Source: Ferrovibrio terrae
Lineage (GTDB): Bacteria > Pseudomonadota > Alphaproteobacteria > Ferrovibrionales > Ferrovibrionaceae
DNA: 64,000 nucleotides
NCBI RefSeq assembly: GCF_007197755.1
Contig: NZ_CP041636.1
Location: 2,950,001-3,014,000, forward strand
Direction of reading: 5' to 3'
Shown: positions 1 to 64,000 of the stretch, one piece after another
Position numbering within the stretch: the first letter of the stretch is position 1
Layout: every line of letters starts with the position of its first letter
Made by a program: the position numbers and the translations under genes
Notes under the pieces: model-generated
The model's input: the letters and a program-made list of their open reading frames with translations, nothing else
Databases searched by the model: none
Told to the model about the DNA's origin: nothing

Positions 1-998
1 GCCTGCGCATGCCGCAGCCGCTGCTGGACCGCATGGAGATCATCCGTATCCCCGGCTACACCGAGGATGAGAAGATCGAAATCTGCAAGCGTCACCTGAT
101 CGAAAAGCAGATCGAAGCTGCCGGCCTGAAGAAGGGCGAGTGGTCGATCACCGACGAAGCTTTGCGCGACCTGGTTCGCTACTACACCCGCGAAGCCGGC
201 GTGCGTTCGCTGGAGCGCGAACTGGCCAACCTGACCCGCAAGGCGGTGAAGGAAATCCTGTCGAAGGGCGTGAAGTCGATCAAGGTCACGCCGAAGAACC
301 TCGACAAGTATGCCGGCGTGCGCCGCCATCGCTACGGCGAGGCCGAACTGGAAGATCTGGTCGGCACCGTCACCGGCCTGGCCTGGACCGAGGTGGGCGG
401 CGAGTTGCTGACCATCGAGTCCGTCATGCTGCCCGGCAAGGGCCGCATGACCATCACCGGCAAGCTGGGTGAGGTGATGCAGGAATCGGTGCAGGCCGCC
501 CGCTCGTTCGTCCGTGCCCGCGCGGTTGCCTTTGGGGTGAAGCCGCCGATCTTCGACAAGCGCGACATCCACGTCCACGTGCCCGAGGGCGCCACCCCGA
601 AGGACGGCCCCTCGGCCGGCATCGCGATGGTCACCTCGATCGTCTCGGTACTGACGGGCATTCCGGTCCGCAAGGACGTGGCGATGACCGGCGAGGTCAC
701 CCTGCGTGGCCGCGTGCTGCCGATCGGCGGCCTGAAGGAGAAGCTGCTGGCCGCCCACCGGGGTGGTATCAAGACGGTGCTGATCCCGAAGGAGAACGAG
801 AAGGACCTGGTCGAGATCCCGGATAACGTGAAGAAGGGGCTCGAAATCATCCCGGTTTCTACCTGCGAGGAGGTGCTGAAGCATGCTCTGGTCGCGGAAT
901 TGAAACCAATTGAGTGGAGCGACGTTGACGATCTGAGTAAACCCGCCGTGGTCGAGCCTGAAAAGGAAGGCGACCGCGAGGGTGTGGTCAAACACTGA
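1..998 (+). CDS. lon: ATP-dependent protease Lon, C-terminal part (5' end outside window)
   Basis: This is the C-terminal third of the cytoplasmic AAA+ protease Lon, which degrades damaged and regulatory proteins. The frame is open from the window edge, so the ATG at 9 is internal (the residues follow an LR upstream and run straight into the end of the AAA+ module, [14 protein letters not shown]). The protease domain is complete. The catalytic serine lies in GPSAGIAM (codon at about 612) and the catalytic lysine is the second K of [10 protein letters not shown], 43 residues later as in E. coli Lon. The C-terminus carries a short acidic and basic tail. An HU gene follows 31 bp downstream on the same strand, a classic bacterial neighbourhood. 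Identity is very secure; only the N-terminal and ATPase parts cannot be judged. Confidence 0.97.
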
Positions 999-1029
999 CC
1001 GTGATTAGAGCAGTGCGGAGGGCTCCAGC

Positions 1030-1302
1030 GTGAACAAGCAGGACCTGATGGCCCAGGTGCGCGACACCTCGGGTCTCAGCAAGGAACAGGCAGAGCGGGC
1101 CGTAGAGTCGGTCTTCGAACTCATCACCGAGGCGTTGCGCCGCGGTGAGGAGGTCAGGATCGTCGGCTTCGGCAGCTTCTTCGTCGGTACCCGGGCCGCC
1201 AGCCCGGGCCGCAATCCCCGTACGGGTGAGCGGATCGACCTGCCGCCGACCAAACAGCCGAAATTCCGCGCCGGCAAGACGCTGAAGGAAGCGGTCGGCT
1301 GA
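1030..1302 (+). CDS. hupB: HU-family histone-like DNA-binding protein
   Basis: Ninety-residue nucleoid protein of the HU/IHF family, which binds and bends DNA as a dimer. The family pattern is complete: an N-terminal helical dimerisation part (MNKQDLMAQV), the core VRIVGFGSF strand region, and the DNA-clamping arm with GRNPRTGERIDLPP followed by KFRAGKTLKEAV. The start is GTG at 1030, chosen because GGAGGG lies just upstream at about 1016-1021 and because it gives the normal HU length. It follows lon and is followed by a strong hairpin terminator, so it is probably expressed alone or together with lon. Calling it HU rather than IHF is supported by position and arm sequence. Confidence 0.95.
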   Translation: MNKQDLMAQVRDTSGLSKEQAERAVESVFELITEALRRGEEVRIVGFGSFFVGTRAASPGRNPRTGERIDLPPTKQPKFRAGKTLKEAVG

Positions 1303-1331
1303 CGCAGGTATTTTCCTGCAGCAAATTTCAG

Positions 1332-1360
1332 CGGCCGGCAGTCTCTGCCGGCCGTTTGCT
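1332..1360 (+). terminator. Rho-independent terminator after hupB
   Basis: A perfect 10-bp stem (CGGCCGGCAG pairing with CTGCCGGCCG) closes a three-base loop at 1342-1344 and is followed by TTTGCTGTTT. Outer bases CAGCAAA and TTTGCTG can extend the pairing. It lies 30 bp after the HU stop codon. Confidence 0.8.
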
Positions 1361-1419
1361 GTTTGTGGCGCATGTGGGCGCCGCCTGCCATGATGACAGC
1401 GTTAGCAGCAGGGCGGGTG

Positions 1420-1941
1420 ATGACTGAGAAGACCGGAACGATCGGTGAGCGCGCCATGCTTGACCCGGCCGAGGGTGACCTGCTGGTCGAGATCGATGGC
1501 CCGCGCCATCCGGGCGCGGTGGCGCTGTACCGGCTGTGGCAGGAGTTAAGGCCGGCGGGCAATGGTGTGCCCCAGCGCGACGATCTCAGCTTCGAGCGGC
1601 TGACCGAACTCGGCATCGTCAGCAACTGCTTCGTGATCGAGCCGCTGGAGGGCGGCCGCGACTGGCGCTACCGGCTACTGGGTACGGCGATAACCTGGCT
1701 GTTCGGCGGCGATGCCACCAACATTCCCTTTTCGAAGCATTTCATGCCCGAAGAGGCCGAGCTGTGCATCCGGCTGTCGAACCGCGTGGCGCAGTCGCGC
1801 CAGCCGGTTTTCCTGTTCGGCCGTTTCCAGCCCGGCGATTTCAGTGGCACGCTGGAAACCATGTCGTTGCCGGTGCTGGCGCGCGATGGCGAAACGGTCT
1901 GGCTGATCGGGGCGAGCTTCCCGGTTGAAACCAAGGACTAA
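1420..1941 (+). CDS. PAS-like (PAS_5 type) domain protein
   Basis: Small cytoplasmic protein of about 173 residues resembling the alphaproteobacterial single-domain PAS_5 family. Typical features are an N-terminal helix with LYRLWQELR, the phrase LPxRDDLSFERL (here VPQRDDLSFERL), then a beta-rich core with DWRYRLLGTAI and a C-terminal GTLETMSLPVLARDGETVWLIGAS strand pair. No output domain is visible, so it may sense a ligand or simply be structural; function is unknown. The start is uncertain: ATG at 1420 has a purine-rich stretch before it, while 1456 and 1363 are also in frame. It stands alone between the hupB terminator and a tRNA gene. Confidence 0.65.
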   Translation: MTEKTGTIGERAMLDPAEGDLLVEIDGPRHPGAVALYRLWQELRPAGNGVPQRDDLSFERLTELGIVSNCFVIEPLEGGRDWRYRLLGTAITWLFGGDATNIPFSKHFMPEEAELCIRLSNRVAQSRQPVFLFGRFQPGDFSGTLETMSLPVLARDGETVWLIGASFPVETKD

Positions 1942-2020
1942 GGTCGCTGGGCCGCCTTGCCGGGCGATGGCGGCATCTGGTATGAAGGCCGCCTTCGCTG
2001 CCCGGTTCCGGGAGCAGAGC

Positions 2021-2095
2021 GGGCGATTAGCTCAGCGGTAGAGCGCCTCGTTTACACCGAGGATGTCGGCGGTTCAATCCCGTCATCGCCCACCA
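2021..2095 (+). tRNA. tRNA-Val (anticodon UAC), CCA encoded
   Basis: A full cloverleaf can be drawn. The acceptor stem GGGCGAT pairs with ATCGCCC, the D-arm reads AGCTCAGCGGTAGAGC, the anticodon stem CCTCG/CGAGG encloses TTTACAC with anticodon TAC, and the T-arm contains GGTTCAATCC. An encoded CCA ends at 2095 and a run of five T follows, which may end transcription. The anticodon TAC reads valine codons. Confidence 0.97.
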
Positions 2096-2106
2096 TTTTT
2101 CCCCGA

Positions 2107-2862
2107 TCACGGCATGAACTGCCCGCCATTGACGTCGATGATCTGTCCGGTGACGTAACCCGACAGCATCGGCGAGGCGAGGAAGACGATCGGCCAGCAG
2201 CAGTCTTCCGCGCGCCCGAGCCGGCCCATCGGGATCGTGCGACAGACAGAGTCCAGGAACTCGGCGGATGTCGTCGCGTGGAATGGCGTTTCGATCACGC
2301 CGGGCGCGATGGCATTGACGCGAATGCCGGCCGGTGCAAATTCCTTGGCCATCGAGCGCGTCAGGCTGTGCACCGCAGCCTTGGTCGCGGCGTACACCCC
2401 GGAGCCCGGTGCGCCACCATTCCGGCCTGCAATAGATCCGGTGTTGATGATCGAAGCCATGGCGGACTTCGCCAGGTATGGATGCGCGGCACGCGCAAGC
2501 TCGGCCACTGCCCGTACATTCAGTGCCATGACCTCGTCGTAGATCGCGTCGTCAAAGTCATGCAGCGGCGTGCGTCCGACAATAGCGCCGGCATTGCTGA
2601 CCAGCGTATCGAGCCCGCCAAGTTTTTCAGCCGCGGCTGCGACGATGTCGGCGGCCGAGCCGCGCTGTCTCAGGTCGCCGGAGACCACATCAGTAGCGCC
2701 GATCTCGGCGGCCAGTGCGGAGGCCGCCTCGGCGCTGCTGCCGGAATGGATCGCGACCCTGGCGCCACAGCTGGCAAAAACGCGAGCGGTGGCGGCGCCG
2801 ATGCCGGTGCTGGCGCCAGTGATCAGCACGCGCAGGCCTGTCACGCCCAGATCCAGTTTCAT
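2107..2862 (-). CDS. SDR-family NAD(P)-dependent oxidoreductase
   Basis: Classical short-chain dehydrogenase/reductase of 251 residues, cytoplasmic. The N-terminal Rossmann motif is GASTGIG, the NAG motif is present (SNAGAIVG), and the catalytic Tyr-Lys pair is in YAATK preceded by an INTGSIAGR serine region. The substrate cannot be read from sequence. ATG 2862 is preferred over an upstream TTG because GAGGGAGAG stands directly before it. It is the last gene of a minus-strand operon with an ABC importer, an SGNH hydrolase and an MmgE/PrpD protein, so it probably oxidises or reduces an intermediate of the compound imported by that transporter. It ends against the tRNA-Val gene transcribed from the other strand. 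Confidence 0.9.
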   Translation of the reverse strand: MKLDLGVTGLRVLITGASTGIGAATARVFASCGARVAIHSGSSAEAASALAAEIGATDVVSGDLRQRGSAADIVAAAAEKLGGLDTLVSNAGAIVGRTPLHDFDDAIYDEVMALNVRAVAELARAAHPYLAKSAMASIINTGSIAGRNGGAPGSGVYAATKAAVHSLTRSMAKEFAPAGIRVNAIAPGVIETPFHATTSAEFLDSVCRTIPMGRLGRAEDCCWPIVFLASPMLSGYVTGQIIDVNGGQFMP

Positions 2863-2873
2863 GGCACTCTCCC

Positions 2874-3926
2874 TCAACGCACGCTCACCATGGCAGCGGA
2901 CGACAGCGCCAGGCGCACCGCCTCGCCAGTCTCGAACAGGTCCTCGGGCGGGCGGGAGACGCGCAGTGGCGCGGCCAGGCCGGGTACGGCGACCTCATAT
3001 TCCCAGGTCTCGCCCAGGAAGACGCGGCTGCGCAGCGTGCCATCGATCTCGAAAGCCTGTTTCGCTGCGGAGTGCGACCGGCCCATGCCGATGCGATGCG
3101 GCCGCACGGACAAAGCCGTGGCCTGCTCGACCGGCGCGGGGAAGGGCAGGCTTATGCTGCCGGCGCTGAAACTGCCATTGGTGAAGCTGCCGTCGATCAG
3201 GTTGGTGCGGCCGATGAAGCCGGCGACGAAGCGCGTCTGCGGATTGTCGTAGACCTGCTTCGGGCTATCGACCTGTTCGATGCGACCACGATTCATCACC
3301 ACGATGCGGTCGGCCGTCACCATCGCCTCGGTCTGGTCATGCGTGACATAGACGCTGGTGATGCCGAATTCATCATGCAGGCGGCGGATCTCAAAGCGCA
3401 TCTCCTCGCGCAGGTTGGCATCGAGATTCGACAGCGGCTCATCCAGAAGCAGAACTTTTGGCTCGACCACGATGGCGCGCGCCAGGGCGACGCGCTGCTG
3501 CTGGCCGCCGGACAACTCGGCCGGCAGGCGTTCGGCCAGCTGATCCAGATGCACGACTTCCAGGATGCGGCGGGTGCGGCGTTCGATCTCGTCGCGGCCG
3601 AGCTTACGCAAACGGAGCCCGAAGGCGACGTTCTCGAACACCGTCATATGCGGCCAGATCGCATAGCTCTGGAAGATCATCGACATCTGCCGTTGCTCTG
3701 GCGGCAGGTTTTCATGCGGGCCGAACAGCGTACGGCCGCCCAGCCGGATGCTGCCCGACGAGGGCGTGACGAAGCCGGCAATCGCCCGCAAGGTGGTGGT
3801 CTTGCCGCAACCGGACGGACCGAGCAGGGCAATGAACTCGCCCTCGGCAAAATCCAGCGACAGGTTCTCGACCGCAGTGAATTCACCGAAGCGGCATTCG
3901 AGGTTGGCAAGGCTGAGATAGGGCAT
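2874..3926 (-). CDS. ABC transporter ATP-binding protein (FbpC/PotA-like, with TOBE domain)
   Basis: Nucleotide-binding subunit of a type I importer, about 350 residues, peripheral on the inner membrane face. Motifs in order are Walker A GPSGCGKTTTLR, signature LSGGQQQR, Walker B LLLDEPLSNLDA and the switch histidine in YVTHDQTEAM. The last third is a TOBE-type regulatory region (SVRPHRIGMG). The ATG at 3926 overlaps the stop of the permease gene in a TGATG arrangement, which indicates translational coupling. Family resemblance is to the iron(III)/putrescine/2-aminoethylphosphonate ATPases, but these are interchangeable in sequence and the substrate is better judged from the operon, which looks catabolic. 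Confidence 0.93.
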   Translation of the reverse strand: MPYLSLANLECRFGEFTAVENLSLDFAEGEFIALLGPSGCGKTTTLRAIAGFVTPSSGSIRLGGRTLFGPHENLPPEQRQMSMIFQSYAIWPHMTVFENVAFGLRLRKLGRDEIERRTRRILEVVHLDQLAERLPAELSGGQQQRVALARAIVVEPKVLLLDEPLSNLDANLREEMRFEIRRLHDEFGITSVYVTHDQTEAMVTADRIVVMNRGRIEQVDSPKQVYDNPQTRFVAGFIGRTNLIDGSFTNGSFSAGSISLPFPAPVEQATALSVRPHRIGMGRSHSAAKQAFEIDGTLRSRVFLGETWEYEVAVPGLAAPLRVSRPPEDLFETGEAVRLALSSAAMVSVR

Positions 3927-5632
3927 CACGGTCTCCGCAGCATGAAGTCGCGGCCAGCGACACGCTGGCCAACCCAGACAACGATCCAGGCCGTTGCCAG
4001 CAGCAGCACGCCAAGTGCCGACAGGACTTCGAAATTGCCTTCTTCACTCAGATCGAGCATCACGATGGACATCACTTTGGTTTTTGGCCCGGTGAGAAAG
4101 ATCGCCGTGCTGAGTTCGCGCGTGGCGGCGATAAAGACCAGCAGCCAGGAGCCGATCAGGCCGCCCTTGGTGAGCGGCACCACGACTTTGCGCATGACCG
4201 TGGCACGCGACCCGCCAAGGATGCGCACGGCATCCTCCATCTCCGGGTTGAGGGATTTCACCGTGGCAGCCGCATTGATAAACGCGACCGGCAGGCTGCG
4301 GATCATGAAAGCCAGGATCAGCATGGCCGCGGTGCCATAGAGCGCAAATGGCGGCGGCGCAAAAGTGGCGTAGAAGGCGACCGCCAGCACGATGCCGGGA
4401 ATGGCGATCGGTACCATGCAGAGGAACTGCAGCAGACCGGTGCCGGGCAGCAGCCGACGCGCCTGCGCATAAGCCACGATCAGCGCAATCGCCACGGCAG
4501 CAGTGGCGGCCACGGCGGAGAACCAGAAGGTGTTCCAGATCGAGCCGATGGCCGAACTGTTCTTGAACAGAAGGTAGTCGAAATTCGCCAAGGTAAGATT
4601 ACTGAACGAGAAACCACGGCTCCACGCTTTGGCGAAGGCGGCCTGCAGCAGCACGATCAGCGGCAGAAACACCGCCATGGCAGCCACCGTCATACAGGCC
4701 GCGAAGGCGGGCCAGCGCCAGCGGCCGAGATCGACAGGCCGCCGCTCGCCGCCCTTGCCGGTCATGGCGGTGAAGGATTTGCGGCGCAGGAACCAGCGCT
4801 GCATCCACAGCAGCAGCACGGTGACAGCGATCAGTGCCATGGAATAGGCGGCCGCAGCATCGAGCCGTGGCGGAAACTCGAAGAACTGCCAGAGTTGCGT
4901 GGTGGCGACGGTGATCCCGGCCGGGATGCCGAGCAAGGCGGGCGTGCCGAACAGTGTGATCGATTCCAGCAGGGCGATAATCGCGCCACCCAGGATGGCC
5001 GGCCAGATCATCGGCAGGGTGATTTTGATCGTGGTAACGAAACGGCTGGCGCCGAGGATCGAGGCAGCGTCTTCCAGTTCACTGGAGACGACGTCGAGTG
5101 CAGAGCGCGCGAAAATGAAGTTGAACGGAATGGAGTAGAGCGCGATCAGGAAGATGATGCCTTCCATCGAATAGATGTTCAGAAGCTTGGTTTCGGCGCC
5201 GAGAAATTCCCAGGCCCGGTTGATCCAGCCGGCATTCGGCCCGCCCAGCAGCATCCAGGCCACGGCGCCGAGATAGGGCGGCATGACGAAAGTGGCGACA
5301 ACGGTGAGCGTGACGAAGTTGCGTCCCGGCATGTTGCTGCGCGAGACCAGCCAGGCCATCGGCACGCCCACCATTGTGCTGATGATCGCCACCGCCACGC
5401 CGATATACAGCGACCGTCCCAGCGCCTCGAGATGGCGCAGGCGGCCGAAGGCGGTCATCAGGGGATCATGCGTGAGGCCGTTCGGCCCCAGCACGGACAG
5501 GCTCAGCAGCTTGAACAACGGCAGGCCGACCAGCAGGATCAGCGCCGAGGCCAGTACCAGCAGCACCAGTGTGCTGGGGTCCAGCAGCCGGCGCCAGCGT
5601 CGCAGCCCGGCCAGGCTGTTCGTTTGCGTCAT
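3926..5632 (-). CDS. ABC transporter permease with two fused permease domains (FbpB-like)
   Basis: Integral membrane permease of 568 residues made of two tandem binding-protein-dependent transport domains, the arrangement of FbpB and AEP-type permeases. Each half has about six hydrophobic segments and an EAA-type loop, seen as LEDAASILGASRFVTTIKI in the first half and MEDAVRILGGSRATVMRKV in the second. Its start is two bases after the stop of the binding-protein gene, and its stop overlaps the ATPase start, so the three transporter genes are translated as one block. A single fused permease means no second permease gene is needed. Confidence 0.93.
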   Translation of the reverse strand: MTQTNSLAGLRRWRRLLDPSTLVLLVLASALILLVGLPLFKLLSLSVLGPNGLTHDPLMTAFGRLRHLEALGRSLYIGVAVAIISTMVGVPMAWLVSRSNMPGRNFVTLTVVATFVMPPYLGAVAWMLLGGPNAGWINRAWEFLGAETKLLNIYSMEGIIFLIALYSIPFNFIFARSALDVVSSELEDAASILGASRFVTTIKITLPMIWPAILGGAIIALLESITLFGTPALLGIPAGITVATTQLWQFFEFPPRLDAAAAYSMALIAVTVLLLWMQRWFLRRKSFTAMTGKGGERRPVDLGRWRWPAFAACMTVAAMAVFLPLIVLLQAAFAKAWSRGFSFSNLTLANFDYLLFKNSSAIGSIWNTFWFSAVAATAAVAIALIVAYAQARRLLPGTGLLQFLCMVPIAIPGIVLAVAFYATFAPPPFALYGTAAMLILAFMIRSLPVAFINAAATVKSLNPEMEDAVRILGGSRATVMRKVVVPLTKGGLIGSWLLVFIAATRELSTAIFLTGPKTKVMSIVMLDLSEEGNFEVLSALGVLLLATAWIVVWVGQRVAGRDFMLRRP

Positions 5633-5634
5633 GC

Positions 5635-6678
5635 TCAGCCGCCGAAGGTGGAGCGCCAGCGCTCGTTCAGCGCGGGCAGGCCCTTCAGGTCGTCGTCGGT
5701 GACCGGAATGGTGTTTACCTCATTGGGCATCTTGCCGCCCCGCACATTCTTCACCTCGGGTCGCAATGGCATGCCCATATCCATGTCGACGCGGATCTGC
5801 TGCGGCTCGACATCGAGCAGGAAGTCCATGAACAGCTTGGCGGCATTCGGACGCTTGGACGTCTTCAGGATGCCAGAGCCGGCCAGGATGACGACGGATC
5901 CGTCTTCCGGGAAAACCGTGCGATAGGGTGCGCCTTCGATTTCTTTCTTGCGGAAGGGACCGTCGCCTGCATGGCCGACCGAACGCTCGCCGGCGTCCAG
6001 CATGGTGATCACATCGTTGATCGAACGGCCGACCTGGGGATTGTTGGCGCGCAGCTTCTCGAAATAGCTCCAGCCGTATTTCTTCTCCAGCGCGATGGCC
6101 CAGGCCCCGACGAAGCCGGAATAAGCGGGATGGCCGAAGGAGAGCTTGCCCTTGAAACGCGGATCGAGCAGGTCGGTCCAGCTTTTCGGCGCATCGGCCG
6201 CACTGATCTTGTCGGAGCGGTAGGCGATCACGATGATGGCGCCCGAGGTGGCGTGATACTGGTTGTCCGGATCCATGTTCTGGAAAATCGGCAGCACCTT
6301 GTCGGCATTTTCGGGCCGGTAGGACAGCAGGCGGCCATCGGCCTTCAGGCGCACGAAGTGCGCGTTGTCGGTCGAGGAATAGACATCGGCGACCTGCGTG
6401 TTGGCCAGGATATCCTGATTGAGGCGCTGGTAGATCACCTGCGCAGTAGCGCGCACGACATTGACCTTGATGCCGGGATATTTCTTGTAGAAGGCCTGTT
6501 CGACCGCTGTGGCATTGTCGAGGCCAAAATGGCTGACATACCAGGTCAACTCGCCGTCCTTCTTCGCAGCCTGATACAGCGCCTTTGTGGTATCCGACAT
6601 GGTCTGGGCAAAGACCGCGACGGTGCCGCCAAGCCACAGAACTGCTGCCAGCGGGGTCAGGGTTTTCCATTTTGTCAT
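5635..6678 (-). CDS. Extracellular solute-binding protein of an iron(III)/AEP-family ABC transporter
   Basis: Periplasmic binding protein of about 347 residues. The start at 6678 is chosen because GGAGG precedes it and it begins a clear signal peptide (MTKWKT, then a hydrophobic stretch ending near AVFAQ). The mature part has the family pattern YQAAKKDGELTWYVS, then FKGKLSFGHPAYSG and a C-terminal AAKLFMDFLLD. Family members bind ferric iron, AEP or other small anions. I do not see the adjacent tyrosines typical of ferric-binding proteins at the expected place, and the neighbours are metabolic enzymes, so an organic ligand is more likely. It is the first transporter gene, 43 bp after the SGNH hydrolase stop. 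Confidence 0.88.
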   Translation of the reverse strand: MTKWKTLTPLAAVLWLGGTVAVFAQTMSDTTKALYQAAKKDGELTWYVSHFGLDNATAVEQAFYKKYPGIKVNVVRATAQVIYQRLNQDILANTQVADVYSSTDNAHFVRLKADGRLLSYRPENADKVLPIFQNMDPDNQYHATSGAIIVIAYRSDKISAADAPKSWTDLLDPRFKGKLSFGHPAYSGFVGAWAIALEKKYGWSYFEKLRANNPQVGRSINDVITMLDAGERSVGHAGDGPFRKKEIEGAPYRTVFPEDGSVVILAGSGILKTSKRPNAAKLFMDFLLDVEPQQIRVDMDMGMPLRPEVKNVRGGKMPNEVNTIPVTDDDLKGLPALNERWRSTFGG

Positions 6679-6721
6679 ATCATCCTCCCGTTTGTCGTTT
6701 GTGCCGTTGCCGGATTCGCTC

Positions 6722-7333
6722 TTATGGCGGTGGCAGGCCTGCTGCGATGGCGCGGTTCCACGCCGCGTAGCCCACGTCATTCAGGTGTCGCAGGTCCTCG
6801 GCGTAGAAGCGTGGATCGGCTTGGTCGGTGGTATTCACGAAGGCGGCATAGATGTCGATCAGTGTCACGGCGCTGCAGGCCGGCAGATGTTCTGCCAGCA
6901 GGGCATTCGCGGCGCGGATGGCCGGCATCCGCTCGCCATGAAAGGGAGCGGGCTTCAGCGTAAGTACGACAACCGGCAGGGCTGGCTGCTTGCGTCGAGC
7001 CTTTCCGATCAGTGTCTCGACCAGTGCCAGGATTTCTGCAGGACCTGCATTCCGCTTCTCGATGTCGTTGGTGCCTGCGGCGACCACCAGTAGCCGTGGC
7101 GCAAGAGGCCTCACAAGCAGGTCGTAGAACTCGATGCAATCCTGCAGCGTTGCGCCGCCGAAGCCGACCGGGATGACATCCTGCCGGCCCAGGCTAGCCG
7201 GGACATCGGGCCAGAGTCGCACAGTGGACGAGCCATAGACGACGATCGGGTTTTTCGGCAGCGTGGCGCGGCCAAGGCGCGCGGCCAGTGCCGCAGCCTG
7301 CTCCGCGATGCCGATCGTCGGCGCGGCGCTCAC
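6722..7333 (-). CDS. SGNH/GDSL-family hydrolase
   Basis: Hydrolase of 203 residues of the SGNH esterase superfamily. The nucleophile block is GSSTVR (serine 36; the usual GDS is GSS, as in several GDSL-like families). Block II glycine is in GFGGATL, block III asparagine in GTND (89), and the block V pair is DLRH (Asp180, His183), so all catalytic positions are present. No signal peptide is seen, suggesting a cytoplasmic esterase or deacylase. The start is GTG at 7333, overlapping the stop of the upstream MmgE/PrpD gene by four bases, so the two are translationally coupled and probably act on the same substrate. Confidence 0.85.
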   Translation of the reverse strand: MSAAPTIGIAEQAAALAARLGRATLPKNPIVVYGSSTVRLWPDVPASLGRQDVIPVGFGGATLQDCIEFYDLLVRPLAPRLLVVAAGTNDIEKRNAGPAEILALVETLIGKARRKQPALPVVVLTLKPAPFHGERMPAIRAANALLAEHLPACSAVTLIDIYAAFVNTTDQADPRFYAEDLRHLNDVGYAAWNRAIAAGLPPP

Positions 7334-8763
7334 GCGCGTACCTTTGCCTGTCGCAGCAGATCGAGCAGCGCCATCGTGCTGGCGGCTTCCGCGAGGCCAA
7401 GCACTTCTTTGGCGATACGGTCGGTCAGCACGGGATCGATCTTGCTGACGCAGCCGTCGTATTTTTCGCGCAGGTCGGCATCGGTCAGTGGCCAGGAGGG
7501 GCCGCCGCGATAGCGTGTATCGGCCTCTGCTTTCAGCACCTTGCCGTCTTTCAGCGTGATTTCGACGCGCGAGCGGATCAGGTCGAAGCCCAGCGCATTG
7601 ATCGCCGGGTCGGCGTGGGTATGCACGCGTTCCTGCATGTCCTGGAAGGCCGGAGCGGCGATCACGTCATCCTCGAATTGGCTGAGGCCGGCATCGCGAT
7701 GCAGCACCAGCATGGAGATCAGCGCCGCCATCGAGAATTTCGCCTGCAGTTCGTTCTTCGCCACACGATAACGGATCGGGCGCAGGATGTTGTCGCCGGC
7801 GAAGAAATCGATGCGCTCGACCGTCATGGGATCGATATTCTCGCGCAGCACCAGGTTCTTCACCATGTCCATCGACTGGTGGGTCAGGATGCCGCTCGGA
7901 TAGGGCTTAATGCTGACGCCGGGATCGACGATGCTCCAGGTTTTGCCAAAGCCCTCTGTGACCTTCTCGGGCGAGAAGCCGCCGCCCAGCACGGCCGGGA
8001 AGCCCCAGGATCCGTCCAGCACGGTGGGGTCTGCAGTGTAGCCGCGCACCGCCAGCATCGCGGCCAGCACGCCGTTCTCGGCGGCACGTCCGACATGCAG
8101 AGGTTTGGTCATGGTGCCGAAATTGCAGCGGATGCCAGCGGCGAAGCTGCCGGCGATGCCGAGCGCGCGTGCCGTTGCTGTCGCGTCGAGATCGAGCAGC
8201 AGGCAGGCCGCCGCGCAGGCGCTGAAGGTGCCGACAGTGCCAGAGGTGTGGTGGCCGCGCAGATAATGGTCGGGCTGCATCCATTCCGAAATCTTGCAGC
8301 CCAGTTCAAAACCATAATTGAAAGCCGTGACGAATTTCTGGCCGCTGACGCCGCCCAGCATGTCGGACACCGCCAGCGCTGCGCTGAAGGGCGGGATTGA
8401 GGGGTGGGTGAGGAGCCCATAGACATGCGCGGGGTCGTGGCTGACCTGCGTGTCGTCGAAATCATGCACATGTCCGGCAGTGCCCAGCACGCGGGCGGCC
8501 ACCTGCACCGGCACGCGCAAAGCGCCTTCACCGAGCAGCAGCGCCTGGCCCGCACCGCCCTGTTCGCGGGCAAAGCCGGCCAGGATGCCGATTGCCGGCA
8601 CACCGAGCCCGGACAGGATCAGTCCGGCGGAATCGAGCAGGCAGCGGCGTGAAATCTCCAGTACTTCGGGCGACAGCGCCTCGAAGCGGGCCTGGGTCAG
8701 GAAGGTGACGGCGGCCCCGGTGATGTCGGAGACCGCTTGGGTTTTGGGGGCTAGCAGGGTCAT
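7330..8763 (-). CDS. MmgE/PrpD-family protein
   Basis: Cytoplasmic protein of about 477 residues of the MmgE/PrpD superfamily, which includes 2-methylcitrate dehydratase, cis-aconitate decarboxylase and iminodisuccinate epimerase. The family pattern is clear: an N-terminal CLLDSAGLILSG helix, the HDFDDTQVSHDPAHV segment, HHTSGTVGTFSACAAA, and KPYPSGILTHQSMD in the smaller domain. The exact reaction within the superfamily is not decidable from sequence. ATG 8763 is chosen over a TTG at 8775. It heads the six-gene minus operon and diverges from a GntR regulator, making an organic acid the likely substrate of the pathway. Confidence 0.9.
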   Translation of the reverse strand: MTLLAPKTQAVSDITGAAVTFLTQARFEALSPEVLEISRRCLLDSAGLILSGLGVPAIGILAGFAREQGGAGQALLLGEGALRVPVQVAARVLGTAGHVHDFDDTQVSHDPAHVYGLLTHPSIPPFSAALAVSDMLGGVSGQKFVTAFNYGFELGCKISEWMQPDHYLRGHHTSGTVGTFSACAAACLLLDLDATATARALGIAGSFAAGIRCNFGTMTKPLHVGRAAENGVLAAMLAVRGYTADPTVLDGSWGFPAVLGGGFSPEKVTEGFGKTWSIVDPGVSIKPYPSGILTHQSMDMVKNLVLRENIDPMTVERIDFFAGDNILRPIRYRVAKNELQAKFSMAALISMLVLHRDAGLSQFEDDVIAAPAFQDMQERVHTHADPAINALGFDLIRSRVEITLKDGKVLKAEADTRYRGGPSWPLTDADLREKYDGCVSKIDPVLTDRIAKEVLGLAEAASTMALLDLLRQAKVRA

Positions 8764-8802
8764 GGACTCGTCCAAAAATTACTAAGTGTTGACAGTGTGC
8801 GG

Positions 8803-8832
8803 TTGACATTTGAGAGGAGTCAAGCCGATAAT
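8803..8832 (+). promoter_or_regulatory. Candidate sigma-70 promoter for the GntR gene
   Basis: A consensus TTGACA at 8803-8808 and GATAAT at 8827-8832 are 18 bp apart. A start site about seven bases after the -10 falls at 8839, exactly on the proposed ATG, which would make the message leaderless. A second TTGACA lies at 8789-8794. The 75-bp divergent gap must also hold the promoter of the minus-strand operon. Confidence 0.5.
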
Positions 8833-8838
8833 AGCGGC

Positions 8839-9531
8839 ATGGACCCGCTGGTGCTTCGGCGTGAAACCACGCTTTCCAGTCTTGCCGCCGAGCGGCTGGA
8901 GAAAATGATCGTCACCCGGCATCTGGTGCCGGGGCAGCGCATCAATGAGGCGGTGCTGGCACGCGACCTCGGCATCAGCCGTGGGCCGGTACGTGAGGGC
9001 TTGCGTCATCTGGCCTCGCGCGGCCTGGTCGAGTTCATCGCCAACAAGGGCGCCTATGTGCGGGATGTCGATGCCCGCGAGATGCTGGAAATCTACGACC
9101 TGCGCTCGGTTCTGACCGGCCATGCCTGCCGCCGCGCTGCCGAACAGCGCTCGCTGGAGGAACTGGAAGAACTCGAACGGCGTGTCCAAGAGATGGATGA
9201 CTGCGTGAAGGCGGGCGATGCCGCGCGCTATTACGACCTCAACCTCGCTTTCCATGACTGCCTGCTGAATGTGGCCGGTGGCACGCGGCTTGCGACCTTC
9301 AGCGACTCTCTCGCCAAGGAGGCGGCCCTGTTCCGTCGCGTCTCGCTGGCGAATGCGCGGGAGATGGCGCAGTCGAATGCCGAACATGCGGAAATCGTTG
9401 CCGCCATCCGTCAATCCGACGGCGCGCGGGCGCGCGAACTGGGCGAGGCGCATGTTCTGGCCGGCAAAAGCCGGTTCGAGAAGAAATTCGGCAATGATGA
9501 CGTTGCCGAATTTGAGGCTGTGCCGAACTAG
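8839..9531 (+). CDS. GntR-family transcriptional regulator (FCD/FadR subfamily)
   Basis: DNA-binding regulator of about 230 residues. An N-terminal winged helix (LSSLAAERLEKMIVTRHLVPGQRINEAVLA, with GISRGPVREGLRHLASRGLVE as recognition part) is followed by an all-helical FCD ligand domain with conserved DLNLAFHDCLLN and the late histidine in NAEHAEIVAAI, residues that bind a metal in this family. FCD regulators usually respond to organic acids. It is divergent from the MmgE/PrpD-transporter operon and most likely controls it. ATG 8839 is preferred over GTG 8797 because the protein then starts directly before the wing helix region as in relatives. Confidence 0.9.
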   Translation: MDPLVLRRETTLSSLAAERLEKMIVTRHLVPGQRINEAVLARDLGISRGPVREGLRHLASRGLVEFIANKGAYVRDVDAREMLEIYDLRSVLTGHACRRAAEQRSLEELEELERRVQEMDDCVKAGDAARYYDLNLAFHDCLLNVAGGTRLATFSDSLAKEAALFRRVSLANAREMAQSNAEHAEIVAAIRQSDGARARELGEAHVLAGKSRFEKKFGNDDVAEFEAVPN

Positions 9532-9549
9532 GCGCCTAGTCGGGCCAGT

Positions 9550-9755
9550 TCATAACGGTACCAGCTGGCGCTTGCGCCGTTCCGCCAGCGATGACGGCTC
9601 GAGCCGGTTGCGCTTGAGCGCCTCGTCCAGGATCTGCACCAGTCGGTCGCCGACGCGTCGATACCTGTGAATACAGGAAGCGAGTCAGCGGAGTGCGCTG
9701 AACGGAAGCAGTGGATGGCGTCGGCGGACGCGGGCGAGTTCCGCGGCCAGCAGCG
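9550..9755 (-). other. Gene-free stretch with a possible decayed coding remnant
   Basis: No intact gene is visible between the GntR stop and the UxaA stop. On the minus strand two pieces have protein-like composition: one ending in HPLLPFSALR before a stop and, in another frame, one from RRVGDRLVQILDEALKRN to a TGA at 9550-9552. They could be fragments of one small gene broken by an indel. The family is not recognised, and chance coding in high-GC DNA is a real alternative. Confidence 0.25.
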
Positions 9756-11285
9756 CTACATTGTCGCGCCGATTTGCCAGGGCACGAATTCGGCATCGCC
9801 GAAGCCGAGCTCTTCACTCTTCGACGGATTGCCTGAGGCGACATCAATGATCTTGTCGAAGATGCGCTGGCCCATCTCGGGCACGCTCACGCCTTCATCC
9901 AGCACGGCGCCGCAGTTGATGTCCATATCCTCTTCCATGCGACGATACATGGCCGAGTTGGTCGCCAGCTTGATCGAGGGTACCGGCTTGGCGCCGAAGA
10001 CCGAGCCGCGCCCGGTGGTGAAGCAGATGATGTTGCCGCCGCCGGCGATCTGGCCGGTGGCCGAGCAGGGGTCGTAGCCGGGCGTGTCCATGAAGACGAA
10101 GCCCTTGGTGTCGACCGGCTCGGCGTATTTGTAAACGCCGCGCAGGTTGGTGGTGCCTCCTTTGGCAGCCGCACCCAGTGACTTTTCCAGAATGGTGGTC
10201 AGGCCACCCTTCTTGTTGCCGGGCGAGGGGTTATTGTCCATCGAGCCGCCGTTGCGCTCGCAATAGCCTTCCCACCAGCGGATGCGCTCGATCAGCTTCT
10301 CGCCGATGGCGCGGTTTTCCGCCCGCCGCGTCAGCAGATGTTCGGCGCCATAGATTTCCGGCGTCTCACTCAGAATCGCCGTGCCGCCATGGCGCACCAG
10401 CAGATCGGCGGCCGCGCCCAAAGCCGGATTGGCGGTGATGCCGGAATACCCATCCGAGCCGCCGCATTGCAGGCAGAGCGTCAGATGCGAGGCCGGCACG
10501 GTGGTGCGCCGCATCGCATTGGCGGCTGGCAGCATTTCCTTCAGCTGTGCGATCCCGCGCTCGACTGTTTTGCGGGTGCCGCCGGTATCCTGGATAGTCA
10601 TGCTCTGCAGGCGCGGGTTGTGCTTCAGGCCCTGCGCCTCCATCATGAAATCGATCTGCGCCACTTCGCAGCCGAGCCCCAGCATCATCACGCCGGCAAA
10701 ATTCACATGCTGGGCGTAGCCCCACAGCGTGCGCTGGAGGTTGCCGAAGCCTTCGCCGGTATCAGCCATGCCGCAGCCGGTGCCATGCACGATGGCAACC
10801 ACACCATCCACATTGGGATAATCCTTCAGCGCATCGCCCTTGAAAGCATCGGCGATATAGCGTGCCACCGTGGCCGAGCAGTTCACGCTGGTGATCACAC
10901 CGAGATAGTTGCGCGTGCCGGCCTTGCCATTTTCGCGCATGTAGCCCTGGAACGTCGCGCGTTCGGCTTCAGGGATGAACAGCGTTGGCCGCATGTCGGC
11001 ACCGAAGGCGTAGTCGCGCTCGAAGTCGCCGATGGCCAGGTTATGGCTGTGCACGTGCTGGCCCGGTTCGATGGACTGCGACGCGAAGCCGATGATCTGG
11101 TTATATTTTCGCACCGGCTCGCCCTGTGCGATCGGCGCGGTTGCCACCTTGTGGCCGGCTGGAATGGCCGAGCGGGCGGTGACATTGCCGCCCTCGATGC
11201 TGGCGCCGGGCAACAGCTCGGCACGTGCCACCACCACGTTGTCATTTTCATTCAGGCGGATCACCGCCGAAACCCGGTCGAGCAT
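9756..11285 (-). CDS. UxaA-family hydrolase (altronate/galactarate dehydratase type)
   Basis: Full-length 509-residue sugar-acid dehydratase of the UxaA/GarD family, which needs a metal. The first about 90 residues form the SAF domain (AELLPGASIEGGNVTARSAI, then GQHVHSHNLA), followed by the large catalytic region with NCSATVARYIADAF, GTGCGMADTGEGF, CLQCGGSDGYSGITANPA and SMDNNPSPGNKKGGLTTI, all typical of UxaA. The C-terminus has FTTGRGSVFGAKPVPSIK. A GGAGG ribosome site precedes ATG 11285. An FAH-superfamily enzyme is encoded 42 bp upstream on the same strand, so the pair probably degrades a sugar acid through 2-keto-3-deoxy intermediates. Altronate versus other aldonates or aldarates cannot be decided. 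Confidence 0.9.
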   Translation of the reverse strand: MLDRVSAVIRLNENDNVVVARAELLPGASIEGGNVTARSAIPAGHKVATAPIAQGEPVRKYNQIIGFASQSIEPGQHVHSHNLAIGDFERDYAFGADMRPTLFIPEAERATFQGYMRENGKAGTRNYLGVITSVNCSATVARYIADAFKGDALKDYPNVDGVVAIVHGTGCGMADTGEGFGNLQRTLWGYAQHVNFAGVMMLGLGCEVAQIDFMMEAQGLKHNPRLQSMTIQDTGGTRKTVERGIAQLKEMLPAANAMRRTTVPASHLTLCLQCGGSDGYSGITANPALGAAADLLVRHGGTAILSETPEIYGAEHLLTRRAENRAIGEKLIERIRWWEGYCERNGGSMDNNPSPGNKKGGLTTILEKSLGAAAKGGTTNLRGVYKYAEPVDTKGFVFMDTPGYDPCSATGQIAGGGNIICFTTGRGSVFGAKPVPSIKLATNSAMYRRMEEDMDINCGAVLDEGVSVPEMGQRIFDKIIDVASGNPSKSEELGFGDAEFVPWQIGATM

Positions 11286-11327
11286 TGGGGCCTCCCTCGA
11301 TTGGCTCAGTCTAGCTCAGCAGGCCGC

Positions 11328-12500
11328 CTAGCGCAGCAGTCCACGCTGGGCGAGGTTGCGCATCAGCGCAGCCGTGCCGAACTGCCAGGGCGGCAGCTTA
11401 TGGCAGAACTCCACCCGGTTGATCAGAGCGCCCAGTTTCGGTGAGCGGATGGTAACCACGTCGCCGGGCTTGTGGGTAAAGCCCATGCCCGGTGCGTCGC
11501 GGTCCTGGATCGGCGCGAACATCGTGCCGGTATAAAGCATGGCACCATCGGGATACTGGTGCGACGAACCAAACGTCTGCGCGGCGAGTTCGAGCGGATC
11601 GCGGCTGATCTTTGACAGATGCGACGCGGCTTCGAGGCGGAAATTGTCGGTGCCGGCAATGGTCAGGCTGACCTCGGTTTTGCGCAGGTCGTCGAGGCTG
11701 AAATGCGCGTCGAACAGCCGGATGAACGGCCCGATAGCGCTGGAGGCGTTGTTGTCTTTGGCGCGCCCGAGCAGCAGCGCGCTGCGGCCTTCCACGTCGC
11801 GCAGGTTGACGTCGTTGCCCAACGCCGCCCCCACGATCTGGCCGCGGCTGTCGAGCGCCAGCACCACCTCGGGCTCGGGGTTGTTCCAAGTCGAGTCAGA
11901 ATGGATGCCGACGCCCATACCGGTGCCGACCGAAGCCATCGGCTGGCATTTGGTGAAAACCTCGGCATCCGGGCCGATGCCGACTTCCAGGTACTGCGAC
12001 CAGGCGCCGCGCTTCATCAGCGTCTCGCGCAGGCGCATCGCTTCGGGCGAGCCGGGTTTGATACGGGAAATCTCGCCGCCCAGCGCTGCCGCGATCTCGG
12101 CACGCACGGCCTCGGCGCGGCTGGCATCGCCACGGATCTGCTCCTCGATCACGCGCTCGATCAGGCTGTCGGCAAAGGTGACACCAGCGGCTTTCACCGC
12201 CTGCAGATCGCAGGGCGCCAGCAGATACGGGGCCTGCAGCTTGAGCGTATTGGCCAGCACATCCTGCAGGCTGCCGACCACCGGTGCCTTGCCCAGCGCT
12301 GCCTGAACGGCCGCGGCCGCATCGGGCCGATCCAGCAGTTCGCTCATCGTGGCAGCCAACGCGCTGAGATCGACCAGATTTTCCCCGTGCATGGCCACAA
12401 TGACGGGGCCTGCCGGGCTGCCGGCGACCCAGGCGCGGCCGACCAGCGTGGCGCGGTCGTGATCTTGCGGCAGGGTCTGAGCAATCAGGCTCTCAAGCAT
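11328..12500 (-). CDS. Fumarylacetoacetate-hydrolase-superfamily protein (AraD1/KDX dehydratase-like)
   Basis: About 390 residues, cytoplasmic, C-terminal FAH fold. The length and motifs (NPEPEVVLALDSRGQIVGAA with the metal-binding acidic residues, GNDVNLRDVEGRSALLLGRAK, and GTMFAPIQDRDAPGMGFTHK near the C-terminus) match the long FAH proteins that act as 2-keto-3-deoxy-sugar-acid dehydratases in non-phosphorylating pentose pathways. That reaction would follow the UxaA-type dehydratase encoded next to it. The start at 12500 has GGAG at a suitable distance; an upstream in-frame start at 12545 adds residues without domain character. The exact substrate is inferred only from the family and neighbour. 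Confidence 0.8.
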   Translation of the reverse strand: MLESLIAQTLPQDHDRATLVGRAWVAGSPAGPVIVAMHGENLVDLSALAATMSELLDRPDAAAAVQAALGKAPVVGSLQDVLANTLKLQAPYLLAPCDLQAVKAAGVTFADSLIERVIEEQIRGDASRAEAVRAEIAAALGGEISRIKPGSPEAMRLRETLMKRGAWSQYLEVGIGPDAEVFTKCQPMASVGTGMGVGIHSDSTWNNPEPEVVLALDSRGQIVGAALGNDVNLRDVEGRSALLLGRAKDNNASSAIGPFIRLFDAHFSLDDLRKTEVSLTIAGTDNFRLEAASHLSKISRDPLELAAQTFGSSHQYPDGAMLYTGTMFAPIQDRDAPGMGFTHKPGDVVTIRSPKLGALINRVEFCHKLPPWQFGTAALMRNLAQRGLLR

Positions 12501-12664
12501 AGTGCGGGCTCCAGGCGGGTGCAGGGCGGGTGGGGTCGTCAACATACAATATCGCCAGCAGAAAGCGGCTGTGTACTGACGGGATGGCAGCGGGTTGGCC
12601 CATTTAAAGAAAAATGACTATCTAAGGTTACATTGATGGCGCACACGCACAAAGGAGGTTGCCG

Positions 12665-13408
12665 ATGCGCCGTAAAATGTCTGTCGACAAGTATATCAAC
12701 CTGATTCTGGCTTCGCTGGATGCCAGGGGCTTTTTTATCGAACAGGATCCGGATCTTAACCGCTGGCGCCGCTGCCTTGAAGGCATGCCCGGCATTGTCG
12801 GGATCAATCCGAGCTTCGACCCGGCACACCATGACTTCGAGATGGGCGGGCCGCAATACTGGCTGCGGCTGTCGACCATTCCGAATCACCCGGCGCACCA
12901 GATGCGCAAAACGAGCGAGGTAGCGGCGGTGATTGCCTTCCGGCTGATTGATGCCGGCAAGGAGGGATGGACCGAGCTGCTGCGCAGCGGAAGGCTGTTC
13001 TCGTCGCGCTTCCAGCCGCTTGGCACGCCGAAAATCCTGCAGCCGCGCGACTGCAACTGGACCGGAAAGATCGGCCATCATGGCGGTCTGGTCGTCGGCG
13101 AAGCCTATCGTCGCCAGCGGCTTGCCTATCTGCTGACGCATCTGATCCGCGCGATCAGCATCAAGCGCTACGACGTCGATCATCACTGCGGGCTGGTCTA
13201 CGAGAATCTCTATCGCAGCGGCATTCCGCTGCGGGCAGATGGCTACGGCTATGCGCGGGCCGATCTGGCGATGGATGGTTTCATCGGCGCGGTCGGCCGC
13301 TCGGCCCGCATGTACACGACACAAATCGATCGTGCCGGCATGCTGGCGCAGATTGAAGAGGGTCCGCTGATGGAACTGCTCGAACCTGAAGTCGAGATGG
13401 CCGCCTAA
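12665..13408 (+). CDS. Uncharacterised protein, possible degenerate GNAT-type acetyltransferase fold
   Basis: About 247 residues, no signal peptide or membrane segment. A good ribosome site (AGGAGG, six bases before ATG 12665) supports the start. The central part, HHGGLVVGEAYRRQRLAYLL, looks like the acetyl-CoA-binding motif A of GNAT enzymes with RxxGxG/A degenerated to RRQRLA. The preceding PSFDPAHHDF and YWLRLSTI segments and the later DHHCGLVYENLYRSG also fit that superfamily. This is a fold suggestion only; function is unknown. It is divergent from the FAH gene and convergent with a PAS-like gene seven bases away. Confidence 0.55.
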   Translation: MRRKMSVDKYINLILASLDARGFFIEQDPDLNRWRRCLEGMPGIVGINPSFDPAHHDFEMGGPQYWLRLSTIPNHPAHQMRKTSEVAAVIAFRLIDAGKEGWTELLRSGRLFSSRFQPLGTPKILQPRDCNWTGKIGHHGGLVVGEAYRRQRLAYLLTHLIRAISIKRYDVDHHCGLVYENLYRSGIPLRADGYGYARADLAMDGFIGAVGRSARMYTTQIDRAGMLAQIEEGPLMELLEPEVEMAA

Positions 13409-13415
13409 GCAGCCA

Positions 13416-13931
13416 TCAGTGCGAAACGGCCGCGAGCGCCACACCCGGCGTGAGCGGCCGTATCAGCGTCACCACGCGCGAGACATGGCCATCCTCATCG
13501 AAGAAGGGGAACATGGCGCGCTGATAGACACGGATGCTCATCGCCACCTGGAAACAGGCCGGCATCCGTTCGGCGACCACAGCGGCATAGGTCTGTTCCG
13601 CCGCGATACGCGCCGGCGCCTGGCGGATGGCACCAAGGCAGAGATTGCTCACATCCTCGCCGTCCAGCACAAAGGGATGGTTGTCAAAATCGATGATGCG
13701 CCAGGCCAGCACATGCTTGGCTGTCGTGTCGATCACATGGGCGGGATCGGGATCGAACAGGCGGCGCATGGCGGTAACGAAGGGCAGGGTTGCGGGTTCG
13801 CCGTTATCGCGGCCCCAGACCGCTTCGGCCAGGCTGAACTTGCCGTCACGGGCATGCACTTGAGTGAGCGGGATGCGGTCGATCCGCACCAGGGCGTGCT
13901 CGCTGGGAATGAACAGAGGTTCAGCAGACAT
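13416..13931 (-). CDS. Small PAS-like sensor-type protein, function unknown
   Basis: A 171-residue cytoplasmic protein. The second half reads like a PAS core: KHVLAWRIIDFDNHPFVLDG, then GEDVSNLCLGAIRQAPARIA helices, then paired strands FQVAMSIRVYQRAMFPFFDEDGHVSRVVTLIRPL, where the YQRAMFPFFDEDGHV turn is typical of the domain. The resemblance to the single-domain PAS proteins of alphaproteobacteria, such as the protein at 1420-1941, is moderate. No output domain is present. It converges with the gene at 12665-13408. Start ATG 13931 has only a weak ribosome site. Confidence 0.5.
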   Translation of the reverse strand: MSAEPLFIPSEHALVRIDRIPLTQVHARDGKFSLAEAVWGRDNGEPATLPFVTAMRRLFDPDPAHVIDTTAKHVLAWRIIDFDNHPFVLDGEDVSNLCLGAIRQAPARIAAEQTYAAVVAERMPACFQVAMSIRVYQRAMFPFFDEDGHVSRVVTLIRPLTPGVALAAVSH

Positions 13932-13993
13932 GCAGCCAGTTTGCGAGTGATTTTTCTAAAAGACAACCCGCAATATGTTGCACTGCGGGTCAG

Positions 13994-14455
13994 CTAGCGC
14001 TTCCGGCGCATCCGTTCGGCCAGAATCCGGGCCCGTGCCAGGGCGGCCTCGCTGCTCGATCCCCCTGTCGGCGCTGCCGCCTCGTCGGAGGGCTGACGCT
14101 CCACATAATACTGTATGAGCGTGTTGCGCTGGCGTGCCGTCAGTTTGATGCCCAGTCGTTCGGCTTCGTTCAGCGCAAAAAGATCGGCTTCGGCAAAACG
14201 GACGGCCTGCTCGTCGCGCTGCTGCAGGCCGCGTGCGATCAGCGCGAGATAGCGGTTTTCATCGAGCGACAGCGGCGCTGCCGCATCTTCGGGTTTTGTC
14301 AGGGCATCAAGACAGGCGCTGCGATCTTCGGGCACCACCGCCAGGAAGAGTTCAAGCAGCTGAACCGCCTGTTCCAGCAACAGGGCGTCCTGCGGCAGGC
14401 TCAGCACCAGCTGGCCATCCTGAACCTGCGCTTTCACCGGCGGCATACGTTTCAT
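13994..14455 (-). CDS. Hypothetical protein, helical, charged
   Basis: I do not recognise this 153-residue protein. It begins with a short strand-like stretch (KAQVQDGQLVLSLPQDA), continues as amphipathic helices rich in leucine and glutamine, and ends in a basic tail (AERMRRKR). No signal peptide, membrane segment or cysteine cluster is visible. It lies 62 bp upstream of the PAS-like gene on the same strand and could be its partner. Codon use resembles neighbouring genes and the length is reasonable, which supports it being real. Confidence 0.55.
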   Translation of the reverse strand: MKRMPPVKAQVQDGQLVLSLPQDALLLEQAVQLLELFLAVVPEDRSACLDALTKPEDAAAPLSLDENRYLALIARGLQQRDEQAVRFAEADLFALNEAERLGIKLTARQRNTLIQYYVERQPSDEAAAPTGGSSSEAALARARILAERMRRKR

Positions 14456-14549
14456 CCTGGATCCAGATCAACCCGATGTCGCAAGGTGCGGGACGCGAGC
14501 ATGGCCAGTCAACGTATTTTGACAACGCATTTGATAATGCGCTTGGGAC

Positions 14550-14840
14550 TTAGTCGCGCAGATCGACCCGCTTGAGGAAACGATGAATGCGGATTTCCGC
14601 CCAAATCCCGGCCTGTCGGAACGGATCGGCGGCATTGAAAGAGTCTACCGCCGCCCTGGTCTCGGCGTCGATCAGGAACAGGCTGCCGATCATCGTCTCA
14701 CCGTCATCCGACATCAGCGGGCCGGAAACAAGGATGCGCACCGGCGCCGTGCCCAGATAGGCCTTATGCGCGTCGTAATGCTCCAGACGGCGCGGCAGCG
14801 CGTCCGGAGCATCGAGGCAGTGGACGATGAAATGCGGCAT
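14550..14840 (-). CDS. YciI-family protein
   Basis: A 96-residue dimeric ferredoxin-like fold protein of the YciI family. Seen are PHFIVHCLDAPDALPRRLE at the N-terminus, the conserved HKAYLGTAPVRILVSGPL segment with the active-site-like histidine, and the SFNAADPFRQAGIWAEIRIH region. YciI proteins include small dehalogenases and muconolactone-isomerase-like enzymes in aromatic pathways; the reaction here is unknown. ATG 14840 overlaps the stop of the RutE-type reductase in a TAATG arrangement, so the two are coupled. Confidence 0.85.
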   Translation of the reverse strand: MPHFIVHCLDAPDALPRRLEHYDAHKAYLGTAPVRILVSGPLMSDDGETMIGSLFLIDAETRAAVDSFNAADPFRQAGIWAEIRIHRFLKRVDLRD

Positions 14841-15427
14841 TACAGAAGCGTGCAGGCGCGCTCGAAGGCGTGGCGCGGCTGGCGGCCCATCAGCTTGGAC
14901 GTATCGCCATAGCCGATATTGCACAGGAAATCGGTCTGGCAGCGGCCATCGGGGAAGAACTCGGCATTCACCTTGGCGATATCGAAACCACTCATCGGGC
15001 CGCAATCCAGCCCGATGGCGCGGGCGGCGATCATCAGATAAGCCCCCTGAAGAGTCGCATTGCGTACGGCGGTGGCCTGCGCCATCGGCGCATTATTGGC
15101 GAAGGTGTCGCGGGCTGTCGGGTTATGCCAGATCTCGGGCATGTATTCGTAGAACTGCATGTCGCGCGCCACGATGGCGGTGACCGGCGCGGCCATGGTC
15201 TTGTCCAGATTGCCCGGCGACAGGGCAGGGGCCAGGCGCTGCTTGGCTTCCTTGGTGCGCAGGAACAGCACGCGCATCGGCTGCGTGTTCATCGAGGTCG
15301 CGCCCATCTTGGCGATGTCGTAAAGCTCGCGCAGCTGTTCGTCGGAGACGGGCCTATCCAGAAAGCCGTTCTGTGTGCGGGCATCGAGGAAGAGTTGCTT
15401 GAGTGCGTCAGCGGAAATCTTGGTCAT
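14840..15427 (-). CDS. Nitroreductase-family malonic semialdehyde reductase (RutE/HadB type)
   Basis: FMN-dependent oxidoreductase of 195 residues. The sequence follows the RutE/HadB subgroup closely: LDARTQNGFLDRPVSDEQLR, GATSMNTQPMRVLFLR with FMN-binding residues, then GAYLMIAARAIGLDCGPMSGF and a C-terminal CNIGYGD. RutE reduces malonic semialdehyde in uracil degradation; no other rut genes are present, so here it may reduce another small aldehyde or nitro compound. It shares an operon with the YciI gene and follows a GntR gene on the same strand by 27 bp, placing it beside the aromatic-degradation block. Confidence 0.88.
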   Translation of the reverse strand: MTKISADALKQLFLDARTQNGFLDRPVSDEQLRELYDIAKMGATSMNTQPMRVLFLRTKEAKQRLAPALSPGNLDKTMAAPVTAIVARDMQFYEYMPEIWHNPTARDTFANNAPMAQATAVRNATLQGAYLMIAARAIGLDCGPMSGFDIAKVNAEFFPDGRCQTDFLCNIGYGDTSKLMGRQPRHAFERACTLL

Positions 15428-15454
15428 GTTTTGGCTTTTTGCTCGAGAGGGACG

Positions 15455-16168
15455 TTAGAGGGCCACGGAAGTGCGCACGATGGTGGCTGTCTTGCGCAGA
15501 TGGTTTTCAAGGGCAGCGACGGCGCGTTCGACATCGCGCTCCATTACAGCGTCGAAGATCGCCTTGTGTTCGGCCGGAACGTCGCGCGTCGCGTTCGGTT
15601 GCGGCACCGAAACCGACATGCGGCGATAGCGTTCGCTCTGTTCATACAACATGGCGCGCATACGCAGCAGCCAGTCGTTGCCGCAGGCGCCGACCAGTTC
15701 GGCGTGGAAATCGGCATGGGCGTGTGACCAGGTCTCGCTCAGATGCAGGTCCTTGCCGGCCTCGGTCTGGCTGAGCCGCGACAGCCTGTGCCAGCTCGCC
15801 ACCAGCCGGCTTTCCCAGGCGAGGTCGCCGCGCTCGATCGAGGTGCGCAGGCACATCGCCTCAATGGCGATGCGGGCTTCGGTGATATCCGCCAGTTCCT
15901 TCGGTGAAACCGGGCTTACCGTGTAACCGCGTTGCGGTTCGGAAACCACCAGCGCTTCGGACTGTAGCATCGACAGCGCCTCGCGCACCGCGCCCAGACT
16001 CACATCGAGATCGGCCGCCAGTGCCGCAATATTCAGTTTCATCCCAGGCAGATGGGTGCAGGACAGGATGTCGGCGCGAATCTGGGTGTAGGCACGATGC
16101 GACTTCGTCCCCGGGCTCTCAGCCAGGGCGGGGGGGATGGTATCGGTGGGGCTGTGGATTATTTTCAT
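15455..16168 (-). CDS. GntR-family transcriptional regulator (FCD subfamily)
   Basis: Regulator of about 237 residues. The winged helix spans residues 20-90 (YTQIRADILSCTHLPGMKLN, recognition helix in DVSLGAVREALSMLQSEALV), followed by an FCD domain with ITEARIAIEAMCLRTSIE, the HADFHAELV ligand histidines and PAEHKAIFDAVMERD. The start at 16168 begins directly before the DNA-binding domain. It is divergent from the VOC dioxygenase-like gene at 16262 and lies upstream of the RutE-type gene, so it is well placed to control both directions. The 93-bp AT-rich gap between the divergent genes likely holds the operator. Confidence 0.88.
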   Translation of the reverse strand: MKIIHSPTDTIPPALAESPGTKSHRAYTQIRADILSCTHLPGMKLNIAALAADLDVSLGAVREALSMLQSEALVVSEPQRGYTVSPVSPKELADITEARIAIEAMCLRTSIERGDLAWESRLVASWHRLSRLSQTEAGKDLHLSETWSHAHADFHAELVGACGNDWLLRMRAMLYEQSERYRRMSVSVPQPNATRDVPAEHKAIFDAVMERDVERAVAALENHLRKTATIVRTSVAL

Positions 16169-16261
16169 CCGAAAAATATATTGCGGTGACAGAAATCTAT
16201 GTGTAAGACGAAAATATAGAAAAAAACGGACCCTTACAAGGGCGGTTTTGGAGGAAACAAG

Positions 16262-17218
16262 ATGGCAGATCCCCGGCGTCCCGGCGTGACCGCAATTCAT
16301 TCCCTGGATCGCTTTGTCTTCAGCGTGCCAGATCTCGGCGTCGCGAAGCAGTATTTCACCGACTTCGGCCTTGATGTGCGCGCAGTCGGTAATCGCCTCG
16401 ATCTCTACACCTTCGGCCATCCGCATCGCTGGGGTTCGATTTTCGAAAGCGGCAAGCCGAAGAAGCTCGAATACCTTGCGCTTGGCGTCTATGCCGAGGA
16501 TTACGAGCCGCTGCGCAAGCATCTGGAAAAGACCGGCGTGAAGCTGATCGACCCGCATCCGCTGGTGGACGAGCAGGGCTTCTGGCTGCGGGATCCCGAT
16601 GGCATCACGCTGCAGGTCGTGGTGGCCGAGAAGTCGTCGCCCAACCAGAAGGGCGAGACCTTCGGTCCGATGAACATGAAGAACCCCGCCGGCACCGAGA
16701 TCGGCTTCAACCGCCGCTCGATGCAGCCGGTGAAGCCCGTGCGCCTGACCCATGCGCTGCTGTTCTGCTCGGATGTGCCGCGTTCGCTGAAATTCTACCG
16801 CGAAGCCATGGGCATGAACCTGTCGGACCAGTCCGGCGACGGCATCGCCTTCATGCATGGCGTGCATTCCAGCGATCATCATCTGCTGGCGTTTGCCAAG
16901 TCCGACGGGCCGGGCCTGCATCACACCAGCTGGGTCGTGCGCGGCATCGACGAAGTCGGCCTCGGCATGGAGCAGATGCTGAACAAGGGTCACAAATACG
17001 GCTGGGGTCTGGGTCGCCATGTGCTGGGCTCGAACTACTTCTATTACCAGCGCGATCCCTGGGGCAGCTTCACCGAATATTCCTACGACATCGACTTCGT
17101 CGGCCTCGATGGCTGGCCGGCCCAGGATCATCCACCGGAGGATTCGTTCTACCTCTGGGGCCCGGCCGTGCCGGAAGACTTCATCACCAATCACGAAACC
17201 CAGGCCCATAAGGCCTGA
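16262..17218 (+). CDS. VOC-family extradiol ring-cleavage dioxygenase-like protein
   Basis: A 318-residue protein with two vicinal-oxygen-chelate modules, the architecture of type I extradiol dioxygenases that open catechol rings with Fe(II) and O2. The N-terminal module starts at HSLDRFVFSVPDL. The C-terminal module carries the expected metal ligands: His in RLTHALLFCSD, His in GLHHTSWVV and Glu in FTEYSYD. The start has GGAGGAAACAAG just upstream. An FAH-family hydrolase and a Liv-type importer follow in the same direction, which fits import and ring cleavage of an aromatic acid. The exact catecholic substrate is unknown. Confidence 0.85.
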   Translation: MADPRRPGVTAIHSLDRFVFSVPDLGVAKQYFTDFGLDVRAVGNRLDLYTFGHPHRWGSIFESGKPKKLEYLALGVYAEDYEPLRKHLEKTGVKLIDPHPLVDEQGFWLRDPDGITLQVVVAEKSSPNQKGETFGPMNMKNPAGTEIGFNRRSMQPVKPVRLTHALLFCSDVPRSLKFYREAMGMNLSDQSGDGIAFMHGVHSSDHHLLAFAKSDGPGLHHTSWVVRGIDEVGLGMEQMLNKGHKYGWGLGRHVLGSNYFYYQRDPWGSFTEYSYDIDFVGLDGWPAQDHPPEDSFYLWGPAVPEDFITNHETQAHKA

Positions 17219-17254
17219 ACAGAAAAATCTGTTGTAAAAGAGGACTGTCTCTCC

Positions 17255-18109
17255 ATGCGTCTGCTCAATTATCTGAACAACGGCAAGCGTTCGCTCGGTG
17301 CACGCAACGGCGACAACATCATCGACCTTACCTCCGCCGGCCTGCCTGACAACGTCGATGCGCTGCTCGCCCAGGGCGCCAGCGGTCTCGCCAAGGCCAA
17401 GGAGGCCGCCGCGAAGGGCGGTGCCACCACGCCGTTCAAGGGCGCCAAGCTGTTGCCGCCAGTGCTCAACCCGTCCAAGGCAATCGCGGTCGGCCTGAAC
17501 TACATCGACCATGCTGCCGAAAGCCCCTACAAGGACGCGCCGAAATATCCGGTGCTGTTCCATCGCTTCCCGTCGTCCTGGGTCGCCCACGACGAAGCCC
17601 TGATCAAGCCGAAGGTGTCGGACCAGTTCGACTACGAGGCCGAGCTTGCCGTGATCATCGGCAAGGCCGGCCGCTACATCTCCAAGGACAAGGCGCTGGA
17701 GCATGTCGCCGGCTATTCGCTGTTCAATGACGGCTCGATCCGCGACTACCAGTTCAAGTCGCACCAGTGGATGATCGGCAAGAATTTCGACAAGACCGCA
17801 TCCTTCGGCCCGGAACTCGTCACCGCTGACGAACTGCCGGCCGGCGCGGTTGGCCTGCGTATCCAGTGCCGCCTGAACGGCGAAGTGCTGCAGGATTCCA
17901 ACACCGAGCACATGATTTTCGATGTGGCCACGCTGGTCAGCACCTGCTCCGAGATTTTCGAGCTGGTGCCGGGCGACGTGATCATCTCGGGCACGCCGGC
18001 CGGCGTCGGCTTCGCGCGCAAGCCGCAGCTCTTCATGAAGCAGGGCGACGTGGTTGAAGTGGAAGTCGAGAAGGTGGGCATTCTGCGCAACGGCATTAAG
18101 AACGAGTAA
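17255..18109 (+). CDS. FAH-family hydrolase/isomerase of an aromatic ring-cleavage pathway
   Basis: A 284-residue member of the fumarylacetoacetate hydrolase family of the short form related to HpcE and similar ring-cleavage enzymes. After an N-terminal MRLLNYLNNGKRSLGAR strand region the catalytic core has AIAVGLNYIDHAAES, metal-binding YEAELAVIIGKAGR, LFNDGSIRDYQFKSHQW and the C-terminal VISGTPAGVGFARKP. Enzymes of this type hydrolyse C-C bonds or isomerise the products made by extradiol cleavage. It lies 36 bp after the VOC dioxygenase-like gene and 33 bp before a binding-protein gene, so it probably shares their transcript. Confidence 0.88.
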   Translation: MRLLNYLNNGKRSLGARNGDNIIDLTSAGLPDNVDALLAQGASGLAKAKEAAAKGGATTPFKGAKLLPPVLNPSKAIAVGLNYIDHAAESPYKDAPKYPVLFHRFPSSWVAHDEALIKPKVSDQFDYEAELAVIIGKAGRYISKDKALEHVAGYSLFNDGSIRDYQFKSHQWMIGKNFDKTASFGPELVTADELPAGAVGLRIQCRLNGEVLQDSNTEHMIFDVATLVSTCSEIFELVPGDVIISGTPAGVGFARKPQLFMKQGDVVEVEVEKVGILRNGIKNE

Positions 18110-18142
18110 GGCGTCGATAAGACACACACCAGGGAGGAAACA

Positions 18143-19342
18143 ATGAAAAGCTTGAAACGGATTGTCGCCATGGCGGCAGTCGCGGCGGGCTGTTTAAGCC
18201 TTGCCGCTTCACCGGTACTGGCGCAGGGCGCGCCGGTCCGCGTCGGCAGCACGCTGGCGCTGACCGGTCCGCTCTCGGCCACCGCACTGGTCCATAAGCT
18301 GGTCGGCGAGATCTATGTAGAGGACCTCAACAGCCGCGGCGGCCTGCTGGGCCGCAAGGTAGAGTGGATCGTCAAGGACGACCAGTCCAAACCGGACGTG
18401 GCGCGCACGCTCTATGAGCAGCTCGTCACCTCCGACAAGGTCGACCTGCTGATGGGTCCGTATGCCACCGGCGCGATCCTGTCGGCCATCGGCGTGGCGC
18501 AGCGTTACAACAAGATGCTGATCCATCACACCATGGGCGTGCCGTCGCTGGCGAAGTACGACATGCACTTCCCGGCCTGGTCGCTCGGCCCGGATCCGGG
18601 CACCACGGTTCCCAACACGCTGTTCGATGCTCTGGCTGCTTCGCCGAAGCCGCCGAAGACCATCGCCATCGTCACCTCGAAGTTCCCCTCGCTGCATTTC
18701 CTCAGCCTGGGTGCGCGTGAAGTGGCCAAGAAGCGTGGCCTGCAGGAAGTGCTGTTCCTCGAGTGGGAATTCGGCAACCGTGACTTCGGGCCGATTGCTG
18801 CCCGCGTGAAGGATGCCAAGCCCGATCTCGTCTTCGTCGGCGATATCGGCCTGGAAGGCAACATGCTGCTCGAAGCGATGAAGAAACTCGACTACGAGCC
18901 GCCGCTGCATTTCCATCTCTACCCGGCCCCGGGTCCGATGGCGACTTCGCCGGAAACCAAGAATGCGCTCTCGGTTACCATCTTCGAAGAGCATGCACCG
19001 TTCACCAACGATCCGGTGGCCGCGAAGTTCGTGAAGACTTACAACGAGCGGGCGAAGGCAGCCGGCTTCCCCTACACCAAGGTGGAAGTGCAGGCGGCGG
19101 CGAGCTTCACGGCCTGGCAGTTGCTGGAAGCCTCGGTGGTTGCCACCAAGAGCCTGGATGACAAGAAGATGGCTGACTGGCTCAAGGCCAATCAGGTCAA
19201 GACCATCCAGGGCACGCTGCGCTTCGACAAGGGTAATAACTTCGGTGATGACCTGATGCGTATCAAGCAGGTGCAAAACGGCAACTGGGTTACGGTCTGG
19301 CCCAAGGAATGGGCCGCTCCGGGTGCCACGCTCAAGCAGTAA
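18143..19342 (+). CDS. ABC transporter substrate-binding protein, Liv/branched-chain family
   Basis: Periplasmic binding protein of 399 residues with a signal peptide (MKSLKRIVAMAAVAAGCLSL, cleavage near VLAQG). The mature protein starts with VRVGSTLALTGPLSATALVH and follows the Leu/Ile/Val-binding fold (LNSRGGLLGRKVEWIVKDDQ, VDLLMGPYATGAILSAIGVAQ). A GGAGG site stands before ATG 18143. Binding proteins of this family in catabolic clusters often bind aromatic acids rather than amino acids. Because it follows the dioxygenase and FAH hydrolase genes and precedes LivH, LivMG and LivF, the ligand is likely the aromatic substrate of this cluster; this is inference. Confidence 0.9.
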   Translation: MKSLKRIVAMAAVAAGCLSLAASPVLAQGAPVRVGSTLALTGPLSATALVHKLVGEIYVEDLNSRGGLLGRKVEWIVKDDQSKPDVARTLYEQLVTSDKVDLLMGPYATGAILSAIGVAQRYNKMLIHHTMGVPSLAKYDMHFPAWSLGPDPGTTVPNTLFDALAASPKPPKTIAIVTSKFPSLHFLSLGAREVAKKRGLQEVLFLEWEFGNRDFGPIAARVKDAKPDLVFVGDIGLEGNMLLEAMKKLDYEPPLHFHLYPAPGPMATSPETKNALSVTIFEEHAPFTNDPVAAKFVKTYNERAKAAGFPYTKVEVQAAASFTAWQLLEASVVATKSLDDKKMADWLKANQVKTIQGTLRFDKGNNFGDDLMRIKQVQNGNWVTVWPKEWAAPGATLKQ

Positions 19343-19362
19343 TGTAAAAGAGTAGAATCCTG

Positions 19363-20220
19363 ATGACCTTCCCAAGCCTGAACCTTCTGCTGCAATCCAT
19401 CCTGTCTGGCGTCTTCATCGGCGGGATGTACAGTATGATCGGTCTGGGCTTGGGATTGTCCTGGGGCCTGCTTCGCCAGATCAACCTGGCGCATTTCGGC
19501 TTCGTCTTTCTTTCCGCCTATCTCAGCTATCACATGGTGTCGGTCTGGGGCATTGATCCGCTGCTCACGCTGTTGATCCTGCCGCCATTCTTCTTCGCCA
19601 TCGGCGTGGCGCAGCAATGGCTGCTGTCGCGTTTCAGGATTTCGCCCTTCAACTCGCTGCTCGTCACCTTCGGCTTCACGGTGATGATCGAAAGCCTGAT
19701 CCAGTATGTCTGGACCGCCGACTTCCGCAAATTGCAGTCGGCCTATGGCGAGGAGAAGTTCAAGGTCGGCGGCCTGTTCATTCCGGTGCCCGAGCTGCTG
19801 ACATTAGTGCTCGCCATCCTGTTCGCCTTCGGCGTCTGGGCTGCGATGCGTTTCACCGACATTGGCAAGGCGATGCGCGCCATGGCCGAAGACGGACCCA
19901 TTGCGGCCGCCTTCGGCATCAACCAGCGCTGGCTGTCGCTGATGCTGTCGGGCACCTGCGTCGCGCTGGCCTCGATTGCCGGCGTCTGTTTCGCGCTGAC
20001 CTTCACTCTGACACCCACGCAGATTTTCTCCTGGGTTGGCGTTGTCTTTGCCGTGGTGATGCTGGGTGGCCTGGGCAGCGCACTGGGCCCGCTGGTTGCC
20101 GGCATCATTATCGGGGTCAGCGAAGCCATCGCCATGGCGATCTTCGCGCCATCCTGGGCGCCTATCGTGTCATTCTCGCTGCTGATCCTCATGCTGCTGT
20201 TCCGTCCGGGTAGGGCCTGA
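19363..20220 (+). CDS. livH: Liv-type ABC transporter permease LivH
   Basis: Inner-membrane permease of 285 residues with about eight hydrophobic segments. Family motifs are GMYSMIGLGLGLSWGLLRQI, GKAMRAMAEDGPIAAAFGI and the C-terminal VVMLGGLGSALGPLVAGIIIG loop. It follows the binding-protein gene by 20 bp and the fused LivM-LivG gene starts two bases after its stop. One unit of LivH pairs with the LivM half of the next protein to make the channel. Confidence 0.93.
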   Translation: MTFPSLNLLLQSILSGVFIGGMYSMIGLGLGLSWGLLRQINLAHFGFVFLSAYLSYHMVSVWGIDPLLTLLILPPFFFAIGVAQQWLLSRFRISPFNSLLVTFGFTVMIESLIQYVWTADFRKLQSAYGEEKFKVGGLFIPVPELLTLVLAILFAFGVWAAMRFTDIGKAMRAMAEDGPIAAAFGINQRWLSLMLSGTCVALASIAGVCFALTFTLTPTQIFSWVGVVFAVVMLGGLGSALGPLVAGIIIGVSEAIAMAIFAPSWAPIVSFSLLILMLLFRPGRA

Positions 20221-20222
20221 TC

Positions 20223-21993
20223 ATGAACAAGGCCATTGTCTCCGGCATCCTGGCGGCCGGCATCGCTTTAGCGACACTGCCCTGGCTCGGCGCGCCGGCC
20301 TTCTGGGAATCCTTCCTCTATCTGCTGTTCCACTGGATCATCCTCGCGGTGTCGTGGAACATCCTGTCCGGCTATACCGGCTACTTCTCCTTTGGCCATG
20401 GCGCGTTCTTCGGCGCCGGTATCTACGGCACGGCCTATCTGGCCGGCACCATCGGCTGGCCTTTCCTCGCGACGCTGCCCGCCGCGGTGCTGGTGGCTGC
20501 AGCACTTGGCGTGGCGCTGGGCGCTGTCGTGTTCCGTGTCGCCAGCGTGCGCGGCGAGCTGTTCGCGTTGCTGACGCTCGCCGTCACCTTCGTGCTGGCC
20601 ACCATCATCCTCAACACCAAGATCGATGGCGGCCCCGGTATCTACCTGCTTGGCGTCGATATCCCCAGGCTCGGCCCGTCGCCGTCAGCCTCGCTCTACA
20701 TGCTGGGACTGGTGGCCGCGATGGTCACGCTGCTGATCTCCTACTGGATCTATGCCTCCAAATTCGGCTCGGGACTCTTCGCGATCCATGACGACGAGGA
20801 CGTCGCCGAGGTGATGGGCGTACCGACCTATCGCTTCAAGCTCTACGCGCTGGCGATTTCCTGCGGTCTGGCCGGTCTGGCCGGCGGTATCCATGCGGTG
20901 TTCATCTCTTATGTCACCGTCTCGGAAACCTTCTCGATCACGGTGCCGCTGTCGGTGGTGCTGATGAGCATCCTGGGCGGCAGCCGGCACTGGATCGGCC
21001 CTGCCGTTGGCGCGGTCTTCATCACCTGCCTGCTGTATTTCTTCACCTCGGGTGATTATGCCGTCTTCGGCCGCGCCATGGTCGGTCTGATCCTGGTGGT
21101 GGTGATCCTGTTCATGCCGACCGGCGTGCTGGGCGTGTTCACCAACTGGCGCCATGCCCGGCGCAAGCAGCAGGTTACGGTCGAACCGCCTCAGGAGCAT
21201 CACTCGGCGCATGACGGCGTGGGGGGGCAGGCGGCACCAGTGGTGCGGCTGGCCTCCAGGCCGGTGATCTCGTCCGAGCCACTGCTGCAGGTACGCGGCC
21301 TGACCAAGGCCTTCGGTGGCATGAAAGCGCTCAACGATGTGACGCTGGAGGTCCGCAAGGGCGAGATCCTCGGCCTGATCGGGCCGAACGGTTCGGGCAA
21401 GTCCACCTTCATCAATGTGGTCAGCGGGCATTTCAAATCGACTGCCGGCGAGATCGTCTTCGATGGCAGGACGCTGACCGGGATGGATGCGCATCGCTTC
21501 GCCCAGGCTGGCATCGCGCGCACGTACCAGATTCCGCGCCCCTTTGGCCAGATGACCGTGCTGGAGAATGTTGCGATGGTCGGCATGTTCGGCGGTGAAG
21601 GCCTGAGCCGCGCCGAGGCGACGAAGCAGGCCGAGGAATTCATCGCCTTTGCCGGGCTGTCGCATCGGGCGCATGTCTTGCCCGAAGACCTCAACCTGCA
21701 CCAGCGCAAGTTCCTCGAACTGGCGCGTGCGCTGGCGGCGCGGCCCAAGCTGCTGATGCTGGACGAGGTGCTGTCGGGCCTGACGCCCAGCGAGATCAAC
21801 GAAGCCATCGAGATGATCCAGCGTATCCGTGATCGCGGCACCACCATCATCTTCGTCGAGCATGTGATGCGCGCGGTGATGGCCTTGACCGACCGGATCG
21901 TGGTGCTGAATTACGGCAGCATGATCGCGCAAGGCAACGCGGTGGATGTGATGAACGACGACCAGGTCAAGGCGGCCTATCTGGGGAAAGCCC

Positions 21994-22001
<8 letters not shown>
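20223..22001 (+). CDS. livM: Fused Liv-type permease and ATP-binding protein (LivM-LivG)
   Basis: A 592-residue fusion of two subunits that are often separate. Residues 1 to about 315 form the LivM permease (SGYTGYFSFGHGAFFGAGIY, IHDDEDVAEVMGVP, SILGGSRHWIGPAVGAVF). A flexible linker of about 30 residues follows. From about 345 a LivG ATPase begins (LLQVRGLTKAFGG) with Walker A GPNGSGKSTFINV and Walker B LLMLDEVLSGL. The signature region is LNLHQRKFLELARAL, a variant of the usual LivG form, and the DEV instead of DEP in Walker B is also seen in relatives. The stop overlaps the LivF start by eight bases. There is no frameshift; the frame is open throughout. Confidence 0.92.
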
Positions 22002-22697
<696 letters not shown>

Positions 22698-22701
<4 letters not shown>

Positions 22702-23471
22702 CGCTGACCGAGCCCAGCCTTTTCGATAGTCCCTGCGAGTTCCCCTGCCGCAGCCCGCAGGCGCTGGCGGATCGCGGCGGCACTCGACTTGGTGAAGCGC
22801 ACGCTGGGTACCGCCAGGTTTATGCTGCCGATCAACTCGCCCTGTACCAGTACGCCCGCGGCAACGCCGGTGATGCCAACGGTGAATTCCTCGCGCGCAT
22901 AGGCGAAGCCTTCCTCGCGCGCCTGCCGGATCTGATCCCAGACCTGTTTGGCGCTGGTCAGCGTCTGCGGCGTAAAGCGCTCGAACTGCACATTCGCCAG
23001 ATAGGCTTTGATGTCGCGGTCGCTCATATGGCTCAGCGCTATCTTGCCTGAGGAAATCGCATAGAGTGGGGCCATCTCGCCGACGCGCATGGTATAGGCC
23101 AGCGCCTGTCCGCCGGTTTGCGTGGCAATCGCCGTCACATGCTCGCCGTCGCGGATGTAGAAGCCGGTGGTTTCGTTGGTCTCCTGGCTCAGCTTCTGCA
23201 GCATCGGCAGCACCAGTGTCTGCAGCGGCGGGGCAGGGCGGCCGCGCGCCAGTTCGGCGATCCTGTCGCCCAGCCGATAGCGTGCGGTGGCGTCGTCCTG
23301 CTGCAGATAGCCGCGCGCCACCAGATTGCCCAGCAACTGGAACAGGCTGCTGCGCGGAATGCCCAGCACGGTCATCAGCGTAGAGAAGGATGCATGGCCC
23401 TTCGCGACCGCCTCGAGGATGTCGAGAACGCGGTCGGCGGACTTGACAGTCGTGCCGGCAGGCTGTTTCAT
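22698..23471 (-). CDS. IclR-family transcriptional regulator
   Basis: Regulator of about 257 residues. The N-terminal winged helix (VKSADRVLDILEAVAKGHAS, GIPRSSLFQLLGNLVARGYL) is followed by the IclR effector-binding domain (MLQKLSQETNETTGFYIRDG, AISSGKIALSHMSD, EEFTVGITGVAAGVL). The N-terminal start at 23471 is chosen because it lies directly before the DNA-binding domain and next to a palindrome. It is divergent from the NTF2-like gene and convergent with livF, so it most likely controls the NTF2-Tct transcript and itself. Effectors of this family are often aromatic or small organic acids. Confidence 0.9.
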
Positions 23472-23479
23472 AATATGAA
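23467..23479. promoter_or_regulatory. Candidate IclR operator, perfect inverted repeat
   Basis: TTCATA and TATGAA flank one central A, overlapping the IclR start codon. A related half site (TATGTGAACC) lies at about 23490-23499 on the NTF2 side. Position at the start of a divergently encoded regulator fits autoregulation and control of the neighbour; binding is not shown. Confidence 0.45.
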
Positions 23480-23528
23480 CCAGTTTATATATGTGAACCT
23501 GCGAAATCAAGCAGGATGGAGGAAAAGA

Positions 23529-24161
23529 ATGACCACCGAGCGCGAAGACCGTCTCGCCATTGCCGACCTGCTGCAGAACTGGGCGATGTGGCGCGATGCC
23601 GGCGACTGGGAGCGCTTCCGCACGGTCTGGCATGACGATGGCTGGATGATGGCCACCTGGTTCCAGGGCCCGGCCGCCGATTTCATCCGCGTCAGCCAGG
23701 AAGGCTGGGCCAAGGGCGTCAGCATCCTGCATTTCCTCGGCGGCATTTCCGTCGACCTCGCCGGCAACCGCGCCATCAGCCAGACCAAAATGACCATCTC
23801 GCAGCGCGCCAATGTGCATGGCGTGATCTGCGACGTGGTCTGCACCGGCCGCTTTTACGATTTCCTCGAGAAGCGCGACGGCCGCTGGGGCGTGGTGCTG
23901 CGCCAGCCGATCTACGAGAAGGACCGCATCGATCCGGTCGATACCGCCATCGTGCCGAAGATCAACGCCGGCAAGCTCGCGGCGCTGCCGGGAGGCTATC
24001 GCCATCTCGCCTATATCCAGGAAGAGATTGGCTACAAGGTGAAGCGCGACATGCCGGGCCTGAAAGGGCCGGAGGTGGAGGCGCTGTATCGCCGCGGCGC
24101 CACCTGGCTGCGTGGTGAAGTCGTCACCCCGCAGATGCTGATGCAGCCACTCGCGGCCTGA
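23529..24161 (+). CDS. Nuclear transport factor 2/SnoaL-like family protein
   Basis: About 210 residues, cytoplasmic, of the NTF2-like cone-fold superfamily. The opening DRLAIADLLQNWAMWRDAGD is the usual SnoaL_4-type helix, and WERFRTVWHDDGWMMATWF, ISVDLAGNRAISQTKMTI and CTGRFYDFLEKRDGRWGV complete the sheet. Members are dehydratases, isomerases or non-catalytic subunits, so the role is open. GGAGG precedes ATG 23529. It heads a transcript with a TctCBA transporter 51 bp downstream and is divergent from an IclR regulator, suggesting action on the imported carboxylate. Confidence 0.8.
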   Translation: MTTEREDRLAIADLLQNWAMWRDAGDWERFRTVWHDDGWMMATWFQGPAADFIRVSQEGWAKGVSILHFLGGISVDLAGNRAISQTKMTISQRANVHGVICDVVCTGRFYDFLEKRDGRWGVVLRQPIYEKDRIDPVDTAIVPKINAGKLAALPGGYRHLAYIQEEIGYKVKRDMPGLKGPEVEALYRRGATWLRGEVVTPQMLMQPLAA

Positions 24162-24212
24162 ACAAAGGCATAAACGCCACGGATATAAATCCGGGCATCG
24201 GAGGAGGAAACC

Positions 24213-25187
24213 ATGAAGAAGATTGCGTCCACGTCGTTTGCCCTGGCCATCACGGCCACGGCTCTGTTGGCTGGCTCGGCCTTCGCACAAGCCTGGCCCG
24301 ACAAACCGGTCCGTATGGTGGTCGGCTTCGGCGCCGGCGGTGGTACCGACATCATCGCGCGCATCGTCGCCCAGCCGCTGGCCGAAATCCTTGGCCAGCC
24401 GGTGGTGGTTGATAACAAGCCGGGTGCTGGCGGCACCATCGGTGCCGATTTCGTCGCCAAGGCGCCGAAGGACGGCTCGACCATCTTCATGATGAATAAC
24501 GGCCATGCCGTGTCGGCTACGCTGTACAAGACGCTGCCGTATGACTCCGAGAAGTCGTTCGCGCCGGTCTCGATGGTGGCGACCATGCCGCTGCTGATCG
24601 TCGCCAACAAGGATATTGCCGCCAATGACGGCAAGGGCCTGATCGACCTGATCAAGGCGCAGCCAGGCAAGGTTCGTTTCGCCAGTGTAGGTGTCGGCAG
24701 CACGCAGCATTTCGCCGGTCTGGTCTTCCGCAGCATGAGCGGTGGCGAAATCCGCCATATTCCCTATCGTGGCACGCCCGCCGCCATCGCCGCGGTACGC
24801 GGCGGCGAAGTCGAGCTGCTGTTCGAAGTGGCGGCACCCGTCGTCGGCCAGATCAAGGGCGGCGAACTCAAGGCGCTGGCGGTCACCTCGGCCAAGCGCT
24901 TTCCCGGTCTGCCCAACGTGCCCACCGTCGCCGAGGCTGGCCTGAAGGGATATGACGTCACCACCTGGTACGGCCTGGCTTTCCCGGCCGGTACGCCGGA
25001 CGCCATCATCTCCAAGATGAATGCTGCTGTGAAGACCGCACTCGACAGGCCCGAAGTGCGCAAGCAGGTCGAGGAAGCCAGCTTCCTGCCCGAGACCAGC
25101 ACGGTGCAGGCTTTCAGCACGCATCTCGGCGCCGAGATCAAGCGCTGGGGCAAGGTGATGCAGGACGATGGCATCCAGCAGCAGTAA
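24213..25187 (+). CDS. Tripartite tricarboxylate transporter substrate-binding protein (TctC/Bug)
   Basis: Periplasmic receptor of 324 residues. A signal peptide (MKKIASTSFALAITATALLA, cleavage near FAQA) is followed by WPDKPVRMVVGFGAGGGTDIIAR, the Bug-family ligand loop, and VVDNKPGAGGTIGADFVA, both diagnostic. The ribosome site is GGAGGAGG. It is followed directly by TctB and TctA, giving the order C-B-A. Ligands of this family are carboxylates from tricarboxylates to aromatic acids; the ligand here is not readable. Confidence 0.93.
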   Translation: MKKIASTSFALAITATALLAGSAFAQAWPDKPVRMVVGFGAGGGTDIIARIVAQPLAEILGQPVVVDNKPGAGGTIGADFVAKAPKDGSTIFMMNNGHAVSATLYKTLPYDSEKSFAPVSMVATMPLLIVANKDIAANDGKGLIDLIKAQPGKVRFASVGVGSTQHFAGLVFRSMSGGEIRHIPYRGTPAAIAAVRGGEVELLFEVAAPVVGQIKGGELKALAVTSAKRFPGLPNVPTVAEAGLKGYDVTTWYGLAFPAGTPDAIISKMNAAVKTALDRPEVRKQVEEASFLPETSTVQAFSTHLGAEIKRWGKVMQDDGIQQQ

Positions 25188-25196
25188 TCTGGCGGC

Positions 25197-25664
25197 ATGG
25201 CGCAGCAGCAGCTTTCAACGGATGTGATCACGGGCGGCCTCCTGCTCTTGGCAGGAGGCGGCCTGCTCGCCCTGACCTGGCAGTATCCCAGCGGCACGCT
25301 GTCGGATATCGGGCCGGGCATGATCCTGCAGCTGGCTGGCACCAGTCTCGCTGTGCTGGGTGTCCTCATGCTGCTGCGCGGATGGCGGCAGATCACACCT
25401 CAGAGAGTAGAGACAATACCGCGCCGCCTCGTGCTGCGGCCCTTCGTGGTGCCTGCGGCGATGGCGGCCTTCGGCCTGCTGCTGCCTTGGCTCGGGCTGG
25501 CGCTGACGGCGGCGTTCACGGCTTTCGCTGCCAGCTTCGGCTCAGCCGGTCTGCGCCTGCGTGAACGGCTCATTACGGCATTTGCGCTGGCGGCCTTCGT
25601 TACGCTGCTGTTCGGCTATGGCCTGCGCCTGCCGGTCTCGGTTTGGCCAGGATTTGCCGCATGA
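25197..25664 (+). CDS. Tripartite tricarboxylate transporter small permease subunit TctB
   Basis: A 155-residue membrane protein with four predicted hydrophobic segments (GGLLLLAGGGLLALTW, MILQLAGTSLAVLGVLML, FVVPAAMAAFGLLLPWLGLA, ITAFALAAFVTLLFGYGL). Size, topology and position between tctC and tctA identify it, since TctB sequences are poorly conserved. Its stop codon overlaps the tctA start (ATGA), so the two permease subunits are translated together. Confidence 0.88.
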   Translation: MAQQQLSTDVITGGLLLLAGGGLLALTWQYPSGTLSDIGPGMILQLAGTSLAVLGVLMLLRGWRQITPQRVETIPRRLVLRPFVVPAAMAAFGLLLPWLGLALTAAFTAFAASFGSAGLRLRERLITAFALAAFVTLLFGYGLRLPVSVWPGFAA

Positions 25665-27166
25665 TGCAGTCGCTGCAGCATTTCGTATCCGGCCTGGGTA
25701 TCGCCTTGCAGCCGGAAAACCTGCTGTTCTGTTTTCTCGGCGCGCTCTGCGGCACGCTGATCGGCGTGCTCCCCGGTATCGGCCCGGTCGCCACCATTGC
25801 CATGCTGCTGCCGGTTACCTTCTACCTGTCGCCGGTGGCCGCCCTGATCATGCTGGCCGGCATCTACTATGGCTCGCAGTATGGCGGCTCGACCACATCG
25901 ATCCTGATGAAGGTGCCCGGCGAGTCCGCGTCGGTGGTCACCTGCCTCGACGGTTACCAGATGGCGCTGCGCGGTCGTGCCGGCTCGGCACTGGCGATCG
26001 CAGCACTGGGTTCGTTCTTTGCCGGCATCGTCGGTACCATGCTGAATGTGCTTTTCGGACCGGAATTCGCCCGTATCGCGCTGGCCTTCGGTTCGGCGGA
26101 ATATTTCGGCCTGATGCTGCTCGGGCTGTCGATCTCGATCGCCATGTCGTCGGGCGGCATGCTCGGCTCGATTGCCATGGTCATCGTCGGCCTCGTGCTG
26201 GGCAGCATCGGGCGCGACATCAACACCGGCTATGGCCGGCTCACCTTCGATATTCCCGAACTGTCCGACGGCGTCGGCTTCGTGCCGCTTGCGGTCGGCT
26301 TGTTCGGCATCGCCGAAGTGATGCGCAATCTGGCCGGCGGCGAAGGCAGCGGCAACATGGTCAAGGCGGTTGGCCGCCTGTGGCCGTCGCGCGAAGAAGC
26401 GCGCCGTGCCGTGCCTGCCGTGCTGCGTGGCACGCTGCTCGGCACCATCCTCGGCATCCTGCCGGGTGGTGGTTCGATCCTCGCGGCCTTCACGTCTTAC
26501 GGACTGGAACGTCGCCTGTCGCGCCGGCCGGAGGAATTCGGCCACGGTGCCGTTGAAGGCCTGGCCGGACCTGAATCGGCCAACAATGCCGCCGCACAGG
26601 CCTCGTTCATTCCGCTGCTCACGCTCGGCATTCCGCCCAATGCGGTGCTGGCCCTGCTGGTCGGCGGCATGATGATCCACGGCATCACGCCGGGCCCCAC
26701 CGTGATGACCGAACGGCCCGACCTGTTCTGGGGCCTGATCGCCAGCATGCTGCTGGGCAATATCATGCTGGTGATCATCAACCTGCCGCTGGTCGGCATC
26801 TGGGTGCAGTTCCTGAAGGTGCCATATCGTCTCATGTTCCCGGCGATTTTCCTGTTCTGCTGCATCGGCGTCTATGGCGTGAACGGAAGCGTCTTCGAGG
26901 TCTATCTCGCGGTCGGCTTCGGCCTGCTTGGCTATGCGATGTCAAAACTCGACCTCGAACCAGCGCCGCTGGTGCTCGGCTTCGTGCTTGGTCCGCTGAT
27001 CGAGGAACACCTGCGCCGTGCGCTCAGCCTGTCGGATGGCGACCTCACGGTATTTGCCACCCGTCCGCTGGCTGCCACGCTGATCGTGCTGGCGCTGCTG
27101 GTGCCCTGCCTGGTGCTGTTGCCGCAGTTGGGCTCGCGCCGGCGCGAGATTTTCCAGGAAAACTGA
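25661..27166 (+). CDS. Tripartite tricarboxylate transporter large permease subunit TctA
   Basis: A 501-residue membrane protein with about twelve hydrophobic segments. TctA signatures are clear: GALCGTLIGVLPGIGPVATI, YGSQYGGSTTSILMKVPGE, TILGILPGGGSILAAFTSYG and GPESANNAAAQASFIPLLTLG. ATG 25661 overlaps the TctB stop by four bases. It couples uptake of the carboxylate to an ion gradient together with TctB and the periplasmic receptor. It is the last gene of this transcript; the next gene has its own ribosome site 118 bp downstream. Confidence 0.94.
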   Translation: MMQSLQHFVSGLGIALQPENLLFCFLGALCGTLIGVLPGIGPVATIAMLLPVTFYLSPVAALIMLAGIYYGSQYGGSTTSILMKVPGESASVVTCLDGYQMALRGRAGSALAIAALGSFFAGIVGTMLNVLFGPEFARIALAFGSAEYFGLMLLGLSISIAMSSGGMLGSIAMVIVGLVLGSIGRDINTGYGRLTFDIPELSDGVGFVPLAVGLFGIAEVMRNLAGGEGSGNMVKAVGRLWPSREEARRAVPAVLRGTLLGTILGILPGGGSILAAFTSYGLERRLSRRPEEFGHGAVEGLAGPESANNAAAQASFIPLLTLGIPPNAVLALLVGGMMIHGITPGPTVMTERPDLFWGLIASMLLGNIMLVIINLPLVGIWVQFLKVPYRLMFPAIFLFCCIGVYGVNGSVFEVYLAVGFGLLGYAMSKLDLEPAPLVLGFVLGPLIEEHLRRALSLSDGDLTVFATRPLAATLIVLALLVPCLVLLPQLGSRRREIFQEN

Positions 27167-27283
27167 AGCCGCGTGTCAGCCGTGGGCGGGCCGTCAGTCC
27201 CGTCGGCCGTGACGGATCATGCGCTTGTCACCGGACGCCTGCCGGGCAGGCTTTATCCTCCCCGGTTGAGCGAGGAGACACAC

Positions 27284-28162
27284 ATGCTGACAGAAAATCC
27301 CACCACTGTATCGTCCAAGGCTGGTTTTCCCGGCGCAGCCCTGCTGCGCGACGGCAAACGCACCCTGCGGTCGCTCTGCCCGCAATCCGTGCTGAACTGG
27401 CGCGAGGAACAGTTCTACCTGCGCTATGGCGAAGTCGAACTGCACCTGTTGGGCCTGCTGTGCGATCCTCAGCGCGACGCCATTGATGTCGGCGCCAATG
27501 ACGGCTGCTACGTCCACTTCATGCGCAAATATTCCCGCATGGTGCATGCCTTCGAGCCGATACCGTCGCTCGCCGACGCACTGCGCGAGAAATTCGAGAG
27601 CAAGGTGACCGTACATCCGGTGGCGCTGTCGCACGAAGCCGGCGAAACCGAGTTGCGCATTCCGGTGGTGGACGGCGTGGCGGTGACCGGCTGTTCCACC
27701 ATTTCGGACGGGGCCTCCGCCACCTATCCCGGCTTCACCACGATCCGCGTACCGCTGGATCGCCTTGATGCGGTCTATCAGGGCGATGTCGGCTTCATCA
27801 AGATCGACGTCGAAGGACATGAGCAGGCCGTGCTGGATGGCGCTGTCGGCACCATCCGCCGCTGCCAGCCGCGCATGCTGGTCGAGGTGGATGAACGGCT
27901 GGCGCCGGGCGGGCTGGCGCGGGCGCGCGGTTATTTCGATGAATTGGGCTATCGCGGCTATTTCATCGCCGATGGCGGGTTGCATCTGGCCAAGACCTTC
28001 TCGCCGGCGAAATACCAGCGGCCGGAAAACCTGCCGGATCTCACCGCGCCGCTGACCGAGCGCCAGCGTTTCGGGCGCTATGTCTACAACTTCATTTTTC
28101 TGCCGGAGAATGAAGCACCGGACCTGCCGCACCGGATCGCGGAAAAGCTCAAGCGCCTCTAG
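27284..28162 (+). CDS. FkbM-family methyltransferase
   Basis: A 292-residue SAM-dependent methyltransferase of the FkbM type, which usually O-methylates sugars or polyketides. The SAM motif is AIDVGANDGCYVHFMRK, followed by VHAFEPIPSLADALREKF and the signature FIKIDVEGHEQAVLDGA. GCGAGGAG precedes ATG 27284. It converges with a glycosyltransferase gene, sharing a CTAG at the stops, and the region downstream encodes an aminotransferase and a monooxygenase-like protein, so a methylated surface or flagellar glycan is a reasonable inference. Confidence 0.87.
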   Translation: MLTENPTTVSSKAGFPGAALLRDGKRTLRSLCPQSVLNWREEQFYLRYGEVELHLLGLLCDPQRDAIDVGANDGCYVHFMRKYSRMVHAFEPIPSLADALREKFESKVTVHPVALSHEAGETELRIPVVDGVAVTGCSTISDGASATYPGFTTIRVPLDRLDAVYQGDVGFIKIDVEGHEQAVLDGAVGTIRRCQPRMLVEVDERLAPGGLARARGYFDELGYRGYFIADGGLHLAKTFSPAKYQRPENLPDLTAPLTERQRFGRYVYNFIFLPENEAPDLPHRIAEKLKRL

Positions 28163-29409
28163 TTGGCGCCTGTAGTCGACAGCGGTAAGGGCGGCGGCCC
28201 GGCCAGTATGCCGGCATCTCTCCGGCTCCCGCGTCGGCGCTGTGCATCGCGCAGCACATGCAGCAGGAAACTGCCGATCTCGCTCCAGTCGAATACGCGA
28301 TCGCAGGCTGCATAGGCGGCTGCCTGCTGTGCATTCAGGGCAGGGATGTCGTCGACTGCATCGGCAACGCCCTGCGCCAGCGCGGTATGGCTGGCGTAGT
28401 CCTGGATTGAAACACCGTTTACCAGCGGCGTGCCGGGCACCGCGCCCTGCATGGCGAAGATCGGCACGCGATGGAAGACGTAGTCCAGCGTCTTGAGCTT
28501 GAAGCCACCGAGCAGATCCGGCACCAGCGCGATGCGTGCTCCGGCCAGATAAGGCCGGATATCTGACACGCCGCCGGTGAAATCGACAGCGGGATACTGC
28601 GCGGCGAGGCGGGCGAGATAACCTGCTTCCGTCTGTCCCACGATCTGCAGGTCGATCTTCTCCTGCTCGAAGATCGGCACGGCAGCGGCAAGGAAAGCTT
28701 CCAGGCTGATCCGCTTTGGCAGCCAGTCGAAGCTGCCGACGATGACGGCGCGGCGCGGCAGGGATGCGTCGATCTCGCGCTGGCTACGGCTGCCACCATA
28801 ACCCGGCCGCAGCAGCGCCACGGAGGGCGCACGCGGGTCGGAGGCGAATTTCTCCACGTCCTCTGGGGTATTCGCCGTGGCGAGATCGGCATGGCGCAGC
28901 AGGCGGCGTTCCAGCCGGTTGACCTTCACGGCATCCAGTCCGCGCAGCAGGCGGCGCGGCAGGCTGCTGTCCTCATGGGCAGCGATATGCCGGGCGACGC
29001 TCTGTTCGTGGTTATGCGATAGATAGACGAGTGCAGTTTCCGGATTGCGCTGCTGGTAGCGCAACACGTCATCAAGCGCCCAGCCGATAGCGATGCTGTC
29101 GAACACGATGGCATCCCAGCTTTCCGCAAGGCATGCGGCCAGCGTCCGGCGCAGACCCGGGCTGCGGCTGCGCGAGGATACCTGCGGCCAGGGCGACAGC
29201 AGCATGCCGACGGAAGCTCGCGGCGTCTGTTGAGCCAACCGCCACACGATCTGCGGTGTCGTCGGGCGCGTGGCCGTCTCGCGCGCCAGTGCAGCGACAG
29301 TGAGTGTCGCGCCGGCTGCTGCCAGTGCGGCAATGAGGCCGCCTGAATAGATGTATTGCCCGTTGGTGCGGGGCTCAGGGTCGGCAAGGGTGAGCCACAG
29401 GCATTTCAT
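28159..29409 (-). CDS. Glycosyltransferase (GT-B fold, GT4-like)
   Basis: A 416-residue cytoplasmic protein with GT-B organisation. The N-terminal domain starts with MKCLWLTLADPEPRTNGQYI and a GGLIAALAAAGATLTVAAL helix. The C-terminal domain has RAVIVGSFDWLPKRISLEAF, IDLQIVGQTEAGYLARLAA, VDFTGGVSDIRPYLAGARIA and LLGGFKLKTLDYVFHRVPIF, where the usual nucleotide-sugar EXE region is replaced by GGFKLKTLDY, as in some GT4 relatives. AGGAGG stands before ATG 29409. The donor and acceptor are unknown. Confidence 0.85.
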   Translation of the reverse strand: MKCLWLTLADPEPRTNGQYIYSGGLIAALAAAGATLTVAALARETATRPTTPQIVWRLAQQTPRASVGMLLSPWPQVSSRSRSPGLRRTLAACLAESWDAIVFDSIAIGWALDDVLRYQQRNPETALVYLSHNHEQSVARHIAAHEDSSLPRRLLRGLDAVKVNRLERRLLRHADLATANTPEDVEKFASDPRAPSVALLRPGYGGSRSQREIDASLPRRAVIVGSFDWLPKRISLEAFLAAAVPIFEQEKIDLQIVGQTEAGYLARLAAQYPAVDFTGGVSDIRPYLAGARIALVPDLLGGFKLKTLDYVFHRVPIFAMQGAVPGTPLVNGVSIQDYASHTALAQGVADAVDDIPALNAQQAAAYAACDRVFDWSEIGSFLLHVLRDAQRRRGSRRDAGILAGPPPLPLSTTGAN

Positions 29410-29676
29410 ATGGCCTCCTGACGATTCGGTGTGGTCGGGGGATGACCACGGCCAGAAGATTGGCCCCGAGACGTAATGGCGGCCAGTGATCAAAAAGGGT
29501 CGGCGGCAGCCCGGGCGCTATTAAATTTCCTAGGAGGACGAGCCTGCTTTGCATCGCAATACGCATAACGCCTGCGCTGACACCGGCTAGTCACTGGTTG
29601 CAATAGGGATTCCGGCGGATCGTCGGTGGGCAAGAGCAGTGAAACCGTCGAAACGCTTCTCGGGAGGATAACGCCG

Positions 29677-31116
29677 GTGCTGGCTACGGAAGAAGAGCAG
29701 GATTTCTTGTCCTACACGTGCGAGCGGTCGGACAGCGTGCTCGCCGCCATCGAGAAATGCCTCGACAATGGCGTCGGGGCCTGCGTGGTGGTTGACGAGG
29801 GCAAGCCGGTAGGAAATGTCTCGCTGGATGATATCAGGCGCGCCATCCTGGATGGCAGCGCAATCCGCGAGCCGCGGCTGGAACCGCTGGTCAGTCGCAT
29901 GGCAGATCCGCTGGCCAATGGCCAGCTGCGTAACGATGTGAATGTCGATAACAGGATTCTCAGTCCGATCGTTACCGAAAACGGCTATCTCAGCGGCATC
30001 AAACTGGATCGCGGCGAGCAGTATGTCCAGATCGCGCATCCCGACCTGACGCGGCATGAATTCCGCGCCGTGCTGGACGCTTTCATCTCTTCATGGGTGT
30101 CGAGCAAGGGTACCTATATCGGGAAATTCGAGGAAGAGTTTTCCGCCTTTGTCGGACTTCCGCATGGTGTGGCGGTGTCGAACGGCACCACCGCGCTGCA
30201 TCTGGCGCTGGTCGCGCTTGGCGTCGGCCCGGGCGACGAGGTGATCGTGCCAGACCTGACCTTTGCCGCGACCATCAACGCGGTGCTCTATTGCGGCGCC
30301 ACGCCGGTGATCGTGGATATCGATCCGCAGAGCTGGACCATGACCGCGGCGGGCTTCGCGGCTGCCTGCACGCCAAATACCAAAGCGGTGATCCCGGTGC
30401 ATCTGCATGGCCGCCCGGCCGAGATCGGTCCTATTGCCGAACTGGCGCACAGTCGCGGCATCTTCGTCATTGAAGATTGTGCCGAGGCTCATGGTGCCAC
30501 CTATGAAGGTACCAAGGTCGGCAGCTTCAGCGACATCGCCTGCTTCTCGTTCTTTGCCAACAAGATTGTCACCACCGGCGAAGGCGGCATGTGCCTGACC
30601 GCCTCCGACAGCCATGCGCGAATGCTGCGTGAGCTGCGCGACCATGGCATGATGCCGGGCAAGTCCTACTGGCACGAGCGGGTCGGTTACAACTACCGCA
30701 TGACCAACCTGCAGGCGGCGATCGGCCAGTCACAGATCTGGCGCATCGACCGTATTCTCGACCGCAATCGCAGCATCGCCGAACGCTATCGCCGTGCACT
30801 CGACGGCATTCCAGGTATTGCCTTCCCGCCGACGCTGCCCGACGCCTGTGGCAGCGTGGTCTGGCTGACCTGCCTGCAGGTGCCGGCGCATCTGCGCAGC
30901 CATCTGATCGCTGCGGCCCATATGGCGGAAATTGAAATGCGGCCGTTCTTCCATTCACTGTCGGCCATGCCGCTTTACGAGAAATACGCCGGCGATTGCC
31001 CGCATAGCCGCGCCTTGTCGGAAACCGGTATCAACCTGCCGACCTCGCGCTCAGTGGACGAGCAGGTAATCGAGCGCGTTGCCACCCTGATCCGGAAAGT
31101 GATGGAGGCTGTGTGA
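29677..31116 (+). CDS. DegT/DnrJ/EryC1/StrS aminotransferase with an N-terminal CBS domain
   Basis: About 479 residues in two parts. The first roughly 85 residues form a CBS-type module (SDSVLAAIEKCLDNGVGACV, VVDEGKPVGNVSLDDIRRAI) of the style found at the N-terminus of nucleotidyltransferases in sialic-acid-like sugar pathways. The rest is a PLP sugar aminotransferase with SNGTTALHLALVALGVGPGD, cofactor Asp in VIEDCAEAHG and Schiff-base Lys in FFANKIVTTGEGG (about 296). Such enzymes make amino sugars on nucleotide carriers. GTG 29677 is chosen because GGGAGG stands nine bases before it; GTG 29626 has only a weak site. The stop overlaps the next start by four bases. Confidence 0.88.
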   Translation: MLATEEEQDFLSYTCERSDSVLAAIEKCLDNGVGACVVVDEGKPVGNVSLDDIRRAILDGSAIREPRLEPLVSRMADPLANGQLRNDVNVDNRILSPIVTENGYLSGIKLDRGEQYVQIAHPDLTRHEFRAVLDAFISSWVSSKGTYIGKFEEEFSAFVGLPHGVAVSNGTTALHLALVALGVGPGDEVIVPDLTFAATINAVLYCGATPVIVDIDPQSWTMTAAGFAAACTPNTKAVIPVHLHGRPAEIGPIAELAHSRGIFVIEDCAEAHGATYEGTKVGSFSDIACFSFFANKIVTTGEGGMCLTASDSHARMLRELRDHGMMPGKSYWHERVGYNYRMTNLQAAIGQSQIWRIDRILDRNRSIAERYRRALDGIPGIAFPPTLPDACGSVVWLTCLQVPAHLRSHLIAAAHMAEIEMRPFFHSLSAMPLYEKYAGDCPHSRALSETGINLPTSRSVDEQVIERVATLIRKVMEAV

Positions 31117-32444
31117 CTCTGCCATCGACCATCATCCTGGGCGGCGGGCCCGGCGGTACCGGCCCGCTGGTCTGGGCCGCGCAAACAGGTCTTCTCGATG
31201 CCTGGCTCGATCAGGGCATCGTGCTGGTGGACAGTCAGCCGAAACTCGGCGGCATGCTGGGCCGCTACGCGATCAATTCCGATACCCTGGGCGCTGCCTA
31301 TCTCGAATGCCTGGAGGCCGGCGGCGCGCATGCTGTCCTGCGCGAGATGCGCGCCGATCCGGTGGTGCAGGAGATGCAGGCCTACCGCAAGGGCTTTCCG
31401 CCGCTGTCGCTGGTCGGGCGTTTCATGGCCCGCCTTGGTGCCGGGCTGCATGACGTGCTGGCGCGGCATCCGCGTTGCGCGGTACTGAGCAGCACCACGG
31501 CGCGATCGGTGACCATGCTGCCGGATGGCAGCGTGAAAGTGAAGGCGACCGGTAAGGTCGCGCGCGGGCACAGGCTGCAGGGCCGTTCGGTGGTTGTGGC
31601 GCTGGGCGGCACGCATCCCGTGCCGTTTCCAACCTACAGAGGTGCCCTGCCTGCATTGCCATCCGACACCATCCTGACGCCGGCCGGTCTGTACCGGGCC
31701 GCCGAAATACTGCGGCAGGCAAAGCAGCCGCGCGTGGTGGTTCTGGGCGGATCGCACAGTGCCTATTCGGTGGCCTGGGCGCTGACGCATCTCCTGGGCG
31801 AGGAAGCAGTGCCCGGTCTTGAGATCGTGCTGCTGTCGCGCCGCGAGCCGCCGGTTTTCTATGCCAGCGCGGCCGCAGCCGCAGCCGATGGTTACGTCTT
31901 TGTTGACGGTGATATCTGTCCGCGCACCGGCCGGGTCAACCGTCTCGGCGGCTTGCGTGGCAACGGCCGGGAAATCTGGCGACAGATGCGGCATCACCCG
32001 GGCAGCCTGCGGGTCCGCAGCCAGAATGAAATGGAATTGTCGGCCACGGAGCTGCGCGCGCTGCTGACTGAAGCCGCCCTGCTGGTGCCGGCTTTCGGCT
32101 ACCGCTCGCGGCAATTGCCGGTTCTCGATCATGCCGGTGCTCGTGTTGCGCTGCAGACCGATCCGACGCTGCCGGTGGTGGACACCGAGTGCCGGCTCTG
32201 TTGCGCCGACGGCAGTGTGCTGCCGAATCTGTTCGGCATCGGCCTGGGCACGGGCTTCCGTCCAACCGAGGCGATGGGCGGCGAGCCGAATTTCACCGGA
32301 CAGGCCAACAGCCTCTGGCTTTACCAGAATGACATCGGCGCTACGGTGTTCAGGGGTGTACAGCAGGCCATGCTGGAGCGGCGGCCAGCGCCAACGCGTT
32401 CGACAGCCGCGACGGCCCTGGGCGAGGCGCTGGCCTTCGGCTAG
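31113..32444 (+). CDS. FAD-dependent oxidoreductase, possible flavin monooxygenase
   Basis: A 443-residue flavoprotein. The N-terminal dinucleotide motif is ILGGGPGGTGPLVWAA, followed by IVLVDSQPKLGGMLGRYAI, and a second nucleotide-binding motif VVVLGGSHSAYSVAWALTHL lies near residue 210. The two-motif layout and the GTGFRPTEAMGGEPNFTGQA C-terminal region resemble class B/N-hydroxylating monooxygenases, but I cannot place it in a named subfamily. GTG 31113 overlaps the aminotransferase stop (GTGA), so both proteins are made together and probably act in one pathway, such as oxidation of an amino sugar or its precursor. Confidence 0.75.
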   Translation: MTLPSTIILGGGPGGTGPLVWAAQTGLLDAWLDQGIVLVDSQPKLGGMLGRYAINSDTLGAAYLECLEAGGAHAVLREMRADPVVQEMQAYRKGFPPLSLVGRFMARLGAGLHDVLARHPRCAVLSSTTARSVTMLPDGSVKVKATGKVARGHRLQGRSVVVALGGTHPVPFPTYRGALPALPSDTILTPAGLYRAAEILRQAKQPRVVVLGGSHSAYSVAWALTHLLGEEAVPGLEIVLLSRREPPVFYASAAAAAADGYVFVDGDICPRTGRVNRLGGLRGNGREIWRQMRHHPGSLRVRSQNEMELSATELRALLTEAALLVPAFGYRSRQLPVLDHAGARVALQTDPTLPVVDTECRLCCADGSVLPNLFGIGLGTGFRPTEAMGGEPNFTGQANSLWLYQNDIGATVFRGVQQAMLERRPAPTRSTAATALGEALAFG

Positions 32445-32465
32445 ATCATCTCCCTAGATCATCTC
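32441..32465. repeat. Tandem duplication of a 12-13 bp stop-containing segment
   Basis: CTAGATCATCTC occurs at 32441-32452 and again at 32454-32465, one base apart. The plus-strand FAD gene ends on the TAG of the first copy and the minus-strand aldo/keto reductase ends on the TAG of the second copy. Confidence 0.8.
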
Positions 32466-33296
32466 GAGGGGCTGCGCGCGGTTCGGCGGCGGAAACATGC
32501 GATCGAGCGCGACAAGGTCCTCGGTGCTGAGCTTCAGCCTGAGCGCGGCATGGTTGTCGCGTACATGCTGCTCGGCGGTGGCCTTGGGGATCGAAATCAC
32601 GTTGTCCTGCCGCAGCAGCCAGGCCAGCGCCACCTGCGCCGGCGTGGCATTCAGTCGCCCGGCAATCTCCTTCAACTCCTTGTGCCTAGCCAGCCGGCCC
32701 TGCTCGATAGGTGAATAGGCCATGATGGGCTGTTGCTGTTTACGCTGCCAGGGCAGCAGGTCGAATTCGATGCCGCGTCGGGTCAGATTGTAGAGCACCT
32801 GATTGGTCGCGCAGGCGTTGCCGCGTGGGTCGCGTGTCAGTTCCTGCATGTCGTTGATATCGAGATTGCTGACACCCCAGTGGCGGATCTTGCCGGCCTG
32901 CTGCAGTTCCTCGAAGGCATCCAGCGTTTCCGACAGTGGCGGGCTGCCGCGCCAGTGCAGCAGATAGAGATCGATGCGGTCGGTGCGCAGGCGCTTCAGG
33001 CTGCGCTCGCAGGATGCCAGCGTCCCCTTGCGGCTGGAATTGCTCGGCAGCACCTTGCTGACCAGGAAGAGGCCGTCGCGCCGGCCGGCAATCGCTTCGC
33101 CGGTCAGCTCCTCGGCGCCGCCGCTGGCATACATCTCGGCCGTGTCGATCAGTGTCATGCCGAGTTCGATGCCCAGCCGCAGCGCGGCGATCTCGGCCTT
33201 GCGCAGGGCAGGTGTCTCGGCCATCTGCCATGTGCCCTGGCCCAGCCGCGGTACGACCTCGCCATTCGGTAAGCGAACGGTAATTATCGCGGTCAT
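32454..33296 (-). CDS. Aldo/keto reductase
   Basis: A 280-residue NADPH-dependent reductase with the AKR barrel. Motifs are GQGTWQMAE at the cofactor site, catalytic Asp/Tyr in GMTLIDTAEMYASGGAEEL, Lys in LFLVSKVLPSN and His in LYLLHWRGSPPLSETLDAF, then IRHWGVSNLDINDM. The C-terminal SIPKATAEQHVRDNHAAL binds NADP. GGAGGCTCC precedes ATG 33296. It converges with the FAD gene at a duplicated CTAG and has no obvious pathway partner; substrate unknown. Confidence 0.92.
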   Translation of the reverse strand: MTAIITVRLPNGEVVPRLGQGTWQMAETPALRKAEIAALRLGIELGMTLIDTAEMYASGGAEELTGEAIAGRRDGLFLVSKVLPSNSSRKGTLASCERSLKRLRTDRIDLYLLHWRGSPPLSETLDAFEELQQAGKIRHWGVSNLDINDMQELTRDPRGNACATNQVLYNLTRRGIEFDLLPWQRKQQQPIMAYSPIEQGRLARHKELKEIAGRLNATPAQVALAWLLRQDNVISIPKATAEQHVRDNHAALRLKLSTEDLVALDRMFPPPNRAQPLEMI

Positions 33297-33346
33297 GGAG
33301 CCTCCGGTGCAGAGGCCGTCAGACTAGCGCCATTGCGGTCGCGTGG

Positions 33347-34123
33347 CTATTGCGCACCCGACGCTTCGGTTGCCACCGCCTGTGTCACGCTCAGGTGATG
33401 TACCAGGCCAATGCCATCGACGGTGAGCTGGCGCACATCCTGGAACAGCACGGCGAGCTGAAGGCTGGCGACAAAGGCCGCGCAGTAGAATGACATCGCA
33501 TGCGCCTTCTCCCAGCGCAGCAGTGGCTGGGCCAGCAGGCGCGGCCGCAACACCAGGAAGGACGCCTGCATGATGACGATACCGACCACCGCGCCAACCA
33601 GGATGTCGGTGGCATAGTGATAGCCGAGGAAGATGCGCGGCAGACAGATGCCGATGCTGGCCCACAGGAAGGCGAAGACGCCCAGCGCGCGATGCAGACG
33701 CCACACTGCCAGAGCCAATGCAAAGAACAGCACCGCATGGTCGCTCGGGAAGGAGCTCCAGCCGTCCAGCGTATCGGGATTGACCACGGTTGGCGGAGTC
33801 AGGCTCAGCGCATCGTTATGCAATGGCCGTTCGCGGAATGGCAGCATGAGCTGCAGCACGCGGGCGACGCCGATGGCGATGATCGCGCCGGCCAGTGCGG
33901 TCAGGATGGTCTGACGACGCGGTGTGGTTTCCTCGTCGCGCTTGAACCACAGCCACCAGAAAAAGGCCATGAACAGGCCGCCCTTCAGCATGGCAGAATC
34001 GGCGAGATTGTAGATGAAACGGTCGAGCGCCGGTGTGTGGCCTGCATAGCTGTTGAGCCACAGGCTGACGGCATGATCCCAGCTGATGACCGGGGCGAGG
34101 GTGGCGGCAAAGTCGTGTAGCAT
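33347..34123 (-). CDS. PAP2-family membrane phosphatase
   Basis: About 258 residues with six hydrophobic segments. The PAP2 active site is complete: LMLPFRERPLH (arginine-proline motif), WSSFPSDHAVLFFALAL (phosphate-binding serine-histidine motif) and LPRIFLGYHYATDILVGAVV (nucleophile-assisting histidine). Such enzymes dephosphorylate undecaprenyl pyrophosphate or phosphatidic acid in the membrane. ATG 34123 and GTG 34132 are both possible starts; neither has a strong ribosome site. It is divergent from flgD. Confidence 0.88.
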   Translation of the reverse strand: MLHDFAATLAPVISWDHAVSLWLNSYAGHTPALDRFIYNLADSAMLKGGLFMAFFWWLWFKRDEETTPRRQTILTALAGAIIAIGVARVLQLMLPFRERPLHNDALSLTPPTVVNPDTLDGWSSFPSDHAVLFFALALAVWRLHRALGVFAFLWASIGICLPRIFLGYHYATDILVGAVVGIVIMQASFLVLRPRLLAQPLLRWEKAHAMSFYCAAFVASLQLAVLFQDVRQLTVDGIGLVHHLSVTQAVATEASGAQ

Positions 34124-34242
34124 GGCGGACACCGTACTGTAATTTTTCTGACATTAATGTTTCACGATTTCTCGTGCCGCGCCTCCGACAAGCAGCCGCG
34201 CTGCGATGACCAAATGGTGACCGCAACTGCGCCGCAATATGG

Positions 34243-34256
34243 CTAACGGGAATTAA
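34243..34256. promoter_or_regulatory. CTAA-N6-TTAA site upstream of flgD
   Basis: CTAACGGGAATTAA lies about 105 bp before the flgD start. It closely resembles TTAACGGGTTTTAA at 37082-37095 in the next flagellar intergenic region and recalls CtrA-type boxes, although those are usually given with a seven-base spacer. Confidence 0.4.
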
Positions 34257-34361
34257 TGCTTGTTTTGTAATTTGTTACGTAGCGTTGCACGGCGCAGATT
34301 GCTGCATCGCAGTCGCTTGGCTCGCGCTAGACCATGGCCGCACTTCAAAGGAGAAGCAGCC

Positions 34362-35087
34362 ATGGTCACCGGTGTCAGCAACGTCAATACGAATCAGGCT
34401 TCAGCCGCGAATAACTCTGCCAGCGCACTGGCCGGCAATTTCGAGATGTTCCTGCATCTGCTGACCACGCAGCTGAAGAACCAGGATCCGACCTCGCCGA
34501 TGGATCCGAGCGAATTCACCCAGCAGCTGGTGCAGTTCAGCCAGGTCGAGCAGCAGATCAACATCAACAAGAATCTCGAATCGATGATGGCGATGCTGAA
34601 GACCCAGCAGTCCAGCGCCAATCTGAACTACATCGGCAAGGTGATCGATTTCGAAAGTCCAGACGTCGAGCTGGCCGAAGGGGGTTCGGCCTTCTGGACC
34701 TACAACCTGCCGCCCGGCACCGAGATGGTGGAATTCAAGATCGTCGATGAGGACGGCAAAGTGGTACGCAGCGGCAGCATGCCGGCCAAGGATGTGGTGA
34801 TGGGTCCCAATGGTCGCACCGAAGTGGCCTGGGATGGCACGGATGCCGAGGGCGACGAATGTGATCCCGGAACCTATACGCTGGAGATCAAGGCAAAGGA
34901 TTCCGCCGGCAAGGTCATCGATGGTGCCAACGTCAACGGGCGCGGCTATGTGCAGTCGGTCGAGGTGATCGATGGCGTGCAGTATCTGATCGCCTCAGGC
35001 ACCAAGGTTCCGCCCGATGAAGTCGTCGGTGCTTTTGATCCCGGTCAGATTCCTGAGCCTGAAGATCCGGAAGAAGAGGAGGCATGA
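34362..35087 (+). CDS. flgD: Flagellar hook assembly protein FlgD
   Basis: A 241-residue hook-capping protein, exported through the flagellar type III system. The N-terminal FlgD signature is MFLHLLTTQLKNQDPTSPMD followed by PSEFTQQLVQFSQVEQQINI. The C-terminal half is the beta-rich tudor/FnIII-like part (FWTYNLPPGTEMVEFKIVDE, VAWDGTDAEG, YTLEIKAKD). An acidic tail (PEDPEEEEA) is unusual. The start has AGGAGAAG before ATG 34362. Translation from upstream in-frame codons is unlikely, since those residues are basic and non-homologous. It needs FlgE, which is encoded at 37357. Confidence 0.94.
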   Translation: MVTGVSNVNTNQASAANNSASALAGNFEMFLHLLTTQLKNQDPTSPMDPSEFTQQLVQFSQVEQQININKNLESMMAMLKTQQSSANLNYIGKVIDFESPDVELAEGGSAFWTYNLPPGTEMVEFKIVDEDGKVVRSGSMPAKDVVMGPNGRTEVAWDGTDAEGDECDPGTYTLEIKAKDSAGKVIDGANVNGRGYVQSVEVIDGVQYLIASGTKVPPDEVVGAFDPGQIPEPEDPEEEEA

Positions 35088-35110
35088 GTGCGCATTTCTT
35101 GCACTCTTGG

Positions 35111-35124
35111 TAAACGCGCGTTAA
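35111..35124. promoter_or_regulatory. TAAA-N6-TTAA site upstream of the response regulator gene
   Basis: TAAACGCGCGTTAA lies about 95 bp before the proposed start of the OmpR-type regulator and differs by one base from the TTAA-N6-TTAA sites in neighbouring flagellar intergenic regions. Another reading is chance in an AT-richer gap. Confidence 0.3.
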
Positions 35125-35217
35125 TAGCGCTGCGTTACAAACTCTTGCTTTCACAAGACAATTGCGGCTGGCATCATGCGCCTGCATGAAACTTTGATTC
35201 CCCCAGTGCAGAGTCCG

Positions 35218-35943
35218 ATGTCCCGTACGCCTCATATCCTGATCGTCGATGGTGATCGCGAGATTCGTAATCGCGTCATGCGATTTCTCGTTGAACACGG
35301 TTTCCGCGTCACCCCGGCCGCCGACAGCCGTGGCATGTCGCTTGCGCTCAAGACCGGGCGCTTCGACCTGATCGTACTCGACCTGATGCTGCCTGGTGAA
35401 GATGGCGTGCAGCTGTTCCGCCGGCTGCGCCAGCAGGTGACGATGCCGATCCTGCTGCTGACGGCGCTGTCGGGCGAGGCCGACCGGGTTCTGGGCCTGG
35501 AAAGCGGCGCCGACGACTATCTGACCAAGCCGTTCAGCCCGCGTGAGCTGGTCGCCCGTATCAAGGCGGTCCTGCGGCGCAGCGTGGCCACCGTGTCTGA
35601 CGATAGCGATCGGCCGCAGGCCTATGCATTCGAAGGCTGGGTTCTGGAAACCGCCAAGCGCCATCTGCGCGCGCCCGGTGGCGGCATCCTGCCGCTGACA
35701 TCCGGGGAATTCGACCTGCTGCTGGCCTTCTGCGAACATCCGCAGCGCGTGCTGAGCCGGGAACAGCTGCTGGATCTGACCCGCGGCCGCTCCACCGTGC
35801 TGTTCGACCGCAGCATCGATGTGCAGGTCAGCCGCCTGCGCCGCAAGATCGAAGCCGATCCCAATATGCCCGAGCTGATCAAGACGGTGCGCGGTGGCGG
35901 CTATATCTTCACGCCGCCGGTGCAGGCGCTCCAGGCCGCCTAA
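35218..35943 (+). CDS. OmpR/PhoB-family response regulator
   Basis: A 241-residue transcription factor with a receiver domain and a winged-helix output domain. The phosphorylation site is Asp55 in LIVLDLMLPGEDG, with Thr82 (LLLTALSG) and Lys104 (YLTKPFSP). The acidic pair at residues 11-13 reads D-G-D instead of D-D, so one metal-binding acid is missing. The DNA-binding part has LTSGEFDLLLAFCEHPQRVL and VSRLRRKIEADP. ATG 35218 is chosen over 35176 because the receiver begins right after it. No histidine kinase is adjacent, so it is an orphan inside the flagellar locus and may regulate it. Confidence 0.92.
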   Translation: MSRTPHILIVDGDREIRNRVMRFLVEHGFRVTPAADSRGMSLALKTGRFDLIVLDLMLPGEDGVQLFRRLRQQVTMPILLLTALSGEADRVLGLESGADDYLTKPFSPRELVARIKAVLRRSVATVSDDSDRPQAYAFEGWVLETAKRHLRAPGGGILPLTSGEFDLLLAFCEHPQRVLSREQLLDLTRGRSTVLFDRSIDVQVSRLRRKIEADPNMPELIKTVRGGGYIFTPPVQALQAA

Positions 35944-35951
35944 GCATCAAG

Positions 35952-35987
35952 CCCTAAGCATGGAGCTTGGGGGCGGCCTGGTTTTTT
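35952..35987 (+). terminator. Probable terminator after the response regulator gene
   Basis: GCCCTAAGC pairs with GCTTGGGGGC (one bulge and one G-T pair) around a short loop, and TTTTTT follows seven bases later. It separates the regulator gene from the convergent flagellar gene. Confidence 0.5.
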
Positions 35988-35990
35988 ACC

Positions 35991-36863
35991 TCAGCCTTTC
36001 AGGTTCACCGCAGTGGTCATCATCTCGTTGGCCATCTGGATCACCTGCGAGTTCATCGAATAGGCCTGCTGCGCGACGATCAGCCTGGTCATCTGGCTGG
36101 CGGTATCCACGGTGGAACTCTCCAGCGCGCTGCCCTTGATCGTGCCGATGCCGGCGCGATTGGTACCGGCCATCGGGTTGCCGTAAACAGCATCGCCTGA
36201 CTCGGCCGTGACGCGATAGGCCGTACCGTCGGTGCGATCAAGCTCGTCGGGCTCGCGGAAGTTGGCCAGCACCACCTGGCCCTGCTGGGTCGTGGTCTTG
36301 TCGGCATAATGCGCGGTGATCACGCCGCCATCGTCGATACTGACGCCGGTAAAGCCGCTGCCGGCGGCATTGTCGCGGGTGTCGATGGTCAGCACCGAGG
36401 GACTGGTGCCGGTGGGGCTGGCTGATGCCATCAGGTAGAAGCCGGCGGAGTTCACCAGCCGGCCGCTGCTGTCGAGGTGAAAGTCGCCCTGGCGCGTGTA
36501 ATAGGTCTCGTTTTCGAAGCTGGTGGCGGTGCCGGTGGCCGGATCGATGCTGGCCGGTTTGGCCACGGCAAAGAAACCATTGCCGTCGATCGCCGCCGAG
36601 GCCGGGGTGTCCAGGTCGCTGGCGATCTGCCCCTGTTTGCGATTGTTGAAGTCGGCATAGCCGATCACGCCGGCCTGCCTGGTGCTGCCCAGCACCGGGC
36701 TGACGGCCGACTGCATGCCCTGCACCAGATCGCGGAACTGCGTCTCCACCGCCTTGTAGCCGGCGGTGCCGGCATTGGCGACATTGTCGGCGATGTTGCT
36801 GATCGCCATCGACTGCGCATTCAGCGCCTGCACCGCCATACCCATCACGCCGCTCATCGTCAT
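35991..36863 (-). CDS. Short FlgE-like flagellar hook/basal-body protein
   Basis: A 290-residue axial protein of the FlgE/FlgF/FlgG superfamily. The N-terminus has the rod-family signature SMAISNIADNVANAGTAGYK. The middle carries the DGNGFFAVAKPA and YYTRQGDFHLDSSGRLVNSAG blocks, and the C-terminus ends with SQMTRLIVAQQAYSMNSQVI, the coiled helix used for stacking. It is clearly shorter than the hook protein at 37357-38697 (446 residues) and lacks most of its middle domain, so it may be a rod or hook-junction type or a minor hook variant. AGGAG precedes ATG 36863. It is divergent from flgE. Confidence 0.88.
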   Translation of the reverse strand: MTMSGVMGMAVQALNAQSMAISNIADNVANAGTAGYKAVETQFRDLVQGMQSAVSPVLGSTRQAGVIGYADFNNRKQGQIASDLDTPASAAIDGNGFFAVAKPASIDPATGTATSFENETYYTRQGDFHLDSSGRLVNSAGFYLMASASPTGTSPSVLTIDTRDNAAGSGFTGVSIDDGGVITAHYADKTTTQQGQVVLANFREPDELDRTDGTAYRVTAESGDAVYGNPMAGTNRAGIGTIKGSALESSTVDTASQMTRLIVAQQAYSMNSQVIQMANEMMTTAVNLKG

Positions 36864-37081
36864 CGTTCTGCTCCTTTGTGTTGTCGCTGCAGGAGCAAGG
36901 TGCGTGCCGCGCGCAGGCAGTACCGCGCATTGTCGCGCAGACGCGCGTGACACGATCCGCAACATGGTAACGACGCCGTTCATGATGAACGCGCGAGGAC
37001 AGCGGACAGGGCGTGTCGTGGGAGATAAACCGTTCTCAGACAATCGAAAAACTGTTCCTGAAATAGTCTTTCAGACTTGCC

Positions 37082-37124
37082 TTAACGGGTTTTAAGTATG
37101 CGCGGTAATGTTAACTTTTGTTAC
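37082..37124. promoter_or_regulatory. Two TTAA-N6-TTA(A/C) sites in the flgE intergenic region
   Basis: TTAACGGGTTTTAA at 37082-37095 and TTAACTTTTGTTAC at 37111-37124. They lie about 260 and 235 bp before flgE and about 220-260 bp before the divergent FlgE-like gene. They resemble CtrA-type paired half sites. Confidence 0.4.
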
Positions 37125-37232
37125 CTGTAACAGGCCGTCGCAAAGTGACAGTTTATCGTTAAAATCATTGAAACTACGCAGTTTTTACCTAGTCCGGCAG
37201 AATATGCCCGGTGGCCCGGCAAGGCGTGATCG

Positions 37233-37246
37233 TTAACCACCGTTAA
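37233..37246. promoter_or_regulatory. TTAA-N6-TTAA site nearest to flgE
   Basis: TTAACCACCGTTAA, about 110 bp before the flgE start codon, with both half sites perfect. It is the closest of the three sites to flgE and the likeliest to act on its promoter; the regulator is not known. Confidence 0.42.
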
Positions 37247-37356
37247 TCTTTTGGCAAGAAATGGCGCTTTGCCAAGGATATAGGATAAGAGTCACAAAAC
37301 GGCATGGTCCTTGCTCCAGACGGTCCCGACATCGCCATCCAACCAGGGAGCAACCC

Positions 37357-38697
37357 ATGTCGATTACCGGTGCAATGCAGACCGCGATTTCCGGAATGAA
37401 CGGCCAGTCCGCGGCCATCGGCTTCATCTCCGACAACGTCGCGAACGCCAGTACGGTCGGTTACAAGAAAGTGGAATCGCGATTCCAGACGCTGGTCACG
37501 CAATCGAGCGCGCAGGCCAATACGCATTCCTCGGGCGGCGTGCTGAACCAGCCCTTCTTCGCCAACAATGCGCCGGGCCCGATCTCGCGGGTGTCGTCCA
37601 CCACCTCGATCGCCATCTCCGGCAACGGCTTCATCCCGGTGTCGAAGCAGGTCGGAACCGATCCCTCCACCGGTCTGCCGACTTTTGAAGCCACCAACTA
37701 TTACACCCGCGTCGGCGACTTCAATCAGAACTCGGAAGGCTTCCTGATCAATTCGTCAGGCTACTACCTGCAGGGCTGGGCGGTCGATCCGGTCACCGGC
37801 GAGGTCGACACCTCCAGCACATCTGAAGTGCGCGTCTCCAACCTGCTCGATGCGCCTGTCGCGACCAACCTGGTCGAATACGCAGCCAACCTGCCCAACA
37901 ACGTCAGGGACGCCAGCGGCAATCTGCCGGCAACCCTGCCGGCCAGCTCGATCCAGATCTTTGATGCGCTGGGCAATGCCCGCTCGGTCAATCTGACCTG
38001 GACGCGGATTGGCGAAAGCGATTGGACGCTGCAGGTCAATTCACCGGACAGCACGCCCGCCACTTTCGGCCCCGCCACGGTCAGTTTCGGCGGCACTCTG
38101 GTTGACGGCACGACAGTCCCGGCCGGCACACTCTCCTCGATGACGACTGGCGGCGGCTTGACCGCCACCGCGGCCAGCGCCACGGGCGCCAATGCCGCCT
38201 TCAGCTTCGATCTCGATTTCGGCAGCGGTCCACAGGCGATCAGCCTCGACCTCGGCTCTTACGGCAACAATACCGGCACCACGCAATATGCCGGCGACAA
38301 GCTGACACTGAACAGCTTCGAGCAGAATGGTGTACCCCAGGGAAATTTCAAAAGCCTGTCGATCGATGAACAGGGCTATGTGTCGGTCACCTTCGACAAC
38401 GGCAACGTGAAGACCTTTTACCAGATACCCATCGCGCGGTTTAACGACCCAACAGAGCTTGATCGCGTGAACGGCAACGCCTTCGTCGCCACACCCAGAT
38501 CGGGGTCGCCGATCCTGGCCGAAGCGGGATCCAGCGGTGTCGGCGATTTCGTGTCGTCGGCGGTGGAGGGCTCGAATGTCGATATCGCCGAGGAATTCTC
38601 CAAGCTGATCGTCGCGCAGCGGGCTTACTCAGCCAATGCACGCATCATCACGACGACAGACGAACTGTTGCAGGAAACCATCAACATCCGGCGCTAA
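37357..38697 (+). CDS. flgE: Flagellar hook protein FlgE
   Basis: A 446-residue hook subunit, exported and polymerised under the FlgD cap. The start MSITGAMQTAISGMNGQSAA and DNVASNTVGYK-like motif (SDNVANASTVGYKKVESRF) are typical. Conserved hook blocks are TSIAISGNGFIPVSKQ, YYTRVGDFNQNSEGFLINSS, LQGWAVDP, IQIFDALGNARSVNLTWTR and the C-terminal EFSKLIVAQRAYSANARIIT. GGGAG precedes ATG 37357. It is followed 25 bp later by flgK and then flgL, so hook and junction proteins are co-expressed. Confidence 0.94.
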   Translation: MSITGAMQTAISGMNGQSAAIGFISDNVANASTVGYKKVESRFQTLVTQSSAQANTHSSGGVLNQPFFANNAPGPISRVSSTTSIAISGNGFIPVSKQVGTDPSTGLPTFEATNYYTRVGDFNQNSEGFLINSSGYYLQGWAVDPVTGEVDTSSTSEVRVSNLLDAPVATNLVEYAANLPNNVRDASGNLPATLPASSIQIFDALGNARSVNLTWTRIGESDWTLQVNSPDSTPATFGPATVSFGGTLVDGTTVPAGTLSSMTTGGGLTATAASATGANAAFSFDLDFGSGPQAISLDLGSYGNNTGTTQYAGDKLTLNSFEQNGVPQGNFKSLSIDEQGYVSVTFDNGNVKTFYQIPIARFNDPTELDRVNGNAFVATPRSGSPILAEAGSSGVGDFVSSAVEGSNVDIAEEFSKLIVAQRAYSANARIITTTDELLQETINIRR

Positions 38698-38722
38698 GGC
38701 GCCGGATCTGGGAAACTATGCC

Positions 38723-40111
38723 ATGTCGCTGACGGCCGCACTCAACACTGCCCTGATGGGCCTGTCGACCATACAGGCCCAGACGGGTGTGACTTCGGGG
38801 AATATCGCGAATGCGCAAAACCCGAACTACACCCGCAAGATGGTGCAGCTTACCACGCCGGCCGTCGGCGGCGATCCCATGGCGGCGGTGGTGGCGGCTA
38901 TCGTGCGCGCCGCCGCGCCCAATCTGCTGCAGGACTATTACGGCGCCACGGCTGATTACAGTCGGCTCAGCGCCACGACTGATCAAGCCCGTCAGCTGGC
39001 CGAGGCGCTGGGCATTGACGATACCGGCGGCGGACAGACCCCGCTGCAATCGCGACTGACCAGTTTCGAAGATGCCGTGAAGCGGCTGGAGGCGACGCCG
39101 GAAGATACGACGCTCAAGGCGCTGGTGGTGCAGCGCGGGCAGGAGCTTGCCAAGGAGGTCAATCGCCTTGCAAGTCAGCGCACCACGCTGCAAAGCCAGA
39201 CGCAGGACGATATCCGGACCGGCCTCGATACGCTGGGCGATGCCACCAAGGCCATCGCCGGCCTGAATGCCAAGATCATCGGCCAGAAAGCGGCGGGCAT
39301 GCCGACCGGCGATTTGGAAGACCTTCGCGATGCCGAAGTGGCGAAGATCGCCGGCCTGGTGGGCGTGCGCACCATCACGGCCGAGAATGGCGCGATGTCG
39401 ATCTACACCGATGCCGGCGTCCAGCTGGTCGGTACGACGGCGCAAAGCTTCAGTTACGATTCTACCACGGGAACCATCAGGAACACTAACGGCGACAATG
39501 TCACGGCCGGTTTCAGCGAAGGATCGCTGCGCGCCAGCCTGGATTACCTGGACGGCAGTGCCGGCGCGTTGACCAGTTCGGACGGCAATGTCGGTGCGAT
39601 GGAGAAATTCTTCAACCAGCTCAATTCGATGGCGCGCAACATCGCCGATGTGGTGAATGCCGCCTATGGCTCCAATCTGTTCAACTATACCGCCGGCGAT
39701 GCCGCCGCCACCTTGGCAATCGACGGCGCCTTCACTGCGGATCCGAATACGCTGGATGCTACCCGCATGGGTGCTGTCCAGCAGGCCATGCGCAACACCA
39801 CGCTAACTGCGACACAGATCAATCCGGCCGGCGAGCCGAACGGGCTCAGCACCGCCAATGTGAATATCTTCGGCCTTGTCAGCGGCGTGATGGCCTATCA
39901 CGCCCGGCAGGTCAGCGACAACGAGGCGGCACGCGACTCTGCCGAAAACCTGCAGGCGAATGTGGAGCAGAAATTCCGCAATCTCACCGGCGTCAATGTC
40001 GATGACGAGCTGGCGCAGCTGACGGTGCTGCAGAACAACTACGCGGCGCTCGCCCAGGTGATGAACGCGATCCGCGAAATGTTCGATGAAGTGATTTCGA
40101 TCGGGAGATAG
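38723..40111 (+). CDS. flgK: Flagellar hook-associated protein 1 FlgK
   Basis: A 462-residue hook-filament junction protein. The N-terminus has the axial motif LNTALMGLSTIQAQTGVTSGNIANAQNPNYTRK in two parts (GNIANAQNPNYTRKMVQL). The middle includes LRDAEVAKIAGLVGVRTITA and MEKFFNQLNSMARNIADVVN, and the C-terminus has FRNLTGVNVDDELAQLTVLQ, typical of FlgK. ATG 38723 gives the usual start; upstream in-frame residues overlap flgE. flgL starts three bases after its stop. Confidence 0.92.
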   Translation: MSLTAALNTALMGLSTIQAQTGVTSGNIANAQNPNYTRKMVQLTTPAVGGDPMAAVVAAIVRAAAPNLLQDYYGATADYSRLSATTDQARQLAEALGIDDTGGGQTPLQSRLTSFEDAVKRLEATPEDTTLKALVVQRGQELAKEVNRLASQRTTLQSQTQDDIRTGLDTLGDATKAIAGLNAKIIGQKAAGMPTGDLEDLRDAEVAKIAGLVGVRTITAENGAMSIYTDAGVQLVGTTAQSFSYDSTTGTIRNTNGDNVTAGFSEGSLRASLDYLDGSAGALTSSDGNVGAMEKFFNQLNSMARNIADVVNAAYGSNLFNYTAGDAAATLAIDGAFTADPNTLDATRMGAVQQAMRNTTLTATQINPAGEPNGLSTANVNIFGLVSGVMAYHARQVSDNEAARDSAENLQANVEQKFRNLTGVNVDDELAQLTVLQNNYAALAQVMNAIREMFDEVISIGR

Positions 40112-40114
40112 ATC

Positions 40115-41140
40115 ATGGTTGCCGTGACCGGAACGACCCAGCTGGCCATGCAGCAGGCGATGAGCCGCAATATCAGCCTGCTCACCACCATGCTGAACCG
40201 ACAGAACCAGCAGCTGTCCTCCGGCCTGAAGCTGGACGGCCTGATCGGCGTCTCGCATCAGGCGCAGGAACTCGGTGCGCTGAAGTCGAAGCTCGGCACG
40301 GCGGAGAACTACACAGATGCCGTAAAGACTGCACAGAACCGCACGACCCTCTACGCGCTGTCACTGGAAAAGATCATCGACCTGGCAACCGATGCCAAGG
40401 ATATGATGATCAAGAACCGCGACCCGTTTTTCGCCAAGACGGCGGCTCCGGCGGCACAGGCCGGTACCTTGCTCGACCAGATCGGCAGTATCCTGCAAAC
40501 AAAAGACGGCGACCGTTACATCTTCTCCGGCACCAACTACAACACCAACCCGCTGAATGGCACGCTGTCCGGCCTGCCGGCGGTCTATGGCGCGGGCGCC
40601 GTGCCGGGCGTGACGCCGGGCTATGACGTTCCGTTCCAGCCGGTGCCGGATTCCGTGCCTCTGAACCAGCCGCCGTATCTCAATCTTGGCGGAAACATCG
40701 ATAACTATTACGACATCAATTCGGTCGGGCTATATGTCGACGACAACGAACGCCTGTCCTATGGCGTGTCGGCCGCCGAGCCGGGTTTCCAGCGCGTGAT
40801 CGATGCCGTGCTGCGCTTCCGCGATGCCACTGCTGATCTTGGCGTCGATGATCCGAACTATCAGGCCCGGGTCGATGACGCGACAAAGCAGCTCGATCTG
40901 GCGCTCTCCGACCTGAAGTCTACGGCGTCGCGCAACGGCTATAAGCAGCAACATCTGGGCGAGGTGCAGGATCGCCACGCGCGCGGCATCGACCTGCTGA
41001 AAATCCGTATCGGCGGTATCCAGGACGCTGATCCGGCCGAAGTGGCGACCAACATTGCCGGGCTCCAGGCTGCGCTGGAAGCCTCCTATATGGTGACCAG
41101 CAAGACGCTGCAGCTCTCGCTGGTCAATTACCTGAGATAG
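40115..41140 (+). CDS. flgL: Flagellar hook-associated protein 3 FlgL
   Basis: A 341-residue junction protein that follows flgK by three bases. The N-terminal part has NISLLTTMLNRQNQQLSSGL and the C-terminal helix ends with IAGLQAALEASYMVTSKTLQ followed by LSLVNYLR, both FlgL/flagellin-type. The middle has DGDRYIFSGTNYNTNPLNG. The gene's 3' end overlaps the convergent ICMT gene by 17 bp, so no room remains for a terminator inside. Confidence 0.9.
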   Translation: MVAVTGTTQLAMQQAMSRNISLLTTMLNRQNQQLSSGLKLDGLIGVSHQAQELGALKSKLGTAENYTDAVKTAQNRTTLYALSLEKIIDLATDAKDMMIKNRDPFFAKTAAPAAQAGTLLDQIGSILQTKDGDRYIFSGTNYNTNPLNGTLSGLPAVYGAGAVPGVTPGYDVPFQPVPDSVPLNQPPYLNLGGNIDNYYDINSVGLYVDDNERLSYGVSAAEPGFQRVIDAVLRFRDATADLGVDDPNYQARVDDATKQLDLALSDLKSTASRNGYKQQHLGEVQDRHARGIDLLKIRIGGIQDADPAEVATNIAGLQAALEASYMVTSKTLQLSLVNYLR

Positions 41141-41645
41141 CCGGGCCGATCCCGCGCCGCGATTGCAGCGCGGTTTCCTCCACGCGGATGCGATGCCAGA
41201 GCAGCAGCGCATTCAGCAGGCTCCAGGCCAGCGCGATCTGCCACGCGCCGAAGACCAGCGGCAGCACGGCGATCTCGCCGACCACCACGGCATAGTTCGG
41301 GTGCTTCAGCCAACGAAATGGGCCATGCCGCACCAGCGGCGCATCTGTCAGCGTGATGATGCGCGTGGTCCAGTACGGCCCCAGTGTCGCCACCACCCAG
41401 ATGCGCAGCACCTGCAGCAGCGCGAAGATGCCGAGCAGCGGCCAATGCGGCGGCGTGTCGGCCGGAACCATCAGCGCGAGCGCCACCAGCCACGAGCCAT
41501 GCAGCAGCACGAAAAGCGGATAATGCCGTGCACCGACTTCCTGCGCGCCGCGCGCCAGCAGGCGACGGGTGTTGCGCGCCGACCAGATCAGTTCGGCCAG
41601 GCGCTGCAGGACGACGAAGGCCAGAACGGCATGGAAGACGGTCAT
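41124..41645 (-). CDS. Isoprenylcysteine carboxyl methyltransferase-like integral membrane methyltransferase
   Basis: A 173-residue membrane protein with about four hydrophobic segments. The ICMT-type SAM-binding end is GPFRWLKHPNYAVVVGEI, followed by a hydrophobic stretch and RIRVEETAL, matching the conserved HPNY and final RxxxEE. In Bacillus such a protein (BpsB/YpbQ) methylates alkylpyrones made by a neighbouring type III polyketide synthase. ATG 41645 overlaps the stop of the polyketide synthase gene (TGATG), so the same pairing exists here. It also overlaps flgL on the other strand by 17 bp. Confidence 0.87.
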   Translation of the reverse strand: MTVFHAVLAFVVLQRLAELIWSARNTRRLLARGAQEVGARHYPLFVLLHGSWLVALALMVPADTPPHWPLLGIFALLQVLRIWVVATLGPYWTTRIITLTDAPLVRHGPFRWLKHPNYAVVVGEIAVLPLVFGAWQIALAWSLLNALLLWHRIRVEETALQSRRGIGPAISGN

Positions 41646-42715
41646 CACAGGTCGATCACCTGCAGCGCGGCCGTGAAGCCGGGCCCGAGCGCCGTCAGCA
41701 GGTGGCGACCGCGCGCATCGTCGGCTATTGCGGCGGCCAGCACGAACAGCACGGTGACCGACGACATGTTGCCATGCTCGCGCAGCACGTCGCGTGCGTG
41801 ACGCATGGTGCCGCGCTGCAGGCCGAAGCATTCCTCGAGCGCATCCAGAACTTTCGCGCCGCCGGGATGGCAGATATAGCCGGCGATCTCTTCGGGCAGC
41901 AGGCCGTGATCGGCATAGAATCGGTCGACCACCGGGCGCAGGTCATGACGCACCAGGTCGGGGATGTTGCCCGAGAAGATCACCTTCAGGCCGTCATCGC
42001 CGACATCCCAGCCCATCACATCCAGGCTGCCGGGCCAGGTGTGTTCGCCGCCAGCCCCCAGCATCGGCTTATCGGCATGGCGGCTGCGGCTGCTGATCAC
42101 GGCGGCGGCCGCGCCATCGCCGAACAGTGCCGTGGCGACGATATTGCTTTTCGAACGGTCCTGCGCGCGAAAGGTCAGCCCGCAGAGTTCAACGGCCAGC
42201 AGCAGCACAGTCGATTGCGGACGCGCTTTCGCCATCGCTGCCGCGCGTGACAGGCCCAGTACGCCCCCCGCGCAGCCGAGACCGAAGATCGGCAGACGCT
42301 GCACGTCGTTGCGCAGTCCGAGCCGGCCGATCAGCCGCGCATCCAGGCTGGGCGTGGCAATACCGGTCGAGCAGATGGTCACCACCGTGTCGATCTCGCG
42401 CGCGGCGATGCCTGCGGCTGAGAGCGCCTTTTCGCCGGCTTCGGCCAGCAGGTCGGTGGCATTGCTGAGGAACAGATCATTGCGATCGCCGAAGGAATGC
42501 GGTTCGCTGTACCAGTCGATCGGTACGCAGGAATGGCGCTGCTCGATCTCGGCGTTGCGATAGATGGGCGTCAGGCGGTTGAAGTCAGTCACCATGGGCG
42601 CGAACAGTTCGCCGGCGCGGCGTGCCACGTCGTCCTGCGCCAGGCCGAAAGTCGGCACGGCAGTGGCCAGCGACACCAGATGTGCGGTCGGCTGGCGGAA
42701 GACGGTGCTGTTCAT
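41645..42715 (-). CDS. Type III polyketide synthase (chalcone/stilbene synthase family)
   Basis: A 356-residue homodimeric ketosynthase that extends an acyl starter with malonyl-CoA and cyclises it to a pyrone or resorcinol. The catalytic triad is visible: Cys148 in GLGCAGG, His283 in ICHPGGAKV and Asn316 in EHGNMSS. The GxGxxG-like C-terminal ALGPGFTAAL is present. GGGAG precedes ATG 42715. Its stop is coupled to an ICMT-type methyltransferase start, the arrangement that in Bacillus makes methylated alkylpyrones. Starter and product here cannot be inferred. Confidence 0.92.
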   Translation of the reverse strand: MNSTVFRQPTAHLVSLATAVPTFGLAQDDVARRAGELFAPMVTDFNRLTPIYRNAEIEQRHSCVPIDWYSEPHSFGDRNDLFLSNATDLLAEAGEKALSAAGIAAREIDTVVTICSTGIATPSLDARLIGRLGLRNDVQRLPIFGLGCAGGVLGLSRAAAMAKARPQSTVLLLAVELCGLTFRAQDRSKSNIVATALFGDGAAAAVISSRSRHADKPMLGAGGEHTWPGSLDVMGWDVGDDGLKVIFSGNIPDLVRHDLRPVVDRFYADHGLLPEEIAGYICHPGGAKVLDALEECFGLQRGTMRHARDVLREHGNMSSVTVLFVLAAAIADDARGRHLLTALGPGFTAALQVIDL

Positions 42716-42813
42716 AAAAAAACTCCCGGGTCAGGGCATCAGCCTAACCCGGGTGCGTGCATCCAGTTCCTCACGCCTTGGTGAGGCAATTGACGTCTGA
42801 GGTTATGCCAGCG

Positions 42814-43899
42814 TTATTCCGCTGCGGCGGACAGCGCCGGATAATCGGTATAACCCTCGGCGCCGCCGCCATAGAGCGTGGCGCGGTTGAGTTGTGCCAG
42901 CGGAGAATCGGCGCGCAGGCGTTCCACCAGATCGGGATTGCTGATGAAGGGCCGGCCGAAGGCGATCAGGTCGGCGCGGCCGTTGGCAACGGCATTTTCC
43001 GCCATGGCGCGGTCATAGCCGTTGTTGACGATCCATGCACCGCGATAGCGGCTGCGCAGCGCGCCGTAATCAAAGGGCAGGTTATCGCGCGGGCCGCCGG
43101 TCGAACCTTCGATGACATGGATATAGACCAGGCCGAGCCGGTCGAGCTGCTCCACCACGTAATTGAACAGCGGCTGCGGATTGCTGTCGACGGCATCGTT
43201 GGCCGGCGTCACCGGCGAGAGGCGGATGCCGGTGCGTTCCGCGCCGATTTCCTTCACGATGGCGGCGGTCGCTTCCAGCAGCAGGCGGGCGCGGTTCTCG
43301 ATGCTGCCACCGTAAGAATCCGCGCGCTGGTTGATGCCGTCGCGCAGGAACTGGTCGAGCAGGTAGCCATTGGCGCCATGGATTTCGACGCCATCGAAAC
43401 CGGCGGCGATCGCATTGGCCGCGCCCTTGCGATAGCCCTCGACGATGGCGGGGAGTTCATCCAGCCGCAGGGCGCGTGGTTCGGACACGTCGACGAAAGT
43501 GCCGCCGACGAAGGTCTTGGTCTTGGCGCGGATGGCAGACGGCGCCACCGGGGCCTGGCCGCCGGGCTGCAGGTCGACATGGCTGACGCGTCCGACATGC
43601 CACAGCTGGAGAAAGATATTGCCGCCTTTGGCATGAACAGCATCCGTCACGCGCTTCCAGCCGGCGATCTGTTCGGTCGAGTGAATACCGGGCGTGTCCT
43701 GATAGCCCTGGCCTTCGGGCACCACCTGGGTGGCCTCGGCCACGATCAGGCCGGCCGCGGCGCGCTGCGCATAATATTCCGCCATCAGTGCGGTCGGTAC
43801 ATTGCCGGCAGCGGCGCGGTTGCGGGTCAGCGGCGCCATCACGATGCGATTGGTCAGCGTGAGGTTGCCGAGGCGATAGCTGTCGAACAGTCCGGTCAT
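42814..43899 (-). CDS. nemA: Old Yellow Enzyme-family alkene reductase
   Basis: A 361-residue FMN enzyme that reduces activated C=C bonds and nitro esters. Motifs are NRIVMAPLTRNRAAAGNVP, LWHVGRVSHVDLQPGG, the active-site HGANGYLLDQFLRDGINQR (substrate-binding His/Asn pair), RLSPVTPANDA and ADLIAFGRPFISNPDLVERL. NemA-type subgroup. It lies 98 bp upstream of the polyketide synthase on the same strand, so a role in tailoring or detoxification is possible but unproven. Confidence 0.9.
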   Translation of the reverse strand: MTGLFDSYRLGNLTLTNRIVMAPLTRNRAAAGNVPTALMAEYYAQRAAAGLIVAEATQVVPEGQGYQDTPGIHSTEQIAGWKRVTDAVHAKGGNIFLQLWHVGRVSHVDLQPGGQAPVAPSAIRAKTKTFVGGTFVDVSEPRALRLDELPAIVEGYRKGAANAIAAGFDGVEIHGANGYLLDQFLRDGINQRADSYGGSIENRARLLLEATAAIVKEIGAERTGIRLSPVTPANDAVDSNPQPLFNYVVEQLDRLGLVYIHVIEGSTGGPRDNLPFDYGALRSRYRGAWIVNNGYDRAMAENAVANGRADLIAFGRPFISNPDLVERLRADSPLAQLNRATLYGGGAEGYTDYPALSAAAE

Positions 43900-44301
43900 G
43901 GCAGGAATCCGTCAAAGGGAGGAGGCGGGCAGTGGTCGATGTCCGATACAGAGTGTGCGGTGCGGCATAAAAGGCAAGTGCGAGGCCGGCGACAGCAGGA
44001 AGGATTTTGCAGACGGCGTGCGCGGCATCACGCCGCCGGGGCGCCGGGGCCGGTGGAGACTCGCAACGCACGACCGCAGCGGGCGAAACCGCCATATGAG
44101 ATCGTCCGGAATCTGGCCACAGGAGGTTACCGGAAATCTACCCGCGGCCGGCCCCGGTGGTTATGGTTAAAATGCTGTTATCCATAGAATTTTTGGATTC
44201 TTTGGAATTCTTGTGAGAATAACCGTTGCCAAGAATTAACGACTGGGCAATGAACAACTGGTACTAGAATTCTCCAGTTTCACGCGACCCCCGTTTTCCG
44301 C
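43900..44301. other. Intergenic region with phased GAAT/ATTC motifs
   Basis: No gene is seen in these 402 bp. GAAT or ATTC occurs at 44187, 44197, 44205 (as GAATTC), 44217, 44233 and 44267 (GAATTC). The first four are 8 to 12 bp apart, close to one helical turn, and are joined by TTTGG-like spacers. An inverted TTGCC/GGCAA pair lies at 44226-44250. This AT-rich part probably contains the promoter of the gene starting at 44302. Confidence 0.5.
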
Positions 44302-44856
44302 ATGGATATCGTCGACATCGCGATTGCGACTATCCCGGGCATGGCCCTGCTGCTGGCGATTGGCATCGGCGGCGATGCGCTGTCGCGTGTGATCAAGACC
44401 ATGGCGACCAATCACCATGACCTTGGCCGGCTGAAGCTGTCGACGGAATCGGCGCGGCAGGTTTTCCAGGAAAAGGCCGGCCGGCTGGCGGACCGCAACA
44501 AGCGGCTGCAGGCCCTCGAGTCACAGTATCTGGGCGTGTTCCGCGAAGTGCAGGCGCTGCGCAATGCGGAAGAGGCGCTGCAGGATCCGCAGAACAACAC
44601 GGTGTTCGAAATCGGCGTGCCGGCCACGGATGCGCCGGGCTGGTATGCCCGCGTCCTGCTGCGCCGCAAGCACGACATGTTCCATGGTCTGGGCACCACC
44701 TCGACCAACAGCGAGGGCTATCGCATGGCCCGACTGGTGATCTGGGGCGTCGACGGCGACACGGCGAGACAGCTCTGTCACCAGCGGTTCAACAAGGAAG
44801 CCTCGATCCTGTCGGTCCAGTCGTTCCGCGGAAAGCTGAAGCGCGCCGATGTTTAG
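44302..44856 (+). CDS. Membrane-anchored coiled-coil protein, function unknown
   Basis: I do not recognise this 184-residue protein. It starts with one hydrophobic segment (IAIATIPGMALLLAIGIGG), then a long helix with heptad-like spacing (LKLSTESARQVFQEKAGRL to RNAEEALQD), then a compact C-terminal part with EIGVPATDAPGWYARVLLRR and MARLVIWGVDGD. The last part is likely a small globular domain with a beta sheet. The next gene overlaps by eight bases and encodes a protein of the same build, so the two probably form a complex. No similar protein in this window. Confidence 0.7.
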   Translation: MDIVDIAIATIPGMALLLAIGIGGDALSRVIKTMATNHHDLGRLKLSTESARQVFQEKAGRLADRNKRLQALESQYLGVFREVQALRNAEEALQDPQNNTVFEIGVPATDAPGWYARVLLRRKHDMFHGLGTTSTNSEGYRMARLVIWGVDGDTARQLCHQRFNKEASILSVQSFRGKLKRADV

Positions 44857-45415
44857 CTTTTTCAACTTCGACATGATCTCGCTGACCTATGTGCTGGTGC
44901 TGTCCGCCAACCTGGCGCTCATCCTGCTGATCGGCAACCTGACCTATGAGCGCGCCCGCGATGCCTGGAATTCGGTGAGCGGCCGCGCCAACACCCTGCA
45001 GTCCAGCCTGACCGACCTGCAGACCTCTGCCGACGTGGCTGACCGTCAGTCCGTCGAGGCCGACCAGAATATCGATGCGGCGCTGAAGAAGCTGGCCGCC
45101 ATCGAGGACGAACTCGAGCAGTTGAAAAAGCGCCACGAAGACGAGCCGCTGCCTTTCGTCTACCGCGTGACGCCGACCGAGAATTTCGATCCCGGCGGCA
45201 CGATCTGGGAATTCCTCGTGCAGCATGACGAAGGCCTGCAGGAAACTGATGCCCATCATCCGGCGCGGCAGTGGACCGGTGGCCGCTATTACCTGATCCA
45301 GGGTGCGACGCAGAAGGCGGCGCAGCGCCAGCTCGAGCGGCATGTGCCCGAATCCGCGGGCTTCCGCATCACACTGCTGCGCAATCACGAGACCGGTTTC
45401 GCCAAGGCTGGTTGA
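44849..45415 (+). CDS. Membrane-anchored coiled-coil protein, partner of the preceding gene
   Basis: Unrecognised 188-residue protein. One N-terminal membrane segment (ISLTYVLVLSANLALILLIG) is followed by a coiled coil of about 70 residues (ERARDAWNSVSGRANTLQSS to LEQLKKRHEDEP). The C-terminal domain has FVYRVTPTENFDPGGTIWEF and RYYLIQGATQKAAQRQLERH. Its start lies inside the previous gene, so translation is coupled. The similar layout of both proteins suggests an ancient duplication or a heteromeric assembly. A CRP-like palindrome and a terminator follow. Confidence 0.7.
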   Translation: MFSFFNFDMISLTYVLVLSANLALILLIGNLTYERARDAWNSVSGRANTLQSSLTDLQTSADVADRQSVEADQNIDAALKKLAAIEDELEQLKKRHEDEPLPFVYRVTPTENFDPGGTIWEFLVQHDEGLQETDAHHPARQWTGGRYYLIQGATQKAAQRQLERHVPESAGFRITLLRNHETGFAKAG

Positions 45416-45514
45416 ATCAATATCTGATCGCTGGGTTGTATGACGCACCAGGTATGACGCGCGGGTGACAGTTTTTGTCAGCCGGGTTTGTCACCCTGGC
45501 TTCGCAGTCCTGCC

Positions 45515-45530
45515 TGTGACCGCGATCACA
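45515..45530. promoter_or_regulatory. Perfect TGTGA-N6-TCACA palindrome (CRP/FNR-family type)
   Basis: TGTGA and TCACA are separated by CCGCGA. The match to the CRP consensus is exact. It lies 100 bp after the coiled-coil gene stop and about 75 bp before a terminator, with no gene start directly downstream on the plus strand. On the minus strand the nearest gene ends, not starts, here. Confidence 0.45.
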
Positions 45531-45539
45531 GCGCCGGGC

Positions 45540-45640
45540 CGGGCGGTCGTGGAATAACATTCAGGTCAGCGTCGAGGGATGACCCTCGTGTTCCCCAACT
45601 GAACAACCCCGGGGTTTTCATGCCCCGGGGTTTTCTTTGT
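45540..45640 (+). ncRNA. Candidate small RNA or 3' UTR element
   Basis: Between the CRP-like site and the terminator lie a hairpin GAGGG-ATGA-CCCTC (about 45574-45587) and an unpaired stretch TGTTCCCCAACTG, then the terminator stem. This is the layout of alphaproteobacterial small RNAs. It could equally be the 3' UTR of the coiled-coil operon. I do not recognise a known family. Confidence 0.3.
45605..45638 (+). terminator. Strong Rho-independent terminator
   Basis: CCCCGGGG at 45607-45614 and again at 45623-45630 pair (with AA/TT extending the stem to ten base pairs) around TTTTCATG, followed by TTTTCTTT. It ends transcription coming from the plus strand before the convergent flavocytochrome gene. 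Confidence 0.8.
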
Positions 45641-45660
45641 CTGACAGCGATCAGCCAGTT

Positions 45661-46947
45661 TTAGCCAAAGGTGTCGGCGATGATGCCGGCATACCAGCCC
45701 ATCGTGTAATTGGCTTCGGCCTTGCGCTGTGCCGCCTCGGCGCGCGCCGGCGACACGCCACCGGAATTCGGCACCACCGCCACGCCCTGCGGGCCGGGGC
45801 GATATGTGTCGCTGACCGAGATGCCATAGTCCGGCGTCACCAGGCTGTAGCAGGTGTTGTGATACACGGCGGTCGGTGCAGTCACGCCACGCAGGCTTGC
45901 GGCGATATTGGCTGCCACCACCTTGGCCTGGCTGTTTGCGGCCGTACCGGATTTCGGCATCGCGCCGGCAATCGAGGCATCGCCCAGCACATAGACATTC
46001 TGCGCCTTGCGCGAGGCGAAGCTGGCCGGATCGACGGCGCACCAGCCGTTGGCTTCCGCAAGCCCGGCATCCAGCGCGATCCTGCCCGCCGTCTGCGGCG
46101 GGATCACGTTGATCACGGCGCCCTTTTCCTTGCCGAAGCCGGCGGTGACCGTCATGCCTTTCGGATCGACGCTCTCCACCTTTCCGCCGTCTTTTCCTGC
46201 GATCCAGGTGATCATACCGGGATACTGGCTTTCCCAGCCTGCCATGAACAGGCCTTGCTTGGAGAAGGCGTCCTTGGCATCCAGCACCAGGATCTTCGAT
46301 TTCGGCTTATGGTTTTTCAGATACCAGGCGATCATGCTGACGCGCTCATACGGACCGGGCGGGCAGCGGAACGGATTGGCTGGCGGCGCGATGATCACGG
46401 TGCCGCCGTCGGCCATGGCTTCCAGCTGTTTGCGCAGCAGCACAGTCTGGGGGCCGGCTTTCCAGGCATGCGGCATCACGGTGTTGGCGGCCTGCTCGCT
46501 CCAGCCGGGCACGCCGGCATAGTTCAGCTCGATGCCGGGCGCGACGACCAGGCGATCATAGGGCAGGCTGGCGCCATCCTTCAGCTTTACGCTGCGCGCG
46601 TTGGTATCGACGGCGGTGGCCTCGCCACGCACCAGGCGCACGCCAAAGCGCTGGCGCAGCGGATCGCGGCGATGCGTGATGCTGTTGAGATCACGGATGC
46701 CGGCCAGCACGTAGTTCGAGAAGGGGCAGGTGATGTAGGTCGCGTCGCGCTCCACCAGCACCACATCGGTGTCGGGCGAGAACAGCTTCACATAGCGCGC
46801 AGCAGTCGCGCCACCGAAGCCGCCGCCGATCACGACGACGCGTCCGGCCGAAGCCTGCGCGCTGGCGATATGCGGTGCCGCAAGCAGCCCGGCGGTGGCG
46901 CCGAGACCGGCGAGGACATTGCGGCGAGAGAATGAGGTCTTGGTCAT
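45661..46947 (-). CDS. fccB: Flavocytochrome c sulfide dehydrogenase, flavoprotein subunit
   Basis: A 428-residue periplasmic FAD enzyme that oxidises sulfide and passes electrons to a cytochrome c. A Tat signal ([10 protein letters not shown]) is followed by the FAD motif [17 protein letters not shown]. The redox-active cysteines are in [13 protein letters not shown] and in YHNTCYSLV, matching the FCSD family. The C-terminal FCSD flavin-binding part ends with [20 protein letters not shown] small c-type cytochrome is encoded just upstream, so the two form flavocytochrome c. Sulfide as substrate is inferred from family; other thiols are possible. Confidence 0.9.
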
Positions 46948-46961
46948 GGCTGGTCTCCCGC

Positions 46962-47270
46962 TCAGTTCTTCGACAGGTAGTCGGCGAGCGCCTTGAGCTG
47001 CTCGTCCGAATAGCCGCGCGAGATGCGGCCCATGATGGTGCTGGGGCGCTTGTCGGTCTTGAGCTCGATGAGCGCCGTGTAGAGCGTGGTGGCATCGACG
47101 CCGCGGATCGGCGGCATGGTCGGCGAGAGATATGACTGGCTGCCGTGGCAGACATTGCAGGCCTGCGCGGCCAGGGCCGTGTCATCGAGCGTGGCGATGC
47201 GCTGCTGGGCAACAGCGCTGCCGGCTGTCAGCACGAGTGCGACGGCCAGGATATGAATCCGGAATGGCAT
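46962..47270 (-). CDS. Small c-type cytochrome, subunit of flavocytochrome c
   Basis: A 102-residue periplasmic class I cytochrome c. Signal peptide [20 protein letters not shown] with cleavage near AVAQ, one heme site CNVCH and a likely axial Met in [18 protein letters not shown]. The C-terminal [11 protein letters not shown] helix is typical. ATG 47270 is chosen because GGGGAGG lies nine bases upstream; an ATG at 47279 would sit right on that site. It lies 14 bp before the FCSD flavoprotein gene and is the probable electron acceptor subunit (FccA role). Confidence 0.88.
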
Positions 47271-47324
47271 GAGTAGCATCCTCCCCTCTGCTGGTGGCGG
47301 GCATGCTAGGCCGTTGGTTTTATT

Positions 47325-47347
47325 TTATCAATTCTGAATGTTGATAA
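47325..47347. promoter_or_regulatory. Palindromic operator candidate upstream of the flavocytochrome operon
   Basis: TTATCAA and TTGATAA are inverted repeats nine bases apart, and the region inside holds a second palindrome, ATTCTGAAT (47331-47339). The surrounding 70 bp are strikingly AT-rich. ATTC/GAAT palindromes are known for ArsR-type sulfur-responsive repressors, so a sulfide-sensing repressor is one possibility. Confidence 0.5.
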
Positions 47348-47371
47348 TAATTTTATACATTAAACTTAGTG

Positions 47372-48256
47372 TTATTTGACATCCACCAACTGCCGCTCGC
47401 CACGGGCGGCCAGCAGGATCGCGCCTATGATCATCGCGGCACCGGCCAGGGTGGTCGGGGCGAGGGCCTCGTCGTACGCCAACGCCCCGACGATCAGCGC
47501 CGTGACCAGCTCGCTGGCGCCGGCCACTGCGGTGCGCTCGGCGCCGGCGATCGGTGCGCCATAGAGCAGCAGGCCGAGCGCGAAGACCGTGCTGAGCAGC
47601 GCGAGTGCAATCGCCGCGCCCCAGCCGGCGACCGTGGCGGGGGCGGCGATGCGGCCTTCCATGATCAGGCCGAGCACGACCATGGCGATCAGCCCGCCGA
47701 GGAAGACACCGCCTAGCCGCACCGGAATGGCCATGGAGCTCAGACGCTTTGCCGCGATATGCACGAACAGCGCGTAGGTGGCCGGCGGCACGAAGGCCAT
47801 GCCGAGGCCGACCGGATCGACGCTGTCGCCGAAGCCGGTAGGCGCAAGGATCAGAATGGCGGCCAGCAGCACGATGACTGCGGCGGCGGCATTCTGCCAG
47901 GTCAGTCTCTCACGGAAGCCGAGCCAGCCGATCAGGATGGTGAAGAGCGGATAGGTGAACAGGATCAGCACCGTCAGTGCGACGGTGAGGCGCTCCAGCG
48001 CCAGGAAGTAAAACAGGTTGATGCCCATATAGCCGGCGCCCGTCAGCACGGCGACCAGCGTGTCGCGTTTCGCGACCCGCAACTGCTTCAGGAACGGCAG
48101 CAGGCAGGCAAAGGCGATGGCAAAGCGCCAGCTCAGCAGTGAGAGCGCCGACAGGCCGTCTGCGTAGGCCGTGCGGGCGAACAGCGGCATCAGGCCGAAA
48201 CCGATGGCACCGAGGGCGACCAGCGCCATGCCGGTGGCGGGAGAGCGGGAGGACAT
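47372..48256 (-). CDS. EamA-family (DMT) transporter
   Basis: A 294-residue inner-membrane protein with ten hydrophobic segments in two EamA repeats. Recognisable parts are GAIGFGLMPLFARTAYADGL and LSLLSWRFAIAFACLLPFL in the first repeat, LTVALTVLILFTYPLFTILI before the loop, and GAERTAVAGASELVTALIVG in the second. DMT proteins export amino acids or metabolites. It is 58 bp after the hydratase gene and could be the last gene of the long minus-strand run. Start ATG 48256 chosen over 48292 because it begins right before the first membrane segment. Confidence 0.9.
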   Translation of the reverse strand: MSSRSPATGMALVALGAIGFGLMPLFARTAYADGLSALSLLSWRFAIAFACLLPFLKQLRVAKRDTLVAVLTGAGYMGINLFYFLALERLTVALTVLILFTYPLFTILIGWLGFRERLTWQNAAAAVIVLLAAILILAPTGFGDSVDPVGLGMAFVPPATYALFVHIAAKRLSSMAIPVRLGGVFLGGLIAMVVLGLIMEGRIAAPATVAGWGAAIALALLSTVFALGLLLYGAPIAGAERTAVAGASELVTALIVGALAYDEALAPTTLAGAAMIIGAILLAARGERQLVDVK

Positions 48257-48314
48257 GCGTGTATCGTTTCTGGTTCGGCATCGCCGCGTCAAGCGCGGGA
48301 ATGTACCGCTACAT

Positions 48315-49061
48315 TCAGGCTGCGAAACTGACGCTCACCGGCGGCAGGTTGGCGATGCATCCGGTCAGTTGCGTGCCCTTGGCGAAGAAACGCAACCCGG
48401 TGAAGGAACCAGTAGTGACGATCTGGCCCGGCTGCACGCCGCCGCAATGAGCGCCGCAACTGCGGACCAGATCGGCCAGCATGCCGAAAGGTGTGCTGGT
48501 ATTCAGCATTGCTGGCCCGGCGACGACATCCGCCCCATCTGCGGTCAGTTGCACCTGCGGATGACTGAAATCCTCAGGCTGCCATGACATTTCGAGCGGT
48601 GTGCCACAGACCAGCCCGGCATTGAGCTGTACGTCGGCGAGATTCCAAAGCTTGCTGGCGCTCTTCGGGTCGGCCAGCCGGCTATCCACGATCTCGAAGA
48701 CCGCCATTGGCGTGACGCAGGCGGCGAGCGCCGGCAGGAAATCATGCGAGCCGGGTGAGGGCAGCTTGGCGTCGATGCGGAATGCCACTTCGAGTTCCGC
48801 GCCGCGCAGGCGGCATTCTTCCGGCTGGCGTGTATCGGGTGCCGGGCGGATCAGGTCGGCGCTGATCGGCGCATAAAAGAGCGGCGAGCCGGCATCCCAC
48901 CGACCGACCTTCCAGCCACCAACCTCGCCGAGTTTCGCCATGACGCCGGACTGGATTGCGTAAACGGCATCGAAGCCGGACAGGTCTTCAGTCGGCTGCA
49001 GCAGCAGCCCCCCGCGTCGCGCCGCCAGCAGTTGATCGATGATGGCGGCGATCTGTGTCAT
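48315..49061 (-). CDS. 2-keto-4-pentenoate hydratase/FAH-family protein
   Basis: A 248-residue protein of the MhpD-type hydratase group of the FAH superfamily. The metal-binding region is RGAELEVAFRIDAKL, with VTPMAVFEIVDSRLADP and TTGSFTGLRFFAKGTQLTG as further family segments. Such enzymes hydrate 2-hydroxypentadienoates from aromatic meta-cleavage, but relatives also act on other keto acids. It is encoded 12 bp after an SDR gene, both following purF, so it may belong to a different pathway from the aromatic block at 16262. Confidence 0.8.
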   Translation of the reverse strand: MTQIAAIIDQLLAARRGGLLLQPTEDLSGFDAVYAIQSGVMAKLGEVGGWKVGRWDAGSPLFYAPISADLIRPAPDTRQPEECRLRGAELEVAFRIDAKLPSPGSHDFLPALAACVTPMAVFEIVDSRLADPKSASKLWNLADVQLNAGLVCGTPLEMSWQPEDFSHPQVQLTADGADVVAGPAMLNTSTPFGMLADLVRSCGAHCGGVQPGQIVTTGSFTGLRFFAKGTQLTGCIANLPPVSVSFAA

Positions 49062-49073
49062 GCTTCGGGGATT

Positions 49074-49796
49074 TCAGCTCTTGATGCCGCAGAATTCGCG
49101 GGCGTTGACCCACTCGCCATTGCGGGTCGAACTCGCTTCAGCGAGCGCCACGAAAACCTCGGTGATGTCTTCCGGTTTGGGCAGCGTGTTCGGATCTTCA
49201 CCCGGGAAGGCTTCGGCGCGCATCTTCGACTGCGTGCCGCCCGGATTGACCAGGTTCACGCGGATATTGCTCTGCGCCACTTCCCTGGCGTAGCCCATCA
49301 CCATGTTGTCGAGTGCGGCTTTCGAGGCCGCGTAAGCGCCCCAATAGGCGCGAATCTCGCGGCTGACCGTGGAGGTGACGAAGATGGCGCGGCCGGCGTC
49401 AGATGCGAACAGCAGCGGATGCACGGCACGGATCAGGCGCTGGTTGGCATGCACATTCAGCCTGAACACCTCTTCCCACAGATTGGGCGGGTACTGATGC
49501 AACGGCGTCATGCGGCCGAAGATGCCGGCATTGCCGACCAGGATATCGATCTTGCCGAAACGCTCCAGCAGCGGTGCCGCCAGACCGTCAATCATCTCGG
49601 TCTTGCCGAGATCGAGCGGGATCAGTGTGGCAGAGCCACCCAATGCGCGGATCTCGTCGTCGAGTTCTTCCAGCCCGCCGGTGGTGCGGGCGACGCAGAT
49701 GACATGCGCGCCTTCGGCGGCATAGCGTTTGGCAATCGCGGCGCCGATGCCGCGGCTGGCGCCGGTGATCAGCGCGATCCGGTCCTTGAGACGCAT
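49074..49796 (-). CDS. SDR-family oxidoreductase
   Basis: A 240-residue short-chain dehydrogenase. The cofactor motif is TGASRGIGAAIAKRYAAEG, followed by DILVGNAGIFGR, a VTSTVSREIRAY serine region, and YAASKAAL (catalytic Tyr-Lys). The SDR gene directly after purF is common in alphaproteobacteria, but its substrate is not established. ATG 49796 begins exactly at the Rossmann fold. It starts 22 bp after the purF stop. Confidence 0.92.
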   Translation of the reverse strand: MRLKDRIALITGASRGIGAAIAKRYAAEGAHVICVARTTGGLEELDDEIRALGGSATLIPLDLGKTEMIDGLAAPLLERFGKIDILVGNAGIFGRMTPLHQYPPNLWEEVFRLNVHANQRLIRAVHPLLFASDAGRAIFVTSTVSREIRAYWGAYAASKAALDNMVMGYAREVAQSNIRVNLVNPGGTQSKMRAEAFPGEDPNTLPKPEDITEVFVALAEASSTRNGEWVNAREFCGIKS

Positions 49797-49818
49797 TCTT
49801 TCAGTCTTCTGTTGACGG

Positions 49819-51276
<1,458 letters not shown>

Positions 51277-51323
51277 TTCTCAACGGCTCCATCGTCCGAC
51301 GAGCGAACTCGGCTCGTGGCGGC

Positions 51324-51980
51324 TCAAGGTTTGTCCTGCTTCTGGATCAGACTCTCGATGCCCTGGCGTTCCTCGGTCTTATAGCCGGTTTGGCCGCGCG
51401 AGTCAGCGCCGCCGCCCGGACTTGTATGGGCTGGGACCGGGGTAGTTTGCGGCCCAGTTGTTCTTTTTGGGGGTGCCCGAGTCGGGTCAATTTGCCGCAG
51501 GATCATCTCGGCACCCCATTCATAGCCCATGACGGCCAGCGGACGGGTCCGGGCCTCGGCCAGCCAGGTGGGCTGGGTCTGCACCGGAATCAGCCTGTCC
51601 ACGATCCACCATGCCACCACCACAATCAGCGCACCCCGGGCCAGACCGAACAGGAAGCCCAAGGAGCGGTCGACGGCGGAAATTGCCGACGCCCGTCGGA
51701 CCTGTTCGGAGATCCAGTGGGTGAGGATCGAACACAGGATCAGGGTCGGCAGGAAGAGGGCGATGCCGGCCACGATATCCGCGAATATCCGGGACTCGAT
51801 ATAGGAGCGGGCAATGTCGCGGGCAAGCGGGAAGAAGAAATAAGTCACCGCCAGCGCCGCCACCCAGCCGACGATGGACAGCACTTCCTTGACGAAACCG
51901 CGGAACAGAGCCAGCAGCGCCGACAGCAGCAGGACGACGATAACGATCAGGTCGACAATGTTGATCGGCAGGGATGACAT
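51324..51980 (-). CDS. cvpA: CvpA-family membrane protein
   Basis: A 218-residue protein with four hydrophobic segments (INIVDLIVIVVLLLSALLAL, VLSIVGWVAALAVTYFFF, IFADIVAGIALFLPTLILC, FLFGLARGALIVVVAWWIV) and a long polar C-terminus rich in Pro, Thr and Gln. The pattern RGFVKEVLSIVGWVAAL identifies CvpA, linked to colicin V production and membrane stress. Position between radA and purF is conserved. It starts three bases after radA. Confidence 0.9.
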   Translation of the reverse strand: MSSLPINIVDLIVIVVLLLSALLALFRGFVKEVLSIVGWVAALAVTYFFFPLARDIARSYIESRIFADIVAGIALFLPTLILCSILTHWISEQVRRASAISAVDRSLGFLFGLARGALIVVVAWWIVDRLIPVQTQPTWLAEARTRPLAVMGYEWGAEMILRQIDPTRAPPKRTTGPQTTPVPAHTSPGGGADSRGQTGYKTEERQGIESLIQKQDKP

Positions 51981-51983
51981 GGC

Positions 51984-53444
51984 TCAGTCCTCCTCGCCCG
52001 GAGTCTGGCCGGTCCAGTTCGCGCCGCCACGGCCGGCATTGGCGCGCTTGGCGGCAGCCCGGGCGGCAGGGAAGAGCTCAACCAGTTCGTTCAGCCGCAT
52101 CAACTCGCTCGTCCCGATGTCTTTCACCTTGGTCTTGGCGCCTGCCGGCATGACGGCATGCGAGAATCCAAGCTTGGCCGCTTCCTTCAGCCGCGACTCC
52201 GACTGGCTGACGGGGCGAACCTCGCCGGCCAGGCTGACCTCGCCGAAGAAGACCGTGCGTTCCGGTGCCGGCGTATCGGCCAGGGCAGACAGCAGCGCGG
52301 CGGCCACGGCCAGGTCGGCGGCCGGCTCCACGACCCGCAACCCGCCCGCGACGTTGAGATAGACGTCGCAGCCCGAGTAACGCAAGCCGCATCTTGCATC
52401 CAGCACGGCCAGCACCATGGAGAGACGGCCGGAATCCCAGCCGACGACGGTGCGGCGAGGTGTCGCAAGCGGCGAGGGCGCCACCAGGGCCTGGATTTCC
52501 ACCAGCAAGGGCCGCGTGCCTTCCATGCCCGCGAAGATGGCGGAGCCGGCGACCGGCTCGCCCTTGCCGGCTTCCGAGCGGCCGAGGAACAGCGCCGAGG
52601 GGTTGGCCACTTCGGCCAGGCCGCCGTCGGTCATGCTGAACACGCCGATCTCGTCGGTGGCGCCAAAGCGGTTTTTCACGGCACGCAGGATGCGGAACTG
52701 GTGGCCGCGCTCGCCTTCGAAATACAGCACGGTATCGACCATATGCTCGACCACGCGCGGGCCGGCGATCTGGCCGTCCTTGGTGACATGGCCGACCAGG
52801 AACACGGCCGCATTCGACTGTTTGGCGACGCGGACCAGTTCGTGGGCGCATGCGCGCACCTGGTTCACCGTGCCGGGTGCGCTTTCGATATTGTCGGCGA
52901 AGATGGTCTGGATCGAGTCAATCACGATCACCGCCGGGCCGCCCTTGGCCTCAGCCATGGCGCTGTCGATGCCGGCGAGGATGTCGCGCAGGGAATTGGC
53001 CGCCGACAGCAGCACCGGCGCATCGGCCAGCCCCAGACGCTGCGCCCGCAGGCCGATCTGCGCCACGGCTTCTTCGCCCGACACATACAGCGCCGTGGTG
53101 CCGCGACGTGCAAGCTGGGCGACAGCCTGCAGAAGTATGGTGGATTTGCCGATGCCGGGATCGCCGCCGATCAGGATGGCCGAGCCAGGCACCAGACCGC
53201 CGCCCAGCACGCGGTCGAATTCATTGATGCCGCTGATGGTGCGCACCACCTTGTCGGGCTGGCTGCTCAGGGATGCGAAGCCGATCGCCTTGCCCTTGCC
53301 CGCGGAAAGTCCCTTGGGCACCGCCACCTTGGGCGCTTCCTCGAGGATGGTGTTCCAGCCGCCGCAGGCATCGCATCGTCCCTGCCATTTGCGGTAGGCG
53401 GCACCGCAGCTCTGGCAGACGAAGGATTCCGACGCCTTTGCCAT
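51984..53444 (-). CDS. radA: DNA repair protein RadA
   Basis: A 486-residue RecA-like protein that processes recombination intermediates. The N-terminal zinc finger is CQSCGAAYRKWQGRCDACGG, followed by Walker A GGDPGIGKSTILL, Walker B-type VIVIDSIQTIF, the RadA motif KNRFGATDEIG and a C-terminal Lon-like domain with GWDSGRLSMVLAVLDARCGL and FFGEVSLAGEVRPVSQ. Length and domain order are normal. It starts within the end of mlaF (one-base overlap), so both are cotranslated. Confidence 0.96.
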   Translation of the reverse strand: MAKASESFVCQSCGAAYRKWQGRCDACGGWNTILEEAPKVAVPKGLSAGKGKAIGFASLSSQPDKVVRTISGINEFDRVLGGGLVPGSAILIGGDPGIGKSTILLQAVAQLARRGTTALYVSGEEAVAQIGLRAQRLGLADAPVLLSAANSLRDILAGIDSAMAEAKGGPAVIVIDSIQTIFADNIESAPGTVNQVRACAHELVRVAKQSNAAVFLVGHVTKDGQIAGPRVVEHMVDTVLYFEGERGHQFRILRAVKNRFGATDEIGVFSMTDGGLAEVANPSALFLGRSEAGKGEPVAGSAIFAGMEGTRPLLVEIQALVAPSPLATPRRTVVGWDSGRLSMVLAVLDARCGLRYSGCDVYLNVAGGLRVVEPAADLAVAAALLSALADTPAPERTVFFGEVSLAGEVRPVSQSESRLKEAAKLGFSHAVMPAGAKTKVKDIGTSELMRLNELVELFPAARAAAKRANAGRGGANWTGQTPGEED

Positions 53445-54223
53445 CAGGGCTTCAGCACTTCCATCTTGATCGGGCCGTCCGCCCGACCATGGATGAACTG
53501 GTCGACATAGTCGTTGCCGGAATTGTCGACCTCGGCGGCGGTGCCATGCCAGATGATCTTGCCCTTGTAGATCATCGCGACATAGTCAGCGATCTTGCGC
53601 GCGCTGGCCATGTCGTGGGTGATGCTGAGCGTGGTAGCACCGAGCTGCCGCACGCAGGATTTGATCAGGTCGTTGATCACGTCGGCCATGATCGGGTCGA
53701 GGCCGGTGGTCGGCTCATCGAAGAAGATGATCTCCGGCTCGGCGGCAATGGCGCGGGCCAGCGCCACGCGCTTCTGCATGCCGCCGGAAAGTTCGGACGG
53801 CGAAAGCTCGGCCACTTCGGGGCCGAGGCCAACCTGGCCAAGCTTTTCCAGCGCGATCTCTTTCGCTTCGTCGCGCGGCATGTTGCGGCCCTGGATCAGT
53901 CCGAAGGCGACGTTCTCCCAGACTTTCAGGCTGTCAAACAGCGCCGAGCCCTGGAACAGCATGCCGAACTTGCGCAGCGCCTGCTCGCGCTCGCTACTGT
54001 CGAATTTCATCGAATCCTGGCCGTCGATCAGGATTTGGCCGCTATCGGGCCGGATCAGGCCGAGCACACATTTCAGCATCACCGACTTGCCGGTGCCCGA
54101 ACCGCCGATCACCACCAGCGACTTGCCGCGCGGCACTTCAAGCGTGAGGCCATCCAGTACGACCTTCTTGCCGAAGCGCTTGTGTACGTCCTTGAGGACT
54201 ATCTTGTTCGGGGTATCGGTCAT
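53444..54223 (-). CDS. mlaF: Phospholipid-transport ABC ATPase MlaF
   Basis: A 259-residue ATPase of the MlaFEDB-type system that moves phospholipids between membranes. Motifs are Walker A GGSGTGKSVMLKC, signature LSGGMQKRVALAR and Walker B IIFFDEPTTGLDP, then ITHDMASARKIADYVAMIY. The start overlaps the MlaE stop by four bases. No MlaD or periplasmic partner is encoded next to it in this window. Confidence 0.93.
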   Translation of the reverse strand: MTDTPNKIVLKDVHKRFGKKVVLDGLTLEVPRGKSLVVIGGSGTGKSVMLKCVLGLIRPDSGQILIDGQDSMKFDSSEREQALRKFGMLFQGSALFDSLKVWENVAFGLIQGRNMPRDEAKEIALEKLGQVGLGPEVAELSPSELSGGMQKRVALARAIAAEPEIIFFDEPTTGLDPIMADVINDLIKSCVRQLGATTLSITHDMASARKIADYVAMIYKGKIIWHGTAAEVDNSGNDYVDQFIHGRADGPIKMEVLKP

Positions 54224-54996
54224 TTGCCGGCGAAGAAGATTTCGGTGACGAAATAATTGGCGACCAGGATCAGGATCGAGGCCGACACCACCGCATCGGT
54301 GGTCGCCTTGCCGACGCCCTGCGCGCCGCCCTTGGAATGGAAGCCGTGATAGCAGCCCATCAGCGCGATGATGAAGCCGAACACTCCCGCCTTCACCAGG
54401 CCCGAGACAACGTCCAGCGTCTGAAGGAAGTCGATGGTGGTCTTCAGATAGACACCGGCATTGAAGCCCAGCTTGTGTGTCGCGATCAGGTAGCCGCCCA
54501 TCACGCCGATGACATCGGCCACCAGCACCAGCACAGGCAGCGACAGCGTGGCGGCCAGCAGACGCGGCGCCACCAGATATTTGAATGGGTTGGTGGACAG
54601 CGTGGTCAACGCGTCGATCTGCTCGGTCACGCGCATGGTGCCGATTTCGGCGGCCATGGCAGAGGCAACGCGGCCGGCGACCATCAGACCGCCCAGCACC
54701 GGGCCGAGTTCACGCGTGATGCCCAGCACCACGATGCTGGCGACAGCGCTTTCGGCATTGAAGCGGCCGGCGCCGATGAAGATCTGCAGCGCCAGCACCA
54801 TGCCGGTGAACATGGCGGTGAGACCGACGACGGGCAGCGAGAAGTAGCCGATGGTCATCATCTGCTTGACCAGAAGGCGCAGGTAGAAGGGCGGGACGAA
54901 GATGTGCCGCACGCCATGGAAGGTGAAGACCGCGACACGGCCGATGGCGCCGAGGAAATCGAGGAAGACGCGGCCGATGATGGCAAGCGGGTTCAT
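54220..54996 (-). CDS. mlaE: Phospholipid-transport ABC permease MlaE
   Basis: A 258-residue integral membrane permease. Family motifs are MTIGYFSLPVVGLTAMFTGM, LQIFIGAGRFNAESAVASIV, LGPVLGGLMVAGRVASAMAA and GTMRVTEQIDALTTLSTNPF, with GCYHGFHSKGGAQGVGKATT near the end. The start overlaps the alr stop by four bases and the stop overlaps mlaF by four bases, so alr, mlaE and mlaF are translated as a unit. Confidence 0.93.
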   Translation of the reverse strand: MNPLAIIGRVFLDFLGAIGRVAVFTFHGVRHIFVPPFYLRLLVKQMMTIGYFSLPVVGLTAMFTGMVLALQIFIGAGRFNAESAVASIVVLGITRELGPVLGGLMVAGRVASAMAAEIGTMRVTEQIDALTTLSTNPFKYLVAPRLLAATLSLPVLVLVADVIGVMGGYLIATHKLGFNAGVYLKTTIDFLQTLDVVSGLVKAGVFGFIIALMGCYHGFHSKGGAQGVGKATTDAVVSASILILVANYFVTEIFFAGK

Positions 54997-56129
54997 GCGG
55001 CAGAACTTTTATAAACACGCCGGTAGCGTCGGCCGAGCTGCGTGAGGAGTTCGTAGCCGATGGTACCGGCGGCTGCGGCCTGGTCGTCGAGGTCGATGCC
55101 GCCGCCGAGCAGGCTGACGGGTGTGCCGGGCCGGCAGTCGCTCGCGTCGAGCGCAGAGACATCCAGCGTGATCAGATCCATAGAGACCCGTCCCGCGATC
55201 GGCACTCGCACATGGCCCTGACGACCTTTGATGATGGCGCTGCCCCGGCCGGACAGCGCACGAGAAAATCCATCGGCGTAACCGACCGCCACGGTGGCAA
55301 TTTGAGTCGGTTTTTCAACGATATAGCCGGCACCGTAGCCAACGGTCATGCCCCTGTCAACGGAACGGACCTGCAGGATTTTCCCTTGCAGGTGAACCAC
55401 TTCCGCCATCCGGCTGGCCGCGCGCCGGGGTCCTGCGGACGGGTCGAGCGGGTTGGCTCCGTAGAGTGCGATTCCCGGTCTCAGGATGTCGTGGTGGAAG
55501 TCCGCGCCTAAGAAAATCCCGGCCGAGTTGGCCAGGCTGCCCTTCAGGTTGGGAAAGCGCTGCCGCAGCGCCGCGAAGGCGTCGGCCTGCTGGCGGTTCA
55601 GCGGATGGTCCGGTTCGTCGGAACAGGCGAGGTGGCTCATCACGAAGGCCAGTTCGATGCCGTCCAGCCGGGTCGGGTCGGTGGCCACCGCATAGGCCTC
55701 GGTCTCCGACAGGCCAAGGCGGTTCATGCCGGTATCAACATGCAAGGCGGCGGGCAGGCGGCGGCCGAGCTGTTTCGCCAGCGCCGACCAGGCCGCGATC
55801 TGCCCCGGCGTGGACAGCACCGGGGTCAGGTTGGCGGCGGCCAGTTCGGCTTCGCCACCGGCGGTCGGGCCGTGCAGGATATGGATCGTAACGTCAGGGA
55901 GTGCCTGGCGGAGTGCCAGCGCCTCTTCGGAATGCGCCACGAAAAAGCGGCGGCATCCGGCCTTTTGCAGGGCTTTGCCGACCTCTGCAGCACCAGTGCC
56001 ATAGGCATCGGCTTTCACCACGGCGGCGCATTCAGCCTGCGGCGCCATGCCGCCCAGCCGCCGCCAGTTGGCGACCAGCGCATCGAGATCGATATGGAGA
56101 ATCGCCTGGTCGCCGGAGCTGAAAGTCAT
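54993..56129 (-). CDS. alr: Alanine racemase
   Basis: A 378-residue PLP enzyme making D-alanine for peptidoglycan. The PLP lysine is Lys39 in AAVVKADAYGTGA and the second catalytic site is in MTVGYGAGYIVEKPT, the Tyr acid-base region. Further signatures are HVDTGMNRLGL and ALYGANPLDP, and the C-terminal beta domain ends with TIGYELLTQLGRRYRRVY. Length is normal. It is the first gene of the mlaE-mlaF-radA run; no gene lies upstream on this strand, so its promoter should be at about 56130-56200. Confidence 0.95.
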   Translation of the reverse strand: MTFSSGDQAILHIDLDALVANWRRLGGMAPQAECAAVVKADAYGTGAAEVGKALQKAGCRRFFVAHSEEALALRQALPDVTIHILHGPTAGGEAELAAANLTPVLSTPGQIAAWSALAKQLGRRLPAALHVDTGMNRLGLSETEAYAVATDPTRLDGIELAFVMSHLACSDEPDHPLNRQQADAFAALRQRFPNLKGSLANSAGIFLGADFHHDILRPGIALYGANPLDPSAGPRRAASRMAEVVHLQGKILQVRSVDRGMTVGYGAGYIVEKPTQIATVAVGYADGFSRALSGRGSAIIKGRQGHVRVPIAGRVSMDLITLDVSALDASDCRPGTPVSLLGGGIDLDDQAAAAGTIGYELLTQLGRRYRRVYKSSAA

Positions 56130-56304
56130 GGCCGGTGTTTAGCCCAGCCGCCCCGAAAGAAACAGGCTTAAATCGAGCTCCACCCTTGCCGTTGCCAGTG
56201 ATGGAGGCGAAACTCCGCTCATAAGGGGGACTGGCCACGGAAGAGGGCGGTCATGGACGGTTCAGGTCTGCCGTCCCGTGTATGTCCGTGTCATCCGAGG
56301 AAGC

Positions 56305-57243
56305 ATGTCCGTTCCGCCCATTGCCGACAAAATACCGGCCGAAAAACCGCTTTTATCCCGGCTGTTCGCCAATCCCTATCTGCTGCTGGTGCTCACCGTG
56401 GCGATGTGGGGCGGCCATTCGGTGGTCAGCCGCATGGCCGTGGGCGAGATTTCGCCGGCCTCGCTCACGCTGATGCGCTGGCTGATCGTTGCCAGCATCA
56501 TGTTTGCCCTGGCGGGCCGTGGCGTGCGCGAACACTGGTCGGTGCTGAAGCCGCGTATTCCCTATCTCGCCATGATGGGCGCGCTGGGCTACACCAGCTA
56601 CAATATCCTGCTCTACTGGTCGGCTTATACGACGACGGCGATCAACATCAACATCATCAATGCGGCGATGCCGGCGATGATCCTGATCGGCGCGCTGGTC
56701 TTCTATCGCCAGCGGATCACGGCGCTGCAATGGGTTGGCATGACGGTCTCGATGGCCGGCGTGGTCTGGACCGCGGCCAAGGGCGACCTGCAGCACCTGC
56801 TGGAACTGACCATCAATCGCGGCGACATCCTGATCCTGATCGCGGTGATCTTCTATTCCGGTTATTCGCTGCTGCTGCGCCACCGCCCGCTGGTGCCCAG
56901 CCTGGTGTTCTTTGCGGCGCTGACGCCAGCCGCGCTGATCACGTCATTCCTGCCGCTGGCTTATGAGATTGCCGTCGGTGAATTCTTCTGGCCGACTGCG
57001 AAGGGCTGGGGGCTGCTGCTCTATGTGGCGATCTTTCCGTCGCTCTTGTCACAGATCTTTTACATGCGCGGCGTCGAACTGATCGGCGCCGGCCGGGCCG
57101 GGCTGTTCACCAACCTGATGCCGCTGTTCGGCGCCAGCTTCGCCATGCTGATCCTCGGTGAGCAGCTGGCGGTCTATCATGTGGTCGCGCTGGTGCTGGT
57201 GCTCGGCGGCATCCTGCTCGCCGAACTCAAACGTCCCGCTTAA
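56305..57243 (+). CDS. EamA-family (DMT) transporter
   Basis: A 312-residue inner-membrane protein with ten hydrophobic segments. The first EamA repeat includes LTVAMWGGHSVVSRMAVGEI and LTLMRWLIVASIMFALAG, plus YNILLYWSAYTTTAININII; the second includes IFYSGYSLLLRHRPLVPSLV and AGRAGLFTNLMPLFGASFAM. It is a likely metabolite exporter, substrate unknown. It differs from the EamA protein at 47372 in sequence. ATG 56305 has GAGGAAG before it, so the upstream in-frame codons are probably not used. Confidence 0.9.
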   Translation: MSVPPIADKIPAEKPLLSRLFANPYLLLVLTVAMWGGHSVVSRMAVGEISPASLTLMRWLIVASIMFALAGRGVREHWSVLKPRIPYLAMMGALGYTSYNILLYWSAYTTTAININIINAAMPAMILIGALVFYRQRITALQWVGMTVSMAGVVWTAAKGDLQHLLELTINRGDILILIAVIFYSGYSLLLRHRPLVPSLVFFAALTPAALITSFLPLAYEIAVGEFFWPTAKGWGLLLYVAIFPSLLSQIFYMRGVELIGAGRAGLFTNLMPLFGASFAMLILGEQLAVYHVVALVLVLGGILLAELKRPA

Positions 57244-57256
57244 GCCACACGCCCAT

Positions 57257-59485
57257 CTAGCTTACGCGGAAGAAGGCGACGAGGCGGGTCAGCTCCTTGG
57301 CCTGACCGGCCAGAGCCTGCGCCGAGGCTGAAGTCTCTTCGACAAGCGCGCCGTTGCGCTGGGTCATCTCGTCCATGCTGCCCACAGCCGTGTTGATCTG
57401 ATCCAGTCCAGTGGCTTGTTCGCGCGAGGCCGCCGCGATCTCGGCCACGATATCCGACACTTTCTTGATCGCCGTGACGATCTCAGTCAGCGACGAACCG
57501 GTCTGGTTCACCAGACTGGCGCCAGTCTTCACCTGTGCATTCGATTCCGTGATCAGCGACTTGATCTCGCGGCTGGCATCGGCCGAACGCTGCGCCAGCG
57601 CACGCACTTCCTGCGCCACCACCGCAAAGCCCTTGCCGGCCTCGCCGGCGCGCGCGGCTTCGACAGACGCATTCAGCGCCAGCAGGTTGGTCTGGAAAGC
57701 AATCTCGTCGATCAGGCCGACGATGTCGGAAATCTTTTTCGCACTTTCCTCGATCCGCGTCACCGCGCCGACCGCGTCGTTCACCACGCCGCCACCCTTT
57801 TCGGCGGTGTCGCGCGCAGCGACGGCCAGCTGGTTCGCCGCCTGCGCATTGTCCGCATTCTGCTTCACCGTGGTGGTGATTTCGTGCATCGAGGCGGCGG
57901 TTTCTTCAATGGAGGCCGCCTGAGATTCCGTGCGCTGGGCCAGATCCTGGCTGCCGGTGGAGATTTCCGAGCTAGCCTCGTTCACGGCCGCGGCCGCGTC
58001 GGCGATGCCCTTCACGGTGCCGGCCAGCTTCGCGCTGCTGGCATTCACATTGTCCTTCAGTTCGGCGAACACGCCCTGATACTGGCCATCGACACGGCGG
58101 GTCAGGTCGCCGCCGGCCATCGCGGCCAGCACGTGGCCGACCTCGTCGATGGCGGTGCTGACGCTGCTGACCAGGCTGTTGATGCCGTCGCCCAGCTTGC
58201 GCATCACACCCTCCAGACTTGCCGTCTCGATGCGCTTGCCCAGATCGCCGGCCACGGCGGCCTGTACCACCATGCCGACCGAGCGGTCGAGTTCGGCCTC
58301 TTGGGCAGCACGGTCGCGTTCGCGCTGTTCGCGTTCGGTCTCCACCTGCTGGCGCAGGCGCTCATTCTCCTGGCCGTTCTCCTTGAATACCTGCACGGCC
58401 TTGGCCATGCGGCCGATCTCGTCGCCGCGTTCAAGTCCGGGCACGGCGGCGGCATAATCGCCGGTGGAAATCACGCCCATGCTGTCGGTCAGGGCCAGCA
58501 CCGGACGACGGATCGAGCGGCCGATCAGCATGGCGGCCAGCAGCGCGGCGACCAGCGCAATCGGCGCGATCACGCCAATCGTGGTCAGCGTCACGCCCAG
58601 ATTGGTGTGCATCGCGGTTTCGTCCTGGTCAAGTTCGCGGCTGCGCGTCTCCGCCAGTGCATTGGCGCGCTCAATGCCGCCGACGGCGGCCTGGCTCATG
58701 CGCCCGGCCATGTCGGTGCTGATGCGGCCAATGGTGCTCATCACCTTGACCAGGCCTTCGGCATAGGCCGCGGTGGCTTCCTTCATCTCTTCGCCGGCCG
58801 ACATCTGGCCTTTGGTGATCAGGCGGTCCGCAAATGCGGCGCTGGCGGTGCTGAGATCGGCGGTCAACTGCTGCGTACGCTGGAGCAGTTCAGGGCGCGG
58901 CCGATAGAGATACTGGTAGGCAGCCCCGCCGATGGAATTCAGCAGGTCTGAAACGCGCGAGGCTTCGTAGGCGGTCTGATAGTCGTTGGTGGCGACGGCC
59001 TGCGATATCATCTGCGGCAGAATCTGGCGGATGATGGTGCTGGCCGGCACCACATCCTTCTGGAATACGCCGTTATACTCGGCCTTGGCGGCCACGGTTT
59101 CCTCGATCACCGCGCTGAACTGGCGCATCAGGCCGACGATTTCGCCCAGGATGCGGCGCTCGTTGGCATCGGCGTCCTTTTCGGCTTCGGCAATGGTCTG
59201 CGGAATCGACTGCAGCAACTTGCGCGCATTTTCCAGCGCTGGCTGGCTGTCGCGGTCGGTGTAGAGCAGCACATTGCGGCTCAGGTCGATGATGTCGCGC
59301 TCGGCCTGCAGTACGGCGCGGGTGGCATCGGAGGTCTCGTCAAAACTGTTGAACAGCACACGCGCATTGTTGCTGCCATAGAGACCGGCGCCGGCCACAA
59401 CCAGCAGCAGCACGATCACGATGCCGAAACCGAGATTGATGCGGCCGCCAATGGAGAGGGTTGCGGTCGAGTTCTGCGACGCCAT
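57257..59485 (-). CDS. Methyl-accepting chemotaxis protein
   Basis: A 742-residue chemoreceptor. One N-terminal membrane segment ([20 protein letters not shown]) precedes a helical periplasmic domain of about 280 residues, a second segment ([20 protein letters not shown]) leads to a HAMP domain ([16 protein letters not shown]) and the signalling hairpin tip [20 protein letters not shown]. No C-terminal pentapeptide is visible. The ribosome site is AGGAGG before ATG 59485. The ligand cannot be read. The signalling part is nearly identical to the receptor at 62117, so the two likely work in the same pathway. Confidence 0.94.
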
Positions 59486-59607
59486 GGTTTCCTCCTTTGA
59501 CGCATGGCTCATCGGCCGCGCCTTATTGTTCGTACCCAGACGAGGGTATGTTAGCCCGTTGGGGCGAGGCAGGAAACCGTCAGTTGGTGACGATAAGTCC
59601 GGAAGGT

Positions 59608-60414
59608 TCAGCCGAGCGCTACATCCAGATACAGCATCACCACGAAACCACCGAACAGTGCCGTGGTGGCACCGCGCTCGACACCATGGCGATGGGTTTC
59701 CGGGATCACCTCGGACGAGATGATGAACAGCATCGCACCGGCGGCAAAGGCGAGCGCCCAGGGCAGCAGGCCGCCCGAGATCGCCAGCGCACCGGCACCG
59801 ACGATGCCGCCGAGCGGCTCGAGAGCGCCGGTCAGCGCCGCGACCAGGAAGGCGGCCTTGCGGGTATAGCCTTCGCCGCGCAGCGCGACGGCCACTGCCA
59901 GACCTTCGGGCAGGTTCTGCAACCCGATGCCAAAGGTGACACCGAGGCCACTGCTGAGATCGCCGCTGGCGGCGCCAATGCCGACCGCGAGGCCCTCGGG
60001 GAAATTATGCAGCGCGATGGCGATGACAAAGAGCCAGACGCGAGCGAGCCGCGCGGCATTGGCGCCTTCGCGGCCCTTCATGCCGAAATGTTCGTGCGGC
60101 GCTATGGCGTGCGCCAGATGCATCGTCAGCGCGCCGACCAGCAGCGCGACGATCACGCCAAGCGCCGCGCCGCTCTGGCTTTGCATGATGGTCTCGGCCT
60201 GCTCCAGCGCGGGCAGCAGCAGTGAAAAGAAGGTGGCGGCCAGCATGATGCCGGCGGCAAAGGCCAGCATCAGGTTGCGCGTGCTGTCTTTCATGTTGCC
60301 GAGGAACAGCACCGGGGCCGCGCCCAGCGTGGTGGCGCCGAAGCCGGCAACCACGCTGGCGAGCACGCCCAGCATGAAGGGCGAAAACGGGGGGATGGCG
60401 GCGGCGATGTCCAT
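59608..60414 (-). CDS. ZIP-family metal transporter
   Basis: A 268-residue membrane protein with about eight hydrophobic segments. The ZIP motifs are [20 protein letters not shown] (metal-binding His and Glu in TM4) and [19 protein letters not shown] (TM5), and a His-rich loop [19 protein letters not shown] lies between TM3 and TM4. It probably imports zinc or another divalent metal. ATG 60414 has only a weak ribosome site. Nearby genes do not suggest regulation. Confidence 0.9.
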
Positions 60415-60468
60415 GCCAGTGATGTAGCATGGACGCCGCTGCCGTTGACAGGGCCCGATGAACAGGAG

Positions 60469-60906
60469 CTAGGCCGGCGCGCCCTTGCGCATGCTGATCG
60501 CCAGCCGGTTCCAGGCATTCATCGCCACGATGGCGATGGTCAGGTCGGTCAGCGTGCGCTCATCGAACCGGGTCCTGGCGGCCTCGTAAACGTCGTCGGC
60601 GACACGCTGATGTTCCAGCCGGGTGACGGCTTCGGCATAGGCCAGTGCCGCCTGTTCCTGCGCGTCGAACAGCGGCGACTCCCACCAGATGGCGACATGA
60701 TGCAGCTTGCGCTCACTGGCGCCGTGCTGCAGGGCGTCCTTGACATGCTGGTCGACGCAGTAGGCGCAGCCGTTGATCTGCGAGATGCGGATCCAGATGA
60801 TGTCGAGGAAGGGGCGGGGCAGGGCCTTGATCAGATAAGGCTGGACGGCAAACAGGCCCTTCACCCCGTCAGGGCTGAGGGCGCGGTAATCGAGACGCTG
60901 GGTCAT
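60469..60906 (-). CDS. Carboxymuconolactone decarboxylase/AhpD-like protein
   Basis: A 145-residue helical protein of the AhpD/CMD family. The redox motif is CAYCVDQH, the usual CxxC with a trailing histidine, preceded by IIWIRISQINGCAYC and followed by AALAYAEAVTRLE and TLTDLTIAIVAMNAWNRLAI. Members reduce peroxides or act as decarboxylases; a peroxidase-type role is most common with CxxC. ATG 60906 is chosen because AGGAG precedes it at seven bases; 60927 is also in frame. Confidence 0.9.
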   Translation of the reverse strand: MTQRLDYRALSPDGVKGLFAVQPYLIKALPRPFLDIIWIRISQINGCAYCVDQHVKDALQHGASERKLHHVAIWWESPLFDAQEQAALAYAEAVTRLEHQRVADDVYEAARTRFDERTLTDLTIAIVAMNAWNRLAISMRKGAPA

Positions 60907-60973
60907 GGCTTTTCTCCTGTCTGACATCTCTCAGACGGAGCAACCCGGCGACTTGTGACAGGTTCTACCCAAT

Positions 60974-61005
60974 AAAAAGCGGGGCCCCCGCGAAAGGAGG
61001 GCCCC
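60974..61005 (-). terminator. Rho-independent terminator after the Spy-like gene
   Basis: GGGGCCC at 60981-60987 and GGGCCCC at 60999-61005 form a stem on the minus strand, followed by TTTTT (the AAAAA at 60974-60978 on the plus strand). Confidence 0.7.
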
Positions 61006-61016
61006 GGTCCATAAAG

Positions 61017-61535
61017 TTAGTGGGACTTGTGCATCCGATGCTTGCCACCCGGATGACCGCCCAGATGATCCCCTCGGGCGAACAGCAGGTCGGCGGTCTT
61101 CTTCTGGTCGTCCGACAGCGACTGGTAGAGCGGACGGAAGGCGGCGAGATAGCGATCCTGCACGGTCGTCATTTCCTTCATCGCCGTGCTGCGGCGTTCC
61201 AGCTTCTCGAGCGCCGACTGGGAAGCCGGCGCCGTACCCTGCGCGCTGGCCTGCTGGCGCTGGGCATGACGCTCCTGCATGGCCTTGGCACCGGTGCGCA
61301 TCTCGTCTGCCAGCTTGTCGAACAGCGGCGTCTGCTGCGCGGTCAGTTTCAGTTCGGCCTTCAGGAAGGCGATGCGGCCTTCGATGAACTGGCCGGGCGC
61401 GGGCCGGACATGGTCGGCGCGCTGAACTTGCGTGGTGGGCGCGCCGGGCTGCGACACGGGCTGGGCGAGGGCGATGCCGCCGGCAAAACCGGTGGCGATC
61501 ACACTGGCGGCAATGAGCAGATTGCGAGCGGACAT
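61017..61535 (-). CDS. Spy/CpxP-family periplasmic protein
   Basis: A 172-residue secreted protein. The signal peptide is MSARNLLIAASVIATGFAGG with cleavage near LAQP. The LTxxQ repeats of the Spy/CpxP family are LKLTAQQTPLF and LSDDQKKTADLLF, which fold into a helical cradle. The C-terminus is His-, Gly- and Lys-rich (GGHPGGKHRMHKSH), possibly for metal binding. Spy proteins are chaperones or metal-stress proteins. No CpxRA or similar two-component genes are beside it here. Confidence 0.85.
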   Translation of the reverse strand: MSARNLLIAASVIATGFAGGIALAQPVSQPGAPTTQVQRADHVRPAPGQFIEGRIAFLKAELKLTAQQTPLFDKLADEMRTGAKAMQERHAQRQQASAQGTAPASQSALEKLERRSTAMKEMTTVQDRYLAAFRPLYQSLSDDQKKTADLLFARGDHLGGHPGGKHRMHKSH

Positions 61536-61667
61536 GAGGCGGCTCCTGTGTTGAAAAAGAAAGGGGACGGTGCGTTTTTGTCACCATCCCCAATCAACAC
61601 GGCACATGTCAGCAAATCCTGCGGCAGGATTTTTTTGGCGGTTAAGCAGTCCTGTTCAGCAGCCGGG

Positions 61668-62114
61668 TTACGCTGCCTGGGCTATCGCCGGCAGGCGGTT
61701 GCCGGTCAGCTTCTGCAGGGCCAGAACCGGCACCAGTTGTTCGCCCACCGTGGCGATGCCCTCGACCAGGCCGGACGACCAGGTCTCGCCCTGATCGGCG
61801 CGGCTGATATTGCCGGCAGCGATCTCGACGATATCCGACACGCTGTCGACCAGCAGGCCGAGCGGCTTGCCATCCAGCATGGCAACCACGATCACATCCT
61901 GCGGCTTCGGCTCCGCCGCCGGTTTGCCCAGGATCATGCGGGCATCGAAGACCGGCAGGACATGGCCGCGCAGGTTGAGCACGCCAAGGCAGGCCGCGTC
62001 GGTGTCGGGCAGCGGATTGACGGGCGACCAGCCGCGGATCTCCTGGATCTGCAGCAGTGGCAGGGCATAGGCCTGATCGCTGACGTTGACGAGCAAGACA
62101 TCATAGGTGCTCAT
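61668..62114 (-). CDS. cheW: CheW-family chemotaxis coupling protein
   Basis: A 148-residue adaptor that links receptors to CheA. The CheW fold is visible in YDVLLVNVSDQAYALPLLQI, CLGVLNLRGHVLPVFDARMI and GLLVDSVSDIVEIAAGNI. The ATG start at 62114 lies two bases after the stop of the chemoreceptor gene at 62117, so both are made together. It is a single-domain CheW with no extra module. Confidence 0.93.
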   Translation of the reverse strand: MSTYDVLLVNVSDQAYALPLLQIQEIRGWSPVNPLPDTDAACLGVLNLRGHVLPVFDARMILGKPAAEPKPQDVIVVAMLDGKPLGLLVDSVSDIVEIAAGNISRADQGETWSSGLVEGIATVGEQLVPVLALQKLTGNRLPAIAQAA

Positions 62115-62116
62115 GA

Positions 62117-64000
62117 TCAGAAATCCTGCCAGTCGTGATTGGCGGCCTGCGGCTGCGCCGTCGACCGTGCGGCAGGCTTTGCCTGTGCCGTGGTTCGCAT
62201 GGCCGGCTTTTGCGCAGCGGCCGTTTTCAGGGGAACCACCTGGGCGGGCTTGCTGTGACGGGTCGTCGCGGTGTCCCCGATCTTGAAGAAACTGACCAGG
62301 CGGGCGAGGTCGGAGGCCTGCTGCGACAGCGATTGCGCCGAGGCCGAGGTCTCTTCCACCAGAGCACCGTTGCGCTGGGTCATTTCGTCCATGCTGCCGA
62401 CGGCGGTGTTGACCTGCTCCAGGCCGGTGGCCTGTTCACGGCTGGCGGCGGCGATTTCCGAGACGATGTCGGTGACCTTCTTAACCGCCGAGACGATCTC
62501 GGTCAGGCTCTCGCCGGCCTGGCCGACCAGCTTGCCGCCTTCGCGGACCTGGCCGTTCGAGGCACTGATCAGGGTCTTGATCTCGCGGCTGGCATCGGCT
62601 GAACGCTGCGCCAGTGCACGCACTTCCTGGGCGACGACGGCAAAACCTTTGCCGGCTTCGCCGGCGCGGGCCGCTTCCACCGAAGCGTTGAGCGCCAGCA
62701 GGTTGGTCTGGAAGGCGATCTCGTCGATCAGACCGACGATGTCGCTGATCTTCGCGGCCGAGCCCTCGATCTGACCCATTGCCGTCACCACATTGCCCAT
62801 TACCGCGCCGCCCTTGTCGGCCGCATCGCGGGCGACGGCAGCCAGTTGGCTGGCAGCCTGGGCATTGTCGGCATTCTGCTTCACGGTGGCGGTGATCTCA
62901 TGCATCGAGGCGGCGGTTTCCTCGATGGAGGCGGCCTGGCTTTCCGTGCGGCTGGCGAGATCCTGGCTGCCGGTCGAGATTTCGGCGGCGGCTTCCTTCA
63001 CCGCAGCTGCACTCTGGTTCAGGTCGCCAGCGATGTCGCGCAGCTTCTCGGCCATCGTGTTGACGCCAGACTTCACCTTGCCGAACACGCCATGGTAGTC
63101 GCCACGGATGTCTTTGGTCAGGTCGCCTTCCGCCATGCTGGCGGTGATAGTGGCCAGTTCGCCGGTCACCTGCTGCAGCATTCCGGTCAGACCGTTCAGC
63201 TGCTTGCTGATGTCGAGCAGGAAGCCCTCCTTGTCGGTTTCGTTGAGCCGGATATCCAGCTCGCCGCCCGACACCTTGGTGCAGAGCTGGCCGATCTCCG
63301 CGATGGCATTGCGCTCGCGCGCCGCTGTGGCGTTGCGCTGTTCCTCAGCCACACGACGCTGCTCGGCGATATCTGCTTCGGCCTGCTGGCGGGCAATCAT
63401 GTTGTCCTTGAAAACCTGCACGGTCTTGGCCATCACGCCGATCTCGTCGCCGCGACCGGTACCGAATACCTCGGCTTGCGTATTGCCGTCTGCCAGGATT
63501 TTCATGCCTGCTGCGAGGCGATTGATCGGACGCGAGATCGTCAGCATGGAAATGCCAAATCCAAGCAGCAAGGTGCCGACAATGATAGCGGCAGAGAAGC
63601 CGATCAACAGGTAAGTCTCGGTGATAATGTAGCCGTCGAGTTTGTGCCCGATCTCATTGATACCCTTGTCGTTGCGTGCGATAGCCTCGTCGAAGGATTT
63701 CTCAAGGTCGGTGCGCAGCTTGACATACTGCGCCTGATTGCCGAATTCGCGAGCGGCGCTGCCGCCCTTGTCGAGTGCGATGCGGGCGACCTCGCGGCGA
63801 TAATTGGCGAAATCCAGCATCAGCTGCTTGCGCGCGGCAAAAGCGGACCGCCGGTCCGCTGGCTGGGCCGCTTCATAGGGCAAGATCACCTTCTCGAAAC
63901 GCTCGGTCGCAGCGATCAAACTGGCGGCCATGGTCTTGATTTCGGTGGCATCAGTCGATGCGTAGATGGCGCGCGCCTCGGCCGCAGTCTCGTTCATGGC
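62117..64000 (-). CDS. Methyl-accepting chemotaxis protein, N-terminus outside window
   Basis: At least 627 residues of a chemoreceptor. The frame runs out of the window with no membrane segment before its first residues, so an N-terminal segment and part of the helical sensor domain are missing; the ATG at 63997 is therefore not the true start. The visible sensor part is helical, followed by the membrane segment LIGFSAAIIVGTLLLGFGIS, HAMP, and a signalling tip [20 protein letters not shown]. The C-terminal tail is Ala/Lys/Gln-rich and lacks a clear pentapeptide. It is cotranslated with cheW. Confidence 0.92.
   Translation of the reverse strand, partial: AMNETAAEARAIYASTDATEIKTMAASLIAATERFEKVILPYEAAQPADRRSAFAARKQLMLDFANYRREVARIALDKGGSAAREFGNQAQYVKLRTDLEKSFDEAIARNDKGINEIGHKLDGYIITETYLLIGFSAAIIVGTLLLGFGISMLTISRPINRLAAGMKILADGNTQAEVFGTGRGDEIGVMAKTVQVFKDNMIARQQAEADIAEQRRVAEEQRNATAARERNAIAEIGQLCTKVSGGELDIRLNETDKEGFLLDISKQLNGLTGMLQQVTGELATITASMAEGDLTKDIRGDYHGVFGKVKSGVNTMAEKLRDIAGDLNQSAAAVKEAAAEISTGSQDLASRTESQAASIEETAASMHEITATVKQNADNAQAASQLAAVARDAADKGGAVMGNVVTAMGQIEGSAAKISDIVGLIDEIAFQTNLLALNASVEAARAGEAGKGFAVVAQEVRALAQRSADASREIKTLISASNGQVREGGKLVGQAGESLTEIVSAVKKVTDIVSEIAAASREQATGLEQVNTAVGSMDEMTQRNGALVEETSASAQSLSQQASDLARLVSFFKIGDTATTRHSKPAQVVPLKTAAAQKPAMRTTAQAKPAARSTAQPQAANHDWQDF

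What the first reader, a model, noticed from the sequence alone, without database searches (positions are those of the whole stretch)
29677..32444. CBS domain fused to a DegT-type sugar aminotransferase, coupled to an FAD monooxygenase-like protein
The first about 85 residues of the aminotransferase read as a CBS-type module of the kind normally found on nucleotidyltransferases in sialic-acid-like sugar pathways; DegT aminotransferases are usually single-domain. The next gene overlaps by four bases and encodes a two-nucleotide-site flavoprotein that I cannot place in a named family. FkbM and glycosyltransferase genes lie upstream and flagellar hook genes lie 2 kb downstream. This may be a nucleotide-regulated pathway for an unusual oxidised amino sugar, possibly for flagellin or surface glycan.
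Basis: partly seen in the sequence, partly recalled or inferred. Interest (0 to 1): 0.62.

Follow-up and report, generated by a model that had tools for sequence, protein, structure and literature searches.

The report
Sugar aminotransferase paired with unnamed flavoprotein
A bacterial gene pair couples an enzyme that puts an amino group on a sugar to a flavoprotein of an unnamed family that probably adds oxygen to that amino group, which would give some bacteria an unusual surface sugar.

Summary
The ORF at 29626-31116 (likely start 29677) is a DegT-type sugar aminotransferase with one clear N-terminal CBS motif. It overlaps by 4 bases a two-nucleotide-site flavoprotein (31113-32444).

The CBS module is the lesser part: CBS-DegT fusions also occur without the flavoprotein, and 12 other pairs lack CBS. 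The notable part is the flavoprotein. Neither Pfam nor NCBIfam names its family, and in 23 of 29 neighbourhoods read it is fused to, or beside, a DegT aminotransferase (11 of the 23 are close relatives of the window's pair). Fusions occur in both domain orders. The partner aminotransferases are not one clade (p 5e-8). Neighbours include glycosyltransferases, FkbM methyltransferases, Wzc and a flippase-like gene.

By Foldseek the predicted fold is nearest N-hydroxylating monooxygenases (DfoA, SidA), but reductases tie in a second aligner. Best reading: the aminotransferase makes a nucleotide-linked 4-amino sugar (closest solved relatives: perosamine synthetases) and the flavoprotein N-oxygenates that amine, where an N-acetyltransferase often sits. 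This is inferred, not shown. A flagellin link is unlikely: flagellar families are shared only by the window and its Ferrovibrio relative.

The parts
27173..28162 (+). FkbM-type methyltransferase, first gene of the cassette
   Evidence: PF05050 1.2e-19; tblastn match in 7 of 10 other CBS-aminotransferase loci (in L019 only 88 residues; L025 begins too late to tell)
28159..29493 (-). group-1 glycosyltransferase, divergent from the aminotransferase
   Evidence: PF13692 9.2e-12; tblastn match in 9 of 10 other CBS-aminotransferase loci (cut by a contig end in L025; none in L020)
29677..31116 (+). CBS-DegT sugar aminotransferase (ORF open from 29626)
   Evidence: PF00571 31.7 bits and PF01041 377.5 bits; best PDB relatives perosamine synthetases 3bn1/3dr7, E about 2e-93; catalytic Lys present
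29716..29850 (+). recognisable CBS motif (residues 31-75 of the 29626 ORF)
   Evidence: PF00571 E 1.9e-7; [ST]xxD motif (meaning recalled) as SLDD, kept in 9 of 11 loci
31113..32444 (+). two-dinucleotide-site flavoprotein, N-hydroxylase-like, unnamed family
   Evidence: no NCBIfam model at E<=0.1; fold nearest N-hydroxylating monooxygenases by Foldseek; fused to or beside a DegT aminotransferase in 23 of 29 loci read

Best explanation
A four-gene surface-glycan cassette. Step 1: the CBS-DegT enzyme uses PLP and an amino donor to aminate C4 of a nucleotide-linked 4-keto-6-deoxy sugar, probably GDP-4-keto-6-deoxymannose, giving a GDP-perosamine-like sugar (family assignment shown, substrate inferred). 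Step 2: the translationally coupled flavoprotein, reduced by NAD(P)H, uses O2 to N-oxygenate that amine while it is still on the nucleotide, giving an N-hydroxyamino sugar (inferred). It takes the place of the N-acyltransferase that normally caps such amines. Step 3: the divergent glycosyltransferase and the FkbM methyltransferase place and methylate the sugar in a surface glycan (inferred from neighbours). The CBS module is an optional add-on of this lineage, at most tuning the aminotransferase.
For: Coupling: in 23 of 29 flavoprotein loci read, the gene is fused to (6) or directly beside on the same strand (17) a DegT aminotransferase (11 of the 17 are the window's own cassette type). Fusions occur in both orders (flavoprotein first in L034, L060; aminotransferase first in L061, L080-L082). 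In sampled surveys 12 of 16 distinct hit genomes are so paired, some of one genus. The 23 partner aminotransferases are not one clade (AU p 4.8e-8, quick tree, group tested after the tree was seen), so pairing arose twice or the partner was exchanged. All 52 aminotransferase rows keep the catalytic Lys. Fold: the first 25 Foldseek rows are N-hydroxylases (DfoA, SidA, putrescine N-hydroxylase, DesB; E 8e-12 to 1.5e-10). No CxxxxC in 29 sequences and no shared CxxC, so no disulphide-reductase signature. Distant relatives in Priestia and Erwinia sit beside or one gene from a protein with nucleotidyltransferase-like and CobD-like parts, in Priestia with an AAC(3)-type acetyltransferase and a reductoisomerase gene; this fits N-hydroxylation of a nucleotide-tethered amine, the chemistry known for FrbG (PMC7347517, passages). 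Peribacillus: an aminotransferase 40% identical to the Granulicella fused one is followed, with a 4-base overlap, by an acetyltransferase beside rfbA/B/D. The window genome has a strong GDP-mannose-4,6-dehydratase match (521.8 bits, the best of 22 matches to that broad family).
Against: The second aligner ties hydroxylases (PvdA Z 18.7) with other monooxygenases (18.6) and a thioredoxin reductase (18.4), so the fold does not settle the chemistry. By sequence profile the best PDB hits are a ferredoxin-NADP reductase (4e-6) and thioredoxin reductases; N-hydroxylases follow at 1e-4 to 0.01. No Pfam lysine/ornithine monooxygenase match in the window protein; L034 reaches only E 0.013, below cut-off. 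6 of 29 loci have no aminotransferase beside the flavoprotein (L038, L039, L062, L063, L083, L084); a Rahnella and a second Erwinia plasmid hit were not read. L025 does have an acyltransferase (PF01757) next to the pair. No PEP mutase on the Priestia or Erwinia plasmid (chromosomes not searched), so they cannot be called FR-900098 clusters, and the Priestia relative finds no flavoprotein in the PDB by sequence. The relation to FrbG itself could not be tested. GDP as the nucleotide is an inference.
Confidence: 0.5

Rival explanations
1. The flavoprotein acts on sugar carbon, not nitrogen: an FAD/NAD(P) oxidoreductase that makes (or reduces) the keto group which the aminotransferase uses, as the NAD-dependent sugar oxidases of the GnnA or WlbA type do (recalled) with their aminotransferases.
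For: Oxidise-then-transaminate pairs are a common logic (recalled); the fold is a generic two-dinucleotide flavoprotein, and the best sequence-profile hits in the PDB are reductases.
Against: Known partners in that role are Gfo/Idh-type (recalled), not this fold. The CBS-aminotransferase resembles C4 enzymes fed by 4,6-dehydratases, which need no such oxidase. The Priestia/Erwinia relatives sit near a CobD-like PLP enzyme and not a sugar aminotransferase.
Confidence: 0.2
2. The flavoprotein oxidises the amine beyond N-hydroxyl (to oxime, nitroso or nitro) or removes it again, so the sugar leaves as a nitro/oxime sugar or an altered keto sugar.
For: Same neighbourhood evidence as the best explanation; repeated oxidation is known for the nitrososynthases of antibiotic sugars (recalled).
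Against: Nothing in sequence tells one oxidation from several; the nitrososynthases have another fold (recalled).
Confidence: 0.15
3. One reading: a CBS-regulated, energy-sensing amino-sugar pathway for flagellin.
For: CBS above cut-off in the window protein; [ST]xxD motif kept in 9 of 11 loci; flagellar genes begin 1.8 kb away and also follow the pair in L017.
Against: Only the window and L017 share the flagellar gene families; scanned neighbours elsewhere are AcrB, GMC oxidoreductase, TPP enzyme, CoA-transferase and the like. CBS is not needed for the pair (12 pairs without it), and L019 and L021 have E in place of the motif's D.
Confidence: 0.08
4. The pairing is hitch-hiking of two independent glycan genes with no shared substrate.
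For: Six of 29 loci lack the aminotransferase.
Against: Fusion in two opposite orders, overlapping genes, partner aminotransferases that are not one clade.
Confidence: 0.05

Closest known systems
GDP-perosamine synthase (PDB 3dr7, 3bn1, named perosamine synthetase)
   Same: DegT fold, catalytic Lys, E about 2e-93 over the whole aminotransferase part, including the stretch around the NYRMTN motif
   Different: the solved chains start at the aminotransferase part, no CBS module matched; substrate of the window enzyme untested
LegC family aminotransferases (TIGR04181)
   Same: best NCBIfam match, 318 bits
   Different: below the family cut-off of 420 bits
N-hydroxylating flavin monooxygenases SidA, PvdA, DfoA, DesB, KtzI
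   Same: two-nucleotide-domain fold, top Foldseek hits; GxGxxG, GGxxSA and GY motifs in like order (motif meaning recalled)
   Different: 11-14% identity in the structural alignments, no Pfam PF13434 match, own invariants D267-x-C269 and R277..G280.R282, neighbours are sugar rather than siderophore genes
FrbG, N-hydroxylase of a CMP-linked aminopropylphosphonate
   Same: proposed chemistry: FAD-dependent N-hydroxylation of a nucleotide-tethered amine (PMC7347517, passages)
   Different: different amine and nucleotide; sequence and structure not compared (no entry of that name among the rows shown)
4-amino-sugar N-acetyltransferases (VioB, PerB type; recalled)
   Same: occupy the gene position after the aminotransferase, as seen in Peribacillus pB
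   Different: acyltransferase, not flavoprotein

Membership tests
DegT/DnrJ/EryC1/StrS aminotransferases | PF01041 above cut-off with catalytic Lys | tested here: met
   377.5 bits, cut-off 19.8; Lys present
GDP-perosamine synthase | activity on GDP-4-keto-6-deoxymannose | not testable with these tools
   only similarity and a dehydratase gene in the genome
LegC family (TIGR04181) | score above curated cut-off | tested here: not met
   318.2 against 420 bits
CBS domain proteins | PF00571 above cut-off | tested here: met
   31.7 against 24 bits in the window protein; relative L037 only 20.8
CBS domain proteins | a full tandem pair (Bateman module) | tested here: not met
   one stretch in the window protein; two in L065
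Lysine/ornithine N-monooxygenases (PF13434) | Pfam match above cut-off | tested here: not met
   not among the matches listed up to E 1
N-hydroxylating monooxygenase fold class | whole-chain structural match standing above other flavoproteins | tested here: inconclusive
   best by Foldseek, tied with thioredoxin reductases and FMOs by the second aligner; model pLDDT 79
Pyridine nucleotide-disulphide reductases | redox-active CxxC or CxxxxC | tested here: not met
   no CxxxxC in any of 29 sequences; CxxC in 2 (window, L084), not at one shared place
FrbG | sequence or structural kinship to FrbG | not tested
   no FrbG sequence at hand; none by name among the rows shown

The most novel reading that the evidence does not exclude
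An unrecognised flavoprotein family N-oxygenates amino sugars on their nucleotide, in place of the usual N-acylation, so that several lineages of bacteria (Alphaproteobacteria, a second class of the same phylum, an acidobacterium) build hydroxylamine-bearing sugars into surface polysaccharides. The same enzyme stock may serve nucleotide-tethered antimetabolite pathways in Priestia and Erwinia.
Probability: 0.4. Interest if true: 0.8.

Novelty: new variant of a known kind. Interest (0 to 1): 0.6.

Why it matters
Bacterial 4-amino sugars are as a rule capped by acylation (recalled). A flavoprotein fused to the aminotransferase in both orders points to a second way of finishing the amine. N-hydroxy sugars would be reactive, metal-binding groups on a cell surface, would show up in glycan mass spectra as an odd +16, and would give enzymology a new type of N-hydroxylase acting on nucleotide sugars. 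The fused, single-gene form makes the test simple.

Tried and rejected
The CBS module as the key feature: set aside, because CBS-type DegT proteins occur without the flavoprotein and the 12 pairs outside the cassette clade lack the module. Of these 12 aminotransferases, three (L034, L035, L088) were also scanned against Pfam, without a CBS match; for the others it rests on the profile match starting at the aminotransferase part.

Flagellin glycosylation: set aside.

An FR-900098-type phosphonate cluster for the Priestia and Erwinia relatives: not upheld, no PEP mutase on either plasmid (PF13714, 0 of 2 records; chromosomes not searched).

L016 looked like another CBS-DegT fusion from a match starting at residue 48; its translated N-terminus reads, by eye, as an over-long frame.

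Structure of the CBS-aminotransferase: the model is poor (pLDDT 53) and was not searched. No FrbG entry appears by name among the 50 rows shown by each structure search. PDB profile searches gave mostly reductases and dihydrolipoyl dehydrogenases at weak E-values.

Literature: no paper in the held library joined CBS domain, DegT, aminotransferase and fusion (0 papers); 'CBS domain' with 'DegT' gave two papers that are unrelated by title. Searches for amino-sugar N-hydroxylation of this kind gave the review PMC7347517 (passages read) and otherwise papers unrelated by title. Searches ('DiatB'; FR-900098 with megaterium, 0 papers) gave nothing; (Ferrovibrio) only the listing was seen. Subscription papers are not held, so absence in print is not shown.

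Rows dropped: L026 (fragment) from A1, A2 and the trees; genes fetched twice were used once (L008 was taken as the L017 gene, by equal identities; Tistrella hit H6 as L038, by equal replicon length); plasmid hits H4 and H7 (Rahnella, second Erwinia) were not read. From the aminotransferase tree also L004, the second L024 gene and L054 were left out; L038 and L039 from the invariant-residue count (27 of 29 rows). The profile surveys scored at most 4 or 5 candidates a genome, so their counts are lower bounds.
Full report
What is there. The window lies in a single-contig genome of 4.26 Mb (G000:C1:2950001-3014000). The nearest named relative of the cassette is Ferrovibrio sp. EaCA-1 (L017); that the window is Ferrovibrio is an inference. 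The reported pair is real. The first gene is a DegT aminotransferase (PF01041, 377.5 bits) with a CBS motif (PF00571, 31.7 bits, cut-off 24) at residues 31-75 of the long ORF. The start is probably GTG 29677, nine bases after GGGAGG. The second gene overlaps it by 4 bases and has only a marginal match to the generic Pyr_redox_2 and no NCBIfam match at E<=0.1. An FkbM methyltransferase and a group-1 glycosyltransferase precede the pair; FlgD, FlgE/F/G-like, FlgK and flagellin-C genes follow.

Conservation of the cassette. A scan of genome contigs with the flavoprotein alone gave 10 loci. Nine carry the CBS-type aminotransferase directly upstream; the tenth, L026, holds only a flavoprotein fragment. 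They are Ferrovibrio, Enhydrobacter, Reyranella and unnamed (Alpha)proteobacteria. With L037 (genome G083) this makes 11 loci including the window. The glycosyltransferase is found in 9 of the 10 others (cut by a contig end in L025, none in L020) and the FkbM gene in 7 of 10 (only an 88-residue match in L019; none in L018 and L020; L025 begins too late to tell). In the window's genus 2 of 10 genomes have the flavoprotein, and the same two, G000 and G002, have the aminotransferase with its N-terminal module. Flagellar families are shared only by the window and L017 within the flanks held.

Wider family. Sampled surveys, which are lower bounds, found the flavoprotein in 7 of 385 genomes of the class (E<=1e-10), 12 of 398 of the phylum (E<=1e-8) and 1 of 369 of the class of G445, the one being G445 itself (E<=1e-10). 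Seven of 72,556 plasmid records match: two are DegT fusions by annotation (Granulicella, Sphingomonas) and five are not. I read 29 neighbourhoods: 6 fuse the flavoprotein to a DegT domain, 17 have the DegT gene beside it on the same strand (11 of them the CBS cassette), and 6 have none. The fusions come in both orders: flavoprotein first in L034 and Granulicella tundricola (L060), aminotransferase first in Sphingomonas parapaucimobilis (L061) and L080-L082. Adjacent genes also come in both orders (L085-L088 have the flavoprotein first; the CBS cassette, L035 and L036 the aminotransferase). Of 16 distinct genomes with a hit are paired; G178, G275, G519 and G688 are not. These are not 16 independent cases: G445, G449 and G522 are one genus, as are G595, G613 and G653, and G178 and G275. 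The unpaired G519 protein lies by an FkbM gene and an epimerase/dehydratase-family gene, and the G688 protein by a glycosyltransferase. L088 is an exopolysaccharide-type cluster with Wzc, a glycosyltransferase and a flippase-like gene; L080 and L082 have a family-2 glycosyltransferase next to the fusion, while the gene after the L081 fusion has no Pfam match.

Trees. In a tree of 52 aminotransferases the 11 CBS-paired ones form one group (99, quick support) with L064, a CBS-type aminotransferase without a flavoprotein beside it, as sister; the other 12 paired ones lie elsewhere. Holding all 23 paired ones together is rejected (lnL 49.5 lower, p-AU 4.8e-8). The tree was the quick kind, long branches meet in it, and I chose the group after seeing the tree, so I use only the conclusion that the partners are not one clade. 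In the flavoprotein tree the 11 CBS loci are one clade (100/100). So one flavoprotein family has been joined to different aminotransferases, by a second pairing or by exchange of the partner, which speaks for a shared substrate.

The CBS module. A survey with the CBS-aminotransferase profile gave matches at E<=1e-75 in 34 of 289 genomes; in 5 of the 289 (G000, G083, G199, G213, G094) the match reaches the N-terminal module. L065 (G213) has two CBS stretches (47.2 bits), L066 (G094) a sub-threshold one (18 bits), and L064 (G199) none at E 0.01 although its N-terminus aligns with the profile. In the cassette clade 8 of 10 rows match CBS at E<=0.01. The [ST]xxD motif, which I recall as the ribose contact, is kept in 9 of 11; L019 and L021 have E instead of D. 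I read this as a CBS module on the way to another use; nucleotide binding is possible in the window protein but untested.

What the aminotransferase does. The best solved relatives are the perosamine synthetases 3bn1 and 3dr7 (about 2e-93). The catalytic Lys is present in 52 of 52 rows, so it is an aminotransferase rather than a ColD-type dehydratase (that rule is recalled). The genome has a strong GDP-mannose 4,6-dehydratase match at C1:2217633-2218625 (521.8 bits, best of 22 matches to that broad family). NCBIfam's best is LegC, below its cut-off. The two fused proteins scanned (Granulicella, Sphingomonas) score best with DesI and PseC models, also below cut-off, so the nucleotide may differ between lineages.

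What the flavoprotein does. The model (pLDDT 79) has as its first 25 Foldseek rows the N-hydroxylases DfoA, SidA, putrescine N-hydroxylase and DesB, followed by dihydrolipoamide dehydrogenases, reductases, further N-hydroxylases and PvdA. The second aligner puts PvdA first (Z 18.7) but ties it with FMOs (18.6) and a thioredoxin reductase (18.4). A profile of 14 diverse members hits a ferredoxin-NADP reductase best (4e-6) and finds EtcB, DfoA, SidA, DesB and KtzI at E 1e-4 to 0.01 among many thioredoxin reductases. No redox cysteine pair is conserved. Invariant in 27 sequences are G10, G12 and P13 of the first site, S216-A217 of the second, R243, D267-x-C269, R277, G280, R282, G329-Y330, E391 and W402, among others. 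I read this as an NAD(P)H-using flavin monooxygenase of class B (from recalled knowledge). Combined with the repeated coupling to an enzyme that makes an amine, N-oxygenation of that amine is the most likely reaction.

Two side observations support this. In Peribacillus pB an aminotransferase 40% identical to the Granulicella fused one is followed, with a 4-base overlap, by an acetyltransferase beside rfbA, rfbB and rfbD: the acylating enzyme sits where the flavoprotein sits elsewhere. And distant relatives in Priestia megaterium and Erwinia rhapontici lie near a protein with nucleotidyltransferase-like and CobD-like parts; in Priestia an AAC(3)-type acetyltransferase lies between the two and a 1-deoxyxylulose-5-phosphate reductoisomerase gene follows. 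N-hydroxylation of a nucleotide-tethered amine is known for FrbG (PMC7347517, passages only). The reductoisomerase suggests a fosmidomycin-like product; with no PEP mutase on the plasmid the phosphate analogue fosfoxacin or fosfocytocin is a thought (PMC9782300, passages and a reference title), not a result. Against an exclusion of acyltransferase and flavoprotein, L025 has an acyltransferase gene after the pair.

Verdict. A conserved glycan cassette whose surprising part is an unnamed flavoprotein family tied to sugar aminotransferases. Function is inferred; one enzyme assay would settle it.

Noticed in passing
L063 (NC_014023.1, 6518-14622 of the locus): Priestia megaterium pBM700 carries a flavoprotein relative, two ATP-grasp genes, an AAC(3)-type acetyltransferase, a nucleotidyltransferase-CobD-like protein and a 1-deoxyxylulose-5-phosphate reductoisomerase gene, without PEP mutase on the plasmid: a candidate fosfoxacin/fosfocytocin-like cluster with self-resistance (idea only).
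   Followed up: partly
L062 (NZ_AP024330.1, 8890-19092 of the locus): Erwinia rhapontici pERA53 has the flavoprotein relative beside a nucleotidyltransferase-CobD-like protein, CDP-alcohol phosphatidyltransferase, HAD, SDR, ATP-grasp and MFS genes: by its looks a small-molecule cluster with nucleotide-tethered intermediates.
   Followed up: partly
L105 (NZ_CP133765.1): Peribacillus pB: aminotransferase like the fused ones, overlapping by 4 bases with an acetyltransferase, beside rfbA/B/D and, upstream on the other strand, FkbM and glycosyltransferase genes.
   Followed up: partly
L064 5576-8970: CBS-type DegT aminotransferase without flavoprotein, right after an NDP-sugar epimerase-family gene and a GHMP kinase that looks like a heptose kinase (reading from memory), so perhaps an amino-heptose pathway.
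   Followed up: partly
L065 6395-7954: A DegT aminotransferase with two CBS stretches, near an asparagine-synthase-like gene (read from sequence).
   Followed up: partly
L026 2130-2826: Fragment of a second flavoprotein copy in the Reyranella GW715 bin, without the aminotransferase in the 10.8 kb held.
   Followed up: no
window 35994-38694: Two FlgE/F/G-like genes lie back to back on opposite strands, between FlgD plus a response regulator and FlgK/flagellin-C genes.
   Followed up: no
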